NCBI RefSeq assembly: GCF_003751505.1
Contig: NZ_RJVB01000003.1
Span: forward strand, 246,712-310,711
DNA from: Erwinia sp. JUb26
GTDB taxonomy: Bacteria > Pseudomonadota > Gammaproteobacteria > Enterobacterales > Enterobacteriaceae
DNA length: 64,000 bases
Direction of reading: 5' to 3'
In this document: in pieces, positions 1-64,000 of the stretch
How positions within the stretch are numbered: position 1 is the stretch's first letter
Layout: every line of letters starts with the position of its first letter
Notes under the pieces: model-generated
The model's database searches: none
What the model was told of the DNA's origin: nothing
The model's input: the letters and a program-made list of their open reading frames with translations, nothing else
Translations under genes and position numbers: made by a program

Positions 1-861
1 GGACTGACGTTTAAAAATCCGCTGGGCCTGGCTGCCGGTTTGGATAAAAACGGTGAATGCATTGATGCCTTTGGCGCAATGGGATTTGGTTTTATTGAAA
101 TAGGTACGGTCACCCCACGTCCGCAGCCGGGTAACGATAAGCCGCGCATGTTCCGCGTTGTGGAAGCGCAGGGCATCATTAATCGCATGGGGTTTAATAA
201 TCTTGGCGTCGATCATCTGGTCGAGAACGTTAAGAAAGCCCACTACGATGGCATTCTCGGCATTAATATCGGTAAGAATAAAGACACGCCGGTTGAGCAG
301 GGCAAAGAAGATTATTTAACCTGCATGGATAAAATCTATCCGTATGCGGGCTATATCGCCATCAACATCTCTTCACCTAACACGCCGGGATTACGCAGTC
401 TGCAATACGGCGAAGCGCTGGATGATTTGCTGCAGGCGATTAAAACCCGACAGGGTGAACTGCAACAGCGCCATCATAAATATGTTCCTGTCGCCGTGAA
501 GATCGCGCCCGATCTTTCTGAAGAAGAATTGATCCAGGTGGCCGACAGTTTACAGCGCCACAATATTGACGGCGTGATTGCCACCAATACCACCCTCGAC
601 CGTTCATTAATTAAAGGGCTAAAACACTGTGATGAAGCCGGTGGGTTGAGCGGCCGTCCGGTGCAGCTGCGCAGTACGGAAATTATCCGCCGACTGTCCG
701 CTGAACTGAAAGGAAGCATGCCAATTATTGGCGTAGGCGGTATTGATTCCCTGGTTTCAGCGCGGGAAAAAATGGAGGCGGGTGCCTCGCTGGTGCAAAT
801 ATATTCCGGGTTTATTTACAAAGGTCCGCCATTAATAAAAGAAATTGTGACCCATATTTGA
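1..861 (+). CDS. pyrD: Dihydroorotate dehydrogenase (quinone), 5' end cut off
   Basis: Class 2 dihydroorotate dehydrogenase, a membrane-associated FMN enzyme that oxidises dihydroorotate to orotate with quinone as acceptor in pyrimidine synthesis. The reading frame is open from base 1 ([18 protein letters not shown]), so the gene starts left of the window; 286 residues are visible against about 336 in E. coli, so roughly 50 N-terminal residues are missing. Typical FMN and substrate motifs are present: [30 protein letters not shown] and GVGGI near the C-terminus. It precedes zapC as in E. coli, with a hairpin directly after the stop. Confidence 0.97.
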
Positions 862-870
862 GTAAAAAAT

Positions 871-912
871 GCCAGGGGCTTTATTTTCGCCTCTGGCTCG
901 TTTATATTTTGT
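871..912 (+). terminator. Probable pyrD terminator
   Basis: Nine-base stem GCCAGGGGC (871-879) pairs with GCCTCTGGC (889-897), with one G-T pair and a 9-base loop, starting 10 bases after the pyrD stop. The tail TCGTTTATATTTT is T-rich but interrupted, so efficiency may be moderate. Confidence 0.65.
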
Positions 913-1035
913 TCTGTTAGATCGCTATTAAGCCATTTTGGCGTGTTGCTGTGAGTTTAAGAAACAGCCGCTTTTTTCCCGGACCATGAATATTTTTCCG
1001 GACATCGGTAACCCATTATTACTACAGGACTCATC

Positions 1036-1581
1036 ATGAGGATTAAACCGGACGATAACTGGCGTTGGTTTTTCGACGCAGAACAAGACCGTATGATGCT
1101 GGACCTGGCTCGTGAACAGCCGTTTCGTTCACGTTTTCCCCGTAAGATGCTTACGCCGGATGCCTTTGATGTTTCAGGCTTTTGTGTTGATGATGCCGCG
1201 TTGTTTTTCACGTTTGCCGAGCGCTGCCGTCAGGCCGAACTCGATTCAGATCAGCATGCTGAACTGGTGCTGAACGTGCTGGTGGCGACGCGCTTCCTCA
1301 AGCCGCTGATGCCCAAGAGCTGGCATTTCGATACCCAGGCGCACGGTGGCTTCCGCCCTGAAGAAGGCGATTTGGTTTGCGTAACCGTGAGTGACAGCGG
1401 TGAGCAGGCGACAATGATCGTCGTTGAATCTGGTGATAAAGCGGCACTTTGCCTGCTGGCTCAGCCGGAGCTGAACCTGGCCGGACGCAGTATGATGCTG
1501 GGTGATGCCATAAAGATTATGCACGATCGCTTTACGCCTCAGGCAAAACCTGACGCGCTGCGGTTCGCTCGCGCGGTGTAG
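1036..1581 (+). CDS. zapC: Cell division protein ZapC
   Basis: ZapC is a cytoplasmic FtsZ-binding protein that promotes lateral bundling of FtsZ filaments at the division ring. The 181-residue product keeps the family start [11 protein letters not shown], the [14 protein letters not shown] block and the central MPKSWHF block, at essentially the family's usual length. The middle part (about residues 105-125) diverges from E. coli. The ATG follows an AGGA-type ribosome site (ACTACAGGACTCATC). It sits between pyrD and convergent ycbX, the order known in Enterobacterales. Confidence 0.95.
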
Positions 1582-1599
1582 CCCACCGCGCAGATCCTC

Positions 1600-2709
1600 T
1601 TAACGTAGTACCAGATCCCCCGACGGGATGCAGCTGCAGCTCAGTATGGTTCCGTCCTTTCGTATTGCTCCTTTTTTCAACGCGCTGACTTCGCCGCTGA
1701 CCAGGGTGACTTTGCAGCTGCCGCAGATCCCCGCACGGCAGGAGTAGGGAATGCGGATCCCCTGCATTTCCAGCTGCTCCAGCAGCACCTGCTGATTATT
1801 GCCGCTGAACGCCTGGCCGTTCCAACTGAGGGTCACTTCACCGGGCGGTTGTGCATCGATGGTCAGCGTTTCCGTGACTTCTCCACTGCCGTAGGCGCGG
1901 GCGGGCTGGCGTTGAATCACCTCAAGCCGGTCACCGGTGCGGATGACGCCGCTGCTGCGGGCGACCAGATTCATTCCGAAGTCGATATCGCCGCTGCCGT
2001 CCTGCGCGCTGCGAAAACGCTGAAGCGTTGACAGCGGTTCACCGTTGGGGTGTTTACGACCGCGCTGAGGGCTGATAGTGGTGAACACGCAGCGGCTGCA
2101 GGGTTTGGGCAGGTCGAAAAGCACATCGCCGATCTTTACGGTTGACCAGCCATCTTCGGCCCAGGGCTCAGCCCCGGTAATCACCAGGTTTGGGCGAAAC
2201 TGCTCCATCCTGACGCCCGCCGGGCAGCGCTGTTGTAAATCAAACAGTGAGGCTTCGTTCACCAGCAGATAGGGGAAGCCATCGGCGAATCCCAGGGGAA
2301 CCTGCTCGAAGTGTTTTACCCGGCGGGTCATCTGCGGGCCAACCCAGCGCAGCTGCAGCGGTCGGGGGAAAAAACCGCTCAGCCACTGGTTGATACTGTC
2401 CGGGGCAATCAGGGCGCTGAAGTGGCTTCCCCAGACCTCGGTAGGCGCATCGTCGGGAAGAAAATCGTCAAACAGCACCGTTGCGCTGCTGCCGTCCGGT
2501 GCACTGAGCTGTAAACCACCCATAATTAACGCCGGAGTGAACAACACCATTTCGGGATACTGACGCGCGGTAATAAAGGTGCCATCGGGTTCGGTCAGCA
2601 TAAAGATGCGATCGAAGGCCAGGCCGCTCTCCAGGGCCTGCGCATGCGAAACCTGCATGCCACGCATGGATTTTACCGGGTGAATAAATAACCGTGACAG
2701 TGTGATCAT
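1600..2709 (-). CDS. ycbX: MOSC-domain protein with C-terminal 2Fe-2S ferredoxin domain (YcbX)
   Basis: YcbX is a molybdenum-cofactor-dependent enzyme that reduces N-hydroxylated bases and related compounds. In 369 residues the N-terminal MOSC_N beta-barrel part (about 1-120) and the MOSC domain (about 125-270) are followed by a plant-type ferredoxin domain (about 280-369). The latter shows CRAGICGSC (Cys-x4-Cys-x2-Cys) and a later LSCSC, the expected 2Fe-2S ligands. The MOSC Cys is in the PCSRC segment. The gene is convergent to zapC with an 18-base gap and divergent from rlmL. Confidence 0.93.
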
Positions 2710-2845
2710 GGTGCTGACTCCTTGTGCAGTCGGTATATGCCCCCTGTTAATTCAGGGTTTCTGCAGCAAAAGAAGCTAACTTTATGACATGACGCCATGA
2801 TTAGCTATAATGCGCAGCAATTTTCTGATGACGATAAGTGACACT

Positions 2846-4963
2846 ATGAATTCTCTGTTTGCCAGTACGGCGCGTGGGCTCGAAGAGCTGTTAAAAAGTG
2901 AACTGGAAGCCCTCGGCGCGCAAAGCTGCCAGGTCGTCCAGGGCGGCGTACATTATCAGGGTGACGATCGTCTGATGTACCAGAGTCTGATGTGGAGCCG
3001 TCTGGCGTCGCGTATCCTGCTGCCGCTGACCGAATGCGGCGTGTACAGCGATCTGGACCTCTACCTCGGCGTGCAGGCTATTGACTGGCCGGCGATGTTC
3101 GGCAGCGATAAAACCTTCGCCGTGCACTTCAGCGGCCTGAACGAGGTGATCCGCAACAGCCAGTACGGTGCGCTGAAGGTAAAAGACGCCATCGTTGACA
3201 GCTTCACCCGTAAAGGGCTGGCCCGTCCCGATGTCGATCGCGAACTGCCGGATATTCGCGTTAACGTCTGGCTGAATAAAGATACCGCCAGCATCGCGCT
3301 GGATCTGAGCGGCGAAGGCCTGCACATGCGCGGCTATCGCCAGCAGACCGGCCAGGCTCCGCTGAAAGAGACGCTGGCTTCCGCTATTGTGCTGCGCTCG
3401 GGCTGGCAGTCGGGTACGCCGCTGGTCGATCCGATGTGTGGTTCCGGTACGCTGCTGCTGGAAGCGGCGATGATCGCCTGCGATCGCGCGCCGGGTCTGC
3501 ATCGTAACCATTGGGGCTTTACCGGCTGGAGCAAGTTTGATGCGGCGCTGTGGAGTGACGTGAAGCAGGAAGCACAGGCGCGGGCGAAGAAAGGCCTGCA
3601 GGACAACACCTCACGCTTCTTCGGTTATGACAATGATCCTCGAGTGATTGAAAGCGCGCGCGCCAACGCGCGTCGTGCCGGGCTGGCTGAGCGTATCAGC
3701 TTCACCCTGCAGGATGTGCTGAAGCTGCAAAACCCGCTGCCGGAAGGCCCTGCGGGGACCGTACTGAGTAACCCACCTTACGGTGAGCGTCTGGAAAGCG
3801 AGCCCGCGCTGATCGCGCTGCACAGCCAGCTGGGTCGCCTGATGAAATCGCAGTTTGGCGGCTGGAACCTGTCGCTGTTCAGCGCCTCGCCGGAGCTGCT
3901 GAGCTGCCTGCAGCTGCGTGCCGGTCGCCAGTTTAAGGCGAAAAACGGCCCGCTGGACTGCGTGCAGAAAAACTATCAGCTGGCGGCGAATCCGGAAGGC
4001 GGCGCCGTGGCGCAGCTGGCGGATGATTATGCTAACCGCCTGCGTAAGAACCTGAAGAAGCTGGATAAATGGGCGCATCAGGAAGGCATTGAGTGCTATC
4101 GCGTCTATGATGCCGACCTGCCGGATTATAATGTCGCCGTCGACCGCTACGCTGACTGGGTGGTGGTGCAGGAATATGCGCCACCGAAAACCATTGAGCC
4201 TGCCAAAGCGCGCCAGCGTCTGTTTGATGTGATTGCTGCGACCCTTAGCGTCATGGAGCTGCCGACCAACAGGCTGGTGCTGAAAACCCGTGAAAAACAG
4301 AAAGGCAAAAGTCAGTATCAGAAGCTGGGTGAGAAGGGGGATTTCTTCCAGGTCAGCGAATTTAATGCCAAACTGTGGGTCAATCTGACTGACTATCTCG
4401 ACACTGGTTTGTTCCTTGACCACCGCATCGCCCGTAAAATGCTGGGTCAGATGAGCAAAGGAAAAGACTTCCTTAACCTATTTGCCTACACCGGCAGCGC
4501 CAGCGTTCATGCCGGTCTTGGCGGTGCGCGCAGCACCACCACGGTCGATATGTCGCGCACCTATCTGGAGTGGGCGGAACGCAACCTGCGGCTTAACGGC
4601 TTAACCGGCCGCCAGCACCGTTTGATGCAGGCAGACTGCCTGAACTGGATGCGTGAAGCCGATGAACAGTTCGATCTGATCTTTATCGATCCGCCAACGT
4701 TCTCTAACTCCAAGCGTATGGAGGAGAGTTTCGATGTGCAGCGCGATCATCTGGATCTGATGAAGGATCTTAAACGTCTGCTGCGCGCGGGCGGTACCAT
4801 TATGTTCTCTAACAATAAACGCGGCTTTAAGATGGACTTCGCCGGGCTGGAAGCGTTGGGCCTTGAGGCCCGCGAAATTACCGCCAAAACGCAGTCTCAG
4901 GATTTTGCCCGTAACCGTCAAATTCACAACTGCTGGCTGCTGACGCACGCCGGTAAGGAATAA
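2846..4963 (+). CDS. rlmL: Bifunctional 23S rRNA methyltransferase RlmL/RlmK
   Basis: This fused enzyme makes m2G2445 (RlmL half) and m7G2069 (RlmK half) in 23S rRNA using SAM. A THUMP domain occupies about residues 40-155, the first methyltransferase follows with SNPPYGE near residue 308, and the C-terminal methyltransferase carries DPPTFSN near residue 614. I chose the ATG at 2846 because it gives the family start [16 protein letters not shown] and 705 residues; an upstream in-frame ATG at 2810 would add 12 unmatched residues. It is followed by uup after 6 bases, so the two are probably cotranscribed. Confidence 0.96.
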
Positions 4964-4969
4964 GTTTTT

Positions 4970-6883
4970 ATGTCACTAATCAGTATTCATGGCGCTTACC
5001 TTTCATTCAGCGACGCGCCGTTGTTGGATAGCACTGAACTGCACATCGAAGAAAATGAGCGCGTTTGTCTGGTCGGGCGTAACGGAGCGGGTAAATCCAC
5101 GCTGATGAAAATCATCAACCGTGAGCAGCCGCTGGATGACGGTCGCATCATTTATGAGCAGGACCTGATCGTCGCGCGCCTGCAGCAGGATCCGCCGCGT
5201 AACGTGGCCGGTTCGGTTTATGACTTTGTGGCCGAAGGGGTGGAGGAGCAGGCGGAACACCTGAAGGCCTACCACGCAATTTCCCATAAGGTAATGGAAG
5301 ATCCGAGCGACAAAAATTTGAACGAGATGGCGCGCCTGCAGTCCATCCTTGACCACCAGAATCTGTGGCAGCTGGAAAGCCGTATCCATGACGTGCTGGA
5401 GAAAATTGGCCTTGATGGCGATGCCGATCTGTCTTCTCTGTCTGGCGGCTGGCTGCGTAAAGCGGCGCTGGGCCGCGCGCTGGTCAGCAACCCAAAAGTA
5501 CTGATGCTCGACGAGCCAACCAACCACCTGGATATTGAAACGATCGACTGGCTGGAAACGTTCCTGAAAACGTTCCAGGGCAGCATTATCTTTATCTCTC
5601 ACGACCGTTCATTTATCCGCAATATGGCGACGCGGATTGTCGACCTGGACCGCGGTAAGCTGGTGTCCTGGCCGGGAGATTACGATCAGTATCTGCTGAG
5701 TAAAGAAGAAGCGCTGCGCGTTGAAGAGATGCAAAATGCAGAATTTGATCGCAAGCTTGCGCAGGAAGAAGTGTGGATCCGCCAGGGCATCAAGGCGCGC
5801 CGTACGCGTAACGAAGGCCGTGTTCGTGCCCTGAAAGCGTTGCGTCGCGAGCGTTCCGAACGTCGCGAAGTCATGGGTAAAGCCAACATGCAGGTGGAAG
5901 AGGCGTCGCGCTCCGGCAAGATCGTCTTTGAAATGGAAAACGTTAAGTACGGCATCGCGGGCAAGCAGCTGGTCAACGACTTCTCCCGTCAGGTTCAGCG
6001 CGGCGACAAAATTGCCCTGATTGGTCCGAACGGCTGCGGTAAAACCACGCTGCTGAAGCTGATGCTGGATCAGCTCAAGCCGGATAGTGGCCGGGTGCAT
6101 ATCGGCACCAAACTGGAAGTGGCCTACTTTGACCAGCACCGTGCCGAGCTGGATCCTGACCGTACGGTGATGGATAACCTGGCCGAAGGTAAGCAGGAAG
6201 TGATGGTTAACGGCAAGCCGCGCCACGTGCTGGGCTATCTGCAGGAGTTCCTGTTCCATCCAAAACGTGCGATGACCCCGGTACGGGCGCTTTCCGGTGG
6301 AGAGCGTAACCGACTGCTGCTGGCGCGCCTGTTCCTGAAGCCCAGCAACCTGCTGATCCTCGATGAACCAACCAACGACCTCGATGTGGAAACGCTTGAG
6401 CTGCTGGAAGAGCTGATCGATGGCTATCAGGGTACCGTACTGCTTGTCAGCCACGATCGTCAGTTCGTTGATAACACCGTGACCGAATGCTGGATCTTCG
6501 ATGGCAACGGTGAGATTGGCGCGTTTGTCGGCGGTTATCATGATGCCCAGCTGCAGCGTACCGCCTGGAAACAGAACCGTGCGGCGGCGAAAAATACGGC
6601 GTCTCAACCTCGCCAGGAAAGCGTTAAAAGCGAAGCAGTGAAAAAACCGGCTGCTAAGCTGAGCTACAATTTACAGCGCGAACTGGAACAGCTTCCGAAA
6701 AAAATGGAAGAGCTGGAAGCTCAGCTTGCTGCTTATCAGGCTCAGGTGGCTGATGTAAACTTCTTCAACCAGCCGCATGATGCGACTCAGCCGGTGCTGG
6801 ACGCGCTGGCAAACGCTGAGCAGGAACTGGAAACGGCGTTTGAACGTTGGGAATACCTTGAGTCGTTAAGCAACGGCGCGTAA
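4970..6883 (+). CDS. uup: ABC-F family ATPase Uup
   Basis: Soluble twin-ATPase of the ABC-F family without membrane segments, linked in E. coli to ribosome-associated functions and to tolerance of tandem-repeat excision. Walker A motifs are GRNGAGKST (about residue 36) and GPNGCGKTT (about residue 352). Signature motifs are LSGGWLRKAALGRAL and LSGGERNRLLLARL, with LDEPTNHLD and LDEPTNDLD as Walker B regions. Residues about 230-310 form the charged linker, and about 560-637 form the C-terminal coiled coil that binds DNA in the family. Length 637 matches E. coli (635). Confidence 0.96.
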   Translation: MSLISIHGAYLSFSDAPLLDSTELHIEENERVCLVGRNGAGKSTLMKIINREQPLDDGRIIYEQDLIVARLQQDPPRNVAGSVYDFVAEGVEEQAEHLKAYHAISHKVMEDPSDKNLNEMARLQSILDHQNLWQLESRIHDVLEKIGLDGDADLSSLSGGWLRKAALGRALVSNPKVLMLDEPTNHLDIETIDWLETFLKTFQGSIIFISHDRSFIRNMATRIVDLDRGKLVSWPGDYDQYLLSKEEALRVEEMQNAEFDRKLAQEEVWIRQGIKARRTRNEGRVRALKALRRERSERREVMGKANMQVEEASRSGKIVFEMENVKYGIAGKQLVNDFSRQVQRGDKIALIGPNGCGKTTLLKLMLDQLKPDSGRVHIGTKLEVAYFDQHRAELDPDRTVMDNLAEGKQEVMVNGKPRHVLGYLQEFLFHPKRAMTPVRALSGGERNRLLLARLFLKPSNLLILDEPTNDLDVETLELLEELIDGYQGTVLLVSHDRQFVDNTVTECWIFDGNGEIGAFVGGYHDAQLQRTAWKQNRAAAKNTASQPRQESVKSEAVKKPAAKLSYNLQRELEQLPKKMEELEAQLAAYQAQVADVNFFNQPHDATQPVLDALANAEQELETAFERWEYLESLSNGA

Positions 6884-6901
6884 TTTTACTGAGGAAAAGG
6901 T

Positions 6902-8176
6902 ATGTGTTCGTCGCACCACGCACATCAATGGATTTTATGTCCGCAGTGTGACCTGATGACACAGTTGCCCGTGCTACTGCCGGGCAGCAAAGCAAGCTGC
7001 CCGCGTTGTCATACTACACTCCATTCCAGCTGGGTTGAGCCGCTCAGGCGGCCGGCCGGCTATGCGCTGGCGGCGCTGTTTATGCTGCTGCTGGCCAACC
7101 TCTTCCCCTTCGTTAATATGCGGGTTGCGGGTTTAAGCAGCGAAATTTCCCTGATGCAAATCCCTCAGGTCATGGTTTCTGAGGACTACAGCAGCCTGGC
7201 CACGCTGTTTATGCTGTTTGTTCAGGGCGTGCCCGCGTTCTGCATGGTGGCGATACTGCTGCTGGTCAGCCCGTTGAAACTGCCGCTGCCGTTGAAACGC
7301 TATATGACCCGTATCCTGATGCAGCTACGCAGCTGGGGGATGGCGGAAATTTTCCTCGCCGGTGTTCTGGTGAGTTTCGTCAAGCTGATGGCCTACGGCG
7401 ATATCGGTATCGGCAGCAGCTTTATTCCGTGGTGCCTGTTCTGCGTGCTGCAGCTGCGGGCATTTCAGTGTATTGAGCGCCGCGTGCTGTGGCAGCGTGT
7501 GGCACCGCTGCCGCCCCTTCCTGCGCCGCCGGTGGCCGGGATCAGCGGTCTGCGCCAGGGGATGCGCTCCTGCGCCTGTTGTACCGCCGTACTGGCGAGT
7601 GACCAGCGGGTCTGCCCGCGCTGCGGCAGCCACGGACATGCCCGGCGTAAGCACAGCCTTCAGTGGACGCTGGCGTTGTTACTGACTTCTATAATGCTCT
7701 ATATCCCCGCCAACCTGATGCCGATCATGATTACCGAAGCGCTGGGTAACAAGATGGGCTCGACGATTATGGCCGGGGTTATCCTGCTATGGAGCGATGG
7801 TTCCTATCCGGTGGCGTTAGTGATATTCATTGCCAGTATCATGGTACCGTCGCTGAAGATGCTGGCCATTGCCTGGCTGTGCTGGGATGCCCGGGGGAAC
7901 GGTCGTCATCACCGCGACAGTGAACGGATGCACAAAATTTATGAAATGGTTGAGTTTGTTGGACGCTGGTCAATGATTGACGTATTTGTTATTGCCGTCT
8001 TGTCGGCACTGGTGCGAATGGGGCGGTTGATGAGCATTTATCCCGCTACGGGCGCGCTGTTATTCGCGATGGTGGTGATCCTGACGATGTTTGCCGCCAT
8101 AACGTTTGATCCCCGACTGACCTGGGATCGGGTGAAAGATAAGAGTACTGAGGAGTCGTTGAGTGACGGAAAATAA
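6902..8176 (+). CDS. pqiA: Inner-membrane protein PqiA
   Basis: Polytopic membrane component of the PqiABC system, which forms an envelope-spanning path thought to move lipids between inner and outer membrane. The 424-residue protein has two similar PqiA halves, each starting with a cysteine-rich zinc-ribbon-like motif (CPQCD...CPRC near residues 12-39, and CACC...CPRC near 225-247) followed by about four hydrophobic helices. A good ribosome site (GAGGAAAAGGT) precedes the ATG, 18 bases after uup. Its end overlaps the pqiB start by 14 bases, which suggests translational coupling. Confidence 0.96.
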   Translation: MCSSHHAHQWILCPQCDLMTQLPVLLPGSKASCPRCHTTLHSSWVEPLRRPAGYALAALFMLLLANLFPFVNMRVAGLSSEISLMQIPQVMVSEDYSSLATLFMLFVQGVPAFCMVAILLLVSPLKLPLPLKRYMTRILMQLRSWGMAEIFLAGVLVSFVKLMAYGDIGIGSSFIPWCLFCVLQLRAFQCIERRVLWQRVAPLPPLPAPPVAGISGLRQGMRSCACCTAVLASDQRVCPRCGSHGHARRKHSLQWTLALLLTSIMLYIPANLMPIMITEALGNKMGSTIMAGVILLWSDGSYPVALVIFIASIMVPSLKMLAIAWLCWDARGNGRHHRDSERMHKIYEMVEFVGRWSMIDVFVIAVLSALVRMGRLMSIYPATGALLFAMVVILTMFAAITFDPRLTWDRVKDKSTEESLSDGK

Positions 8177-9803
8177 TCACAGCACCGCCAGGGTAGAATC
8201 CATTAAGCGCTGGTCTCCGGTGTGGATCGTTCCGATTGTGACCGTGCTGATCGGCGCATGGATCCTGTTTTACCACTTCAGCCACCAGGGACCCGAAATC
8301 ACGCTGATCACCACCAATGCGGAAGGCATCGAAGGTGGCAAAACCACCATTAAAAGCCGCAGCGTGGATGTCGGTATTGTTGAAAGCGCGGTGTTAACCG
8401 ACGATCTGCACCACGTTGAAATTAAAGCGCGGCTCAATTCGGGCATGGAGAAACTGCTGCGGGAAGACAGCGCGTTCTGGGTGGTGAAACCGACCATTGG
8501 TCGCGGCGGCGTCAGCGGTCTGGGAACGCTGCTGTCCGGTGCCTATATTGAACTGCAGCCTGGCGCGAAGGGCGAAAAGGCCAAAGAGTATCAATTGCTG
8601 GACGCGCCGCCGCTGGCGCCGCCGGATGCCAAAGGGATCCGCATCACGCTGGATAGCCGTAAAGCCGGTCAGCTCAATGCCGGGGATCCGGTGCTGTTCC
8701 GTGGTTATCGGGTTGGCTCGGTGGAAACCAGTACATTCGATACCGACAAGCGCATGATTGGATATCAGCTGTTTATTGCCGCGCCTTACGATCGCCTGAT
8801 CACCACCAACGTTCGCTTCTGGAAAGACAGCGGGATTGCGGTGGATATGTCCGCGTCGGGCATGCGGGTTGAGATGGGATCGCTGGCGACGCTGCTGAGC
8901 GGCGGGGTGAGTTTTGACGTGCCGGAAGGCTGGGAATTGGGCAAGCCCGCCGAGAATAAAGCGGAGTATCGTCTGTTTGACGATCAGCGCAGTATTCAGG
9001 ACTCCCTGTACAGCGAGCACAGGGACTTCCTGATGTTCTTCAGCGACTCGGTTCGCGGACTGAACGCCGGTGCACCGGTTGAGTTCCGCGGTATTCGCCT
9101 GGGCACGGTGGCGGAAGTACCGTTTACGGCTCCGGGCATCGCACAGCGTCTGAATAATGATTACCGCATTCCGGTATTGATCCGCATCGAGCCCGATCGC
9201 TTCCGTCAGCAGCTTGGCGAAGGATTTAACTTCGAGCAGCATCTGAAAAACGGCATCGGTGAGGGATTACGTGCGTCGCTCAAATCTGCCAACCTGTTGA
9301 CCGGTTCTCTCTACGTCGATCTCGACTTCTATAAAAATGCCAAGCCGGTTACCGGGCCATCGAAATTTGGTGATTACGAGCTGATTCCAACGGTTAGCGG
9401 TGGACTTGCGCAGATCCAGGAAAAGCTGGTGGAGTCGCTGGATAAAATTAATAACCTGCCGCTGAATCCGATGCTGAACGAGGCAACAGGCACGTTGAAA
9501 GAGAGCCAGCGCACGCTGCGTGAACTGCAGAAAACGCTGGATAATCTGAATCAGATCACCTCCAGCCAGGCGATGCAGGAACTGCCAGCGGATATGCAGA
9601 CGACGCTGCGTGAACTGAACCGCAGCATGAAGGGCTTCCAGCCCGGATCGCCGGCCTATAACAAGCTGGTTGCGGATATGCAGCGACTGGATCAGGTGAT
9701 GCGTGAACTGCAGCCGGTGCTGAAAACGCTCAACAACAAAAGTAATGCGCTGGTGTTTGAAGCTAAACCCGGTCAGGACCCACAGCCGAAGAGGGCGAAA
9801 TGA
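8163..9803 (+). CDS. pqiB: MCE-domain tunnel protein PqiB
   Basis: PqiB forms hexameric MCE rings and a long periplasmic needle that conducts lipids across the periplasm. One N-terminal signal-anchor helix (about residues 20-36) is followed by three MCE domains (about 45-135, 160-260, 285-395) and a long helical C-terminal part (about 420-530) that builds the needle. The start is GTG at 8163 inside the end of pqiA; it yields the family's N-terminal layout just before the SIKRWSPVW segment. Length 546 equals E. coli. Confidence 0.95.
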   Translation: MTENNHSTARVESIKRWSPVWIVPIVTVLIGAWILFYHFSHQGPEITLITTNAEGIEGGKTTIKSRSVDVGIVESAVLTDDLHHVEIKARLNSGMEKLLREDSAFWVVKPTIGRGGVSGLGTLLSGAYIELQPGAKGEKAKEYQLLDAPPLAPPDAKGIRITLDSRKAGQLNAGDPVLFRGYRVGSVETSTFDTDKRMIGYQLFIAAPYDRLITTNVRFWKDSGIAVDMSASGMRVEMGSLATLLSGGVSFDVPEGWELGKPAENKAEYRLFDDQRSIQDSLYSEHRDFLMFFSDSVRGLNAGAPVEFRGIRLGTVAEVPFTAPGIAQRLNNDYRIPVLIRIEPDRFRQQLGEGFNFEQHLKNGIGEGLRASLKSANLLTGSLYVDLDFYKNAKPVTGPSKFGDYELIPTVSGGLAQIQEKLVESLDKINNLPLNPMLNEATGTLKESQRTLRELQKTLDNLNQITSSQAMQELPADMQTTLRELNRSMKGFQPGSPAYNKLVADMQRLDQVMRELQPVLKTLNNKSNALVFEAKPGQDPQPKRAK

Positions 9804-10363
9804 TGATGAAATGGATCCCCTTAGCGTTGATCCTTGCGGTAACGGCCTGCAGCAGCACGCCCGAAACCCGTTACTATCAGCTGCCTGCTGCAGGCAGTAA
9901 TACGGTGGTGAGCAGCCAGACATTCTCCCGCCCGATCTGGGTGGAATCGGTCTCCATACCTGATTATCTGGCAGGTAACGGCGTAGTTTATCAAAGCAAT
10001 GACGTGCAGTATGTGATTGCGGCCAACAATCGCTGGGCCAGCCCGCTTGACCAGCAGCTGCAGCAAACGCTGGTCAGCAACCTGAGTAGCGAACTACCCG
10101 GGGCTATGGTCTCTTCTTCGCCACTTGGCCAGCAGCACGATACGCTTAACGTTACGGTAACTGGATTCCATGGCCGCTACGATGGTAAAGCGGTGGTCAG
10201 CGGCGTGTGGGTTTGGCAGCACGAAGGTCGTCTGGAGAAGCGGGCCTTTAGCCTGGCTCTGCCGCAAAGTGAAGACGGTTATGATTCTCTGGTCAGAACG
10301 CTGTCCCAGGGCTGGCAACAGACTTCGACTCAGATCGCAAATGCGATAAATCAGCAACGTTAG
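9800..10363 (+). CDS. pqiC: Outer-membrane lipoprotein PqiC
   Basis: Lipoprotein of the ABC-type transport auxiliary family (DUF330) that caps the PqiB needle at the outer membrane. The 187-residue product has a short signal peptide ending in a lipobox VTAC (Cys at residue 17), followed by SSTPETRYYQLP as in E. coli YmbA. The start overlaps the pqiB stop in an ATGA arrangement, giving a coupled pqiABC operon. A long hairpin terminator follows 22 bases after the stop. Confidence 0.94.
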   Translation: MMMKWIPLALILAVTACSSTPETRYYQLPAAGSNTVVSSQTFSRPIWVESVSIPDYLAGNGVVYQSNDVQYVIAANNRWASPLDQQLQQTLVSNLSSELPGAMVSSSPLGQQHDTLNVTVTGFHGRYDGKAVVSGVWVWQHEGRLEKRAFSLALPQSEDGYDSLVRTLSQGWQQTSTQIANAINQQR

Positions 10364-10385
10364 TTATTATTTTTACAAATGCCCT

Positions 10386-10438
10386 AAGCCTTTGATTATC
10401 GCAAAATGAGACTTTTGCATAATCAGAGGCTTTTTTAT
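10386..10438 (+). terminator. Terminator after pqiABC
   Basis: A long imperfect stem pairs AAGCCTTTGATTAT (10386-10399) with ATAATCAGAGGCTT, extended inward by GCAAAA/TTTTGC, and is followed by TTTTTTATT. This is a strong intrinsic terminator for the pqi operon. Between it and rmf (10439-10641) there is AT-rich sequence that must hold the rmf promoter; I cannot assign -35/-10 boxes with confidence. Confidence 0.85.
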
Positions 10439-10641
10439 TGCGAATCATCTACCTGTGGCCATCCAGGCTCAATAAAAAATGCAAAATTATGAAAATGCCA
10501 GGTCATAAATATGACATTGGCGTGAAATTTGCGCATTGATCTTTTATTACCGCAGAGGTAGAACTGGATTGTGGCTGCACGGGTTGTAGCCACTGTTTTC
10601 TTTCCACCAGATTCCACCAGACAAAATGAGGGAAACGCGGC

Positions 10642-10809
10642 ATGAAGAGACAGAAACGAGATCGCCTGGATCGGGCACATTCACGAGGTTATCAAGCGGG
10701 CATTACCGGACGCTCAAAAGAGATGTGTCCTTACCAATTGCTAGATGCTCGATCTCACTGGTTGGGAGGTTGGCGACAAGCCATGGAGGACAGGACGGTT
10801 ACCGCGTAA
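10642..10809 (+). CDS. rmf: Ribosome modulation factor
   Basis: RMF is a 55-residue basic protein made in stationary phase that binds the 30S subunit and drives 70S dimerisation into inactive 100S ribosomes. The translated frame starts MKRQKRDRLDRAHSRGY, contains GRSKEMCPYQ and GWRQAMEDR, and has exactly the E. coli length of 55 residues. GAGGGAAACGCGGC precedes the ATG. It lies between pqiC and convergent fabA as in E. coli, with its own terminator 25 bases after the stop. Confidence 0.97.
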   Translation: MKRQKRDRLDRAHSRGYQAGITGRSKEMCPYQLLDARSHWLGGWRQAMEDRTVTA

Positions 10810-10834
10810 CGCCTGTTCAACGTAAAGGAAAAAA

Positions 10835-10856
10835 CCTCCGCTGCTGCGGAGGTTTT
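10835..10856 (+). terminator. rmf terminator
   Basis: CCTCCGC (10835-10841), loop TGCT, GCGGAGG (10846-10852), then TTTT. On the opposite strand the run of six A bases before the stem becomes a T tract, so it probably also ends fabA transcription. Confidence 0.88.
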
Positions 10857-10897
10857 CGGTTCTTAGGGTCATCATTTCAAAGCGATAACCAGAACGC

Positions 10898-11416
10898 TTA
10901 GAACGCCGTGGTATCTTTGAACAGACCTACTTTCAGGTCAGTTGCGGTATAAATCACATTACCGTCAACCAGCACTTCACCATCAGCAACGCCCATCACC
11001 AGTTTACGGTTGATTACACGTTTGAAATGAATACGGTACGAAACCTTTTTCGCCGTCGGCAGAACCTGGCCAGTGAATTTCACCTCGCCCACGCCCAGCG
11101 CACGACCTTTACCTTCTGCACCTAACCAGCCGAGGTAGAAACCAACCAGCTGCCACATTGCGTCCAGTCCCAGGCAGCCCGGCATTACCGGATCGCCAAT
11201 AAAATGACAGCCGAAGAACCACAGGTCCGGATTGATATCCAGCTCGGCCTCAACGAAGCCTTTACCGTAGTTACCGCCATCTTCGGTCATCTTGATCACG
11301 CGGTCCATCATCAACATATTGCCGGATGGCAATGGCGGGCCTTCTGCACCGAAAAGTTCACCGCGACCAGAAGCAATCAGGTCTTCTTTTGTATAGGATT
11401 CGCGTTTATCTACCAT
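10898..11416 (-). CDS. fabA: 3-hydroxydecanoyl-ACP dehydratase/isomerase FabA
   Basis: FabA dehydrates 3-hydroxydecanoyl-ACP and isomerises trans-2- to cis-3-decenoyl-ACP, the branch point of unsaturated fatty acid synthesis. The 172-residue hot-dog-fold protein carries the active-site His in [13 protein letters not shown] (residue 71) and Asp in GLDAMW (residue 85). Its upstream DNA holds adjacent sites resembling E. coli FabR and FadR operators, so expression is probably repressed by FabR and activated by FadR. It is transcribed towards rmf. Confidence 0.97.
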
Positions 11417-11454
11417 ATTCTCAATAAGCCTTATTTTAGTGAATCACGAATTTT

Positions 11455-11488
11455 AGCTAACACGTGTACGCTGAGCAAGTCCGATCAG
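11455..11488 (-). promoter_or_regulatory. FabR and FadR operators upstream of fabA
   Basis: Read on the minus strand, CTGATCGGACTTGCTC (11473-11488) resembles the E. coli fabA FadR site. It is followed directly by AGCGTACACGTGTTAGCT (11455-11472), the FabR site with its central palindrome. Both lie 39-72 bases upstream of the fabA start. The FadR site overlaps the stop codon of the upstream Lon-like gene. Confidence 0.78.
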
Positions 11489-13251
11489 CGCTGGTTGAAC
11501 CAGTTTAACCAGCGTAGCGGCCAGGGAAGCTGGCGCGCATCCTGTTGGTTAATCTGAGCAATGCGATCCTGAATAGAACGCAGCAGGCAAGAATCGTTTT
11601 CCTTGTCCCATTCAACACCCGTTAACAACGGCAGGGCTTCTTCCACGCTGGATACCGCCCACAAATGAAATTTACCTTCTCGTACCGCATCGACAACGTC
11701 TTGTTGTAACGAGAGGTGACGTACGTTGGCTGCCGGGAGAATAACACCCTGGTGGCCATTTAGCGTACGCTGGTTACAGATATTGAAGAAGCCTTCAATT
11801 TTTTCGTTTAATCCCCCTACCGGCTGAACGCGACCGAACTGATCGACGGAACCGGTGACGGCGATTTGCTGATTGATCGGTTGTAATGCGAGTGCGCTGA
11901 TGAGTGCGCAAAGCTCGGCCAGCGAAGCGCTGTCGCCGTCAACCTCTGAATAAGACTGTTCAAATACCATCGAAGCGGAGAAGGGCAGTTGCTGATCAAG
12001 ATCCAGCTCCGCAATCAGCCACGCCTGCATAATCATCATTCCCTTGGCATGAATATTACCGCCAAGCTCTGCTTTACGCTCTACGTCGGTAAACTCGCCG
12101 TCACCCACATGCACGACGCAGCTGATACGCGAGGGTTCACCAAATGGACGCGGATGGCCCGGGAAATCAATCACCGAAAGTGCGTTGATTTGGCCAACCA
12201 TCTCGCCTTCGGTCTCGATCAGGATCTGCTCGAGCAGGATGTCATCGCGCACGCGCTCGGAGAGGAAACTTTCACGCCATTCACGCGTTGTCAGGGCATC
12301 ACGTAAATTTTCACCGCTTACGCTTTCATTTTCGCTGTAAAGCGCGGCGTCCTGCAGCTGGCGTGCCAGCCACGTTGGATCCAGCGGCAGCGTCTCCTGA
12401 TCGCCGGTAAAGCGTGCGGCTTCGCGGATAAGCACCGGCCAGAAATCAGCAGCGGGCGCGGGATAACCAAGGCTCTCCGCCACGCTTAACACCCACTGCA
12501 TCCAGTGAGTGAACTCTTCTTCATCAACCAGCTGGATGTTCTCTTCAAACTCGCTGTAAAGCGACAGCGAAGCCAGCTCGGGTTCGATATCCTGAAAATC
12601 AGCCAGGGCATCACGATCGCCGGTCAGCACCAGGCGAAGCTGCATCGGCATTGACGGCACGTCAAGCGGCAGCGGGCGTGTTTCATCCTGTGAATACCAG
12701 TCAAAGCGCTGGTTGACCATGATTTTTTTAAGACGCAGCCAGAGCAAAGGCTGTGCCAGCAGCGCGCGCAGAGAAAGGAGCAGTACGCCGCCGTTTGCAC
12801 GATGAACAAGACCAGGAGACAGGGTCAACGATGCGTTATGAAGACGAACGCAGCCAAACAGCTGCTCTGCTTCAATCCAGTCAGCATGGTGAATGCCGCC
12901 GGTGCTGGCAAAATTATCGAGCGGACTTTCCGCCGGGCGCCAGACGATCTGATGGGGTTCAACCAGATAGTGCCCGCCGTATAACGGGCTGGCATCTTCC
13001 TCCTCCCCGGATTCGATGAGGGAAGAGAGCACGTTCTGCAGCAAAGCCTGGTATTCAGCGCTTTCGGCGCTTTTGACCAGCATAAGCGGTACTTTTGCCG
13101 GGGTTTGCAGCAGCAGGCTGAGGCCATTGAACAGGCGAGACTGCACGTTAGCAAAACATTCTGTCTCAGTGGTGGCCGCCTGTGAGATGAGATGCTGGAA
13201 GCGTTCTGTATCGGGCTGTAGGGCGCGCCACTCTAATCGGTTGTTGGTCAA
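11485..13251 (-). CDS. ycbZ: Lon-like AAA/protease family protein (YcbZ, LonH)
   Basis: A 588-residue putative ATP-independent Lon homologue. The N-terminal two thirds is the AAA-like LonB/YcbZ domain without an obvious Walker A motif. The C-terminal Lon protease domain (about residues 370-560) keeps the catalytic Ser in EVDGDSAS (residue 441) and Lys in NEKIEGF (residue 484). The 43-residue spacing equals that of E. coli Lon S679/K722. The E. coli protein has about the same length (586). It lies upstream of fabA in the same direction, with the fabA operators at its 3' end, and is divergent from matP. Confidence 0.92.
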   Translation of the reverse strand: MTNNRLEWRALQPDTERFQHLISQAATTETECFANVQSRLFNGLSLLLQTPAKVPLMLVKSAESAEYQALLQNVLSSLIESGEEEDASPLYGGHYLVEPHQIVWRPAESPLDNFASTGGIHHADWIEAEQLFGCVRLHNASLTLSPGLVHRANGGVLLLSLRALLAQPLLWLRLKKIMVNQRFDWYSQDETRPLPLDVPSMPMQLRLVLTGDRDALADFQDIEPELASLSLYSEFEENIQLVDEEEFTHWMQWVLSVAESLGYPAPAADFWPVLIREAARFTGDQETLPLDPTWLARQLQDAALYSENESVSGENLRDALTTREWRESFLSERVRDDILLEQILIETEGEMVGQINALSVIDFPGHPRPFGEPSRISCVVHVGDGEFTDVERKAELGGNIHAKGMMIMQAWLIAELDLDQQLPFSASMVFEQSYSEVDGDSASLAELCALISALALQPINQQIAVTGSVDQFGRVQPVGGLNEKIEGFFNICNQRTLNGHQGVILPAANVRHLSLQQDVVDAVREGKFHLWAVSSVEEALPLLTGVEWDKENDSCLLRSIQDRIAQINQQDARQLPWPLRWLNWFNQR

Positions 13252-13436
13252 AGTTATCGTATTTTTCTGAAATGAATAAAAGCGGCATTATACAATAATT
13301 CAGCCTGTTAAGCACAGCAGACATACGGTTCTGTATTATCTGAATTAAGATTCGCGGCCTGGTTCCGGTTTTCTTTGCAGCCAGATTAAAAAAAGCTGTT
13401 ATTCTTAAGTTGTTATAGGGTCAGCATGAGATTCCG

Positions 13437-13892
13437 ATGAAATATCAACAACTGGAAAATCTTGAAAGCGGATGGAAATGGAAATACCTGGTCAAAAAAC
13501 ACCGCGAAGGTGAAGCGATCACGCGCTATATCGAGCTTAGCGCAGCACAGGCGGTCGTGGATGAGTTGTTGGCGATGGAGAACAGCCCCAATCTGGTTTT
13601 AACCTGGATTAACCAGCATATCAATCCGGCTCTTGAAAACCGTATGAAGCAGACGATCCGTGCGCGTCGTAAACGCCATTTTAATGCTGAGCATCAGCAT
13701 ACGCGAAAAAAGTCTATCGACCTGGAATATCTGGTGTGGCAGCGACTTGCAGGACTGGCGCAGCGTCGTAACAGTACGCTTTCGGAAACGGTGGTGCAGC
13801 TGATTGAGGATGCTGAACGAAAAGAGCAATATGCCAGTCAGATGTCCTCACTCAAGCAGGATCTGAAGGCTATTCTCGGGAAGCCTGAATAG
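13437..13892 (+). CDS. matP: Macrodomain Ter protein MatP
   Basis: MatP binds matS sites and organises the terminus macrodomain, connecting it to the divisome through ZapB. The 151-residue product has the N-terminal helical part ([18 protein letters not shown]) and the ribbon-helix-helix segment ([18 protein letters not shown], about residues 100-118), with a C-terminal coiled coil. The presence of matP suggests that this window could lie in or near the terminus region, as in E. coli, but I did not find an exact matS site on manual reading. Confidence 0.96.
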
Positions 13893-13940
13893 CAGGGCAG
13901 GAAGCGGTTTACATATCTTAGAAGCTGTAAAACAGGAAAT

Positions 13941-13968
13941 AAAAAACCCCGCCTTAGCGGGGTTTTTT
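13941..13968. terminator. Bidirectional terminator between matP and ompA
   Basis: AAAAAACCCCGC (13941-13952), loop CTTA, GCGGGGTTTTTT (13957-13968): a perfect GC-rich stem with A and T tracts on both sides. It serves both convergent genes. Confidence 0.93.
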
Positions 13969-13982
13969 CATCAAAACGTCAC

Positions 13983-15053
13983 TTATGCCTGAGGCTGAGT
14001 TACAACGTCTTTGATGCCTTTAACTTCGATTTCTACGCGACGGTCTGGCGCCAGGCAGTCGATCAGAGCCTGACGGCCTTTCACGCTGTCACAGGTGTTG
14101 CCAGTAACTGGGTTGGATTTACCCTGGCCACGTGCAGAGATCTTGTTAGCTGGGATACCTTTAGAGACCAGGTAATCCACGACTGACTGAGCACGTTTCT
14201 CAGACAGTTTCTGGTTGTATTCTTCAGAACCGATGCGGTCTGTGAAGCCCAGTACCACAACAGAGCCATCTTTCGGATCCAGATTGCTCAGCTGGGTGTA
14301 CAGCTGATCCAGAGCCTGCTGACCTTCTGGTTTCAGAGTAGCTTTGTTGAAGTTGAACAGTACGTCAGATTTCAGTGTGAAACGCTTGGTTTCAACAACT
14401 GGAGCCGGAGCTGGTGCTGGAGCCGGTGCTGGAGCAGCAGCTTCTTCCTGACCGAAACGGTAAGAAACACCTAAGCTGAACATGGAGTTATCAGGACGAG
14501 TACCCACGGTACCTGCGTCACCGATGTTGTTCACCCACTGGTAGTCCAGACGGGTTGCCCAGTTTGGAGTCAGCGCATATTCAACACCTACTGCTGCCAG
14601 TGGAGAAACGCCGGTGTCGTGGTCGCTGATGCGATCGCCGCCAACTACCTGCTGAGTGGAGTCAGCACGCCATACCATACCACCCAGACGGGTGTACAGG
14701 TCCAGGTTGTCCAGAACCGGGTAGCTTAACTTAGCTGCCAGCTGAACGCCCTGCGCTTTGAATGCGCCATTAACCTGGTCGCCTTTGTTAGGCATACGGC
14801 CCAGCCAGTCATAACCCAGTTCGAAGCCCAGGTATGGATTAGCCTGATAACCAAGGAATGCACCAGCACCAAGCTGATTTTCATGGGTTGGGCCGTCGTT
14901 GTCTTGGTAACCGTTACCGTAGTAACCTTTGTCGTGGTACTGAGACCAGCCCAGTTTAGCACCGGTGTACCAGGTGTCATCTTTAGGAGCGGCCTGCGCT
15001 ACGGTAGCGAAGCCAGCCAGTGCCACTGCAATTGCGATAGCTGTCTTTTTCAT
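13983..15053 (-). CDS. ompA: Outer membrane protein A
   Basis: Major outer-membrane beta-barrel protein linking the outer membrane to peptidoglycan. The 356 residues comprise a Sec signal peptide (cleavage after AQA, residue 21), an eight-stranded barrel (about 22-200), a Pro-Ala hinge (APAPAP repeats, about 210-225) and the OmpA_C peptidoglycan-binding domain with GFTDRIGS and the [13 protein letters not shown] helix. The ribosome site region GATAACGAGGCGCAAAA matches E. coli ompA closely, the part bound by sRNA MicA in E. coli. It ends at a shared terminator with matP. Confidence 0.97.
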
Positions 15054-15402
15054 TTTTGCGCCTCGTTATCATCCAAATAGGCAATGAGCTTAAAGTTAGC
15101 TCTTTGGTTAAATCCTTTGCCGGGTTATCACGCTCATTTGTGACTCTTCCAAAAAAAAGGAGGTTATTGAGCACCCTGGCGAGATAAAGTCTACAACGTA
15201 CTAGCAAATTAACAAGTGTGATATGACGATGGCCGATAAAAAAATGGGGATTTTTACATATTTTTTAACAATCGGAAGGGAATTATGTGTACAAGAAATG
15301 GTCAGAGACGCAGCTAACCTATTGTACAGCCGCGTCATAACATTATCTGAGGCTTAAGGCGCGTACCACGAGAAAAAATCCTGAGAATTATCTCATTTTT
15401 AC
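15054..15402 (-). promoter_or_regulatory. ompA promoter and leader region
   Basis: This 349-base gap between ompA and sulA contains no convincing gene. The part next to ompA (15054-15190) should be the long untranslated leader known for enterobacterial ompA, and 15190-15300 is AT-rich and likely to hold the promoter. I could not fix -35/-10 boxes. No clear terminator for sulA was seen. Confidence 0.5.
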
Positions 15403-15915
15403 TTAATGATACAAACTTGAATGAATTTTTAACCCGCTAAGTGGTCTGCCTGACTGCAAATTTGCACGATCGGGACGCATAATCAGCCCCAGCGCCTGGC
15501 CAGAATTTGCTGCTGCCATCAGCCGCGCACGATCGCTCTCCGAAACCTCTTCTTCAAACCAACCCAGCACCACGCTGTAATTACCTGTTTGCAAGGCTTT
15601 AATCATCGCTTCAATGGTGGTAATGGGCCCTGAATGTGTCGCCTGCATGACTTTATCCAGAGGCAGTCCCGAACGCTGCAACCAGTCGCGGCTCAGTTTT
15701 TGCTGTGGGGTGAGCCATAGCTGCCAGCGAGACTGTTTGCCTAGCTGCTGTAGTAGAGGAAGCAACAACAGCTGGGTCATGCCCGGCTGGTTCTCGCTGT
15801 AAATTAATTCGCTAATCAGACCAGCGGCACATGCCGGAGCAGATGTCACACGTGATGCAACGTGAAATGCACTATCGCTATTAACAGATTGAGATTTCGG
15901 GAAATAGGTACGCAT
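15403..15915 (-). CDS. sulA: SOS cell division inhibitor SulA
   Basis: SulA binds FtsZ and blocks ring assembly during the SOS response; it is degraded by Lon. The 170-residue protein has the conserved centre [33 protein letters not shown] and ends in [10 protein letters not shown], the tail recognised by Lon in E. coli. I chose the ATG at 15915 because a LexA box lies immediately upstream; a longer frame to 16011 would run through the operator. The first 30 residues diverge from E. coli, as usual. Confidence 0.96.
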
Positions 15916-15937
15916 GATGTCTTCGCTCGCAATGTCA

Positions 15938-15953
15938 CTGTATGAATATACAG
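15938..15953 (-). promoter_or_regulatory. LexA (SOS) box of sulA
   Basis: CTGTATGAATATACAG matches the CTGT-N8-ACAG LexA consensus perfectly and lies 22 bases upstream of the sulA start, in flanks TA/TA as in strong SOS boxes. It indicates tight LexA repression. Confidence 0.95.
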
Positions 15954-16129
15954 TATATGGCTGGCGAACAAAGATCAACCTTATTTTTTTGATGACGTCT
16001 CGCAAAATCACAAGATAACTGGCAGCAAGCCGAATTATTCATTGAACCTGTAATGCGGATTGCCTATGTTTCAATAGGTTGATTTATCGGGATTTATGCG
16101 AATATTCTTAAGCTGAACAGGGAGTAGCT

Positions 16130-16738
16130 ATGAGTAATTCAAAACAGAGAATTGAGCAGACTAAACAGCGGTTAGCGGCATTGGGGCCGGTTGAATCACG
16201 CACGCAGTTCGGTGGCTATAGCCTTTCCGTCGCGAAGACCGTTTTTGCTGTCGTTGCCGATGGAGAACTTTATCTGCGTGCCTGTGAACAGGCCCAGCCG
16301 TATATCAGCGAAAGGAAAATGCAGCCCCTCCATTTCGTGAAACGTGGCCTGCCTGTTGCACTCAATTACTACCGGGTCGATGGCGTGCTGTGGTCCGATG
16401 CTGATCAGCTGGTGGCTATTTCTTCACTGTGCCTGAATGGCGCAAGGCAGGAACTCCGGGATCGGCAGCAAAACCGACGTATTAAGGATCTCCCTAATAT
16501 GGGAATGCGTATGGAAGCGATGCTGCGCGACGTAGGGATTTTCTCCATTGAAATGCTGATGCAGCAGGGCGCAAAGCGCAGCTGGTTGAAGCTGCGCGCC
16601 AACAATAAACACCTCGGGCTTTCGGTGCTGTTTGCACTGGAGGGGGCGATAGTCGGCAGTCACTATCAGGCGCTGCCGACGGCGGTGAAGGACGAACTGC
16701 GGGCGTGGTTCAAGCGCAATGCGCCATGGAATCGCTAG
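16130..16738 (+). CDS. sxy: Sxy/TfoX competence regulator
   Basis: Sxy is the co-activator that directs CRP to CRP-S promoters of competence genes. The 202-residue protein has the TfoX N-terminal domain (GGYSLSV...ADGELYLRA, about residues 20-100) and the helix-hairpin-helix-like TfoX C-terminal domain (KDLPNMGMRMEAML..., about 110-195). A good ribosome site, AGGGAGTAGCT, precedes the ATG. Its 3' end overlaps convergent yccS by 4 bases. Confidence 0.93.
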   Translation: MSNSKQRIEQTKQRLAALGPVESRTQFGGYSLSVAKTVFAVVADGELYLRACEQAQPYISERKMQPLHFVKRGLPVALNYYRVDGVLWSDADQLVAISSLCLNGARQELRDRQQNRRIKDLPNMGMRMEAMLRDVGIFSIEMLMQQGAKRSWLKLRANNKHLGLSVLFALEGAIVGSHYQALPTAVKDELRAWFKRNAPWNR

Positions 16739-18912
16739 GACAGCTCTGCAACCTCACGTCCTGAACGTTGGACAATCTGCTGCTTAAGTCTGGCAATTTC
16801 AGGTAGCAATGCCACCAGTAGGCCGACCTGCTGTAATACCAGCGGTTCTTTGGTGGCATTATCCGCCTCGGTTTGCTGAATCCGCTGTGCCAGACTCGCC
16901 ATCAGACGCTGTGCCTTCGCTTCATCCACCACCTCAATATGCAAGATATCATCGACATAGCAGACTGCATCATCCATCAGCTGCAGTAGGGTGGTGTTTT
17001 CCAGCTTCTCACGGTGTGCGCCCAGTGCGGAAATGTAGCTGAGAAAAGAATGGTTCAGGCACAGTAGCCTGAAAGCGGCTTCGCGAAGCGCACTGTCCGC
17101 TTTGTTTTCAACCGAGATATTCGACACGACGGCAGCCAGTTCCGCATCACCATTATGGGCATCACGACGTGCTGCTCGGTAATCAAGGCGATTATCCTTG
17201 CCCTGATGATATTGCACCAGCACCGCATCCAGATAGCGGCAGTTGGCGTTCAGCGTTCGCTCTGCCACGGCCGGAAGCCGCAGGAAACGCCAGTCGGGCC
17301 AGATAAAGGCCACGGCCAGCCAGGCGATAGCGCAACCCAGTAGCGTATCAATAATGCGCGGTAGCGCGACTTCAAACCCTTCGCCTAGCAGATTGAAGCA
17401 CAGCAGCACCAGCAGCGTAATAAACAGGGTGGCATGCGCATACTGAATAGTGCGGAAGAAGAAGAACAGCACGCCGGTGACGACGATCAGCATCAGCTGA
17501 CCTTCAATAGACGGTACCAGCCACAGAAGAGGCAGGCCAAGGGCAATCCCCGCCAGCGTGCCGACAATGCGCAGCGCCAGACGTCGGCGTGTCGCGCTGT
17601 AGTTAGGCTGGCAGACAAACAGACTGGTCAGCAGTATCCAGTAGCCGTGCTGCAGGCCGGTAAATTGAATAAAGGCGTAACCGGCGCACAGCAGAAGTGA
17701 TAGGCGTACCGCATGACGGAACAGCGGCGACTCCGCGCTCATATGGCGGCTGAGCCGCAGGCGGATATCGCTCCAGCCGGTCAGTCCCTCGCGAGAAAGC
17801 GACTGATCGTGGTAATAACCGCCTTCTGCCAGTGCCTGCTCTGATTCAATGGTCGCCAGTTGGGCATCGATGGCCTTCAGATTGTTCAGCAGAAAGTGCA
17901 TCGCTTTCACTTCCTGACTATCCGGCTGCTGAACCGCCAGTCTCTGCAGCGCTGCGTTAAGATTGGCAAAAACGCGTTCGAATCGCGGATCATGCTGATA
18001 GGTTTCACGCAGCAAAATGGCACGCGAAAGCTGCCGACAGGCCAGAGCCTGCAGGGTTAACAGGCGTTGGAAGCGAAAAAGAATATCACTGGCTCCCCAG
18101 GCTTTACGCAGGGAATGGTACTGCACGTGCGATGAACTGGCGCGTTCGTGAATATCCTGCGCCACAAAATAGTAATGAAGCGTGCGTCGTGTTCCACGCT
18201 GGCCGCGATCGCCGCGCAGCCTCGACTGAATTGAGGCTTTTGCCTGATTCAGCAGCGTAACCAGCTGGCTGTTGGCCATGGCCACGTCAACCATCGCCTG
18301 GCGGTCATCGTCTTCCAGGTCGGGGTCGAACAGGCTGGCTTTGGCTTCCAGATAGTGAGCCAGCTGCGCATAGCAGCGGGAAAGGTTTTCCTGCAGCGGG
18401 CGAATAGGAAACAGAAGGTGTCCGCAAAGCGTCAGCAGGTTATACCAGATGGCACCGGTCAGCAGCAGGGCAGGCTGCAAATACCACTGGGGAAACAGGC
18501 CAATTCCCAGCATGGTATAGATGGCGATCAGCAGCGCACCGAAGGCGATGGTCGCGTAACGCGGCCCCAGCGCGCCTAACAGGATAAAACCCCAGCTCGA
18601 GATCGCCAGCCCGATAACAAACAGCCACGGATGCGGAAACAGCAGCTCGACCGAAACGGAAGCAATACAGAAGCAGACCAGGGTAATTAGCAGGTTTCGC
18701 AGGCGTCCGCTCAGACGATCGTCGAGATCGGTCAGCGCGGCAGCCACCACCCCCAGCGTCAACGGGATTGTCCAGGTGATTTGATCCAGCCACCAGGGGA
18801 GCGCAGTGGTACCAATCAACGCCAGCGTTATGCGGATGTTATACAGCCAGCTGCTGTTAAAAGCATAACGGCGAAGGTTATCAATCAATGACGTGTGCAT
18901 GCTGCGGCTCAC
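16735..18912 (-). CDS. yccS: FUSC-family inner membrane protein YccS
   Basis: Putative efflux-type transporter of the YccS/YhfK (FUSC) family with unknown substrate. The 725 residues show two blocks of about five to six hydrophobic helices (about 20-170 and 395-530), each followed by a cytoplasmic helical domain, as in aromatic acid exporters of the same superfamily. The start overlaps the yccF stop by 4 bases, so yccF-yccS form an operon, as in E. coli. Confidence 0.92.
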   Translation of the reverse strand: MSRSMHTSLIDNLRRYAFNSSWLYNIRITLALIGTTALPWWLDQITWTIPLTLGVVAAALTDLDDRLSGRLRNLLITLVCFCIASVSVELLFPHPWLFVIGLAISSWGFILLGALGPRYATIAFGALLIAIYTMLGIGLFPQWYLQPALLLTGAIWYNLLTLCGHLLFPIRPLQENLSRCYAQLAHYLEAKASLFDPDLEDDDRQAMVDVAMANSQLVTLLNQAKASIQSRLRGDRGQRGTRRTLHYYFVAQDIHERASSSHVQYHSLRKAWGASDILFRFQRLLTLQALACRQLSRAILLRETYQHDPRFERVFANLNAALQRLAVQQPDSQEVKAMHFLLNNLKAIDAQLATIESEQALAEGGYYHDQSLSREGLTGWSDIRLRLSRHMSAESPLFRHAVRLSLLLCAGYAFIQFTGLQHGYWILLTSLFVCQPNYSATRRRLALRIVGTLAGIALGLPLLWLVPSIEGQLMLIVVTGVLFFFFRTIQYAHATLFITLLVLLCFNLLGEGFEVALPRIIDTLLGCAIAWLAVAFIWPDWRFLRLPAVAERTLNANCRYLDAVLVQYHQGKDNRLDYRAARRDAHNGDAELAAVVSNISVENKADSALREAAFRLLCLNHSFLSYISALGAHREKLENTTLLQLMDDAVCYVDDILHIEVVDEAKAQRLMASLAQRIQQTEADNATKEPLVLQQVGLLVALLPEIARLKQQIVQRSGREVAELS

Positions 18913-19355
18913 GGGAAACGGCGGCGCGCATTGGCTTCACGGGCCGCTCGTGCGACCTCGACGGGCACCACGCGGCGACCGACCGGCCAGAGGGCAATCA
19001 CGGCAATTTTCAGGTTAGCGATGCCCACCGGAATGCCGATAATCGTCAGGCACTGAGCAATCCCGGCCGTAATGTGCATCAGGCACAGCCACCAGCCGAA
19101 AAATATCACCCACAGAATATTGAGCAGCGTGCCGCCAGAATTCATCAGGGTGCTTCTCCCATCAGGATCCAACTCGTCCACGTGTATGGCTTCATTGCCG
19201 AAGGGCAGCAGCGAAAGTTTGGTGATTTCCCAGCATGAACGGGTCAGCGGCAGGGTAAAAATCAGCACGATGCTGACAACGGTAGCCAGCAGCCAGGACA
19301 GGGTAGTCAAAAAGCCACCCAGAATGAAATTGAGGATATTGAGTACGGCGCGCAT
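18909..19355 (-). CDS. yccF: Inner membrane protein YccF
   Basis: Small membrane protein (DUF307 family) of unknown function. It has 148 residues, the same as E. coli, when started at the ATG at 19355 (MRAVLNILNFILGGF). A frame extension up to 19397 adds 14 unmatched residues. It contains two YccF repeats, each with hydrophobic helices and the motif GIPVGIANLKIA...WPVGRRV near the C-terminus. It is cotranscribed with yccS and divergent from helD. Confidence 0.93.
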   Translation of the reverse strand: MRAVLNILNFILGGFLTTLSWLLATVVSIVLIFTLPLTRSCWEITKLSLLPFGNEAIHVDELDPDGRSTLMNSGGTLLNILWVIFFGWWLCLMHITAGIAQCLTIIGIPVGIANLKIAVIALWPVGRRVVPVEVARAAREANARRRFP

Positions 19356-19490
19356 TGGTGGCGTCCCCTTATGCGTAGAGAAAAGTCTGAGTGACAATTC
19401 ATTGATTGTAACGCGTTTTAACGCTGGAGCGGTAAACTGTCGCCAGCTAAACTATAAGATGATGAAAATAACCGCAGCAGGGTCGCAGGA

Positions 19491-21545
19491 ATGGAACTGA
19501 AAGCAACATCGCTGGGTAAACATCTGGCACAACATCCTTACAACCGGGTGCGGCTGTTGAATGCGGGCGTGGAGGTCAGCGGAGAAAAACACGAATATCT
19601 GATCCCGTTTAATCAGCTGTTATCGATTGCCTGTAAGCGGGGCCTGGTCTGGGGCGAGCTCGAATTCTCATTACCTGACGATAAAGTCGTTCGTCTGCAC
19701 GGCACGGAATGGAATGAAACGCAGCGCTTTTATCACTATCTGAGCCTTGCCTGGCAGCAGTGGAGCCAGGAGATGAGTGAGGTAGCGGCCGGGGTTTTAA
19801 ACCAGCAGGCCGAGGCGATTCGTCTTGCCGAACAGCAGGACCGCTGGCTGAAACGCAGCGATATCAGCAGTTGGCAGCAGGCGATCCGTAAATCCTTTGA
19901 CGCCGTGCCGCTGCCGGTCACCCGGCTTGGCGAGTTTGATAACTGCCGCGAATCCTGGCTTTACTGTCAGCAGTGGCTGAATGACAGCGACAGCCAGCGT
20001 GTGAAGCGTAACGCGCGCTGGACCGATCGCATGCTGGAACAGCATGCCGACTACTTCGAACAGGTAGAAAGTTCACCGCTGAATCCCTCGCAGGCCAGAG
20101 CCGTGGTCAACGGTGAAGATTCGGTGCTGGTACTGGCCGGAGCGGGCAGCGGTAAAACCTCGGTGCTGGTCGCGCGGGCGGGATGGCTGATGCTGCGCAG
20201 GCAGGCGACGGCGGAGCAGGTGCTGTTACTCGCCTTTGGCCGTAAAGCGGCGGAAGAGATGAACGAACGCCTGCGTTCACGTCTGCACCGTGAAGATTTT
20301 TCGGCGCGCACCTTCCATTCCCTGGCGCTGCACATTATCCGCCAGGGCAGTAATAAATCGCCGGTCATCAGCAAGTTGGAAAACGATACAACGGCGCGCC
20401 ATGCGTTGCTGATTGACGTATGGCGGCAGCAGTGCAGTGAGAAAAAGGCCCATGCCAACGGCTGGCGTCAGTGGCTGAGTGACGAGCTGGAGTGGGAAGT
20501 AGAGGAAGGCAATTTCTGGCAGGATAATGGACTGGCGAAGCGACTGGCGTCGCGCCTTGAGCGCTGGCTGGGGCTGATGCGCATGCACGGCGGCGCGCAG
20601 GCGGCCATGATTGAGGGGGCATCAGACGAGATCCGCGATCTGTTCAGCAAGCGGGTTAAGCTGATGGCCCCGCTGCTAAAGGCCTGGAAGACCGCGCTGA
20701 AGGAGGAAGGTGCCATCGATTTCTCCGGCCTGATCCACCAGGCGATCAACATTTTGGATAAAGGCCGCTTTATCAGTCCGTGGAAGCATATCCTTGTCGA
20801 TGAGTTTCAGGATATCTCGCCGCAGCGGGCGGAGCTGCTGGCTGCGCTACGCCGGCAAAATCGGCAAACTGCGCTGTTTGCCGTCGGCGATGACTGGCAG
20901 GCCATTTATCGATTCAGTGGCGCAGAAATGACGTTGACGACGTCATTCCATCACTACTTTGGTGAAGGGGATCGCTGCGTGCTGGATACTACCTACCGCT
21001 TCAATCAGCGTATTGGAGAAGTCGCCAACGCCTTTGTGCAGCGTAACCCGCATCAGTTGAAAAAGACATTGAACAGCCTGACGAAAGGGACCAAAAAAGC
21101 GGTTCAGCTGTTGCCGGAAGATCAGCTCGAAGCGCTGCTCAATAAAATGAGCGGCTACGTTCAGCCGGACGAGCGGATTATGCTGCTGGCCCGCTATCAT
21201 CATCTGCGGCCTGAGGTGCTGGACAAGGCCGCAACCCGTTGGCCAAAACTCAATCTGGAGTTTATGACTATCCACGCCAGTAAAGGACAGCAGGCGGAGT
21301 ACGTTATCTTACTGGGGCTCTCTCATGGGAATGAAGGTTTCCCGGCACCGGCCAGGGAATCGGTGATGGAGGCGGCGCTGCTGCCAAAAGTGGAGGAGTT
21401 TCCGGACGCGGAGGAACGGCGACTGGCGTATGTTGCCATCACCCGCGCGATTCATCAGGTCTGGCTGCTGTACGATCGCGATGAGCCTTCGGATTTTGTT
21501 GCCGAACTGGGCCGTCAGGGCGTTCCGCAGGTGCGAAAACCCTGA
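19491..21545 (+). CDS. helD: DNA helicase IV
   Basis: SF1 3'-5' DNA helicase related to UvrD/Rep with a role in recombination pathways. The 684-residue protein has the HelD N-terminal domain (about 1-190), Walker A AGAGSGKTS (about residues 215-223), Walker B VDEFQDIS, and motifs QAIYRFSGAE, TIHASKGQQAEYV and VAITRA in order. It is intact and of E. coli length (684). It faces away from yccF and converges with mgsA, with a gap of only 12 bases. Confidence 0.96.
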   Translation: MELKATSLGKHLAQHPYNRVRLLNAGVEVSGEKHEYLIPFNQLLSIACKRGLVWGELEFSLPDDKVVRLHGTEWNETQRFYHYLSLAWQQWSQEMSEVAAGVLNQQAEAIRLAEQQDRWLKRSDISSWQQAIRKSFDAVPLPVTRLGEFDNCRESWLYCQQWLNDSDSQRVKRNARWTDRMLEQHADYFEQVESSPLNPSQARAVVNGEDSVLVLAGAGSGKTSVLVARAGWLMLRRQATAEQVLLLAFGRKAAEEMNERLRSRLHREDFSARTFHSLALHIIRQGSNKSPVISKLENDTTARHALLIDVWRQQCSEKKAHANGWRQWLSDELEWEVEEGNFWQDNGLAKRLASRLERWLGLMRMHGGAQAAMIEGASDEIRDLFSKRVKLMAPLLKAWKTALKEEGAIDFSGLIHQAINILDKGRFISPWKHILVDEFQDISPQRAELLAALRRQNRQTALFAVGDDWQAIYRFSGAEMTLTTSFHHYFGEGDRCVLDTTYRFNQRIGEVANAFVQRNPHQLKKTLNSLTKGTKKAVQLLPEDQLEALLNKMSGYVQPDERIMLLARYHHLRPEVLDKAATRWPKLNLEFMTIHASKGQQAEYVILLGLSHGNEGFPAPARESVMEAALLPKVEEFPDAEERRLAYVAITRAIHQVWLLYDRDEPSDFVAELGRQGVPQVRKP

Positions 21546-21557
21546 CGGTAGAAACGG

Positions 21558-22016
21558 TTACTTCAGGCGCTGCTGCAGGTAGCGCTCATAATCCGGTATC
21601 TGGATTTCAACCTGCCGATCGAACAACGGTGAGTGGATAATAAAGTCAGCGGTGGCGCGGTTGGTTGCCACCGGGATATTCCACACGGTAGCCAGACGCA
21701 GCAGCGCTTTAACATCCGGGTCGTGCGGCACGGCGTTCAGCGGATCCCAGAAGAAAATCAACAGATCGATTTTCCCTTCTGAGATCAGCGCACCGACCTG
21801 CTGATCGCCGCCCATCGGGCCGCTGAGCATCGCCGTAACCGGCAGGCCGGTTGCGCGCTGCACCAGATTACCGGTTGTGCCGGTGGCATACAGCGTATGA
21901 GGCTGCAGCTTATCTCTGTGAAGACTGACCCATTCCATCAGGGAGTTTTTACAGTGGTCATGAGCGACCAGCGCAATATGCTTTTGCGGCTGTATCTTAC
22001 GAGTGGTCTGGTCCAT
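21558..22016 (-). CDS. mgsA: Methylglyoxal synthase
   Basis: Converts dihydroxyacetone phosphate to methylglyoxal and phosphate, a bypass of lower glycolysis under phosphate limitation. The 152-residue product is the size of the E. coli enzyme. Catalytic Asp71 is in SGPMGGDQQ and His98 in NAVPHDPD, at the same numbers as in E. coli; the phosphate-binding TGTTG stretch is at about 46-50. Confidence 0.97.
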
Positions 22017-22098
22017 TCAGATATCCTGGCTATGTAGGGTAACGGCAGAAACGTCAAATAAACAGAAAGTTGAGTGTAACGTTGCGGTTAAACGGATA

Positions 22099-22743
22099 TC
22101 AACTGGTATGTAAGGCTTTCATCAACGTAATAAAACGCTGGCGGGTGGCAGCATCAACCTGCTGATACCACAGATGCAGCATTCTTTCTGCTGAAGAACG
22201 GCGATCGAGGGCAAGATCCTGCTCCTGCGCCGCATTGAGGGCAGTATGTTTACCCGAATGCGCAAAACGTGGCACCGAGGCGCTTTCTCCGTTCAGGTTA
22301 TAGTGAATCATCGCCTGTTCAAAATCACCGCTGGTGGTGACGGCCAGAAAGTCGCGCTTATTGGCGATTTCAGCACCTTTCTCATCGACTAACGTAAACT
22401 GCGGTTTCTTATCGAACATTCTGACTTCGCGTACCGAAGCCAGCGGCGGAAGCTGGATCAGCACCGAACGACTACGCGCGGTAAACGTCACAATCTGCGG
22501 GGCAGAAACCCAGGTGACCGGGCTGTGGGCGGGAAGATGAAACGATTTCTCCACGCGAAACAGCAGTTGATGCTCACCGCGGTCCAGTTCTAAGCCGTCA
22601 GCGCCTTTAAGCAGAGAACCGGAAATCTTGTGCCCGTCCAGAACCAAAAGGTCAATATCGGCAGAAAGCTTAAGCGTGGTTGCCTGCGCAGCAGAGACAA
22701 TCAGCATAATGACCAGCCCGGTTATGACCTTAAACAGCTTCAT
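22099..22743 (-). CDS. csgI: Periplasmic DUF2057 protein, CsgI (YccT) type
   Basis: Secreted protein of the UPF0319/DUF2057 family. E. coli YccT was renamed CsgI because it inhibits extracellular CsgA (curli) polymerisation. The 214 residues start with a signal peptide (hydrophobic core ITGLVIMLIVSAAQA, cleavage after residue 21), followed by the family segment TLKLSADIDLLVLDG. No curli genes are in the window, so the curli role is carried over from the family only. Confidence 0.88.
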   Translation of the reverse strand: MKLFKVITGLVIMLIVSAAQATTLKLSADIDLLVLDGHKISGSLLKGADGLELDRGEHQLLFRVEKSFHLPAHSPVTWVSAPQIVTFTARSRSVLIQLPPLASVREVRMFDKKPQFTLVDEKGAEIANKRDFLAVTTSGDFEQAMIHYNLNGESASVPRFAHSGKHTALNAAQEQDLALDRRSSAERMLHLWYQQVDAATRQRFITLMKALHTS

Positions 22744-22931
22744 TCTTACTCCAGACGAGCAAACGGTGAGAAAACGTCGAATGTATCAAAGTCTTTCAGT
22801 ATGGCATCATATTAACATTTAAACACACTTAATCGTGCTATTGATCGTGAATTGCGGAAGTGTCGATACTGAGAGTAGTGAATCAGTCATAATGAGAAAA
22901 TACAGGCCGTTAACCCGAACCGGAGAAAAAA

Positions 22932-23351
22932 ATGGATGATAAAAAGATTATCAATGTTCTGACCAGCAGCAAAACCATCGCCCTGGTGGGGGCCACTGAT
23001 AACGCGCAGCGCCCAGCTTTTCACGTTATGGAATATCTTCTTTCACAGGGTTACGACGTCGTCCCGGTTAACCCTAAACTGGCCGGTCAGGAGTTATTGG
23101 GGCAAACGGTCTATGCGGAGCTAAAAGACATTCCTCAGCCGGTAGACATGGTGGATGTGTTCCGTAACGCCGAGGCGGCATGGGGGATTGCACAGGAAGC
23201 CATCGCCATCGGTGCGAAAACGCTTTGGTTACAAATTGGCGTTATCAACGAACAGGCTGCGGTGCTGGCGGCCGATGCCGGGTTAACCGTTGTGATGGAT
23301 CGCTGCCCGAAAATAGAAATCCCGCGCCTCGGTTTAGCAAAGAGCGCATAA
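22932..23351 (+). CDS. yccU: CoA-binding domain protein YccU
   Basis: Single Rossmann-fold CoA-binding protein of 139 residues (E. coli about 137), function unknown. The motif VGATDNAQRPAFHVMEYLLSQ near the N-terminus and GYDVVPVNP mark the CoA-binding fold, and VFRNAEAAWGIAQEA and WLQIGV follow. The ATG is preceded by GGAGAAAAAA. It converges with hspQ through a bidirectional terminator. Confidence 0.94.
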   Translation: MDDKKIINVLTSSKTIALVGATDNAQRPAFHVMEYLLSQGYDVVPVNPKLAGQELLGQTVYAELKDIPQPVDMVDVFRNAEAAWGIAQEAIAIGAKTLWLQIGVINEQAAVLAADAGLTVVMDRCPKIEIPRLGLAKSA

Positions 23352-23376
23352 AAAACCCTGCTTAAGCAGGGCTTTA
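23352..23376. terminator. Bidirectional terminator between yccU and hspQ
   Basis: Perfect palindrome CCCTGCTTAAGCAGGG (23356-23371) with an A run before and TTT after, located in the 27-base gap between the two stops. Confidence 0.85.
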
Positions 23377-23378
23377 AA

Positions 23379-23696
23379 TTAGTTTCTCAGGCTTGGCGAC
23401 TGCAACTGCTGGCGGATAGATAGCGCCAGCTCATCTAACGACTGCTGGTCGGGATGTTCCCCCGGCTGTTCCCAGGAAATCTGTGCTTCCGCCAGATAGG
23501 TATGCACCGTCTGGCCTTCTTCATCTTCCATCACCACGTGATACCAGGGCGCGGCACGCAGCGCTTCGCTGCCGCTGATATCTTCACTGACCGATTCTTT
23601 CAGTGAATACTGGGGATCCACATCGACTATCACGCCCAAAAAACCCAGCAGCTGATGACGAACCTGCTGACCAATACCGTATTTGCTGGCAATCAT
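23379..23696 (-). CDS. hspQ: Heat shock protein HspQ
   Basis: Small protein (105 residues) of the YccV-like hemimethylated-DNA-binding family; in enterobacteria it acts as a specificity factor for Lon and affects DnaA stability. Conserved segments are [24 protein letters not shown] and [12 protein letters not shown]. The start is supported by AGGAGGTCACCC just before the ATG. It is upstream of nothing else in its direction, so probably monocistronic with its own heat-inducible promoter. Confidence 0.94.
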
Positions 23697-23759
23697 GGGT
23701 GACCTCCTGAAACGTTGCCCCTACCTCACTGTATGGAGGCAAAGGCAGCATTTTTCAAG

Positions 23760-24950
23760 TCACAGCACGCGGCAGGCGAACCCTTTCAGGTAAAGTCCTT
23801 CAGGATAGCTGGAAATAACCGGGTGATCGGCGGCCTGGCGGAACTGCTCAATAAACTGTACGTCGCGCTTAGCGTCGACGGCGGCATCGGCGATAATTTT
23901 CTGGAACAGCTCGGTAGGCATCAGACCGGAACAGGAGTAGGTCATCAGCATACCGCCCGGGTTCAACAACTGCATTGCCAGCATATTAATATCTTTGTAG
24001 CCACGACACGCGCCCATCAACTGATTTTTATTCTCAACAAACTTAGGCGGGTCCATCACAATCAGATCGAATTTCTCGCCTTCATCGCGATAGCGACGCA
24101 GCAGCTTGAACACGTCATCGCGCAGGAACTGGGCTTTGCTCAGATCCAGACCGTTTAGTTCAACGTTCTGTTTTGCCACATCCAGTGCCGCCTGCGATGT
24201 ATCCACGCTGATCACCTCACGGCAGTTGCCCATCAGGGCAGAAACTGCGAAACCACCGGTGTAGGAGAAGCAGTTCAGCACGCGGCGATCTTCCGCGTAG
24301 CGGCGGGTGGCCAGGCGACTGTCGCGCTGATCGAGGTAATAGCCGGTTTTATGGCCGGTCTGAATATCCACCAGCAGTTTCATACCGTGTTCGGTAATCG
24401 GCAGCAGTTCCGGTGGCGTTTCACCCAGCACAACCCCCTGGGTCAGTTCCAGACCTTCTTTTTTACGAACGCTAACGTCGGAGCGATCGTAAATAGCGCA
24501 GCCCGGATAGCAGGTTTGCAGCGCGGTGATCAGCGCGGCACGCTGGTACTCCGCGCCGGCAGACAGGAGCTGCAGCACGAGGAAGTTGCCAAAACGGTCG
24601 ATGGTGATCCCCGGCAGACCGTCGGATTCTCCGGCGATCAGGCGGTAGCTATCAAGATTATCGCGGTGCGCCAGCCAGTCGCGCAGCTGCTGCGCGGCCT
24701 GTAGACGGCGAACGAAAAAGTCGATATCAATCGATTCATCCTGCTCCCAGCTCCAGACGCGGGCACGGATCTGCGATTGTGGGGACCAGGCGGCACGCGC
24801 CAGCCATTTACCCTGGCTGTCGCAGACATCAATAGTTTCACCCGACTGGGCTTTCCCTTCCATGCGGGCAATAGCCCCGGAGAACACCCACGGATGGCGA
24901 CGAAGTAAGGACTTTTCACGCCCTTTGGCAAGAATCAAACGAACAGTCAT
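23760..24950 (-). CDS. rlmI: 23S rRNA m5C1962 methyltransferase RlmI
   Basis: SAM-dependent enzyme methylating C1962 of 23S rRNA. The 396 residues comprise an N-terminal PUA domain (about 2-80), an EEHEE-like linker and a Rossmann methyltransferase domain (about 180-396) with [24 protein letters not shown] and a YSCSGLM motif carrying the catalytic Cys. Divergent from yccX. Confidence 0.96.
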
Positions 24951-25039
24951 AGTCAGTTATACTTATACTCAGAGAATCAGGCGATATTGTCCGGTGCTGA
25001 CTGGGAAAAAGCAATCAGTGGCGAAGATAAGGAGAAAAA

Positions 25040-25315
25040 ATGGCGACTATCGGCCTGCGGGCCTGGGTTCACGGCAGGGTACAGGGCGTCGGCTTTCGTT
25101 ACAGCACCCAGCACGAAGCAAAAGCGCTGGGATTGACGGGCTATGCGAAAAATCTTGATGACGGCAGCGTCGAGGTGTTGATGTGCGGTGAGCAGGAGCA
25201 GATTGATACGCTGCTCGGCTGGCTTAAGGCTGGGGGACCGCGCAGCGCAAGGGTTGACCGCGTACTGACGGAACCCTGCCAGCCTCCTACGCTAAAGGGG
25301 TTCACAACCGGTTAG
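25040..25315 (+). CDS. yccX: Acylphosphatase
   Basis: Hydrolyses acylphosphates to carboxylate and phosphate. The 91-residue protein has the signature GRVQGVGFR with the phosphate-binding Arg at residue 20, and the catalytic Asn in [12 protein letters not shown] at residue 38. AAGGAGAAAAA precedes the ATG. Convergent to tusE with only 3 bases between stop codons. Confidence 0.96.
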
Positions 25316-25318
25316 CGC

Positions 25319-25645
25319 TTACAGGCACTTGGCGGGCTTGGGTAAACCGGCAATCTTTGTTGCCTGTTTGGCGGGGCCTTTGGGGAACAGTCGGAAAAGA
25401 TAGCGGCTGTTGCCTTTTTCCTCACCGTACTTCTGCGCCATGGCCTTTACCAGCATGCGTACCGCCGGAGAGGTATTAAACTCCAGATAAAATTCGCGAA
25501 CGAATCGAACGACCTCCCAGTGTGCGTCGCTTAGTTCAATGGCTTCTTCCTCCGCCAGCAGCGGAGCCAGCGCCTCGCTCCAGTCCGCGGTGGATTTCAG
25601 ATAGCCCTGCGTGTCGCGCTCAATTTCTCTGCCTTCGAATTGCAC
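25319..25645 (-). CDS. tusE: Sulfur relay protein TusE
   Basis: DsrC-family sulfur carrier that takes sulfur from TusBCD and passes it to MnmA for 2-thiouridine in tRNA. The 108 residues end in PAKCL, with the conserved penultimate Cys that carries the persulfide. The central motif [21 protein letters not shown] is typical. It lies downstream of yccA but behind a terminator, so it probably has its own promoter. Confidence 0.96.
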
Positions 25646-25703
25646 TTTATTGCCTCTGCTGCCTGATTCATTCTGCGGCGGAGTTTAACAAACTTTTCCG
25701 CCG

Positions 25704-25735
25704 CAAAAAATAAAGCCCCGCATAAGCGGGGCTTT
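25704..25735 (-). terminator. yccA terminator
   Basis: Stem AAAGCCCCGC (25712-25721) with GCGGGGCTTT (25726-25735) and loop ATAA; the A-rich run at 25704-25711 gives the T tract on the minus strand. It lies just after the yccA stop. Confidence 0.9.
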
Positions 25736-25753
25736 ATTCACATCAGGTCAGAA

Positions 25754-26410
25754 TTAGTTGCTGCGGGACATGCCCAGCAGGCTCAACAGGCTGACGAAGA
25801 TGTTATAGATAGAAACGTACAGGCTGACGGTGGCGCGTATATAGTTGGTCTCGCCGCCGTTAATAATGTTGCTTGTTTCCCACAGGATGGCACCGGTAGA
25901 GAACAGTACAAACAGCACGCTGATTGCCATGTGCAGCGCCGGAATGTTCAGGAAGATGTTGGCCACTACCGCAATCAGCAGGACAACAAAACCTGCCATC
26001 AGCATACCGGACAGGAACGACATGTCTTTACGGGTGGTCAGCACGTAGGCGGAACAGCAGAAGAACACCAGCGCGGTACCGCCCAGCGCCAGACCAATCA
26101 CATCACCCATGCCTGCAGACAGGAAGGAGTTCAGGATTGGACCCAGGCAATAGCCAAGGAAGCCGGTAAAGGCAAACGCGGCCAGAATACCCGCCGGGCT
26201 GTTAGCCAGACGATAGGTCAGGAACATCAGACCGTAGAAGCCAACCAGCATCAGAATCAAACCTGGTGATGGCAGCGCAAATACGGTACTCAGCGTGGCG
26301 GTCAGCGCGGAAAACGCCAGCGTCAGGCCCAGCAGGAAATAGGTATTGCGTAATACTTTGTGCGTGCTCAACAGCGAGCGTTCGCGAGCGGAATAAACTA
26401 TGCGATCCAT
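25754..26410 (-). CDS. yccA: BAX-inhibitor-1 family protein YccA (FtsH modulator)
   Basis: Polytopic inner-membrane protein with seven hydrophobic helices. In E. coli it is both a substrate and a modulator of the FtsH protease and protects SecY from degradation. The 218 residues start [27 protein letters not shown] and end in [11 protein letters not shown], close to E. coli YccA (219). It precedes the tRNA-Ser genes, as in E. coli. Confidence 0.95.
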
Positions 26411-26626
26411 AAAGCACCTCTCAGGGTCACTAAAATACCAGAGAGAATAAAGAGGGAAGGGCGATTGGAAAAGATGTTTTACCCTTCTTTACTCGCTAAA
26501 ACGCTGATAACTTGAGCAGATTGGCGAATATCACAGCGAACGCATCGCTTTCGCTGATTTTTCAGGCAAGCGCAACAAAACCTGCTTTACAAGCCAGGTC
26601 GGGATGTTTATAGTGCGCCCCATTGT

Positions 26627-26714
26627 GGAAGCGTGGCCGAGTGGCTGAAGGCACCGGTCTTGAAAACCGGCGACGGGAAACCGTTCTAGAGTTCGAATCT
26701 CTACGCTTCCACCA
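26627..26714 (+). tRNA. serT: tRNA-Ser (UGA), copy 1
   Basis: An 88-base cloverleaf: acceptor GGAAGCG pairs with CGCTTCC, the anticodon loop CTTGAAA gives anticodon UGA between ACCGG/CCGGC arms, a class II long variable arm (CGACGGGAAACCGTT) is present, and the T loop is GTTCGAATC. CCA is encoded. The sequence is close to E. coli serT and sits in the same place after yccA. An identical second copy follows at 27075. Confidence 0.96.
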
Positions 26715-26796
26715 CCTCATTCTACGGGTCAGCGAAAGCTGGCCCGTTTTGCTATGTGCAGAATAAATTTGCCGGCACAAATCAGGCCGTTTAGCT

Positions 26797-26856
26797 TGCC
26801 TCTGCCTCTGCCTCTGCCTCTGCCTCTGCCTCTGCCTCTGCCTCTGCCTCTGCCTC
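26797..26856. repeat. Ten tandem copies of TGCCTC
   Basis: Sixty bases of perfect 6-bp repeats within the spacer between the two tRNA-Ser genes. Apparent reading frames over it (Gln-Arg or Leu-Pro repeats) have no other gene-like properties. Such perfect short repeats are prone to slippage, so copy number may differ between strains. Confidence 0.97.
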
Positions 26857-27074
26857 TGTTTTGCTACCGTGTCTTCTGTGACATCACTGGGCCGGGACCC
26901 AAAACCGTCGGATTTATAATCGTTTACCGTGTGGGCTGCCTGCAAAACAGCCAAAAGAATTCAAATGTTCACAAAATCAACAAAATAGCGAAAAATAATC
27001 TTGGCAAACGAAAAAACTCCCCCTATACTGCGCTCCATCAGTTAGCGGCACCTTAGCCAAAGCTGATACCGTGT

Positions 27075-27162
27075 GGAAGCGTGGCCGAGTGGCTGAAGGC
27101 ACCGGTCTTGAAAACCGGCGACGGGAAACCGTTCTAGAGTTCGAATCTCTACGCTTCCACCA
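27075..27162 (+). tRNA. serT: tRNA-Ser (UGA), copy 2
   Basis: Base-for-base identical to the copy at 26627-26714, including the encoded CCA and the preceding GT. Anticodon UGA. The spacer of 360 bases holds the hexanucleotide repeat. AAAACTCCCCCTATACTGCGC at 27008-27030 resembles a promoter -10 region (TATACT) close before this copy. The short gap to a strong terminator indicates that it is last in its transcript. Confidence 0.96.
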
Positions 27163-27172
27163 TCCATTCTGA

Positions 27173-27207
27173 CCCCGAGCTTGAAGAAGCTCGGGGTTTT
27201 TTGTTTT
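27173..27207 (+). terminator. Terminator after second tRNA-Ser
   Basis: CCCCGAGCTT (27173-27182), loop GAAG, AAGCTCGGGG (27187-27196), then TTTTTTGTTTT. Strong intrinsic terminator; its T tract abuts the stop codon of the convergent regulator gene. Confidence 0.93.
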
Positions 27208-28057
27208 AGTCCATCCCCTTCAAACCGTATTCAACGGTTGCCAGATAGATGCAAAAATAGTCCTGCACCATCGTCATAAATTCCGGTTTCAGCGTAACGG
27301 TATTCTTATCTTCCCTAATCGTCAGCAGTTGTCGGCTGGCGGCAGCCTGCAGGCAGCGACGGATCAGCGATCGCGATACGCAGCAGGCAAATGAAGCCTT
27401 CAGCAGGTTATATTTCACATCCAGACTTCCCTGTTTAATGCTCTCCTGAAACAGATTAAACATCATCATATGTCCCCCATCATGGCTCAAAAATTCGCCA
27501 CTTCCGGGAACCATGTCATGAATAAACAGGCGATTAAGCGTTATTTCCCCATAGTTTCGAAAAAATCGCGGGATAAAGTCATCCTGACGCAAATAGAAAT
27601 CCGCATCACAATCGGCCGATAGCAGCGAGCAGGGGCGCAGCATGGTATTAATCATTCGCCTGGTTTCGTTAAGGGCTTTTTCCGTGGGTTTGTAGTTCAG
27701 CTTACGCCTGTCGTCCTCGTCCCGAAAAACTTCAAGCCGCTGGCTGACCCGAAGGAACAGCAGGAAAGAGTCCAGAGCATTGCTGCTAAACAAATCGTTA
27801 GCAATACAAAAGCGGCGGACGTCTTTAAATGTACTGCTGCTCCGCGTGTAATAAATCCCCAGGATTGCTGAACCGACGATAAAACGATTGGCTTTGAATA
27901 GCGTTTTAAAATATAGCGGGTTCGTTAAGTATAATTTAGTTAACAATTCATAATGGCATTTTATAGCATCGTTAAGGTTACTTTTCTCCCGTAATTCTTT
28001 TGCTCGTCCTTTGATTTCCGTCTCTAACTCTAACTTTCTTTTGCTAATAAATGGCAT
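27206..28057 (-). CDS. Unrecognised putative regulator with two winged-helix-like segments
   Basis: I do not recognise this 283-residue protein. Two segments look like winged helix-turn-helix units. One (about residues 80-140) contains STFKDVRRFC, then a wing-like DEDDRRKLNYKPTEKAL reminiscent of MarR proteins. The other (about 215-265) contains VSRSLIRRCLQAAASRQLL followed by IREDKNTVTLKP. No signal peptide or membrane helix is evident. I prefer the ATG at 28057, which has AAAGGG six bases before it; an in-frame TTG at 28123 would put a 20-bp palindrome inside the gene. The coding DNA is more AT-rich than its neighbours, most clearly at the 5' end, suggesting transfer. It is divergent from a fimbrial operon, so control of fimbriation is a reasonable but unproven guess. 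Confidence 0.72.
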   Translation of the reverse strand: MPFISKRKLELETEIKGRAKELREKSNLNDAIKCHYELLTKLYLTNPLYFKTLFKANRFIVGSAILGIYYTRSSSTFKDVRRFCIANDLFSSNALDSFLLFLRVSQRLEVFRDEDDRRKLNYKPTEKALNETRRMINTMLRPCSLLSADCDADFYLRQDDFIPRFFRNYGEITLNRLFIHDMVPGSGEFLSHDGGHMMMFNLFQESIKQGSLDVKYNLLKASFACCVSRSLIRRCLQAAASRQLLTIREDKNTVTLKPEFMTMVQDYFCIYLATVEYGLKGMD

Positions 28058-28088
28058 TTGGCCCTTTGTTATTTCTGATGAACTAAGA

Positions 28089-28108
28089 ATTATCTTATTT
28101 AAGATAAT
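28089..28108. promoter_or_regulatory. 20-bp palindrome upstream of the regulator
   Basis: ATTATCTTATTTAAGATAAT has 9-base perfect arms around TT. It lies 32 bases upstream of the preferred regulator start and about 250 bases upstream of the major pilin gene. Size and position fit an operator bound by a dimeric winged-helix protein, plausibly the regulator itself. The rest of 28109-28359 is AT-rich promoter DNA in which I could not fix further sites. Confidence 0.5.
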
Positions 28109-28359
28109 CTCCACTGTCAACAAAACCCGTGTATTAAAGCATTAATGGATACGAATCCAGTAAGAATGATTAATTAATGTTATGTTTTTATTGGTTTTTA
28201 AATGGCAACAAAAAAGGACAGTGACATATTTGTTTGGATGAATAGTATTGCGGCTGCTGGACAAGGTAATACAGATGTTAAACGAGATGGAGATTTTTAA
28301 TTTCGTTCTTTTCTAGTGCATACAAATCTGTTAGCTGAAATTTAATCAAGGATATCAAA

Positions 28360-28887
28360 ATGAAGATGACAAAGGTTGCCATTATTTCGCTATTGACTTT
28401 GAGTGTGGCGAATATTGCGAATGCCGCCGATCAAGGTAATGGTAAAGTCACATTTAGCGGTTCCATCGTTAATGCACCATGCTCAATTGCACCTGGCGCA
28501 GACGATCTGAAAGTTTCTCTGGGTCAGGTTTCGAATACGCTGCTGGCCGCTGGTGGCGAACAAACAGCCGTACCTTTTACGATCGATCTGCAGAACTGTG
28601 ATGATGCAACCCGCCATACCGTGACCGCAACGTTCACCGGTAAATCTGGCGCAGACGGGCGTCTGGGCATTACCGGCGAAGCGTCCGGTGCCAGCATTTT
28701 GCTGCGTGACGGCAGTGGTAAGAAAGTCGAGCTGGGAACCGCAACCGATGCTCAAATTCTGAACGGTACCAATAACAGCCTGCAGTTCTCCGCGGCGCTG
28801 AAAGGAGACGGTACCACCGACGCTCCGGTAGCCGTCGGCACCGGTGCTTTCACCTCCGTGGCCAACTTTACCCTGGCCTACCCGTAA
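28360..28887 (+). CDS. Major fimbrial subunit (type 1 pilin family)
   Basis: Secreted pilin of 175 residues assembled by donor-strand exchange into the fimbrial rod. A signal peptide ends at ANA (residue 22). The N-terminal donor strand region GKVTFSGSIVNAPCSIAPG is followed by the pilin disulfide pair (Cys near 41 and LQNCDD near 79), and the protein ends in the beta-strand NFTLAYP with the penultimate Tyr typical of the family. AAGGATATCAAA precedes the ATG. First gene of the operon, followed by a hairpin and then usher, chaperone and tip genes. Confidence 0.93.
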   Translation: MKMTKVAIISLLTLSVANIANAADQGNGKVTFSGSIVNAPCSIAPGADDLKVSLGQVSNTLLAAGGEQTAVPFTIDLQNCDDATRHTVTATFTGKSGADGRLGITGEASGASILLRDGSGKKVELGTATDAQILNGTNNSLQFSAALKGDGTTDAPVAVGTGAFTSVANFTLAYP

Positions 28888-28893
28888 GTTTTC

Positions 28894-28923
28894 CCCGAAC
28901 CGTCGATGCTGTGACGTTTCGGG
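28894..28923 (+). terminator. Hairpin after the major pilin gene
   Basis: CCCGAA(C)CGTC pairs with GACG(T)TTCGGG around loop GATGCTGT, six bases after the pilin stop, without a T tract. It is better read as a partial terminator or mRNA-stabilising hairpin that raises pilin relative to usher, as in other chaperone-usher operons. The remaining 155 bases to the usher show no further gene. Confidence 0.5.
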
Positions 28924-29078
28924 AGCTGCCAGGCCTCCTGCCGGTATCTGAATAGGGATGTCCCCAAATTTGGTTCACCGGTAGTGAGGCCTGAAAGCAC
29001 CCGTCAATCCGCATTTATTCCCCGTCACCCTCAGGCGAGGGGGAAAGCGCCGCTGCCGATAAGGACATCGTAAACGTT

Positions 29079-31604
29079 ATGACCAGTAGAAAAGCCACCA
29101 GAAGGTATTACGGGAAAATGGCATTTCCGCTCTGTCTGGTCATGGTATCGGTGTCCGGTCACGGCAGCAGCGACGAAATTCAGTTTAATACCGACGTCAT
29201 GGATGTTCAGGATCGCAAGAACATCGACCTCAGCCGTTTTACCCATAAGGGATACATCATGCCCGGGCGCTATACGATGAACGTGCGCCTGAATAGGGAT
29301 GCGCTGCGGGAACATGAGATCGATTTCTTCCTGGCCGACGATCGCCAGGGCAGCAGTTTGCCGTGTCTGACGGCACCTCTGGTGCAGACGTTTGGCCTGC
29401 GCGCTTCCGCCAGCGAACACCTCCGCTGGTGGCACAACGAACAGTGCCTGGATACCCGTAGTTTGAAAGGTATGCAGGCGCGTGGAGACCTCGCGACTGC
29501 CACGCTTCAGATCGGCCTGCCACAGGCCTGGCTGGAATACCGTTCGGAAAACTGGGACCCGCCTTCACGATGGGATAACGGCATCCCGGGCATTCTGCTG
29601 GACTACAGCATTAACAGTCAGGTGCGCTTCAATCAGCGCGGCAGCGACAGCCGGAATCTGGGTGGTACCGGGACCGTGGGCGCCAATGCCGGGACCTGGC
29701 GCCTGCGCGCAGACTGGCAGGGACGACAGGAGAACGACGGGACTGAAAAGCGACGCAACTTCGACTGGACGCGATATTACGCCTATCGCGCACTCCCTCA
29801 GCTTGAAGCAAAACTGGTCGTTGGTGAGGACTATCTGGTCTCTGACATTTTCGACAGTTTTCGCTTTGCCGGGGCCAGCATTAGGACCGATGACAATATG
29901 TTGCCGCCCAATCTTCGAGGTTATGCTCCGGAGATAACCGGCGTGGCGCGGACCAATGCGCGGGTGATCGTGATGCATCAGGGGCGCGTCCTGTATGAAT
30001 CCCAGGTCGCTGCAGGCCCCTTCCGCATTCAGGACATAAATGACGCCGTGCGGGGAGAACTGAATGTCCGTATTGAAGAGGAAGATGGCTCAGTCCAGAC
30101 CTTCAGCATGAATACCGCCAGCATTCCTTACCTGACGCGGCCGGGACGCGTTCGTTACAAAATTGCACTGGGCCGCCCAGTGAACTGGAATCATACCGCT
30201 CAGGGTTCAGCATTCGTCAGTGGTGAATTTTCCTGGGGTATCAACAGCGGCTGGTCGCTTTATGGCGGGACGATCGGCAGCGATAACTACCAAGCGCTGG
30301 CCGCGGGTATCGGGCGGGACTTACTGGCGTTTGGTGCCATGGCACTGGATGTGACCCGCTCTAACGCTCGTCTTCCCGGTGGTGAAACGCTGACCGGCAA
30401 CTCCTATCGCCTCAGTTACTCCAAGCGATTTGACGACTATGGCAGCCAGGTCACCTTTGCCGGCTATCGTTTTTCCGAACGCCAGTTTATGTCAATGGGC
30501 GACTATGTGGATGCCCGGCAGCATGCCGATACCGGCCGCAATACCGGCAATAGTAAAGAGATGTATACCGTCACCCTGGCCCAGGATATCCGTCCGCTGG
30601 CGACCAGTGCTCAACTCAGTTACAACCGGCAAACCTGGTGGGACCGGCCGGACAGCGAACGCTTCAGCGTGGCATTCTCCCGCTATTTCGATTTCCTGAT
30701 GTGGCGCAACCTCAGCCTGTCGGTTTCCGCCTACCGCAATCGATACAGCGGGAATCGTGACGATGGGGTTTACCTCTCGCTGTCGGTCCCGCTGGCTAAC
30801 AGCGGCACGCTTAGCTATAGCGGGTCGATGAGCAGCGATCGCAGCAGCCATCAGGTGGGTTATTCAAACCGTCTTGAAAACGGGGATAACTACAGCATCA
30901 GCAGCGGAAGGAGCCGAAACGGCCTGGAAGCGGGAGGGTACTACCAGCGTGACGGGAGCCTGGCGCAGCTGACCGGCAGCATGAACTATCAACAGAACCG
31001 ATACAGCACCCTGAGCGGTTCACTGAAAGGCGGGCTGACGGCGACGCCACAGGGAGTTGCCCTTCACAGACAAAACTCCGCCGGCGGTACGCGTCTGATG
31101 CTTGATACCGATGGTGTCAGCCATATCCCGGTCAGCGGCGGTGGCAATCTGGTGTGGAGTAACAGCGCGGGCAAACTGGTGATCCCGGATATGAGCAGCT
31201 ACTACCGCAACCAGGTGAGCATAGACATCAACAGGTTACCGGAGAATGCCGATGTTGCTTCGTCCGTCGCCCAGGCCACGCTCACGGAAGGCGCCATTGG
31301 CTATCGCCATTTCTCGGTGGTTGCCGGAGAAAAAGCGATGGCGGTGATCCGTCTGGCTAACGGTTCCGTGCCGCCCTTTGGTGCCGAAGTGCGTAACGCC
31401 CGGCAGCAGCAGGTTGGACTGGTTGCCGATAACGGAAGCGTTTATCTCAGCGGCATTCGTGCGGGTGAATCAATGTCCGTGCACTGGGACGGACGACCGC
31501 AGTGTGTACTGTCGTTACCGCAGCGGCTGAACCGCGACGTACTGGCTAATTTATTACTTCCCTGCGGGGATACTTTGCCGATGGCAAAAAAAGAAGAGGA
31601 TTAA
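29079..31604 (+). CDS. Fimbrial outer-membrane usher
   Basis: Usher of the FimD/PapC family, the outer-membrane assembly platform and secretion pore. In 841 residues: a signal region (about 15-30), the N-terminal chaperone-binding domain (about 32-150), the 24-stranded barrel with plug (about 160-660, with RDLLAFGAMALDVTRS typical of the barrel) and two C-terminal plug-like domains ending near a Cys pair (PQCVLS...LLPCGD). Start ATG 29079 is weakly supported by a ribosome site (AAGGACATCGTAAACGTT), and the internal ATG at MAFPLC is an alternative giving a more usual signal peptide. The chaperone gene follows after 2 bases. Confidence 0.93.
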   Translation: MTSRKATRRYYGKMAFPLCLVMVSVSGHGSSDEIQFNTDVMDVQDRKNIDLSRFTHKGYIMPGRYTMNVRLNRDALREHEIDFFLADDRQGSSLPCLTAPLVQTFGLRASASEHLRWWHNEQCLDTRSLKGMQARGDLATATLQIGLPQAWLEYRSENWDPPSRWDNGIPGILLDYSINSQVRFNQRGSDSRNLGGTGTVGANAGTWRLRADWQGRQENDGTEKRRNFDWTRYYAYRALPQLEAKLVVGEDYLVSDIFDSFRFAGASIRTDDNMLPPNLRGYAPEITGVARTNARVIVMHQGRVLYESQVAAGPFRIQDINDAVRGELNVRIEEEDGSVQTFSMNTASIPYLTRPGRVRYKIALGRPVNWNHTAQGSAFVSGEFSWGINSGWSLYGGTIGSDNYQALAAGIGRDLLAFGAMALDVTRSNARLPGGETLTGNSYRLSYSKRFDDYGSQVTFAGYRFSERQFMSMGDYVDARQHADTGRNTGNSKEMYTVTLAQDIRPLATSAQLSYNRQTWWDRPDSERFSVAFSRYFDFLMWRNLSLSVSAYRNRYSGNRDDGVYLSLSVPLANSGTLSYSGSMSSDRSSHQVGYSNRLENGDNYSISSGRSRNGLEAGGYYQRDGSLAQLTGSMNYQQNRYSTLSGSLKGGLTATPQGVALHRQNSAGGTRLMLDTDGVSHIPVSGGGNLVWSNSAGKLVIPDMSSYYRNQVSIDINRLPENADVASSVAQATLTEGAIGYRHFSVVAGEKAMAVIRLANGSVPPFGAEVRNARQQQVGLVADNGSVYLSGIRAGESMSVHWDGRPQCVLSLPQRLNRDVLANLLLPCGDTLPMAKKEED

Positions 31605-31606
31605 AC

Positions 31607-32359
31607 ATGGCCTTTTGGCAAACAGCGGGGCGACTGTGCCTCACGGGCATGGTGCTCGTTTCAACCGGATCTCAGGCTGCTATTGCGCTGGACAGAACGA
31701 GAGTGATCGTGGACGCGGGTAATCAGTCTGTCAGCCTGTCGGTGGCAAATGAAAACCCACGCCTGCCTTATCTGGCGCAGGCCTGGATTGAGGATGAACG
31801 CCATAACAAGGTGACGACACCACTGATCACCCTGCCGCCGGTACAGCGCATTGAACCGGGGGAAAAAAGCCAGCTTAAAATCCAGGCACTGCCGGCGATC
31901 AATCTGCTGGCGCAGGACAAGGAAACGCTGTTTTATTTTAACCTGCGCGAAATCCCCCCGCGCAGCGACAAGCCCAACACGCTGCAAATCGCCCTGCAAA
32001 CGCGGATCAAGCTTTTCTTCCGCCCGGCGGCGCTAAAAGTGTCGGCGTCCGGCTACCAGTCGCCGGTACAAAAGCAACTCACCCTAATCCGTGAGGGAGG
32101 TCGTTACCGGCTGAATAATCCCACGGGTTACTACGTCACGATTGTTGAAGCGTCTGGCCGCGTGGATGGTCCGTCGGTAAAGGGATTCGAACCGATAATG
32201 GTGGTGCCGCGTGCCAGTGAGCCGTTGAGCGCCAGCATTGCGCAGCTGGGGGACACGCCAGTATTGAAATACGTTAACGACTTCGGCGGCCGCTCAACGC
32301 TGATTTTCCGCTGCGCGTCGTCGGAGTGCAGCGTGGCAGATGTGCTGAACAAGGGCTGA
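31607..32359 (+). CDS. Periplasmic fimbrial chaperone
   Basis: PapD/FimC-family chaperone that caps pilins in the periplasm. The 250-residue precursor has a signal peptide ending near SQA (residue 24), then two immunoglobulin-like domains. The conserved subunit-anchoring Arg is in LDRTRVIV and the Lys in TRIKLFFRP; the FGS/FGL family signature region LFYFNLREIPP is present. A C-terminal Cys pair (FRCASSECS) is visible. It is coupled to the usher (2-base gap) and precedes the adhesin gene by 19 bases. Confidence 0.93.
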   Translation: MAFWQTAGRLCLTGMVLVSTGSQAAIALDRTRVIVDAGNQSVSLSVANENPRLPYLAQAWIEDERHNKVTTPLITLPPVQRIEPGEKSQLKIQALPAINLLAQDKETLFYFNLREIPPRSDKPNTLQIALQTRIKLFFRPAALKVSASGYQSPVQKQLTLIREGGRYRLNNPTGYYVTIVEASGRVDGPSVKGFEPIMVVPRASEPLSASIAQLGDTPVLKYVNDFGGRSTLIFRCASSECSVADVLNKG

Positions 32360-32378
32360 TGCCAGACAGGGAAGCGTT

Positions 32379-33335
32379 ATGACGATGCGATTTTTTTTAC
32401 TGCCATATGTTCTTTTCACTACGCTGGTACTGTTGTTTTCCAATGAGAGCGCGGCATTTTCCTGCATTGATAAACGTGATGGCCGGGCGTTTGATGCCGT
32501 CGGCCAGCGCAATATTGATGTAACGGTGAATCTATCCCCGGAAATCATGATAGGCGATGTGGTGATCTTCGATCTGGCTAACTATTTTCAGTGCCAGAAC
32601 ACGATTCCCAATCGTTATGTCGACTACATGCGCATCAATGCCGGTAGCTATCAGACTTCACTTGACGCCAACTTCAGCAGTGGGCTGGAAGTGCAGGGAC
32701 AGCGGCATCTGAACCCCATCACGTCAGCGCTGATGGTTTACGACCTGCGAGATAGTAACTGGCATGATCTGCAGGTTAAGGCGTTTTATCAGCTGAAAGA
32801 CCGTCCGGGTAAAGGGGTATACATCAAGGCAGGGACGGTGGTGGCGAGTCTGCAACTGTACAAATGGAGCATTCCCGCCGGGGGCGTGTTTACCGCTAAC
32901 TGGCGCGTGCTGGCGGCAAATGATGCCTACTACACCTCCGGGACCTGCGCCATTAATAATAGCCAGGACATTGATGTTAATTTTGGTCTGATAGCCAGAG
33001 AGCAGGTAACCCGCAGTGCCGCTACCAGTCCGTTTCGCCGTGAGGTGACGGTCCCCTATCAATGCAAAGATAACGGCAACTGGGCGATCAAAATGACCCT
33101 TTCCGCCGATGCCAGTGCCTTCTCCGCGTCAGCGGTGAAAACCAGCAATCCTGACCTGGGGGTGGAAATCTACCATCAGGGCAAATTGATCAAGCCGTTC
33201 GACAGTATCGATAGCCAGATTGTTAACGGTGCCGGAAGCGATGATTTTACCTTCAGTCTGGTGGGGTCAGGCAAAAGTGGGATGGCCACCGGCCCCTTTA
33301 CCGGCTCTGCCGTGCTGGTGATGAGCCTGCAATAA
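32379..33335 (+). CDS. FimH-like two-domain tip adhesin
   Basis: Putative fimbrial tip adhesin, 318 residues. A 26-residue signal peptide would leave mature Phe1-Ser-Cys, like FimH Phe1-Ala-Cys. The lectin-like domain spans about residues 27-190 and the pilin domain 195-318 (GTCAINNSQDIDVNFG...PYQC). By hand alignment with E. coli FimH, Phe1, Asn46 and Asp54 are kept, while Asp47 is Thr, Tyr48 is Ile, Gln133 is Lys, Asn135 is Ser and Asp140 is Gly. Sugar specificity is therefore likely to differ from mannose. The protein lacks a donor strand extension before the pilin domain, as expected for a tip protein. Confidence 0.85.
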   Translation: MTMRFFLLPYVLFTTLVLLFSNESAAFSCIDKRDGRAFDAVGQRNIDVTVNLSPEIMIGDVVIFDLANYFQCQNTIPNRYVDYMRINAGSYQTSLDANFSSGLEVQGQRHLNPITSALMVYDLRDSNWHDLQVKAFYQLKDRPGKGVYIKAGTVVASLQLYKWSIPAGGVFTANWRVLAANDAYYTSGTCAINNSQDIDVNFGLIAREQVTRSAATSPFRREVTVPYQCKDNGNWAIKMTLSADASAFSASAVKTSNPDLGVEIYHQGKLIKPFDSIDSQIVNGAGSDDFTFSLVGSGKSGMATGPFTGSAVLVMSLQ

Positions 33336-33375
33336 CGCTGGCCGGTAAGCCAATCTAATCAGGAGTGAAAATACC

Positions 33376-33882
33376 ATGCGAGTCTTTCTCAGCGTGATGT
33401 TGATGCTTGTGCTTTCGTCAGGGGCGTTCGCCGTTGGCAATAACGGTTACGGCAATATCAGCATTCGCGGCGTCGTCATTGATGCTCCCTGTTCTGTCGC
33501 GCCAGGCGACGAGGATTTGCAGGTCAACTTTGGTCAGGTTGCCAGCGCCTCGTTGACCGCAGGCCGCGCCTCGCCCGCACAGGACTTTAGTATCAGGTTA
33601 CTCCGCTGCTCGCGCCAGATGAGAAATCAGGTGCGGGTCATGTTCAGCGGCAGTGCCTTCAGCGATGGGTTGTTTAAGCCCGGCAGTACAGAGGCTTCAT
33701 TTGGTATTGCGATCCGCGATCCGCACGATCGTCCGGTTATCAACGGTCAGCCCATCGCCTGGCAGGCGCTCGCCGACGGCGATAACGTGCTGCATTTCAG
33801 CGCGTTTCTGAAAGGGCGGCAACAGACGATCGCGCCGGGAGATTTCCAGGCACAGGTCCTTTTTTATCTTGAATATCAGTAA
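33376..33882 (+). CDS. Minor fimbrial subunit
   Basis: Secreted pilin-family protein of 168 residues with signal peptide ending at AFA (residue 20). The segment ISIRGVVIDAPCSVAPGDEDL resembles that of the major subunit (SGSIVNAPCSIAPGADDL), with a second Cys at RLLRCS and C-terminal strand VLFYLEYQ. Its position after the adhesin suggests an adaptor or a terminator/anchor subunit. Ribosome site CAGGAGTGAAAATACC. Confidence 0.88.
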   Translation: MRVFLSVMLMLVLSSGAFAVGNNGYGNISIRGVVIDAPCSVAPGDEDLQVNFGQVASASLTAGRASPAQDFSIRLLRCSRQMRNQVRVMFSGSAFSDGLFKPGSTEASFGIAIRDPHDRPVINGQPIAWQALADGDNVLHFSAFLKGRQQTIAPGDFQAQVLFYLEYQ

Positions 33883-33912
33883 TAGCGAACAGCTATCAGG
33901 GAGAGCGTGGTG

Positions 33913-34308
33913 ATGAAATTAATAACGCCGTACGGCAGGAACATAGCGCTGATGATGCTGCTGCTCGGGCTGGCAGGATGCCAGGCAAAGAAGCCGCAGG
34001 CGATAGCTAAATTACAGGCAGAAGAGACGCTGGCAGCCAGCAGCGGAGACGGTGGGCAGATGGCACTGTGTTTTAAACAACTGGAAGCGCTGAAGGTGAT
34101 GCAATCTGCGCGCTATCCCTCGCTGCTGGCTGAGTTTAACCAACTGATGGCGGGAGCAGCGAAGTACGGTAGCGTGCGAAAAACGATCGGCCCCCTTAAC
34201 CAGGATACCGGCGACGCTTTTTTTCGCTTTCGCGCCAACATGATTTGTTCAAAGATCGATAGTGCACTGCTGTCTGCACTGATTGAACAGGACGGGAGCA
34301 CGTCATGA
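33913..34308 (+). CDS. Small lipoprotein of the fimbrial operon, function unknown
   Basis: A 131-residue protein with a clear lipoprotein signal: basic start, hydrophobic core ALMMLLLGL and lipobox LAGC (Cys near residue 25). Residue +2 is Gln, so outer-membrane sorting is likely. The rest is mostly helical, with two Cys (ALCFKQLE and MICSKID) that could form a disulfide. I do not recognise the family. Start: ATG at 33913 after AGGGAGAG; GTG codons at 33907 and 33910 are alternatives. The stop overlaps the next gene by 4 bases, so the two are translationally coupled. Confidence 0.75.
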   Translation: MKLITPYGRNIALMMLLLGLAGCQAKKPQAIAKLQAEETLAASSGDGGQMALCFKQLEALKVMQSARYPSLLAEFNQLMAGAAKYGSVRKTIGPLNQDTGDAFFRFRANMICSKIDSALLSALIEQDGSTS

Positions 34309-35450
34309 ACATTTCAGGTCAGACCCGGCTGCGCCAGTCACGAACGATTTCACTCTGTCTGTTAACGATCGCGGCCGCTGGCTATCCGGCGACGGAGGGC
34401 AGGGCGTCCGATACGGAGATCCCGGCGATTTTACAGTTCGCCGCGCAGTATCACATGATGACGAAGACCGAAATGGATAAAACGAACGCTGTCGGCAAGG
34501 CTGCGAAGCCCGGGTCAACGTCGTTGCCGCCGCCCGCCCCGAAAACAGAAAAATCGACCACCTCAGCCTGGCGGCTGAATAACGACAAACAGCTTTTAGC
34601 GCTTAATCAGGCGCTGCAGGCATCCTTACAGCGCCAAAAGAGGCTGGAACAGGAAAACCAGCGGCTGAAAAAACCGCCTCTTAAACTCGATGTCTCGGGA
34701 GCGCTGGCCAGAGGTTGGGGGGCGTTAAAGCAGCAACTGACCCTGCCGCCGCTGCCCACCGAGCCGATCCGTGCGCTAACCCGGCAGGAGCTGAACCAGG
34801 CGGATATACGTCAGGACTATGCTGCGGGGATCTCGCTCGGCAATGAGATCCTGCGCATGCAGTCTGAACATCAGCAATGGGGTATTCCAGGCGACAGGCG
34901 CACAATTCTGGCCGGCATCCGCGATCTTTTCGCCGGACAGGCACGACTGAATCCCGGGGAAGTAAACGACGCGCTGGCTGCGGTCGATCGGCAGGTGGCG
35001 GCCAGCCGTGAAAAAATGCGCGAACAACAAACCCGGACGGGGGTAGCCTATCAGGCTTCATTTATGCAGCAAAAAGGTAGCCTCACCGCCGACATGGGCT
35101 ATGGCTACCGGATTGATTATCGCGGCAAAGGAAAGATAGCCAGCGATGCGATAATTGAAGTGGCGGTAAAAGAGATGCGGGTGGATGGAAAGGTGATCCA
35201 GGATATGGATGCAGGTGGAGCGCTTTTGTCGCAGCGTCTTGATGAGTTTCCTCCTGTATTCCGCGATGCGCTGGCGCGTCTGGAAAACCATGGCAGTATG
35301 ACTTTGCTGGTGCCGCCGGATCTGGCCTACGGTGAGGCAGGTTATCCGCCTGATATTCCTCCCGGTGCTTACATGATTTACCAGATCCGTATCTCTGATG
35401 TCTTTGATGCCGATACCCCAACTCTCCGTGCGAAGGCAAAGTCATCCTGA
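34305..35450 (+). CDS. Periplasmic FKBP-type peptidyl-prolyl isomerase-like protein
   Basis: A 381-residue secreted protein. A signal peptide appears to end near GRA-SD (residue 36). Residues about 85-125 are a charged coiled coil (LNQALQASLQRQKRLEQENQRLKK), about 165-260 resemble the helical FKBP_N dimerisation domain of FkpA/Mip (DYAAGISLGNEILRMQSE, ALAAVDRQVAASREKM), and about 270-370 are FKBP-like (LLVPPDLAYGEAGYP, IPPGAYMIYQIRISDV). Compared with FkpA the pocket FD pair is replaced around KVIQDMD, and the Trp of PGWTEGL is Phe, so isomerase activity may be weak. It probably assists folding of fimbrial subunits or of the adhesin. The start overlaps the lipoprotein stop (ATGA). Confidence 0.82.
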   Translation: MNISGQTRLRQSRTISLCLLTIAAAGYPATEGRASDTEIPAILQFAAQYHMMTKTEMDKTNAVGKAAKPGSTSLPPPAPKTEKSTTSAWRLNNDKQLLALNQALQASLQRQKRLEQENQRLKKPPLKLDVSGALARGWGALKQQLTLPPLPTEPIRALTRQELNQADIRQDYAAGISLGNEILRMQSEHQQWGIPGDRRTILAGIRDLFAGQARLNPGEVNDALAAVDRQVAASREKMREQQTRTGVAYQASFMQQKGSLTADMGYGYRIDYRGKGKIASDAIIEVAVKEMRVDGKVIQDMDAGGALLSQRLDEFPPVFRDALARLENHGSMTLLVPPDLAYGEAGYPPDIPPGAYMIYQIRISDVFDADTPTLRAKAKSS

Positions 35451-35759
35451 GCACGACTAAGACAATAAAGCAGCGAATTGACGCTGACGACATCTTCTGT
35501 TTTCGCTCACATCCTGCTATTTTCTTGCTGGAAAGAGCGATTGAGCATTACCGAAAACATCTTGTTTCTTTTCAATCTTCTAATGCCACTAAACCGCCGG
35601 GGGCAGAGTCTGCTATATTCTCAATATCGATGATGATTGTGAATGGCCCGGCTTTCTCCGGAGAGCGGTGGTGGTGACTTAGCGCTGTGCGCTGATTTTC
35701 TTCTGTGCTGCACGTTTATCTGCCAGTTATTCACCCTGATGAATCAATGGAATACACCT

Positions 35760-37427
35760 ATGATCAAAAAGTTAAGTCTCTGTGCACTCGCCGTATGCTC
35801 TGCACTGTCCGGCGTGTCCGCATGGGCAGCCGATAGTGATTACCAGCTGGAACAGGTGCTGATGATGAGCCGCCACAACCTGCGTGCGCCGCTGGCGGAC
35901 AACGGCAGCGTGCTGGCGCAGGCAACGAAAAAAGCCTGGCCAAAGTGGGATGTACCGGGCGGTCAGCTGACCACCAAGGGCGGCGTGCTGGAAGTGTATA
36001 TGGGGCGCTACACCCGTGAATGGCTGGCGCAGCAGGGCCTGGTAAAAGATGGCGAATGTCCTTCCCCTGACGCGATTTATGCCTACGCTAACAGCCTGCA
36101 GCGTACCGTCGCCACCGCACAGTTCTTTATCACCGGCGCGTTCCCGGGATGCGATGTTACGGTGTCCCATCAGGATGAAATGGGGTCGATGGATCCGATC
36201 TTTAATCCGGTTATCACCAGCAGTACGGAAGACTTCAACAAGCAGGCGCTGTCGGCAATGAATGCCGAAGGCGAGAAGCTGGCGCTGAAGCCCGCTTTCC
36301 AGCGCCTGGAAAAAATTATTGATTACAAAAACTCTGCGGCCTGCAACGGCAAAAAGCAGTGCGATCTTTCCAGCACCAATCAGAACACCTTCAGCGCCGA
36401 CAGCGGCAAAGAGCCCGGAGTTTCCGGTCCGCTGAAAGTGGGTAACTCACTGGTTGACGCGTTTACCCTGCAGTATTACGAAGGCATGCCGCTCGACCAG
36501 GTGGCCTGGGGACAGATCAAAACCCCTGAGCAGTGGAAAGAGCTGTCGGCGATTAAAAATGGCTATCAGGACACGCTGTTCACCTCACCGCTGGTCGCCC
36601 GCGAAGTGGCCGCACCGCTGGTGGACTACATCCGCAGCATGCTGATCGACCAGGATAAAGACAGCGCACCGAAAGTTACCCTGATGGTCGGGCATGATTC
36701 CAATATCGCCTCGTTACTGACCGCGCTGGACTTTAAGCCTTACGATCTGGCGGATCAGAACGAGCGCACGCCGATTGGTGGGATGATTCAGTTCCAGCGC
36801 TGGCTGGATAAGAAAAACAACCGCGAGCTGGTCAAGGTGGAATACGTTTACCAGAGCACCGAGCAGCTGCGCGATGCAGAGCCGCTGTCGCTGGATAACC
36901 CGCCGAAGCGCGTGACTCTGCAAATGGCCGGCTGCCAGACTGACGCGAATGGATTCTGCCCGTGGGATCAGTTCACTGCGGTGCTGAATACCGCGCTGCA
37001 GGGCACCTCGATGCAGGTTGCTGAGCCCGTTGCCGCCTCGGCCGATGCGGCCGACGTGACGAAGGAAGCGTCCGACAAAGCTGCTGCGGATCAGGCCGCC
37101 GCCGAGAAGGCGACGCAGGATAAAGCCGCGACGGAAGCCAAAGATAAAGCGGCTGCTGAACAGGCGGCAAAAGATAAGGCCGCTCAGGAAAAAGCGGTGA
37201 AGGAAAAAGTGGCTGCTGAGAAAGCCGCAGCTGAGAAAGCCACAGCCGAGAAGGCGGCTGCAGAACAGGCAGCGAAAGAGAAAGCGGCCGCTGAAAAGGC
37301 TGCTGCTGATAAGGCGGCAGCGGAAAAAGCCGCCGCTGACAAAGATAAAGCCAGCGAGACCAAAACCGCTCAGCCTGATTCTGCAGGCAGTGCTGATAAA
37401 ACGCAGGCTCAGCCTTCAGCGGGCTAA
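35760..37427 (+). CDS. agp: Glucose-1-phosphatase with long Ala/Lys-rich C-terminal extension
   Basis: Periplasmic histidine acid phosphatase that releases phosphate from glucose 1-phosphate and, weakly, from inositol phosphates. The signal peptide ends at AWA (residue 23); RHNLRAP at 38-44 holds the nucleophilic His and His312-Asp313 lies in MVGHDSN. The catalytic part matches E. coli Agp (413 residues), but the protein continues to 555: residues about 418-555 are dominated by A, K, E and D in [10 protein letters not shown]-type repeats like the TolA helical domain. ATG 35760 fits the signal peptide; the frame opens further upstream (35643) without support. A strong terminator follows. Confidence 0.93.
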
Positions 37428-37455
37428 TAGCCGCGGTAAATTCGCGCCAGCGTTA

Positions 37456-37487
37456 AAAGGCCGACACCCGGGTGTCGGCCTTTTTTT
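37456..37487. terminator. Bidirectional terminator between agp and aldehyde dehydrogenase gene
   Basis: AAAGGCCGACACCC (37456-37469) pairs with GGGTGTCGGCCTTT (37470-37483), followed by more T. A 14-base stem with almost no loop as drawn; opening the innermost pairs gives a usable loop. The A run gives a T tract on the other strand. Confidence 0.9.
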
Positions 37488-37508
37488 CACTGTTTTTCAA
37501 GGTAGGGC

Positions 37509-38879
37509 TTATTTGCTGATAACCACCAGCTTCTGATTCACAAACTCTTTAATACCGAGATCGGACAGCTCACGGCCAAAGCCTGAGCGCTTGACGCCGC
37601 CAAACGGCAGCTCCGGCGCGGTATTACTGGCCGAGTTGATATATACCATGCCGGTTTCGATTCGGGAGGCCAGCGCTTTACCGCGAGCGATGTCTCCGGT
37701 AAAGACGGCTCCTCCCAGGCCATAGTGGGAATCATTAGCCAGTTTCACCACCTCATCATCGTTGCGGACAATGTAGATTTGCGCCACCGGCCCGAAAAAC
37801 TCTGCAAACCAGGCCGGGTTATCGCGGGTGATGCCGGTAAGAATGGTGGGCTGATAGAAGCAGCCTGCGCCGTCGACCGGCTTACCGCCCAGCACCAGTT
37901 TCGCACCCTCTTTAACGGCCTGGTTCACCTGCTTTTCAAGGCGATCGCGTGCTTCGGCCGAGGATAGCGGGCCAAGCGTTGTGCTGGCATCTAACGGGTC
38001 GCCAATCTTCACCGCCTCGAATGCAGCAACGAATCTTTCCATAAACGCCTCGGCGACCTTCTCATGCACCAGGAAACGTTTGGCGGCGGTACACACCTGA
38101 CCACAGTTGCTGAGGCGCGCGCCCGCACCGGCCTTCACGGCTTTATCCAGATCGCAGTCATCCAGCACCACGAAAACGTCATTGCCACCCAGCTCAAGGG
38201 TGGTTTTCTTGAGATATTTTCCCGCCTGCTGCGCGACCGCGCTGCCCGCACGTTCAGAGCCGGTCAGGGCCGCACCCTGGACGCGGTCGTCGGCAATCAG
38301 CCCGGCGATTTGATCATTGCTGACGAACAGGTTGGTCCATGCGCCTTCCGGCGCACCCGCTTTGCTGACCAGATCGGCAAACAGCGTCGCGCAGTGTGGG
38401 ACATTCTGGGCGTGTTTTGCCAGCACCGGATTACCGGCGGCGAGGTTAGGAGCCAGCACGCGCATCAGCTGATAGAAGGGGAAATTCCAGGGTTCAACGG
38501 CCACCAGAACGCCTATCGGATGATGTTCCACCCAGGCCTCACCCAGCTCGCTGGGATAACGCACCGGGGCGAGGAAACGCTCTGCATTTTCAGCATAGTA
38601 GCGCGCGATCTGCGCGCACAGTTCCACTTCACCCCGGCTCTGGACAATTAGCTTACCCATCTCGATACTGGCCGCGGTAGCCAGTTCCTCCACGCGTTCC
38701 TCAATCAGCGTCGCCAGCTTCTGCAATACCTGCAAACGCGGTTGAATATCCCCTTTAGACCAGTTGGAATGATACAACGCATCGGCGGTGGCCAGCGCCT
38801 GTTCTACCTGCTCGTCGCTGTGCGCTGGCCACGATTTTATCAGCTTATTACTCGCGGGATTGATTGTCTGATAGGACAT
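37509..38879 (-). CDS. NAD(P)-dependent aldehyde dehydrogenase, succinate-semialdehyde type
   Basis: 456-residue ALDH-superfamily enzyme most like E. coli Sad (YneI), which oxidises succinate semialdehyde to succinate in GABA and related catabolism. Visible motifs are EPWNFPFYQLMR (cofactor region), TGSERAGSAVAQQAGKYLKKTTLELGGND (with the general-base Glu in LELGG) and GQVCTAAKRF with the catalytic Cys. The C-terminal PFGGVKRSGFGREL is typical. Ribosome site AAGGAGCGTAAT precedes the ATG at 38879. Substrate is inferred from similarity; other semialdehydes are possible. It interrupts the agp-yccJ order known in E. coli. Confidence 0.85.
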   Translation of the reverse strand: MSYQTINPASNKLIKSWPAHSDEQVEQALATADALYHSNWSKGDIQPRLQVLQKLATLIEERVEELATAASIEMGKLIVQSRGEVELCAQIARYYAENAERFLAPVRYPSELGEAWVEHHPIGVLVAVEPWNFPFYQLMRVLAPNLAAGNPVLAKHAQNVPHCATLFADLVSKAGAPEGAWTNLFVSNDQIAGLIADDRVQGAALTGSERAGSAVAQQAGKYLKKTTLELGGNDVFVVLDDCDLDKAVKAGAGARLSNCGQVCTAAKRFLVHEKVAEAFMERFVAAFEAVKIGDPLDASTTLGPLSSAEARDRLEKQVNQAVKEGAKLVLGGKPVDGAGCFYQPTILTGITRDNPAWFAEFFGPVAQIYIVRNDDEVVKLANDSHYGLGGAVFTGDIARGKALASRIETGMVYINSASNTAPELPFGGVKRSGFGRELSDLGIKEFVNQKLVVISK

Positions 38880-39029
38880 ATTACGCTCCTTGGTCGGTAA
38901 TCAGCCTTAATGGGCCAATAGGTCAATGTGGAGTTAAGCTTAGTAGAAACATTGAGGGGAGTGCCAGGTTATCGGACGAGTCTCAGCGGGCTGTAAACAG
39001 AAAGGGCGGGATGATCCCGCCCTCATGCA

Positions 39030-39260
39030 TCAGACGTTTTTGCGTTCAACCACTTTGTTATCCCAGGTAAGCACGTCGTCTTCGGTTTTATCAAAGGCAC
39101 GGATCAGAACGTCGTCGCTTCCCTGCTGCGCCCAGATTTGTTCGGCAAGGCGTTCATCATAATTAGCCACCTCAAAAATGGCTTCGGCGATTTCCAGCGA
39201 GGTGCAGCGCAGGGCTGCCCATTCTCCGACGTGATGAGCCTTGGATTGTGGGGTTGTCAT
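39030..39260 (-). CDS. yccJ: Small conserved protein YccJ
   Basis: 76-residue protein with the YccJ signature [12 protein letters not shown] near the start and ending in VERKNV, as E. coli YccJ (75). Function unknown; in E. coli it is cotranscribed with wrbA as here (17-base gap). GGAGGCAATA before the ATG at 39260 fixes the start, although the frame is open much further upstream through wrbA in another reading. Confidence 0.94.
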
Positions 39261-39277
39261 TATTGCCTCCTGTGCGA

Positions 39278-39877
39278 TTATCCGTTGAGTTTGACTGCCA
39301 GTCCGGCAACGTATTCGCCCTGATAGCGGGCAATAGTAAGTTCTTCCTCGCTGGGCTGGCGGGAACCGTCGCCGCCTGCAATGGTGGTCGCGCCATACGG
39401 CGTTCCGCCACGTACCTGAGAGATATCGAAGAGTTCCTGGGTTCCGTAGCCGATGGGAACGATCACCATTCCGTGATGGGCGAGGGTGGTCCAGGTGGAG
39501 GTGATGGTCTGTTCCTGGCCGCCGCCGGTACCGGTTGAGGCGAAGACGCTGGCGAGTTTGCCGTAGAGTGCGCCGGAAGCCCACAGCCCGCCGGTGCGAT
39601 CGAGAAAGCTACGCATCTGTCCAGCCATATTGCCGAAGCGGGTGGGCGTGCCAAGCAGGATGGCATCATAGTCCGCCAGTTCTTTCGGATCGGCCTCGGC
39701 CGCGCTCTGACCGGTTTTGCCGCCAACTTCGGCGAAGCGTGCGGCGTCCATCGTTTCCGGCACGCGTTTAATGGTCACTTCTGCGCCAGGGACTTTACGG
39801 GCACCTTCCGCAACGGCGTGCGCCATTGTCTCAATATGTCCGTACATGGAGTAATAGAGCACTAAAATTTTTGCCAT
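39278..39877 (-). CDS. wrbA: NAD(P)H:quinone oxidoreductase WrbA
   Basis: Flavodoxin-like FMN enzyme that reduces quinones by two electrons, limiting redox cycling. The 199 residues start [19 protein letters not shown] (phosphate-binding loop SMYGHIE), contain [17 protein letters not shown] and [11 protein letters not shown] (flavin-binding loops), and end near [10 protein letters not shown]. The frame extends upstream to 40114, but only the start at 39877 gives the WrbA N-terminus. In E. coli wrbA is RpoS-controlled. Confidence 0.96.
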
Positions 39878-40133
39878 ACGCTGCTGAGCTCCTCTAACGC
39901 TGAGTTTATTTTTTAACTGATTTTTCAGTATAGAAGATGCCTCTGTACCTGCCTGGTGGCAGATCAATTTTGTATTAAAAATCATTTCGGGGTGGCCTGC
40001 AGGTCGGTTTGCTTCGATTCTGTCAGGGCCAGAAGAGAGCGCTGAAGTCACTGAAAACAGCCCGCACCGCGTGGCGCTTGACCGGCTATCGTTAACCCCG
40101 CAAACTGACGCCAAAATTACAGCAGAGTGCGTT

Positions 40134-41060
40134 ATGTCTGGTTTACTTTCCCGTTACAAATTCTCCGTTAATACCAGCGAGCTGGTGCTTATTCTGATCA
40201 CTATGGTGTGGGGCGGAACGTTTCTTGCCGTGCATCATGCGATGACCGTCAGCGGCCCGTTCTTTTTTATCGGCGTGCGCTTTGCCGTTGCCGCGCTGTT
40301 GCTCGGGCTGGTTTCATGGCGGTTTATGCGCAAGGTGACCTGGCCGGAAATCAAAGCCGGCGTGCTGATCGGTATTGCGATCGGTCTGGGCTACGGCCTG
40401 CAGACCTACGGGATGCAAACCATCTCCAGCAGCAAATCTGCCTTTATTACCGCCATGTATGTCCCGCTGGTTCCGCTGATGCAGTGGGTGTTTCTCCGCA
40501 AAATGCCGGGGCTGATGTCGTGGGTGGGCATCGCACTGGCGTTCAGCGGACTGCTGCTGCTGGCCGGGCCGGATGGCGGAGAGGTGGCGTTTAACGTCGG
40601 TGAAATTGCCACGCTGCTGAGCACGCTGGCCATTGCGGCAGAGATCCTGCTGATCGGCGCCAGTGCGGGGAAAGTGGACGTGCGCCGTGTAACCGTCATC
40701 CAGCTGGCCGCCGCCTCAATTTTTGGTTTCCTGATGATGGCCCCAAACGGGGAGTCCGTTCCGGCGTGGAGCCCGTACCTGCTGTACAGCGCGGTGGGCC
40801 TGGGCATCGCCAGCGCGATTATTCAGGTGACGATGAACTGGGCGCAGCGCAGCGTTTCACCGACCCGTGCCACCGTGATTTATGCCGGTGAGCCGGTCTG
40901 GGCAGGCGTGGTCGGGCGCATCGCCGGAGAGCGTCTGCCGGCCATCGCCCTGCTGGGCGGCGCGCTGATTGTGATGGGCGTGTTGATTAGCGAACTGAAG
41001 CTGAAACGCAAAAAAAAGGCGAAGGGATCCCCTTCGCCTGCAGAGTGTAATAGCGGCTAA
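40134..41060 (+). CDS. EamA/DMT-superfamily transporter
   Basis: Ten-helix drug/metabolite transporter family protein, 308 residues from ATG 40134. It has two EamA repeats (about 15-145 and 150-290), with motifs [14 protein letters not shown] and [19 protein letters not shown] typical of the second repeat. Substrate unknown. ATG 40134 follows a weak ribosome site; the frame opens 63 bases earlier. The last 15 codons ([13 protein letters not shown]) are encoded by DNA that also forms the terminator of the opposing rut operon, and the stop overlaps rutG by 4 bases. Confidence 0.85.
41010..41038 (-). terminator. rut operon terminator inside the neighbouring gene
   Basis: On the minus strand GGCGAAGG-GGATC-CCTTCGCC is followed by TTTTTTTT (41010-41017 as A on plus). 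It lies 19 bases after the rutG stop and wholly inside the 3' coding end of the convergent DMT transporter. Confidence 0.87.
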
Positions 41061-42385
41061 CCGTCCTGGCGCAGCGCGCTGCCGTTGCTTATGGCGGCGG
41101 CGCGTTTATGGCTCAGGATCGCGTTGAGCAAAATCGCGCCAAACGTCGCCGTACCGATGCCGCCGAGCGTAAAGCTGCCGATTTTAAGCGCGAAGTCCCC
41201 CGCGCCCAGCACCAGCGTCACCGCCACCATGATCAGGTTACCGTTGTGGCTGAGATCAACGTTGTTCTGCACCCAGATCCGCGCGCCGGCCACGGCAATC
41301 AGGCCAAAAACGACGATCGACGCCCCGCCGATCACCGGACCCGGAATGGTGTGGATCAGCGCGCCAAATTTAGGCGAGAAGCCCAGCACCATGGCAATCA
41401 GCGCCGCCGCAACAAAGACCAGCGTCGAATACACCTTGGTGACGGCCATCACCCCGATATTTTCCGCATAGGTGGTTACGCCCGTTCCGCCTGCGCTGCC
41501 GGAGATCATCGTCGCCAGACCATCACCGACGAACGCGCGCCCCATCCACGGATCGAGGTTACGCCCGGTCATACCGGCCACGGCTTTAATATGGCCCAGA
41601 TTTTCCGCTACCAGAATCACCGCCACCGGCGCGATCATCACGATAGCCTGAGTGCTGAACGTCGGTGACGTAGTCTGCGGCATACCGAACCAGGCGGCTG
41701 CGGCCAACGGGCTGAAGTCCACCGGCGTGCCAAAACCCAGCACGTTGGTCATCAGCGCATAAATCGCCCATGCGACAATCAGCCCGACCAGGATCAGCAG
41801 TCGCTGCACCATGCCGCGAGTAAAAACCGCCACCACGCCGATGCACATCACGGTCATCACCGCCATCCAGCTGTCGAACATCGAAGCGGATACGCCGCGA
41901 ACCGCAATCGGCGCCAGGTTCAGGCCGATGGCCATCACTACCGCGCCGGTGACCACCGGCGGCATCAGCTTTTCGATCCAGCGGGTTCCCGCTTTCATCA
42001 CCACAAAACCGATCAGCGTGTACAGCGCGCCGCAGGCAATAATTCCACCCAGCGCAACGCTGATGTTGGGGTTGATACCCTGGCCGTTAAACCCGGTGGC
42101 GGCGATCACCACGCCGACGAACGCCGCGCTGGAACCGAGGTAGCTGGGGATGCGACCTCCGGTCACGAGGAAGAACAGCAGGGTGCCGATGCCCGACATC
42201 AGGATCGACAGGTTGGGATCAAACCCCATCAGCAGCGGCATCAGCACGGTGGCACCGAACATCGCCACCGCGTGCTGCAGGCCCATAATCAGGGTTTGCC
42301 CGACGGGCAGGGCTTCATCGGGCGCGACAATATCCTGCGCTGACGCCGTTTTTTTCGACCATTGAGGAAACCAGGAACTCGCCAT
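41057..42385 (-). CDS. rutG: Uracil permease RutG
   Basis: NCS2-family nucleobase/cation symporter that imports uracil or thymine for the Rut pathway. 442 residues, 12-14 hydrophobic helices, with the family segments ENLGHIKAVAGMTGRNLDPWMGRAFVGDG and PGPVIGGASIVVFGLIA (glutamate and substrate-binding helices of UraA-like carriers). Last gene of the operon; a 93-base gap with a strong hairpin separates it from rutF. Confidence 0.94.
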   Translation of the reverse strand: MASSWFPQWSKKTASAQDIVAPDEALPVGQTLIMGLQHAVAMFGATVLMPLLMGFDPNLSILMSGIGTLLFFLVTGGRIPSYLGSSAAFVGVVIAATGFNGQGINPNISVALGGIIACGALYTLIGFVVMKAGTRWIEKLMPPVVTGAVVMAIGLNLAPIAVRGVSASMFDSWMAVMTVMCIGVVAVFTRGMVQRLLILVGLIVAWAIYALMTNVLGFGTPVDFSPLAAAAWFGMPQTTSPTFSTQAIVMIAPVAVILVAENLGHIKAVAGMTGRNLDPWMGRAFVGDGLATMISGSAGGTGVTTYAENIGVMAVTKVYSTLVFVAAALIAMVLGFSPKFGALIHTIPGPVIGGASIVVFGLIAVAGARIWVQNNVDLSHNGNLIMVAVTLVLGAGDFALKIGSFTLGGIGTATFGAILLNAILSHKRAAAISNGSALRQDG

Positions 42386-42451
42386 CGTCTTCTCCAGAGT
42401 GTCATAACCGCATTGACCGGCCGCGTTGCCGCTGAGTGAGCCAGTAGGTGT

Positions 42452-42469
42452 GCGGACCGGGTGGTCCGC
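42452..42469 (-). repeat. Hairpin in the rutF-rutG gap
   Basis: Minus strand GCGGACC-ACCC-GGTCCGC, a perfect 7-base GC-rich stem between rutF and rutG without a T tract. It could stabilise the upstream mRNA or lower permease expression. Confidence 0.6.
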
Positions 42470-42478
42470 GAAGAAAAA

Positions 42479-42991
42479 TCAGAAACTGTGTTCGCCGACC
42501 GGGTGATAGCGGCGATCGAAATAGATCAGACCACGGCGGCTGTCGCCAAACACCAGCGCGCGGGTCTCGCAGACCAGGATGTCATGGGTGCCAACGCTAA
42601 CAATCTGGCTGACGATGCAGTCGAAGGAGGCCAGCGCTCCGCTGAGGATCGGTGAGCCGGTCACCTGAGTTGTCCAGTCTGCGGCAATAAAGCGCTCCGC
42701 CATCGGGGTTTTACCGCCAAAAAGACCGGATAGCGATTCATGACCGGCGGCCAGCGTATTGACGCACAGCCGCATGTTCTGTGTGAAAACCTCGTAAACC
42801 GAGGCGGAACGATTCAGGCACACCAGCAGCGTGGGCGGTGAATCCGTGACGCTGCACACGGCCGAGGCGGTAAAGCCTGCACGCCCTGCGGGGCCGTCGG
42901 TGGTGATAATGTTTACGGCGGCGCCAAGGCGGGACATAGCATCACGAAACTGCTGTTTTTCTACCGCCGGGTCATTCAGGGTTTCAGCCAT
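42479..42991 (-). CDS. rutF: Flavin reductase RutF
   Basis: NADH:FMN oxidoreductase of the HpaC/RutF family that supplies reduced FMN to the RutA monooxygenase. 170 residues with [37 protein letters not shown] (flavin-binding region) and a C-terminal FDRRYHPVG. Its start overlaps the rutD end by 16 bases. In E. coli rutE lies between rutD and rutF; here there is no room for it. Confidence 0.95.
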
Positions 42992-43800
42992 ATCAGCTCC
43001 ATATCAACGGTTTCGGGGCTGCGTTCGGTATGCTGCAGCCAGCTCAGTAAATGGTGGTTAAAGGTGGCACTGTCAGTGACGCTCATGGCATGGCCGCCCC
43101 AGTTCATTTGCTGCAGCGTGGCATTGGGCAGGGCGGCATGCAGCCGCTCGGAGCAGGTCCAGGGAACCAGCAGATCGTCACGGGAGCACAGCAGCAGCAC
43201 CGGCTGAGTGATACGCGCCGCCAGCGCGCTGTAATCACAGCTCATCAGCGCGTGCAGCCGTTTAAGCAAATTCTCCATCCCCTGAAAATGTGCGGTATGC
43301 AGCGCATCTTCGGCTTCAATACGTTCCTGATGGTCCGACAGCCAGTCGGCGGGATAAAGAAACAGTGGCTGAGCGCGGACATAAGCCTCCACGCCCGAGT
43401 TCAGCAACAGATCCTGACGTACGCGAAAGCAGCGGCGGGTATGGGCATCCAGCTGAAGCCAGCCGTTGACCAGCACGATCCTTGCCACGCGCTGCGGATG
43501 ATCCAGCGCCAGCTGCATGGCGATCATCCCGCCCAGCGCATGGCCTATCACATCGAAGTGTTCGAGCCCATGCCGGTCGAGCAGCGCGATCAGTTCGTCG
43601 GCCATGTCTGGCATGCTGTAACCGTCAGGCAGGCTGTCCGCGCTGCGACCAGTGCCGCGCTGGTCATACACCACCACGCGATATGCGGCGCGAAGGGCAT
43701 TCATCTGCGGTAGCCAGAAACTCCCCAGTCCACCCAGCCCGGCGGACAGCACGAGGGTTCGGGCATCGGGATCGCTACGGCCTGACAGTTCAATATGCAT
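42976..43800 (-). CDS. rutD: Alpha/beta hydrolase RutD
   Basis: Putative aminoacrylate/carbamate hydrolase of the alpha/beta-hydrolase fold that speeds release of malonic semialdehyde in the Rut pathway. 274 residues (E. coli 266). Oxyanion region [11 protein letters not shown] is near the N-terminus and the nucleophile-elbow position reads VIGHALGG: the usual nucleophilic Ser of G-x-S-x-G is Ala here. The C-terminal His lies in [11 protein letters not shown]. It is tightly packed between rutC (11 bases) and rutF (overlap). Confidence 0.92.
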
Positions 43801-43811
43801 CAGTGCACTCC

Positions 43812-44198
43812 TTATTTTCCGATATGCGCCACGCTGGCGATTTCAACCAGCGCGTCCGGTTTCACCAGCCCGCACTGAATGCAGAAACGGGCCGGTTTCT
43901 CGCCGGGGAAGTAGTCGGCATACACCGCATTCACCGCCGCGTAGTGGCTCCAGTCGGTAATAAAGATGGAGTTAAAGGTGACGTCATCCATCGTGCCGCC
44001 CGCCGTTTCGATCACGCTTTTAATCGTTTCCAGCACGTGACGGGTCTGCGCCGCCGCATCACCGACGTGGACAACGTTGTTATCTTTATCAAAAGGCAGC
44101 GTGCCGGAGACATACACGATGCCGTCGGCCAGCGTACCGGGGGCAAACGGGGCTATCGGGATACCGGTGCCGGGTGGGGTAATAATGGTTTTAGGCAT
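43812..44198 (-). CDS. rutC: RidA-family protein RutC
   Basis: RidA/YjgF-family aminoacrylate deaminase acting on the 3-aminoacrylate formed in uracil degradation. 128 residues, containing [36 protein letters not shown] and, near the end, the [17 protein letters not shown] segment with the conserved Arg that binds carboxylate. Gap of 27 bases to rutB and 11 to rutD. Confidence 0.96.
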
Positions 44199-44225
44199 GA
44201 AGCTTCTTCCTCAGGAAAGTGATAG

Positions 44226-44972
44226 TTATGCCGTCTGCGGCAGCGCGTTTTGACCGGCCTTCAGCGTGGCGCAGAAGCTGTCAACGTTGGATACCCAGCC
44301 GAAAAAGGTTTCGATATTGAAAATCGCCGCCTGCTGGGCAAATAACGGCCCGGCCTGATAGGTCGCGTCTTCCAGCACGATGCCGAAATATTCGAGGAAG
44401 AAACCATCGCGCAGGGTCGACTCAACGCAGACGTTGGTGGCGATGCCGGTGAACACCAGATGGCGGATCCCGCGGCTGCGCAGCATGCTGTCGAGCGCGG
44501 TATTAAAGAAGCCGCTGTAGCGGGGTTTAGGCAACACGATGTCGCCGGGCTGCGGGGTAAGCTGATCGACCAACTGATAGTCCCAGGTCCCCTTGGCCAG
44601 CAGCGTGCCCTCTAACTCAGGGCGTTGGCGCATGGTTTTCAGCGCGTTGGATTTATGCCAGTTTGGCGATCCGGGGCCACCGGCCTCAACGTAGTTATCG
44701 TCCCAGCCGTTCTGGAACCAGATAATCTGAATGCCAGCTTCGCGTGCGGCGGTCACCGCAATGCTAATCCGATCGATAACCGGTCGGGTCGCCGACACGT
44801 CAAAACCTGCCAGGTCCAGATAGCCGCCGGGGGTAGCGTAGGCGTTCTGCATATCCACCACGATCAGCGCGGTCTGCTCCGGTGGGAAAACGATATCCTC
44901 CGGCCGGGCGGGGAGAGTGAGCGCCTGCGCGGTGGAGGCGGTGGTACAGACGACGGCGCGTTTCGCGTTCAT
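44226..44972 (-). CDS. rutB: Ureidoacrylate amidohydrolase RutB
   Basis: Isochorismatase-like cysteine hydrolase that cleaves ureidoacrylate peracid/ureidoacrylate to aminoacrylate and carbamate. 248 residues with catalytic triad motifs VVDMQNAYA (Asp), LPKPRYSGF (Lys) and [15 protein letters not shown] (Cys). The N-terminus ([14 protein letters not shown]) is about 17 residues longer than E. coli RutB, but the start overlaps the rutA stop as TAATG, which supports it. Confidence 0.95.
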
Positions 44973-46063
44973 TATGCTACCTCTTTTGCGATATCAGTCA
45001 GTTCGGCGCGGCTGTGCATCAGTGGCTGGATGCGTTCGCCAAAATCTTCAATGCCCTGCAGGAAATCATCAAACGTCAGCAATATGCCCTGAGTACCGTC
45101 AACGGTGGCGGCCTCATCCAGCATGCGGGCGACGTTAGACCATGAACCCACCAGGGTGCCCATATTGATATTGACCGCCGAAGTCGGATCGGCCATTTGT
45201 CGGACGTTAGTATCGCTGCCGGAGCGCTTATCCTGCTGGCTCTGGGTGGTCAGCCAGGCGAGTGCTTCCTCATCGGCACCGTCTTTGTAGTGTTCCCATT
45301 TGGCGCGCGCGGCCTCGTCCGTTTCGGCGGCAATAATCATAAACAGCACGTAGGAACCGACATCGCGTCCCGCGGCATCGGCGGCAGCCTTCATGCGTGC
45401 GGCGGTCGGCGCAAAGGCGGTCGGCGTATTGACGCCTTTACCGAAGCAGAAGTTGTAGTCAGCGTGCTGCGCCGAGAAAGCCATTCCGGCATCGCTCTGC
45501 GCGGCACAGATCACTTTCATCGGGCGCTGCGGCTGCGGGCTGAGGCGGCAGTCGTTCATGGTGAAAAATTCACCCTTCAGATCGGATTTACCGGTGCCCC
45601 ACAGGTCGCGCAGCACGTTGACGTACTCGGTGAGATAGTCATAGCGACGGGAGAAATACTCGTCCCCCGGCCACAGCCCCATCTGATCGTACTCGGGCTT
45701 CTGCCAGCCGGTGACCAGATTCACGCCGAAGCGGCCGCCTGAAATGGAATCAATCGTGGAGGCCATCCGCGCCACGATGGCCGGAGGCAGCGTCAGGGTG
45801 GCGGCGGTGGCGTAGATCTCGATGCGGGAGGTGACGGCGGCCAGACCGGCCATCAGCGTAAAGGATTCCAGATTGTGGTCCCAGAATTCCGTTTCTCCGC
45901 CAAAACCGCGCAGCTTAATCATCGACAGGGCAAAATCGAAGTGGTAGGCCTCGGCTTTTTGCACAATGGCTTTATTCAGCTCGAAGGTCGGCATGTACTG
46001 CGGCGCATTGCGGGAAATTAGCCAGCCGTTGTTACCGATAGGAATAAAAACACCGATTTTCAT
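44972..46063 (-). CDS. rutA: Pyrimidine monooxygenase RutA
   Basis: FMN-dependent luciferase-like monooxygenase that opens the uracil ring between N3 and C4, the first step of the Rut pathway. 363 residues, same as E. coli, start [43 protein letters not shown] and [22 protein letters not shown] are typical of the family. First gene of rutABCDFG; a consensus sigma-54 promoter lies 90 bases upstream, so nitrogen limitation via NtrC is the expected inducer. Confidence 0.97.
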
Positions 46064-46152
46064 AGGGAACCCTCTGATTAATTGAAAGATTTAATCCCGG
46101 CGCTGCGTTGCTTCCTGCGGTTTCCATTTCAGCGGCGCATTGCAGTAAAGGT

Positions 46153-46168
46153 TGCAAAGGTTATGCCA
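46153..46168 (-). promoter_or_regulatory. Sigma-54 promoter of rutA
   Basis: The minus strand reads TGGCATAACCTTTGCA, which fits TGGCAYR-N4-TTGCW at every fixed position. The GC element is about 90 bases before the rutA start. E. coli rut is NtrC/sigma-54 controlled, which agrees. Confidence 0.85.
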
Positions 46169-46285
46169 GAATTAAAAATGTTAATTAAAGCAATGGGTTG
46201 TTTTTACTCTGTGAATCAGCAGGTGGAGCAGTCGGTCAAAACGGACCATTTGATAAAAAATAACCGCACAAAAAACGGGCAGCCG

Positions 46286-46302
46286 TGCGCAATAAAAGTG
46301 CA
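46286..46302. promoter_or_regulatory. Possible NtrC binding site
   Basis: TGCGCAATAAAAGTGCA has 9 of 12 conserved positions of the NtrC consensus TGCACY-N5-GGTGCA. It lies about 120-150 bases upstream of the sigma-54 promoter, a normal enhancer distance, and just before rutR. Assigned by eye only. Confidence 0.45.
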
Positions 46303-46372
46303 GCGTTGCGATTAGGTGTGATTCAGGTGATTTGGTATTATCCCCGCAACCCCTATGGATCACGGAGTCACG

Positions 46373-47020
46373 GTGAATTCGACAGATAAACAGCCGGTTA
46401 AAGCCCCGACGCGGCGTTCACGCGCGGTTGCGGCGAAGCGTTCCGCCATTCTTGCGGCGGCACTGGAGTATTTTTCGCAGTTTGGCATCCACGGCACCAG
46501 CCTGGATAAAGTGGCCGAACGCGCCGATGTATCAAAGACCAATTTGCTGTACTACTTCCCCTCCAAGGAAGAGCTGTACATTGCGGTGTTGAAAGATCTG
46601 CTGGACGTCTGGCTGGCACCGTTGCGTGCGCTGCGTGCCGACCAGCATCCGCTGGAGGCGATTCGCCACTATATTCGTCTTAAGCTGGAGGTCTCGCGCG
46701 ATTATCCGCAGGCTTCGCGGCTGTTCTGCATGGAGATGCTGCAGGGCGCGCCGCTGCTGAAGGCTGAGCTGGCAGGGGATTTACGTCATCTGGTCGAAGA
46801 TAAAGCGGCGATCATTGAACAGTGGGTTCGCGAGGGGAAACTGGCGGAGGTTCAGCCGCACCATTTGATTTTTATGCTGTGGGCGACCACGCAGCACTAT
46901 GCTGATTTTGCCACTCAGGTTGAAGCCGTGACCGGCCGGACGCTGAGCGATGAAGCCTTTTTCAATCAGACGGTGGAAAACGTGCAGAAAATGGTGATTG
47001 AGGGAATACGCGTACGTTAA
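46373..47020 (+). CDS. rutR: TetR-family pyrimidine regulator RutR
   Basis: TetR-type repressor that senses uracil/thymine and controls rut and pyrimidine genes. The N-terminal HTH is around SLDKVAERADVSKTNLLYYFPSKEELY, followed by the ligand-binding domain with RLFCMEMLQGAPLL and ATTQHYADFATQVEAVTG. I prefer the GTG at 46373, with GGAG five bases before it (215 residues); an ATG at 46355 adds six residues. Divergent from rutA with a 309-base gap that holds the sigma-54 promoter. Confidence 0.94.
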   Translation: MNSTDKQPVKAPTRRSRAVAAKRSAILAAALEYFSQFGIHGTSLDKVAERADVSKTNLLYYFPSKEELYIAVLKDLLDVWLAPLRALRADQHPLEAIRHYIRLKLEVSRDYPQASRLFCMEMLQGAPLLKAELAGDLRHLVEDKAAIIEQWVREGKLAEVQPHHLIFMLWATTQHYADFATQVEAVTGRTLSDEAFFNQTVENVQKMVIEGIRVR

Positions 47021-47078
47021 GCCAGGTTGGCCGCTAAAGCAGGGCAGTCCGACGATGGACTGCCCCGTTCGGTAGGGC

Positions 47079-48473
47079 TTAAGCTTTTTTACGGCTGCGC
47101 AGGAACCAGCCCACGGCCAGCATCAGGAACCACAGCGGCGTCACCATCAGTGCCTGACGGGTATCCTCTTCCAGCGTTAATAGCACCAGTACGAAGGCGA
47201 AGAACGCCATGCATACCCAGCACATGAATTTGCCCAGCGGCATTTTATAGCTCGATTCCGCGTGGCGCTGCGGGTGCTTTTTACGGTAGGCGAGGTACGA
47301 GCACAGAATAATCGTCCAGACGAACATAAACAGAATGGCGGATACCGTGGTGACCAGGGTAAACACCGTCATGACGTTCGGGATCAGATAAATCAGCGCC
47401 ACGCCGCCCAGCAGGCATAAGCAGGAGAAGAACAGGCCGGTCGTCGGTACCGCACGGCTTGAAAGCACACCGAAACGGCGATGCGCCACGCCCTGCTGCG
47501 ACAGGCCGTATAGCATACGGCTGGTGGAAAAGATGCCGCTGTTGGCGGATGATGCCGCCGAGGTCAGTACCACGAAGTTAACGATACTTGCCGCTGCCGG
47601 CAGACCAATCAGCACAAACATTTCAACAAACGGACTGCGGTCAGCGACCACCTGATTCCACGGCGTCACCGCCATGATCACCATCAGCGCCAGCACATAG
47701 AACATAATGATGCGCAGCGGGATCGCGTTAATGGCGCGCGGCAGCACTTTTTTCGGGTCGTGAGTTTCCGCCGCTGCGGTGCCCACCAGCTCGATACCCA
47801 CGAAGGCGAATACGGCAATCTGGAAGCCGGCGAAGAAGCCGCTCAGCCCTTTCGGGAACATACCGCCGTGATCCCAGATATTGCTCAGGGACGCGGTGCC
47901 GCCGCCCGGCGAAGGATAGTGCATGGCAACCAGCACGATACCGGTAGCAATCAGCGCAACGATGGCAACGATCTTAATAATGGCGAACCAGAACTCCATT
48001 TCACCAAACAGCTTAACGGTGGCAACGTTAAGCGATAAGAAGACGACGATGCACAGCAGGGCGCTCATCCAGATGGAGAAATCGGGGAACCATAGCTGGA
48101 AGTAGGAGCTGATGGCCACCACATCTGCAATACCCGTTACTACCCAGCAGAACCAGTAAGTCCAGCCGGTAAAATAGCCCGCCCACGGGCCAAGCAGGTC
48201 CGCCGCGAAATCGCTAAAGGATTTGTACTCAAGATTGGAGAGCAGCAGCTCACCCATGGCACGCATAACGAAAAACAGCATAAAGCCGATGATCATATAA
48301 ACGAAGATGATCGAGGGCCCGGCCAGACTGATGGTTTTACCGGAACCCATAAACAGTCCGGTGCCGATGGCGCCACCGATGGCGATAAGCTGGATATGCC
48401 GGTTGTGCAGGTTACGCCGCAGCGTATCCGGGCCTTCCTCTGAAAGCGTTGCCTCTTTTGATTGATCAACCAT
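47079..48473 (-). CDS. cycA: D-serine/D-alanine/glycine transporter CycA
   Basis: Proton symporter of the amino acid-polyamine-organocation superfamily (AAT family), 12 hydrophobic helices, 464 residues. The N-terminal NLHNRHIQLIAIGGAIGTGLFMGSGK, then FFVMRAMGELLLSNLEYKSFSDFA, and C-terminal VTPLWF match E. coli CycA closely. ATG 48473, with AGGAGAACCTTA before it, gives the family start MVDQ; the open frame upstream to 48653 has no support. E. coli places cycA elsewhere, so this is a rearranged neighbourhood. Confidence 0.94.
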   Translation of the reverse strand: MVDQSKEATLSEEGPDTLRRNLHNRHIQLIAIGGAIGTGLFMGSGKTISLAGPSIIFVYMIIGFMLFFVMRAMGELLLSNLEYKSFSDFAADLLGPWAGYFTGWTYWFCWVVTGIADVVAISSYFQLWFPDFSIWMSALLCIVVFLSLNVATVKLFGEMEFWFAIIKIVAIVALIATGIVLVAMHYPSPGGGTASLSNIWDHGGMFPKGLSGFFAGFQIAVFAFVGIELVGTAAAETHDPKKVLPRAINAIPLRIIMFYVLALMVIMAVTPWNQVVADRSPFVEMFVLIGLPAAASIVNFVVLTSAASSANSGIFSTSRMLYGLSQQGVAHRRFGVLSSRAVPTTGLFFSCLCLLGGVALIYLIPNVMTVFTLVTTVSAILFMFVWTIILCSYLAYRKKHPQRHAESSYKMPLGKFMCWVCMAFFAFVLVLLTLEEDTRQALMVTPLWFLMLAVGWFLRSRKKA

Positions 48474-49114
48474 TAAGGTTCTCCTGTCGTGTTCTGTCCT
48501 GTGTAAATGAGTTAAAGCTCTGATGGCTTTTATTTCATTCGGTCCTGCCATGATTAGCTGGCATAAGATAGTGTAATAACCGGTTAAACGGGTAATTCTT
48601 TTCGGTAATAGTGATGGCGATCGAAGCGAATGATTCTGGTTGACAACACTCAACGGGGAGCTTAGCGCAAAACCGTACGGTTAAAGCAGAAAAAACAATG
48701 ACATTGCAGTATTTTTGCCTCATTCGCTTAAAAAATCATCACTGGTGACGGTGCGGATGAGACAAGATGCAGATCCCAAGGAAAAAAGCGTAAAGTTACT
48801 GTATGCTGAATGAGATAAATCCTATGATGCTGGTGATATTTGATGGTTAAATGACCGTCGCAGAGGGGGGCTTAGACCGCACAAGTGATAATAACATACG
48901 GTATTGTTATGGATTGGCGTAAATATGGACTTATTACGGTGAAAAAATAGCTACACTTAATAAAAATTAGCGAACAATCCGTTAATTTACTCATGTAAGC
49001 ATTACAACAAAAACCATTTAGCCTGGTCACATTTAATGTCCAATTACGCAGCAATATTGACAATGAAAATTAAAATCAAAACTCATCGTATCCCTTCATT
49101 CCATTGGGGAATTA
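48474..49114. promoter_or_regulatory. 641-base divergent intergenic region between cycA and sdiA
   Basis: No convincing gene. The cycA side (48474-48560) contains GAACACGACAGGAGAACC before the start. In E. coli this leader is a target of sRNA GcvB, but I cannot confirm pairing. The remainder becomes AT-rich towards sdiA (48860-49110), and should hold both promoters. Short frames here (for example 48872-49063, minus) lack a ribosome site. Confidence 0.5.
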
Positions 49115-49837
49115 ATGGCTGCTGACACTTATTTCAGCTGGCGAGACGCAGTTCAATTCGATTTCAGTAAACAAACTGAGGTTGATCGGGTGACCCTGTT
49201 AATTGAGCAGCACGCAAAGCGTCTCGGATTCGATTTTTATGTGCTTTTCATCAGGCATCCTGTGCCATTTACCCGGCCGAAGACCTTTTATTACTGTAAT
49301 TTGCCGGAAGAATGGATAAATTTTTATTTTCAGAAAAATTATTCTCCTGTGGATCCGATACTAAGGAATTGTCATTTCCCGGGCAGCCTGTGGGTGTGGG
49401 ACGATGAGAGTGCTGGTGAAGGCGCAGTAATGATGCAGGCCGCCCGGCAACACGGGATTTACCACGGCATTTCAACCTCTGCCATCGCCCAAAACCGGGC
49501 AACGGGAATATTATCATTCGCCTCATCAGATCCGTTCAATAATGTAAAATTAACCACCGAGTTAGAGCTTAAACTCCAGTATCTGGTGGAACTGTCTCTG
49601 GCGGCGCTCACTCGCCTGAATGATATTTCAATGGTGTCAGTAAAACTGGAATTAAGTGACCGCGAGCGTGAAATCCTCAAGTGGACCGCTGAAGGAAAAA
49701 CATCAGCTGAAATATCGCTGATACTTTCTATTTCACAGCACACGGTTAATTTTCATCAGAAAAACATGCAAAAACGATTAAATGCGCCAAACAAAACGCA
49801 AATTGCTTCTTACGCGGCCGCCATCGGTTTGATCTGA
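49115..49837 (+). CDS. sdiA: LuxR-family AHL receptor SdiA
   Basis: Quorum-sensing transcription factor, 240 residues, same as E. coli SdiA. The AHL-binding domain (about 15-165) keeps RHPVPFTRPK, the Trp/Tyr pair in EEWINFY, the DP of PVDPIL and the Trp of WVWDDE. The GerE-type HTH (about 175-240) is almost identical to E. coli: SDREREILKWTAEGKTSAEI and NFHQKNMQKRLNAPNKTQ. GGGGAATTA precedes the ATG. A luxI-type gene follows 128 bases downstream, unlike in E. coli and Salmonella where SdiA has no synthase. Confidence 0.95.
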   Translation: MAADTYFSWRDAVQFDFSKQTEVDRVTLLIEQHAKRLGFDFYVLFIRHPVPFTRPKTFYYCNLPEEWINFYFQKNYSPVDPILRNCHFPGSLWVWDDESAGEGAVMMQAARQHGIYHGISTSAIAQNRATGILSFASSDPFNNVKLTTELELKLQYLVELSLAALTRLNDISMVSVKLELSDREREILKWTAEGKTSAEISLILSISQHTVNFHQKNMQKRLNAPNKTQIASYAAAIGLI

Positions 49838-49847
49838 CAAAAGACGC

Positions 49848-49867
49848 AACTACTAATTTTGGTAGTT
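49848..49867. promoter_or_regulatory. lux-box-like palindrome upstream of the AHL synthase gene
   Basis: AACTACTAATTTTGGTAGTT: 20 bases, 6-base perfect arms with the CT-N12-AG spacing typical of lux/las boxes, 98 bases upstream of the synthase start and 10 bases after the sdiA stop. Likely bound by SdiA. Confidence 0.6.
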
Positions 49868-49880
49868 TCGTATTACTAAC

Positions 49881-49912
49881 GGGTTGTCTACCCTTCGCAA
49901 GGGTAACAACCC
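49881..49912 (+). repeat. Hairpin between sdiA and the synthase gene
   Basis: GGGTTGT (49881-49887) pairs with ACAACCC (49906-49912), with an inner stem ACCCTT/AAGGGT. No T tract follows, so it may be a weak sdiA terminator, an attenuator, or a leader structure for the synthase mRNA. Confidence 0.5.
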
Positions 49913-49965
49913 TGCGCGGCCCGCCTGGGGCGGTTTTCGTGCGGGAGTGCGACGGGGATTTATCA

Positions 49966-50589
49966 ATGAAAATTATTCAGACCAAACTGAAGGATATGCC
50001 TTCCTCGTTGCTGGCCGAGTTGGGAAGCTATCGTTACAGCGTTTTTGCCAGAGAAGAAGGCTGGTCAATTCCGTCACGGCTTAGCACCCCCGGTCAGGAG
50101 TACGATCGCTTCGATCGCTCAGATGTTTGCTGGCTGATTGCCTGGCATGCGCAGCACGGTATCTGCGGCTGCGCCCGGCTGATGAAATGGCAGTGTCCTG
50201 ATAATAACGACCTTTCTGACGCCGAGCGTGAAAGCCTGAACGGCGGCCCGATCTGGGAAATGTCGCGTTTTTCAGCGCGTCTGGAAATTGACAGCGAGTT
50301 GCCGTTGAATATTTTATGGCATGCACTGCAGCTGGCCGAGCAGTCCGGCATTGGCAATTTATTCAGCGCAGCCACACCGATGCTGGAGAAAATGTTTGGC
50401 CAGTATCACGTTAACTACCTGCCGCTGCCGCCGGGCGTAATTCAGTCGGAAGACAATCTGTTCGCCGTAAAAATACCGGTGTCACAGCCCGAGCTGGCAA
50501 GCCGTTTTCACGGCTCCAGACGCTTTAAGCCTGAAGAGGTCCTGCCGTCACTGGGCGTTTCCATCAGTTGGGGGATGCGCGGCCGCTAG
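49966..50589 (+). CDS. LuxI-family acyl-homoserine lactone synthase
   Basis: Makes an N-acyl-homoserine lactone from SAM and an acyl-ACP. 207 residues from ATG 49966. By hand, nine of the ten residues invariant in the family are found: Arg23, Phe27, Trp33 (YRYSVFAREEGW), Glu45, Asp47 and Asp50 (QEYDRFD), Arg71 (GCARLM), Glu98 and Arg101 (WEMSRF); the Phe expected near residue 84 is not evident. Acyl chain length cannot be read. GGGGATTTATCA precedes the start. It follows sdiA and overlaps convergent GlpM-family gene by 4 bases. Confidence 0.92.
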   Translation: MKIIQTKLKDMPSSLLAELGSYRYSVFAREEGWSIPSRLSTPGQEYDRFDRSDVCWLIAWHAQHGICGCARLMKWQCPDNNDLSDAERESLNGGPIWEMSRFSARLEIDSELPLNILWHALQLAEQSGIGNLFSAATPMLEKMFGQYHVNYLPLPPGVIQSEDNLFAVKIPVSQPELASRFHGSRRFKPEEVLPSLGVSISWGMRGR

Positions 50590-50924
50590 GCATGCCATTT
50601 CGACCACAGGGTAATCAACAGCCAGGCCGCCACGGACCAGCAGGCGACCGCGGCCATCAATGCAGGCACCAGGCGCATCATGTTGATGAAATACCACAGC
50701 GAAAGCAGATAAACGAAGTAGGGAATAATCGCCCACATGCCGAACAGGATGGTTGCGCGCAGCGCTTCCATTCCGCGCTCGCTGCCGACGATATAGTGTG
50801 CGATCAGCGCAAACGTTGGGAACAGCGGGATCAGTCCGGCAAGATAGTAATTACGTGTTTTTGCGAGTATCCCGATCAGTAAAACCACCACAGCGCCAAG
50901 TATCGCTTTTATCAGTAAGGCCAT
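50586..50924 (-). CDS. ydgC: GlpM-family inner membrane protein (YdgC-like)
   Basis: 112-residue protein with four hydrophobic helices, closely similar to E. coli YdgC (111 residues): LLIGILAKTRNYYLAGLIPLFPTFALIAHYIV and IIPYFVYLLSLWYF. The family is named after Pseudomonas GlpM, associated with alginate and glycerol phenotypes; its mechanism is unknown. In E. coli ydgC is at a different map position. Convergent with the AHL synthase gene. Confidence 0.9.
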   Translation of the reverse strand: MALLIKAILGAVVVLLIGILAKTRNYYLAGLIPLFPTFALIAHYIVGSERGMEALRATILFGMWAIIPYFVYLLSLWYFINMMRLVPALMAAVACWSVAAWLLITLWSKWHA

Positions 50925-51066
50925 TATTTCTTCAACTGGTTATGAATTGTTACACCGGGAGCGAAGTACACCTTCGGTTACGGGCGCAGGGTAAACGGCG
51001 CGGGTAAATATAAAGACTCCGGCACCGGTCCGGACAGATCCATCCGGCTTTCGGTGCCGGTCTGTA

Positions 51067-51291
51067 CTACTGACGGAAAGCGTATTTGATTTGCTTTACG
51101 GTATTACTGAATACTTCGGCCTGCTGCTCATCCTCTAAGCCCGCAATGTAGCGTTCCATATTGATGATCACTTTGCCCGCGTCGGCCTGACCAATCGATT
51201 TCAGCATCAGCGTAACCAGCGCCTTCATGCAGGTGACTTCGTTAGCTAACGCCTTAACGTCTTCACTGGTTGAAAAGTCAATCTGACTCAT
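51067..51291 (-). CDS. yecF: Small conserved protein YecF (DUF2594)
   Basis: 74 residues, the size of E. coli YecF. Shared segments are [28 protein letters not shown] and the end [13 protein letters not shown]. Predicted helical and cytoplasmic; function unknown. It is next to uvrY as in E. coli, in the opposite direction. AGGAGAGATC lies before the start. Confidence 0.93.
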
Positions 51292-51816
51292 GATCTCTCC
51301 TGATAAATGATAAAAAACATGCTCCTGAGCCGCAGGACAGGGCGCGAAAAATTGTTAAAAGTATATCATACAACGCGTAAAAAAAAGCAGATGCGCACTC
51401 TCCGTTCGTGCTCCCTATGCAGGTTAAGAGTGTTAAGAGAAACGGTAACGCAGTCCGCCTGGCTTCTGGCTTAATACTGAACATAATTAAGTCATCAGTT
51501 CTCTCTGACCGCCTGTAAAATTTATCGAATCAAATCGTAGATTGATGATTATTTCGCTAACTCCATGTAAATAATGATTATTGTTTTTCTTGTCTTTCTT
51601 TTTCGTAACTATTTATTGCCATTATTCCGCCTGTTATCGACATCGCTCATTTAGTCATTTTCCACAGCGTTCTTTTTTATTTTGCATTATGATTTAAGAA
51701 ACTAAATGGTTAGCCGCTGTGTTAAATATGTTCTACCAATGAAAAAAAAGTAGTAGAATAACGACCCTGCAATAATTGCTAATCGTCACCTGCCTCAGGC
51801 ATTTAGGGAGTTCCGT
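51292..51816 (+). promoter_or_regulatory. 525-base region upstream of uvrY
   Basis: AT-rich DNA between divergent yecF and uvrY with no supported gene; a 68-codon minus frame (51278-51484) lacks conservation to anything I know. The long space suggests a complex uvrY promoter. A small hairpin TGCCTcaGGCA (around 51791-51801) lies just before the AGGGAG ribosome site, and GGA is exposed nearby. Confidence 0.45.
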
Positions 51817-52473
51817 TTGATAAGCGTTTTTCTCGTCGATGACCACGAACTGGTGCGTACAGGGATCCGTCGCATACTGGACGATATCAAAGGTATCCAG
51901 GTAGTCGGTGAAGCCAACTGTGGTGAGGATGCAGTCAAATGGTGTCGCGGCAACAACGTTGACGTGGTGCTGATGGATATGAATATGCCCGGTATCGGCG
52001 GCCTTGAGGCCACGCGTAAAATTGTGCGCTACACGCCGGATGCTAAAGTGATCATGCTGACCATTTACACTGAAAGCCCGCTGCCGGCAAAAGTGATGCA
52101 GGCCGGTGCCGCAGGCTACCTCAGCAAAGGGGCTGCGCCGCAGGAAGTGGTCAACGCGATTCGTTCAGTCAATGCCGGACAGCGCTACATCGCGTCGGAT
52201 ATTGCCCAGCAAATGGCACTGAGTCAGATCGAACCGCAGGCCGAATCGCCGTTCAGCTGTTTGTCAGAACGCGAACTGCAGATTATGCTGATGATTACTA
52301 AAGGTCAGAAAGTGACTGAGATTTCCGAACAGCTGAACCTTAGCCCGAAAACGGTCAACAGCTACCGCTATCGGATGTTCAGCAAGCTTAATATCAGCGG
52401 TGACGTCGAGTTAACCCATCTGGCCATCCGTTATGGCCTGTTTAATTCGGAACCGTTAATCAGTAGTGAGTAG
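51817..52473 (+). CDS. uvrY: Response regulator UvrY
   Basis: BarA-UvrY (GacA-type) response regulator that activates csrB/csrC sRNA genes. 218 residues: receiver domain with [10 protein letters not shown], phospho-acceptor Asp54 ([10 protein letters not shown]) and Lys in [10 protein letters not shown]; LuxR-type HTH at about 145-205 ([20 protein letters not shown]...[14 protein letters not shown]). The start is a TTG at 51817 with AGGGAG six bases before it, and gives the family N-terminus. Its end overlaps uvrC by 8 bases, so uvrYC is an operon. Confidence 0.97.
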
Positions 52474-54301
52474 TATGGCGTTTGATGCTCGTTCCTTCCT
52501 GAAAACTGTGACCAGTCAGCCTGGCGTCTATCGAATGTATGATGCCAGCGAGACGGTGATTTATGTCGGCAAAGCTAAGGATCTGAAAAAGCGCCTCTCC
52601 AGCTATTTTCGCGGCAACCTTGCCAGCCGAAAAACCGAAGCGCTGGTGGCGTTGATCCAGCAGATTGACGTGACCGTGACCCACACCGAGACGGAAGCGC
52701 TGCTGCTTGAGCACAACTATATTAAGCTCTATCAGCCGCGCTATAACGTTCTGCTGCGCGACGATAAATCCTATCCCTATATTTTTCTTAGCGCCGATAC
52801 GCATCCGCGGCTTGCCAGCCATCGCGGCGCCAAACACGCCAAAGGGGAGTACTTCGGTCCTTTCCCCAATGGCTACGCGGTGCGGGAAACGCTGTCGCTG
52901 CTGCAGAAGGTTTTTCCGGTGCGCCAGTGTGAAAACAGCGTGTACCGCAACCGTACGCGCCCGTGCCTGCAGTATCAGATTGGTCGCTGTTTAGGCCCCT
53001 GCGTCAGCGGACTGGTGACTGAAGAAGAATATGCGCAGCAGATTAACTACGTGCGGCTGTTTCTTTCCGGTAAAGACGATCAGGTGCTCAACCAACTGGT
53101 CACCCGGATGGAAGCGGCGGCGATGGAACTGCGTTTTGAAGAGGCCGCGCGCCTGCGCGATCAAATTCAGGCGGTGCGACGCGTTACGGAAAAACAGTTC
53201 GTTTCCAATCAGGGAGACGATATGGACGTTATCGGCGTGGCCTTCGATGGCGGCCTGGCCTGCCTGCACGTGCTGTTTATCCGTCAGGGCAAGGTGCTGG
53301 GCAGCCGCAGTTATTATCCGAAGGTCCCGGCGGGAACGGATCAGGCCGAAGTGGTTCAAACCTTCGTCGGGCAGTTCTATTTACAGGGCAGCCAGGCCCG
53401 AACCCTTCCTTCCGATATCCTGCTGGATTTTACCCTGCCGGAAAAAGATCTGCTGGCCGATTCCCTGACCGAGCTTGCCGGGCGGAGGGTGAGCATACAA
53501 AGCAAACCGCGCGGCGATCGCGCCCGTTACCTGAAGCTGGCGAGAACCAATGCCGCCACGGCGCTGGCAACGCGACTGGCGCAACATTCCACCGTGCATC
53601 AGCGGTTGTCCGAGCTGGCGCAGGTGCTGGAACTGCCCGAAATCAACCGCATGGAGTGTTTTGACATCAGCCACACTATGGGGGAGCAGACCGTCGCTTC
53701 CTGCGTCGTCTTTGATGCCAATGGTCCGGTGCGCAGTGAATACCGACGCTATAATATCAGCGGGATTACGCCAGGGGATGACTACGCGGCGATGAATCAG
53801 GTGCTGCGCCGCCGTTATGGTAAAGAGCTGGAAGAGAGTAAAATCCCCGATGTGATTTTGATCGACGGCGGTAAGGGACAGCTGGCGCAGGCGAAAAGCG
53901 TTTTCGCCGAGCTGGACGTCAGCTGGGATAAACAGCATCCTTTACTGTTAGGCATTGCGAAAGGCACCGATCGCAAGGCGGGGCTGGAAACGCTGTTTTT
54001 CGAACCGGAGGGGGAGGGTTTTTCTCTGCCGCCGGATTCCGCTGCGCTACATGTATTGCAGCATATTCGTGATGACTCTCACAATCATGCAATTACGGGT
54101 CATCGAAATAAACGGGCGAAAGTGAAAAATACCAGCGCGCTGGAAACGATAGAAGGCATAGGCCCGAAACGTCGTCAGATGCTGCTGAAGTACATGGGAG
54201 GCCTGCAACCGCTGATAAATGCTTCAGTGGAAGAGATTGCCAAAGTACCGGGAATTTCGCATGCACTGGCCGAAAAAATCTTCTATGCGCTGAAACACTA
54301 A
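52466..54301 (+). CDS. uvrC: Excinuclease ABC subunit C
   Basis: UvrC makes both incisions in nucleotide excision repair with UvrB. 611 residues: GIY-YIG nuclease (about 12-95; [26 protein letters not shown]), UvrB-binding UVR region (about 200-240), RNase H-like endonuclease domain ([26 protein letters not shown]) and tandem helix-hairpin-helix ([22 protein letters not shown], about 550-611). Start GTG at 52466 overlaps uvrY, as in E. coli. Confidence 0.97.
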
Positions 54302-54372
54302 GCATTGCAACACCCGTAGCAATGTAGGAACATAGAGACAAATTCTACTCTGTCCAAACAGTTAGCATAATT

Positions 54373-54921
54373 ATGCCATTTAATATCCCGACCTTACTGA
54401 CCCTGTTTCGCGTAGTCTTAATTCCATTTTTCGTGCTGGCGTTTTACCTGCCGTTCGAATGGGCTCCGCTGCTTTGTGCGCTGATCTTTGTCGTTGCTGC
54501 GGTAACAGACTGGTTTGACGGGTTTCTTGCCCGTCGCTGGAAGCAAACCACCCGTTTCGGTGCCTTCCTCGACCCGGTTGCCGATAAGGTGATGGTTGCC
54601 ATGGCGCTGGTGCTGGTGGCGGAATACTTCCACGCCTGGTGGATCACGCTGCCTGCGGCCACCATGATCGCCCGTGAGATCATTATTTCTGCGCTGCGCG
54701 AGTGGATGGCAGAAATCGGTAAACGCAGCAGCGTTGCCGTATCCTGGATCGGTAAAGTGAAAACCACGGCGCAGATGCTGGCACTGTTTGCTCTGCTCTG
54801 GCGTCCAAACTCTATCGTCGAAGGGATTGGCGTTGCCGCGCTGTACATCGCTGCCGTCCTGACTTTCTGGTCAATGTTCCAATATTTGAGCGCTGCACGC
54901 GGCGATTTGCTCGAACGTTGA
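54373..54921 (+). CDS. pgsA: CDP-diacylglycerol-glycerol-3-phosphate 3-phosphatidyltransferase
   Basis: Makes phosphatidylglycerophosphate, the first step to phosphatidylglycerol and cardiolipin. 182 residues, E. coli size, with about five to six hydrophobic helices and the CDP-alcohol transferase motif [11 protein letters not shown]-x8[10 protein letters not shown]. It follows uvrC after 71 bases. No terminator is evident before the tRNA cluster, so readthrough is possible. Confidence 0.96.
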
Positions 54922-55094
54922 TCGAAGCGACTTAAAAAGCAGCAAACGGACGCATTGTACGGATAATTTGATTGACTCATTGCTCCATGTCAGTAGAATG
55001 CAACGCATCGAAAGGCAGCAGGGTCTGCCAGAAGATAAAGCAAATCAGCAGCTTCTGAGTTTCACTCAAACAAAGCAGCAAAGTTGATAGCTAA

Positions 55095-55170
<76 letters not shown>

Positions 55171-55212
55171 ATTTTAGTCGTTAGAGTTTCTCTGAAGACA
55201 AAAAAGAATAAA

Positions 55213-55286
55213 GGCGCGTTGGCAGAGTGGCCATGCTACGGATTGCAAATCCGTCTACCTCGGTTCGACTCCGGGACGCGCCTCCA
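55213..55286 (+). tRNA. cysT: tRNA-Cys (GCA)
   Basis: 74 bases, acceptor GGCGCGT with ACGCGCC, anticodon loop TTGCAAA gives GCA, T arm CGGTTCGACTCCG, CCA encoded. Confidence 0.97.
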
Positions 55287-55299
55287 ATCTTACATCCAG

Positions 55300-55385
55300 G
55301 CCCGGATGGTGAAATCGGTAGACACAAGGGATTTAAAATCCCTCGGCTTATGGCTGTGTGGGTTCAAGTCCCACTCCGGGCACCA
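55300..55385 (+). tRNA. leuZ: tRNA-Leu (UAA)
   Basis: 86-base class II tRNA: acceptor GCCCGGA with TCCGGGC, anticodon loop TTTAAAA gives UAA, long variable arm CTCGGCTTATGGCTGTG, CCA encoded. Same three-gene order as E. coli. Confidence 0.96.
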
Positions 55386-55441
55386 TATTCGAAGTACCGA
55401 TTAAAACGAATAAAATCAAAGCAATATGTAGTAATGTCGTG

Positions 55442-55463
55442 ACCGCCCAAGGGCGGTTTTTTT
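55442..55463 (+). terminator. Terminator after the tRNA cluster
   Basis: ACCGCCC-AA-GGGCGGT stem followed by seven T bases. As drawn, the loop is two bases; opening inner pairs gives a normal loop. Confidence 0.88.
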
Positions 55464-55555
55464 GTTTCCGCCCCGCAGTATTCCTGATACCCTTTCCTAA
55501 TATTATTCTGCTCTCTTCTGCCCACCTCCACTTGTCCTCCGATACAATTAGATCG

Positions 55556-56308
55556 ATGATGTCGGCTCCTCCGCCTGAGAATGAGTCTCCACAGATGTTA
55601 ATCAGTACCGATGAAGCCAGAACCATCAATACCGACAGTCGCCTGGCGTGCACGCTTGCCGCGGTGGCGGGTGCGCTGAATACGGCGGCTTTTGAGATCG
55701 TGGGGTTTTTCTCGGCGAATATGACCGGCAACGTTTCGTCGCTGTCGGATAATCTGGCAAAAGCCAACCTAAAGTCGGGAGCCTTGTTCCTGGCGGTGCT
55801 GCTGCTGTTTATCGCCGGTTCTGCCTTCTCCACCACCATTATCAATGCCGGGAGAAGAAGGGGAATACGCACGATATTTGCGGCGAATATTTTGGTCGAA
55901 GCGCTGGCGCTGATCGCGCTGGGCATCGTTGAGATGTGGTTCAATCCGTCCTATCCCGGGCTGCTGCTGATATTTTCATTGAGCTTCTTGATGGGACTGC
56001 AGAATGCGGTCGTGACGCGGATCTCCAACGCCAGGGTCAGAACCACTCACGTTTCCGGTACGGCAACGGATATTGGCATTGAGGTAGCGATGCTGATTGA
56101 CGTCTTCCGGCGTAAAGAATCACCGAAGGACGCACCGCTTTATCTGGAAAGGCTGGGGCTACATTCATCAACGCTTTTAGCGTTTTTTGTCGGTGGGATC
56201 GCCGGGATCTGGCTGTCTAAGCTGTTTGGCTATGTATTCCTGATCGTTATTGGGGTGGGGCTGGTTTATCTTTCACTGGCGACGATTTTCAGAAAGCGGC
56301 CTGCCTGA
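55556..56308 (+). CDS. YoaK-family (DUF1275) membrane protein
   Basis: 250-residue membrane protein with about six hydrophobic helices, function unknown. Family features are AAVAGALNTAAFEIVGFFSANMTGNVS near the N-terminus, the central FLMGLQNAVVTRISNARVRTTHVSGTATDIG, and a final pair of helices. The start is uncertain: ATG at 55556, 55559 or 55595, all with weak ribosome sites; a longer frame would run into the tRNA-Leu gene and is excluded. Confidence 0.8.
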   Translation: MMSAPPPENESPQMLISTDEARTINTDSRLACTLAAVAGALNTAAFEIVGFFSANMTGNVSSLSDNLAKANLKSGALFLAVLLLFIAGSAFSTTIINAGRRRGIRTIFAANILVEALALIALGIVEMWFNPSYPGLLLIFSLSFLMGLQNAVVTRISNARVRTTHVSGTATDIGIEVAMLIDVFRRKESPKDAPLYLERLGLHSSTLLAFFVGGIAGIWLSKLFGYVFLIVIGVGLVYLSLATIFRKRPA

Positions 56309-56322
56309 ATAAAGCCGGCTAC

Positions 56323-56398
56323 CTGGCTAAAATTCCCGATAGAGCCTGGCTGAAATTACCGATCCATCCAGAGTCGAACCCTGCTGGAATCACCGATC
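56323..56398. repeat. Degenerate three-copy repeat
   Basis: Three imperfect copies of CTGGCTGAAATTACCGATC start at 56323, 56346 and 56381, and a weaker fourth partial copy follows near 56418. It lies in the gap between the YoaK-type and RraA-like genes; role unknown. Confidence 0.5.
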
Positions 56399-56481
56399 AA
56401 GCCAGGCTTGAAATCGTCTGGAATCATCCCGTTAGCCCGGCGGGTCACCGGGGAGGGATCGATTTTAAAACGCTGCACCAT

Positions 56482-57072
56482 TTATCGCGGGAAGCGTTTT
56501 TCCAGCATATCAGCGACTTCCTCTGCATAGTACAGCGGAATAACGCAAACGCCGTTACGATCGGCAAAGACGATATCTCCCGGGCAAACCACCACGCCGC
56601 CGCAGCTGATTGGTACGTTGATTTCACCGATACCGGACTTTCCTGAAGCGCCGCAGGTCAGGCCACGGGCAAAGATCGGCAGGCCAATTTTCTCGCAGTC
56701 GTCGATATCGCGGAACGCGCCGTCAATAATCACCCCAATCGCGCCGTACTTCAGGGCAAGGCTGCTGCGCTGATCGCCCCAGTAGGCGCTTTCGGTGTTG
56801 CCTTTGCCGGCAATCATCACGATATCACCGGGCTGCGCCAGTTCGATGGCGGTGGGAATAATACCGCCTTCGCCCGGCGGCACTCTGACGGTCAGGGCCG
56901 GGCCTACGATTTTTCCCGCCCCTACCCAGGGCTTAATGCTGCTGGTCATGCAGTCGAAAATACCGGCCACGTCGCATAAATCCGGCGTGGCATACACCGC
57001 CAGTCTGGCCAGCACCTGCGGATCGGGGCGTTCGAAGGAAGCGTTAACGCGTTTACCGTAGCTCATCGTCAT
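56482..57072 (-). CDS. RraA-like protein / possible HMG-type aldolase
   Basis: 196-residue member of the RraA/4-hydroxy-4-methyl-2-oxoglutarate aldolase superfamily. Seen: TPDLCDVAGIFDCM, GPALTVRVPPGEGG, and GAIGVIIDGAFRDIDD, which carries the Arg-Asp pair (RD) that binds substrate and metal in the aldolases. Members act either as RNase E inhibitor or as class II pyruvate aldolase/oxaloacetate decarboxylase. The conserved RD pair and lack of RraA operon context make an enzyme more likely. No pathway genes are adjacent. Confidence 0.8.
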   Translation of the reverse strand: MTMSYGKRVNASFERPDPQVLARLAVYATPDLCDVAGIFDCMTSSIKPWVGAGKIVGPALTVRVPPGEGGIIPTAIELAQPGDIVMIAGKGNTESAYWGDQRSSLALKYGAIGVIIDGAFRDIDDCEKIGLPIFARGLTCGASGKSGIGEINVPISCGGVVVCPGDIVFADRNGVCVIPLYYAEEVADMLEKRFPR

Positions 57073-57105
57073 TACCTGTCTGAGTCGTTAAGTTATCCAT
57101 CGCGG

Positions 57106-57573
57106 TCAGGCCGCGAGGTCCAGCACCATCACCGACACCCATTCGCCGGAGACCTCGCGCTGTTCAACCTCGCGCCAGCCCAGCCGCTGATATAAATTCT
57201 GCTGGTCCGGTGTATAAAGCCACAGGCAATCCATACGGTTACTTTTTGCATGGCTGATACAGGAATTAACCAGCGCCGATCCCACGCCCTTGCCGCGCCA
57301 GGCAACCGGCGTGAAAACCTCTCCCAGCCAGAAGCGGCGCGACGGATTATCGTCCAGTTCGAACTCAATGACGCTGGCGGTGCCCATCAGATTACCGTCG
57401 GTGTGGCAGGCGAGCAGGGTAAAACTGCGGCGATCTGCATGATTGCGCTGCAGCAGACGTTCACTAATCTTTGCGACCGAAGACCAGTTGGCCAGTGCCG
57501 ACCACTCGCTGTACAACAGCCTGGCGATCTCCTCACTTCTGTCCGGCTGCTGACGCAGGGCAAAAATCTCCAT
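57106..57573 (-). CDS. GNAT-family N-acetyltransferase
   Basis: 155-residue acetyl-CoA-dependent acetyltransferase. The acetyl-CoA loop motif is WRGKGVGSALVNSC (Q/R-x-x-G-x-G), preceded by WLGEVFTPV and followed by CLWLYTPDQQNLYQRLGW, the usual C-terminal strand and Tyr. Substrate unknown. I chose the ATG at 57573 with GAGAGGATCAA before it; the frame continues 33 bases upstream. Confidence 0.85.
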   Translation of the reverse strand: MEIFALRQQPDRSEEIARLLYSEWSALANWSSVAKISERLLQRNHADRRSFTLLACHTDGNLMGTASVIEFELDDNPSRRFWLGEVFTPVAWRGKGVGSALVNSCISHAKSNRMDCLWLYTPDQQNLYQRLGWREVEQREVSGEWVSVMVLDLAA

Positions 57574-57697
57574 TTGATCCTCTCCGACGCGTGATTTCAT
57601 TTCCACTCTGTGGCGGAAAGCTTAGGAACTATCTAAACTTTTTCCGATCCTCTTCCCATTTTTATCTGAGCGCGTTTATAATTGCCAGGTAATTTAG

Positions 57698-57709
57698 TTA
57701 GAACTCTAA
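57698..57709. promoter_or_regulatory. Possible MarR-type operator
   Basis: TTAGA-AC-TCTAA inverted repeat 18 bases before the marR-type gene start, in the position of a promoter. It may be the autoregulatory operator of the efflux operon; assigned by symmetry and place only. Confidence 0.4.
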
Positions 57710-57727
57710 TCATCAGGTCTCTATATA

Positions 57728-58159
57728 TTGAACTCCCAGGAACTGAACTTCTCCCGTTTGCTGCATCTTACGGCGCATGCCTGGCGTCAGGCGATCGATC
57801 GGCGGATGAAAGATAACGGTCTGAGCATGAGCAGCTGGATGGCGGTGGCCACCATTGCGATTCAGGAAACGCCCATCAGTCAGAAAGAGCTGGCTCAGGC
57901 GCTGGGGCTGGAAGATGCCAGCGTGGTGCCGCTGATCGACAGGCTGGTCAAACAGCAGCTGGTGGAACGCATACAGCCGGAGGAAGATCGGCGCAAGCGA
58001 CTGCTGCACGTAACCCCGCAGGGCGAAACGCTGTATCAGCGGCTGAAAGTGGAAGCGGATGCGCTGCGCAATGAGCTGCTGGCAAACGTCGATAAAGACG
58101 AGCTGGCGGTTACTCAGCGGGTGCTACAACAGCTACTGATTGCCACCGAGGGCAACTAA
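57728..58159 (+). CDS. MarR-family transcriptional regulator
   Basis: 143-residue winged-helix regulator with a MarR core: ISQKELAQALGLEDASVVPLIDRLVKQQLVERIQPEEDRRKRLLHVTPQG (recognition helix plus the DRR wing), and dimerisation helices at both ends. The likely start is TTG at 57728. The next gene begins at the base after its stop, so it heads an efflux operon and probably represses it until a toxic compound binds, as EmrR does for emrAB. Confidence 0.88.
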   Translation: MNSQELNFSRLLHLTAHAWRQAIDRRMKDNGLSMSSWMAVATIAIQETPISQKELAQALGLEDASVVPLIDRLVKQQLVERIQPEEDRRKRLLHVTPQGETLYQRLKVEADALRNELLANVDKDELAVTQRVLQQLLIATEGN

Positions 58160-59857
58160 GTGCGCCGCGATAAACCGAATCCCTATGCGCCGCGCGAATG
58201 GGCCCCCGGTGAAAAACCGATGCTGCCCGGTTCGCCCTCTACGCCGCTGCATCCCGGGCACAAGCGCATTGCCTTCGGCATTGTCGGCCTGCTGATCTCC
58301 ATTACCGGCGCGTTAAGCAACGCGCTGGTCACCGCCAATCTGACCAATCTGCAGGGCGTTTTTGGCGCGTACAGCAATGAAATTGCCTGGCTGCCTGCGG
58401 TGTACGTGATGGGCAATATCTCCATCAACCTACTGCTGGTGAAGTTTCGCCAGCAGTTTGGCCTGCGTGTGTTTACCGAAGCGTTCCTGGTGCTGTACGT
58501 CCTGGTGGCGTTTTTCCATCTGCTGGTTAACGACCTCAGTTCGGCCATTATCGTACGTGCGGCGCACGGGATGGTGGGGGCCGCGCTCAGCTCGCTGGGT
58601 ATTTACTACCAGATCCAGGCCTGGCCCGCGAAGCACCGACTGAAGGCGCTGGCTATCGGGCTGGGTGCGTCGCAGCTGGCAATCCCACTGGCGCGTCTGT
58701 TCTCTACCGAGCTGCTGCAGCTGGAGGAATGGCGCGGGCTGTATCTGTTTGAGCTGGGGCTGGCGCTGGTGGCGCTGGGCGCGGTGCTGATCCTCAAGCT
58801 GCCGCCGGGCGAGCGCACCCGGGAGTTTGAGAAAAAAGATTTCCTCACCTTCTTCCTGATGGCTCCGGGGATGGCGCTGTTTTGCGGCGTGCTATCGCTG
58901 GGCCGTATTGAATGGTGGACCAGTACGCCGTGGCTGGGGGTCTGCACGGCGCTGGGCCTGGTGCTGGTGACGGCGGCCGTGCTGGTGGAGCACAACCGCA
59001 GCAATCCGCTGATCAATACGCGCTGGCTGGGCAGCGGGGCGATCTTCCGTCTGGGGATCGTGATGATCCTGCTGCGTATTATGCTGGCCGAACAGAACAC
59101 CGGTGCGGTGGGCTATCTGCAAACGATAGGGCTGTTAAACGATCAGATGCAGGGGCTGGCGCTGGCGATTCTGGCAGGCGTTGCAGCCGGCATTGTTTTC
59201 AGTGCGCTGACCATTAATCCGAAACATCTCAGCTGGCCGATCGTCGTTTCTCTGATTATCGTGATGGTCGCCTCGCTGATGGATGCGCAGTCCAGCCCGC
59301 TGACGCGCGCGCACAATATGTATTTCAGCCAGTTCCTGCTCGGCTTCAGTACCTCCTTCTTTATTGCACCGGCGATGCTGCTGGGCGTCGGGGGCGTGGT
59401 CACCCAGCCCAAAAATCTGGTGAGCTTTGTGGTGCTGTTCGGCATGAGTCAGAACATTGGCGGACTGATGGGATCGGCGCTGCTGGGGACGTTTCAGACG
59501 TGGCGGGAGAAATATCATTCCAGCCTGCTCGGCGACCAGCTTTCGCTGCTCGATCCCAACGTGACCGAACGGCTTGCGCAGTATTCCAGCCTGTTCAGCA
59601 GTCAGCTGACCGATCCGATCCTCACCAGCGCGCAGGGTACCACGCAGCTACAGACCGTGGCGACTCTGCAGGCCAACGTCCTGGCCTATAACGATGTCTA
59701 TCTTCTGACGGCGGGGATTGCCGCCGTCACTTTACTCTGGGTGCTGTGGCGGCTGTCCCGCCTGCGCTATCTCAACTGGCAGCAGGCAAAACGAGAAGCG
59801 GAAGCTGAACAGCGGGCAATGCAACAAACGGCGACAACGATCGCGACGGGGAAATAA
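58160..59857 (+). CDS. MFS efflux transporter (DHA2/EmrB-like)
   Basis: 565-residue major facilitator with about 14 hydrophobic helices, a cytoplasmic N-terminal tail of about 35 residues and a helical C-terminal tail. Segments such as GVFGAYSNEIAWLPAVYVMGNI and RAAHGMVGAALSSLG resemble the EmrB motif C region. It starts with GTG directly after the marR stop and overlaps the HlyD-type gene by one base (TAATG). Substrate unknown. Confidence 0.87.
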   Translation: MRRDKPNPYAPREWAPGEKPMLPGSPSTPLHPGHKRIAFGIVGLLISITGALSNALVTANLTNLQGVFGAYSNEIAWLPAVYVMGNISINLLLVKFRQQFGLRVFTEAFLVLYVLVAFFHLLVNDLSSAIIVRAAHGMVGAALSSLGIYYQIQAWPAKHRLKALAIGLGASQLAIPLARLFSTELLQLEEWRGLYLFELGLALVALGAVLILKLPPGERTREFEKKDFLTFFLMAPGMALFCGVLSLGRIEWWTSTPWLGVCTALGLVLVTAAVLVEHNRSNPLINTRWLGSGAIFRLGIVMILLRIMLAEQNTGAVGYLQTIGLLNDQMQGLALAILAGVAAGIVFSALTINPKHLSWPIVVSLIIVMVASLMDAQSSPLTRAHNMYFSQFLLGFSTSFFIAPAMLLGVGGVVTQPKNLVSFVVLFGMSQNIGGLMGSALLGTFQTWREKYHSSLLGDQLSLLDPNVTERLAQYSSLFSSQLTDPILTSAQGTTQLQTVATLQANVLAYNDVYLLTAGIAAVTLLWVLWRLSRLRYLNWQQAKREAEAEQRAMQQTATTIATGK

Positions 59858-60948
59858 TGAGCCAACAGGAACAGCAGCAGGCCGAGCGCCAGAGAAACAA
59901 CAAGCTGCGAATTTTATCTATCGCTCTGGGATCGGGCATTGCCATCGTCGGCGTACTGGTGATCCTGTACGCCTGGCAGCTGCCGCCGTTTACCAGCCAG
60001 GTGCAGTCAACGGAAAATGCCTACGTGCGCGGCCAGGTCACCTTTATCAGCCCGCAGGTCAGTGGCTACGTCACCTCGGTTAAGGTGCTGGATTTGCAGC
60101 CGGTAAAACGCGGCGAACTGCTAATGACCATCGACGATCGCATTTATCGCCAGCGCGTGCATCAGTCTCAGGCGCAGCTGGAGATGAAGAAAGCGGCTCT
60201 GGCGAACAACCAGCAGCAGCGGCGCAGCGCGGAGGCGGTGATCAAGCGTAATGAAGCCGCCTTGCAAAATGCCAAAGCTCAGGCGGTGAAGGGCGGGCTG
60301 GATCTGAAGCGCGTGGAAAATCTGGTGGCGGATGGATCGCTGTCGCTGCGTGAACGCGATGCCTCGCGCGCCAGCAACAGCCAGACGCAGGCGGACGTGC
60401 AGCAGGCACAGGCCACGCTGGAAGTCTCCCGCCAGGATTTGCAGACCACTATCGTTAACCGCGCCTCGCTGGAGGCCGACGTCACCAGCGCGCAGGCCGC
60501 GCTGGAGCTGGCGCAGATCGATCTGGATAACACCCGTATTATTGCCCCGGATGACGGCCAGCTGGGTCAGATCTCGGTGCGTCAGGGTGCCTACGTGATC
60601 GCCGGAACCCGACTGACGTCAGTGGTGCCGCAGCAGAAATGGATTATCGCCAATATGAAGGAAACCCAGATGGCGCACATCCGTCCGGGGCTGCCGGTGA
60701 GCTTTACCGTCGACGCGCTGAACAACACGCGTTATGACGGCGAGGTGGAGTTTATCTCCCCGGCGGCGGGTTCCGAATTCAGCGCGATTTCACCGGATAA
60801 CGCCACCGGCAACTTCGTGAAAATCGCCCAGCGCATTCCGGTGCGGATCCGTATTACCAGCGAGAATACCACGCAGCTGCGTCCCGGCATGTCGGTGGAA
60901 GTCAACATTGACACGGCAGGGGATGATAACGGCAGGGAGAAACGCTGA
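59857..60948 (+). CDS. HlyD/EmrA-family membrane fusion protein
   Basis: 363-residue periplasmic adaptor: one N-terminal membrane anchor (about 22-45), lipoyl/barrel half (FTSQVQSTENAYVRGQVTFISPQVSGYV), a coiled-coil hairpin (about 95-215) and C-terminal barrel (IIAPDDGQLGQISVRQGAYVIAG). It bridges the MFS pump to the outer-membrane factor. One-base overlaps on both sides show translational coupling. Confidence 0.9.
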   Translation: MSQQEQQQAERQRNNKLRILSIALGSGIAIVGVLVILYAWQLPPFTSQVQSTENAYVRGQVTFISPQVSGYVTSVKVLDLQPVKRGELLMTIDDRIYRQRVHQSQAQLEMKKAALANNQQQRRSAEAVIKRNEAALQNAKAQAVKGGLDLKRVENLVADGSLSLRERDASRASNSQTQADVQQAQATLEVSRQDLQTTIVNRASLEADVTSAQAALELAQIDLDNTRIIAPDDGQLGQISVRQGAYVIAGTRLTSVVPQQKWIIANMKETQMAHIRPGLPVSFTVDALNNTRYDGEVEFISPAAGSEFSAISPDNATGNFVKIAQRIPVRIRITSENTTQLRPGMSVEVNIDTAGDDNGREKR

Positions 60949-62324
60949 TGTCCGCTCAAAAAGCCCTGCTGGCGGTGCTGCTGGCGTCGGTGCTGTCGGC
61001 GTGCGCCACAAACGTAGACCAGGCCCCCGCCTCGCTGCCGATCCCTGACGGCTGGCGCAGCCAGGTCGGGCCGGGCGCCGCCGTCGAGGCGAGCTGGTGG
61101 CGGGCCTTTGGCGATCCGCAGCTCAATCAGCTGGTGGAGCAGGCGCTGCGCAATAATCCGGATATCCTGATTGCCCGCTCGCGCGTGGATCAGTATCGCG
61201 CGCAGCTGCGCGGTGCGCAGGGCGACAACTTCCCGACGCTGGATGCCGGTGTGGCCGCGACCCGTGCCCGTGCGATATCGGCCGTTACCGGGCAGCCTTA
61301 TCAGTACTCGGTATTCCAGGGATTGCTGCAGGCAAACTATAACGTCGACCTTTGGGGCGCACGCAGCAGCAGCATCGATGCGGCGAAAGCCACGCTGGCC
61401 GCACAGCAGGCCGCCGCCAGCGCCGCGGAGCTGACCATCGCCAGTTCAGTGGCTTCCGGTTATATGACGTTGGTTTCGCTGGATGAGCAGCTGCGCGTCA
61501 CCGAAGCGACGCTGGCAACCCGGCAAAACTCGTTGAATCTGGCGCAGCGCCAGTTCGAAACCGGCTATACCTCAAAGCTGGAGTGGGTGCAGTCGGAGTC
61601 GGAATATCAGACGGCAAAAGCGCAGATACCGCTGTTGCAGCACCAGATAGCCCAGCAGGAGAATGCGCTGAGTATTCTGGTCGGTATGAATCCACGCCAG
61701 ATTGCGCGGCAGAACCATTTCGATCATCTGGCACCGCAAACGCTGCCGGCGGTGATGCCATCGCAGCTGCTGCAACGGCGGCCGGATATCGTGCAGGCCG
61801 AGCGCCAGCTGCTGGCGGCGGATGCCTCGCTACAGTCTTCACGCGCCAGCCTGCTGCCGTCGCTGAATCTGACCGCCAGCGGTACGCTGCAAAGCTCCGT
61901 TCTGCATGAGCTGGCGGCGAATCCTTTCCGCCTGTGGAGTATCGGCGGCAGCGTGCTGGCCCCGCTGCTTAACCGTGAGGCGTTAACCGCGCAGGTGGAT
62001 GTCTCAATGGCGTCGCGCAATCAGGCACTTTACACCTATGAAAAGGTGGTGCGCAGCGCATTTGGTGAAGTGAATGACGATCTTGATGCGATTACGCGCT
62101 ACCAGCAGCAGCTGGTTGAACTGGAAAAGCAACAGCAGGTGGTAAGTGAAGCGCTGCGGATTGCCAGCAATCGCTATCGCAACGGCTACGCCTCGTATCT
62201 GGACGAGCTGGATGCTCAGCGCACGCTGTTCAGCACCCAGCTCAGCGTGGTGCAGGCGAAAAATAACCTGCTGCTGGCGCAGATCGACCTTTATCGCGCG
62301 CTGGGCGGCGGCTGGCAGCAGTAA
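60948..62324 (+). CDS. Outer-membrane efflux lipoprotein (NodT/OprM family)
   Basis: 458-residue TolC-like channel of the NodT family. Signal peptide ends in lipobox LSAC (Cys about 19), then two outer-membrane-factor repeats. Typical segments: VEASWWRAFGDPQLNQLVEQAL, RSRVDQYRAQLRGAQGDNFPTLDAG, LLQRRPDIVQAERQLLAADA. Completes a self-contained tripartite pump encoded by the marR-MFS-HlyD-OMF operon. No clear terminator before the convergent gene at 62367. Confidence 0.92.
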   Translation: MSAQKALLAVLLASVLSACATNVDQAPASLPIPDGWRSQVGPGAAVEASWWRAFGDPQLNQLVEQALRNNPDILIARSRVDQYRAQLRGAQGDNFPTLDAGVAATRARAISAVTGQPYQYSVFQGLLQANYNVDLWGARSSSIDAAKATLAAQQAAASAAELTIASSVASGYMTLVSLDEQLRVTEATLATRQNSLNLAQRQFETGYTSKLEWVQSESEYQTAKAQIPLLQHQIAQQENALSILVGMNPRQIARQNHFDHLAPQTLPAVMPSQLLQRRPDIVQAERQLLAADASLQSSRASLLPSLNLTASGTLQSSVLHELAANPFRLWSIGGSVLAPLLNREALTAQVDVSMASRNQALYTYEKVVRSAFGEVNDDLDAITRYQQQLVELEKQQQVVSEALRIASNRYRNGYASYLDELDAQRTLFSTQLSVVQAKNNLLLAQIDLYRALGGGWQQ

Positions 62325-62366
62325 CGTCCAGCCCGTTCTCAGTTCCGAATCTCAGCCCCGAACGCG

Positions 62367-64000
62367 TCAACTAAACAGATGGACCAGCCGATCGGGGGTC
62401 TGGGAGCGGGAAAAATACCAGCCCTGAAAACGATGACACCCCATGTCGCACAGGGCTGAAAACTGCGTTTCTTCTTCCACGCCCTCGGCGACAATATGGA
62501 TCCCCAGCGCTTGGCACATGGCGATCATCGCGCGGATCGCCATCAGATGATCCGGGTTGCGCTCCATATCCATCACAAACGATCGATCGATTTTAACCTC
62601 GCCGATCCCCAGCTTGCGCAGCCCGGTCAGCGATGCCATGCCCGTACCAAAGTTATCCAGTGCGATATTAATCCGCATGTCCCGCAGCGCGGTGAGCTTT
62701 CGCTGAACGTCGTCGATATCGCTGGCCAGCGCCGACTCCAGGATTTCAAAACTCAGCCGTTGGGGATCGATACCGCTGCGGCTCACGATGCGCTGCGTCT
62801 GACGGATAAAATCACTGCGTTTGAGCTGGCGCGGGCTGATATTGACCGAGACGCGCACCGTTTCCATTCCGGGCTGGGTCTGCCACTGCTTCAGCTGCGC
62901 GCAGGTTTTTTCCAGAACCCATTCGCTGATGTTAAGGATCAGCCCGCTGTTTTCCGCTACCGGGATAAAGGTCGCCGGGGAGATCAGCCGACCATCCGGC
63001 GTGCGCCAGCGCAGCAGGGCTTCCAGGCAGGTGACGCTGCCGCAACGGGAAAACTGCGGCTGATACTCAAGGAAAAATTCGTCTTCTTTCAGCGCGCGCC
63101 GTAAACCGTTTTCGATAGTATCGCGCTGACGCTGTTCTTCACGCAGGCGTGTTGACCAGAACATCCACTTGCGCTGATTCTTTTTGGAGTAGTACTGAGC
63201 CATATCGGCCTTGTGCATCATTTCGGCGATGGGCGCAAGGTCGTGACGATAAAGATAGATGCCGATGCTGCTGGTGATATTAAGCTGGTTATCGTCGATG
63301 ATGACGTCATGCTCCAGATTCTGCAGCAGGCGCTCGGCGAGAACGGTCAGTTTACCGCGTGCGTCCTGATAGCTGTCGCCGAGGTCGGTGACCAGAACAG
63401 CAAATTCGTCACCGCCGAGACGCGAAAGCGCATCGTGGCTGCGCAGGGTGCCACGCAGGCGCTGGGCGATGATTTTCAGCAGTTCGTCGCCGGCGTTGTG
63501 GCCCAGCGTGTCGTTCACCTCTTTAAAGCGGGTCAGGTCAAGATAGAGCAGGGCGGAAAACTGCTGGCGATCGGCCTGGCTGCGTGCCTGCTCAATTTTG
63601 TCGTAAAAACGGTTGCGGTTATCGAGTTGAGTTAACGGATCCTGCCAGGCCAGCTGGAGCATCTCGCGTTCGCGACGCTTTTTCTCGGTGATGTCCTTCG
63701 CCTTGCCCAGCATTTCCAGTACCGTGCCCGACTCGCTGTGGCGCACCGCCTTGCCGTGATTGAGGATCCAGCGCTGGCGTCCAGCGGGGTCGACAACGCG
63801 GTATTCACAGTGAAAAAGGGGAGTCTGGCCGGAGAGGTGATTTAAGAAATGCTGTTTGGTGGCGGCGAGATCGTCCGGGTGGATCAGATTGAACATCGCA
63901 TCCTGATGATGCGTGAGGCGTTTATCTTCAAAGCCGAAAAGCCGGTTCCAGTCCTGATTATGGGAGATAATTCCGCTGGCGATATCCCATAACCAGAATC
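62367..64000 (-). CDS. PAS-GGDEF-EAL cyclic-di-GMP protein, 5' end cut off
   Basis: The frame is open to the right edge, so the N-terminus is missing; 543 residues are visible. From N to C: a PAS domain with PAC motif (WNRLFGFEDKRL to WILNHGKA), GGDEF diguanylate cyclase domain with intact RLGGDEF, and EAL phosphodiesterase domain with LEALLRW, VNISPRQL, EILES, KIDRSF, AEGVEEE and QGWYFS. In the usual DDFGTG the second Asp is Asn (LDNFGTG), which removes a metal ligand position, so phosphodiesterase activity may be reduced. Net activity cannot be inferred. Confidence 0.92.
   Translation of the reverse strand, partial: FWLWDIASGIISHNQDWNRLFGFEDKRLTHHQDAMFNLIHPDDLAATKQHFLNHLSGQTPLFHCEYRVVDPAGRQRWILNHGKAVRHSESGTVLEMLGKAKDITEKKRREREMLQLAWQDPLTQLDNRNRFYDKIEQARSQADRQQFSALLYLDLTRFKEVNDTLGHNAGDELLKIIAQRLRGTLRSHDALSRLGGDEFAVLVTDLGDSYQDARGKLTVLAERLLQNLEHDVIIDDNQLNITSSIGIYLYRHDLAPIAEMMHKADMAQYYSKKNQRKWMFWSTRLREEQRQRDTIENGLRRALKEDEFFLEYQPQFSRCGSVTCLEALLRWRTPDGRLISPATFIPVAENSGLILNISEWVLEKTCAQLKQWQTQPGMETVRVSVNISPRQLKRSDFIRQTQRIVSRSGIDPQRLSFEILESALASDIDDVQRKLTALRDMRINIALDNFGTGMASLTGLRKLGIGEVKIDRSFVMDMERNPDHLMAIRAMIAMCQALGIHIVAEGVEEETQFSALCDMGCHRFQGWYFSRSQTPDRLVHLFS

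Follow-up and report, generated by a model that had tools for sequence, protein, structure and literature searches.

SdiA is the standard example of an eavesdropping receptor, and part of a 2025 review treats as still debated what activates it in enteric bacteria and in which places (PMC12086679). In Escherichia, Salmonella and their relatives the receptor is solo (i.e., without a linked synthase), and in E. coli (one record) sdiA also has yecF and uvrY as neighbours. A different arrangement, with sdiA beside a synthase gene, has been in print for Erwinia and Pantoea since 2012 (Sabag-Daigle and Ahmer, PMC3474713) and is restated in part of the 2025 review. The pairs described there, ExpR/ExpI in Erwinia and PhzR/PhzI in Pantoea, are nearest to RhlR/RhlI and are the same genes in the same sdiA-uvrY place as those analyzed here. 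The 2012 paper gives oxoC6 as the synthase product, on citation of Venturi 2004 and Morohoshi 2007, and its text makes no mention of the loss of Phe84 (F84), of receptor-less members or of a conserved box. The pairing itself is already known, and the locus described here, from a window of 64,000 nucleotides of Erwinia sp. JUb26, is a further example. Of the two culture papers through which the product claim runs, the earlier, to judge by its title, reportedly dealt with E. amylovora cultures and the later, on P. ananatis, is said to be about EanI.

Evidence on the product and phenotypes comes from several other strains. As stated in one part of PMC2827408, E. pyrifoliae with the gene pair did not trigger the CV026 and Agrobacterium AHL biosensors (data not shown in that report), and a signal of unknown nature was proposed there. 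Part of PMC7883899 describes an eanI deletion of P. ananatis PA13 with no CV026-visible AHL, and EanI/R of P. ananatis LMG 2665 is treated as an AHL system in part of PMC5867869; LMG 2665, the species representative, has the linked synthase, and PA13 may carry it as well. These negative AHL assays were made on species other than that of the window and under conditions that may leave the gene silent. Disruption of phzI next to phzR/sdiA in P. eucalypti (phzI::Tn5) led to a loss of symplasmata that could be complemented, and the authors regard phzI as an AHL synthase and inferred quorum sensing (PMC4989142, in part), while phzI transposon mutants of P. ananatis BRT175 were susceptible to grazing (PMC4863597, in part). 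From their name and neighbours, we infer that both phzI genes are orthologues of the linked synthase. In P. chlororaphis HT66, the AHLs made by PhzI are 3-hydroxy ones (3-OH-C6/C8/C10-HSL; PMC5776774, in part). A search of the open literature, with subscription papers mostly outside it, returned no direct report of the product of the linked synthase and none on receptor loss beside it, and the literature on orphan LuxI gave no direct answer either.

Gene order and receptor

A preliminary description of the window had placed a luxI-family gene next to sdiA, the two together at 49115-50589, and both the adjacency and the coordinates are borne out (Table 1). The same description put this gene between sdiA and yecF; the order is right, but yecF is not the immediate neighbour, as a GlpM-family gene intervenes. 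This GlpM gene was rejected as a component of the pair, with a tblastn match at just 20 of 66 named loci. Downstream of uvrY are uvrC and then pgsA. The names yecF, uvrY, uvrC and pgsA are presumed from the translations, the first two also from the annotated E. coli region.

Table 1. Features of the sdiA-synthase locus in window coordinates.
Feature	Position	Strand	Description	Evidence
sdiA	49115..49837	+	paired-branch LuxR-type receptor, 240 aa; Erwinia/Pantoea name ExpR/PhzR	ORF list, domain and profile searches, tree
lux-type box, 20-bp palindrome AACTACTAATTTTGGTAGTT	49848..49867		predicted SdiA site	
predicted -10 element TACCCT	49889..49894	+	synthase promoter	alignment of 22 intergenic regions
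luxI-family synthase, ExpI/PhzI type	49966..50589	+	207 aa, without Phe84	
GlpM-family membrane protein gene	50586..50924	-	convergent with luxI	Pfam GlpM, 170.6 bits
yecF, DUF2594 family	51067..51291	-	conserved neighbour	tblastn match at 66/66 named loci
uvrY/sirA/gacA response regulator	51817..52473	+	conserved neighbour	match at 65/66 named loci

The named loci were collected with synthase peptides, and the sample is biased to synthase bearers. By tblastn, sdiA was matched at 62/66 of them, alongside yecF and uvrY, and the one locus without a uvrY match is a sequence that ends before the uvrY position. In this synthase-biased sample, the common order speaks against a chance pairing of sdiA and the synthase. 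The closest named relatives of the window synthase are from 'Pantoea coffeiphila' strain 1480 (93%), an uncultured Erwinia (90%) and Erwinia species (about 75-79%), which makes the host Erwinia-like. A further luxI/luxR pair, this one canonical (LuxI 204.6 bits, Pfam Autoind_synth), lies elsewhere in the window genome (5.37 Mb, 23 contigs), on another contig. We take it to be of the EsaI/EanI type; it is also LuxI/LuxR, but distant from the SdiA-linked pair in both gene trees.

The receptor has Autoind_bind and GerE domains, both above cut-off. It is an SdiA orthologue by its synteny with uvrY and by its place in a tree clade with E. coli SdiA. The NCBIfam SdiA equivalog NF007561 aligned over the full length (1-240 of 240) with 276.4 bits, below the cut-off of 350, and no claim is made to the strict equivalog label. 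W67, Y71, D80, W95 and S134 (E. coli numbering), which we take to line the ligand pocket, are retained, and position 63 of the window receptor is Leu, where each of the 11 solo SdiA rows has Tyr.

A divergent LuxI-family synthase

The synthase ORF as listed opens at GTG 49939, and the likely start is ATG 49966 (the stop codon ends at 50589), a column with Met in 10 of 12 aligned orthologues. The match to Pfam Autoind_synth (PF00765) was 23.3 bits, with a gathering cut-off of 24, and linked orthologues that matched this family (11 of 15 genomes) scored 20.7-30.6 bits. The first match in a PDB sequence search was the AHL synthase TofI (E 8.2e-15). In a structure comparison of the AlphaFold model (pLDDT 82.7, pTM 0.82), the first nine rows by Z were AHL synthases; the values were Z 16.6 for RpaI (rmsd 3.5, 176 aligned) and Z 15.7 for TofI (rmsd 3.2, 163 aligned), and the remaining GNAT enzymes followed from Z 13.8 downward, with EsaI among them (13.6). 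The predicted fold is that of LuxI, within the GNAT superfamily.

Nine of the ten residues that we take to be invariant in LuxI, in the numbering we assume for them, had been reported in the preliminary description, and the alignment agrees: R23, F27, W33, D47, D50, R71, E98, R101 and F102 are present and F84 is missing. The comparison set consisted of 36 LuxIs sampled at family, order, class and phylum level, with several near-copies included and with candidate ORFs that were clearly other acyltransferases or in the wrong frame excluded; F102 is Phe in just 25 of these. The F84 column holds Phe in 0/67 clade members (the window and the 66 named loci) vs 36/36 other LuxIs, and four alignment modes gave identical results. 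In the synthase tree set, each of the 39 non-clade rows fits the usual F84 pattern, including the Pseudomonas RhlI and PhzI synthases, which keep F84 unlike the window clade; by eye, the usual segment was not seen in 31 distinct synthases from further Erwinia loci. The absence of F84 is thus not private to the window gene, and the synthase is best filed as a divergent LuxI-family enzyme and not as a typical AHL synthase.

The segment around F84 is also variable in length, with 18-30 residues (mostly 23) between R71 and E98 in the clade vs 29-30 in other LuxIs. A Phe is found elsewhere in this segment in 49 of the 67 members and is lacking in the window and 17 others; it lies mostly 17 residues past R71 and 7 before E98, vs 14 and usually 17 in other LuxIs. 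To judge by the alignment, this Phe may replace F84 in those 49 members. The stretch from R101 to G128 is 27 residues in 67/67 clade members vs 32-38 in 35/36 other LuxIs, the sole exception being a Pseudomonas PhzI with 24. A short loop after SRF was accordingly rejected as a mark of the clade.

A decaying pseudogene can be rejected for the synthase, as the frame is open in the window and all 66 named loci, the catalytic set is nearly always kept and the median pairwise dN/dS is 0.059 (912 pairs). The corresponding value for sdiA is 0.121 (678 pairs), with two loci left out whose sdiA frame was unusable; both medians count only pairs with pS 0.3-0.72. Synthase identity exceeded receptor identity in 136/136 pairs of 17 loci (mean 72.7% vs 53.8%). 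Other R/I pairs have a similar, weaker leaning, with the synthase more alike in 42/45 RsaM-type and 18/28 Pseudomonas comparisons, the RhlI-like among the latter giving 1/3, so the higher conservation of the synthase is partly general.

Ancestry of the receptor and the synthase

The SdiA-linked clade was monophyletic (100/100) in a synthase tree of 60 rows and grouped with the Pseudomonas RhlI-like and PhzI synthases (99/97). Its stem measured 2.26 changes per column, and the tree carries a warning of long branches meeting. With the variable segments removed, leaving few columns, the join to this group was 94/83 (unstarred), the stem fell to 1.19 and the sister of the linked clade was the whole Pseudomonas set. 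Pseudomonas PhzI as the specific sister (91/90 on all columns, under the long-branch warning) was lost on the trimmed columns and was not retained. A receptor tree of 61 rows gave paired SdiA (98/95, 17 rows) and solo SdiA (95/95, 11 rows, E. coli included) as sister clades (100/99), grouped with RhlR-like receptors (97/92) and then with PhzR (95/87). Between the RhlR-like group and paired SdiA, the receptor stem measured about 0.8, vs 2.26 for the synthase.

The names RhlI, RhlR, PhzI and PhzR are those we presume from context, with only the phz locus checked, by its phenazine genes: the Pseudomonas PhzI/PhzR example adjoins phzA/phzB-type genes. The closeness to RhlI rests on RhlI-like genes in a set without a named RhlI. 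Three pairs of the Pseudomonas group are tandem with the receptor first, as in the window. The next matches in the family sample were LuxR-RsaM-LuxI systems of the TofI/TofR type, TofI being the nearest solved structure by sequence; they differ in having a gene between receptor and synthase (DUF4902 in the one tested), in keeping F84 and in their other chromosomal place. We take DUF4902 to be RsaM-like.

The agreement of the two trees supports common descent of the receptor and the synthase within the RhlR/RhlI-PhzR/PhzI group and, with it, the 2012 proposal of an inherited R/I pair and a single synthase loss in the solo lineage. A single synthase gain may also be compatible with both trees. 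The preliminary description had pointed to published comparisons that treat the Erwinia and Pantoea pairs as descending from the ancestral synthase of SdiA, and such a paper exists and says so (PMC3474713). It had also named grouping with an unrelated LuxI family as the sign of a recent transfer; the synthase joins the RhlI/PhzI-like group in parallel with its receptor, and neither the all-column nor the trimmed tree supports such a transfer.

A conserved box upstream of the synthase

A palindrome of 20 bp, with the consensus AACTACYAAATTTRGTAGTT, precedes the synthase and begins 111-120 bp ahead of its start. The box scored at least 15/20 matches in 62 of 63 sdiA-bearing loci, three of which have damaged sdiA frames (L066, L099 and L106), and at least 17 in 57 of 63; in a shuffle control the best score reached 15 twice in 1360 shuffles. 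Pantoea sp. 1.19, with an open sdiA, is the only sdiA-bearing locus without the box. Scores at the five loci without sdiA were 12 (L067), 16 (L068, Erwinia psidii), 11 (L108), 9 (L109) and 13 (G086), the 16 representing a lopsided remnant. As the box is present in nearly all loci with sdiA and absent or decayed in those without it, SdiA probably controls, and by the placement of the box probably activates, the neighbouring synthase.

At a fixed distance after the palindrome, a TTGTCTAC..CTGCG block is nearly invariant in the 22 aligned intergenic regions, a subset of the 63 loci. The candidate -10 element agrees with the -10 consensus at just 3 of 6 positions; if it is taken as such, the distance from the centre of the box down to the inferred start site is 43.5 nt. 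A site about 43.5 nt upstream is the class II activator layout of LuxR biology.

Distribution and receptor loss

In the family sample of 246 genomes, a synthase orthologue at 60% identity or more was found in 14 (the window genome included), with 10 weaker matches. An SdiA match of at least 160 bits was found in 73 genomes, 11 with the linked synthase and 62 without it; three of the 14 synthase genomes (G086, G031 and G064) had no SdiA match at this threshold. Of the 66 named loci, four have no sdiA left; in L106 the gene is interrupted by stops, and in L066 and L099 its 3' end is shifted. A survey of 37 same-genus genomes found both genes in 33, only the synthase in three, only the receptor in none and neither in one (G1223); the synthase was open and near full length in 36/37 and SdiA reached at least 230 bits in 33/37. 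Two genomes of this survey (G1202 and G1210) had matches identical to those of the L067 and L068 genomes.

Altogether, an open synthase with sdiA lost or broken occurs in six genomes (L067, L068, L108, L109, G086 and G1226). Relics of sdiA are present in L067, L068 and L108, that of L108 being short and N-terminal, whereas L109 and G086 showed none. In G1226, sdiA is broken over several frames and the box is at 17/20. A whole-genome search of the five sdiA-less genomes found no SdiA orthologue (best 69 bits vs at least 160 for true ones), while other LuxR-type proteins were found in all five and a canonical LuxI in four. More broadly, a second, canonical LuxI was present in 13 of 15 genomes examined, and for L108 (Erwinia sp. 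OLFS4) no LuxI other than the linked synthase was found. The dN/dS of receptor-less synthases against the nearest paired one was 0.114, 0.057, 0.139 and 0.047, two of these near synonymous saturation; L109 and G1226 were excluded with saturated synonymous sites. End branches in the synthase tree are long for L108 (0.47) and L109 (0.45). In the stink-bug symbiont Pantoea sp. Eser (L106), where sdiA has stops, the synthase has lost D47 and E98 is changed. Six synthase-bearing genomes without an intact receptor are unexpected for a simple closed pair.

Interpretation of the locus

Three points deserve particular attention: the synthase departs from the standard LuxI, what has been cited as AHL evidence for it is either indirect or contrary, and several genomes keep the synthase without SdiA. 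We consider it reasonably probable that the locus is a vertically inherited Erwinia/Pantoea pair, with an SdiA orthologue as receptor and a synthase descended from the original LuxI-type partner, in which SdiA activates a synthase with an altered acyl-HSL product. SdiA would activate the synthase gene by binding the palindrome, which is centred some 43 nt ahead of the inferred start site. With the LuxI fold and nine of the ten invariants kept, the enzyme has most likely retained acyl transfer to S-adenosylmethionine, and with Phe84 and the surrounding conserved segment lost, its acyl donor and product are probably unlike the common short-chain AHLs. Taking the range of CV026-type sensors as commonly understood, the expected product would be an acyl-HSL that these read poorly, e.g., a 3-hydroxy-acyl-HSL such as that of PhzI and not 3-oxo-C6-HSL. 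SdiA might sense this product, the AHL of the second LuxI/LuxR pair of the window genome, which may feed it, or both; AHL self-signalling by the locus, as the preliminary description had it, is the less secure part.

An ordinary self-signalling pair, as proposed in the preliminary description and the 2012 paper, would have 3-oxo-C6-HSL as the synthase product and SdiA as its reader, with positive feedback. The LuxI fold with nearly all catalytic residues, the class II position of the box, the oxoC6 statement in PMC3474713, the retained W67, D80 and S134 of SdiA and the Phe elsewhere in the F84 segment of most members are all consistent with it. We nonetheless judge it improbable given the clade-wide loss of F84, the very long stem branch, the Leu at position 63 of the window receptor, and the negative biosensor results for E. 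pyrifoliae and for the PA13 eanI mutant (each as given in part of its report), the last despite the linked synthase of P. ananatis LMG 2665. A still weaker case can be made for a synthase acquired separately and inserted beside a long-solo SdiA, not its original partner. Solo and paired SdiA each form one clade, so one gain costs the same as one loss, and the synthase stem is far longer than that of the receptor. Against such an insertion, receptor and synthase independently join the same Pseudomonas group, with its three tandem, receptor-first pairs, and one of the nine loci of this group scanned for the box (L228) has it at 18/20 upstream of its LuxI (12-16 in the other eight), making separate acquisition highly doubtful.

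Conversely, the synthase may have moved to a product or role independent of SdiA (another acylated molecule, or an AHL for another receptor), with SdiA a mere regulator that can be lost. The six genomes with an open synthase and no intact sdiA, the same-genus survey without a receptor-only genome, the greater likeness of the synthase in every pair compared, its lower median dN/dS and the low values of receptor-less synthases (two near saturation) point in this direction. Where SdiA is present, however, its control seems to matter, given how closely the box goes with sdiA; the long end branches of L108 and L109 may be relaxation preceding loss, and the synthase of L106 is losing catalytic positions alongside its broken sdiA. 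The receptor-less genomes also hold other LuxR-type proteins and mostly a canonical LuxI, and the synthase is often the more conserved partner in other R/I pairs too. On this evidence an SdiA-independent role is rather unlikely, if worth serious attention. A more specific version, held tentatively, is that the function changed in the Erwinia/Pantoea ancestor, where the Phe84 segment would have been lost in a burst followed by strong constraint, and that the product lies outside the usual 3-oxo or unsubstituted short-chain AHLs and has a use not needing SdiA; such a use would lead to recurrent receptor loss with the synthase retained. The Phe that most members carry at another place of this segment makes it slightly less likely.

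Returning to the preferred reading of an inherited pair with an altered product, if the original partner of SdiA makes something other than the AHLs of SdiA assays, the wrong ligands have perhaps been tested. Should the function have changed in the Erwinia/Pantoea ancestor, the SdiA of E. coli and Salmonella may descend from a receptor for a signal invisible to standard AHL sensors.

The box beyond the synthase promoter and the synthase leader

Within one mismatch of the box, the synthase promoter is the sole site in six of seven sdiA-bearing genomes, and the window genome has two more. Genome-wide matches to the box pattern were no more numerous than those to a reversed control pattern in these seven genomes, and the box was rejected as a regulon marker. 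A structured leader between the box and the synthase start was likewise set aside because the repeats vary by group. Several of these leaders carry hairpin-like repeats, which differ between groups.

Ligand pocket and cis-site of the SdiA pair

The residue differences between SdiA with an adjoining synthase (paired) and SdiA without a linked synthase (solo) suggest that the ligand pocket of the receptor has been altered. The residue equivalent to Tyr63 of E. coli SdiA is Leu in the receptor of the window, and this tyrosine is retained in all 11 solo rows of the alignment versus 11 of the 17 paired rows. Position 132 is Ile in every paired row (17/17), whereas Phe occupies it in 10 of the 11 solo rows.

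A lux-type box matching the Erwinia consensus at 18 of 20 positions lies upstream of a related LuxI in a Pseudomonas-group genome (L228), and on the basis of this site the cis-element may be of the same age as the receptor-synthase pair. Eight further Pseudomonas-group loci score 12–16 of 20 against the same consensus.

Coordinates of the features discussed
Feature	Location	Position	Strand	Remark
sdiA	Window	49115-49837	+	
GlpM-family membrane protein gene	Window	50586-50924	-	Convergent with luxI, overlapping its 3' end
lux-type box	L228 (G1092)	2112-2131		
luxI-like gene	L147 (G230)	5195-5776		Another family

Variation among loci and additional LuxR/LuxI systems

The GlpM-family gene occurs at 20 of the 66 named loci, for the most part Erwinia-type. 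In the insect symbiont Pantoea sp. Eser, sdiA is interrupted by several stops, while its linked synthase no longer has D47 and carries Asp in place of E98; the two genes are decaying in parallel.

After SdiA and its partner, the next matches in the family sample are the receptor and synthase of nine other family members (L135–L143), in which a small gene is situated between a luxR and a luxI. This gene is an RsaM-like DUF4902 member in the single case tested, and the surroundings in several of the loci read are cobalamin biosynthesis genes, as named from sequence. The further luxI-like gene of L147 adjoins a cluster that, judged from translations, resembles ketosynthase/reductase biosynthesis genes. 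The window's own genome carries a second pair on contig 5, a canonical luxI with an adjoining luxR, which would confound any AHL assay of the sdiA-linked synthase gene.
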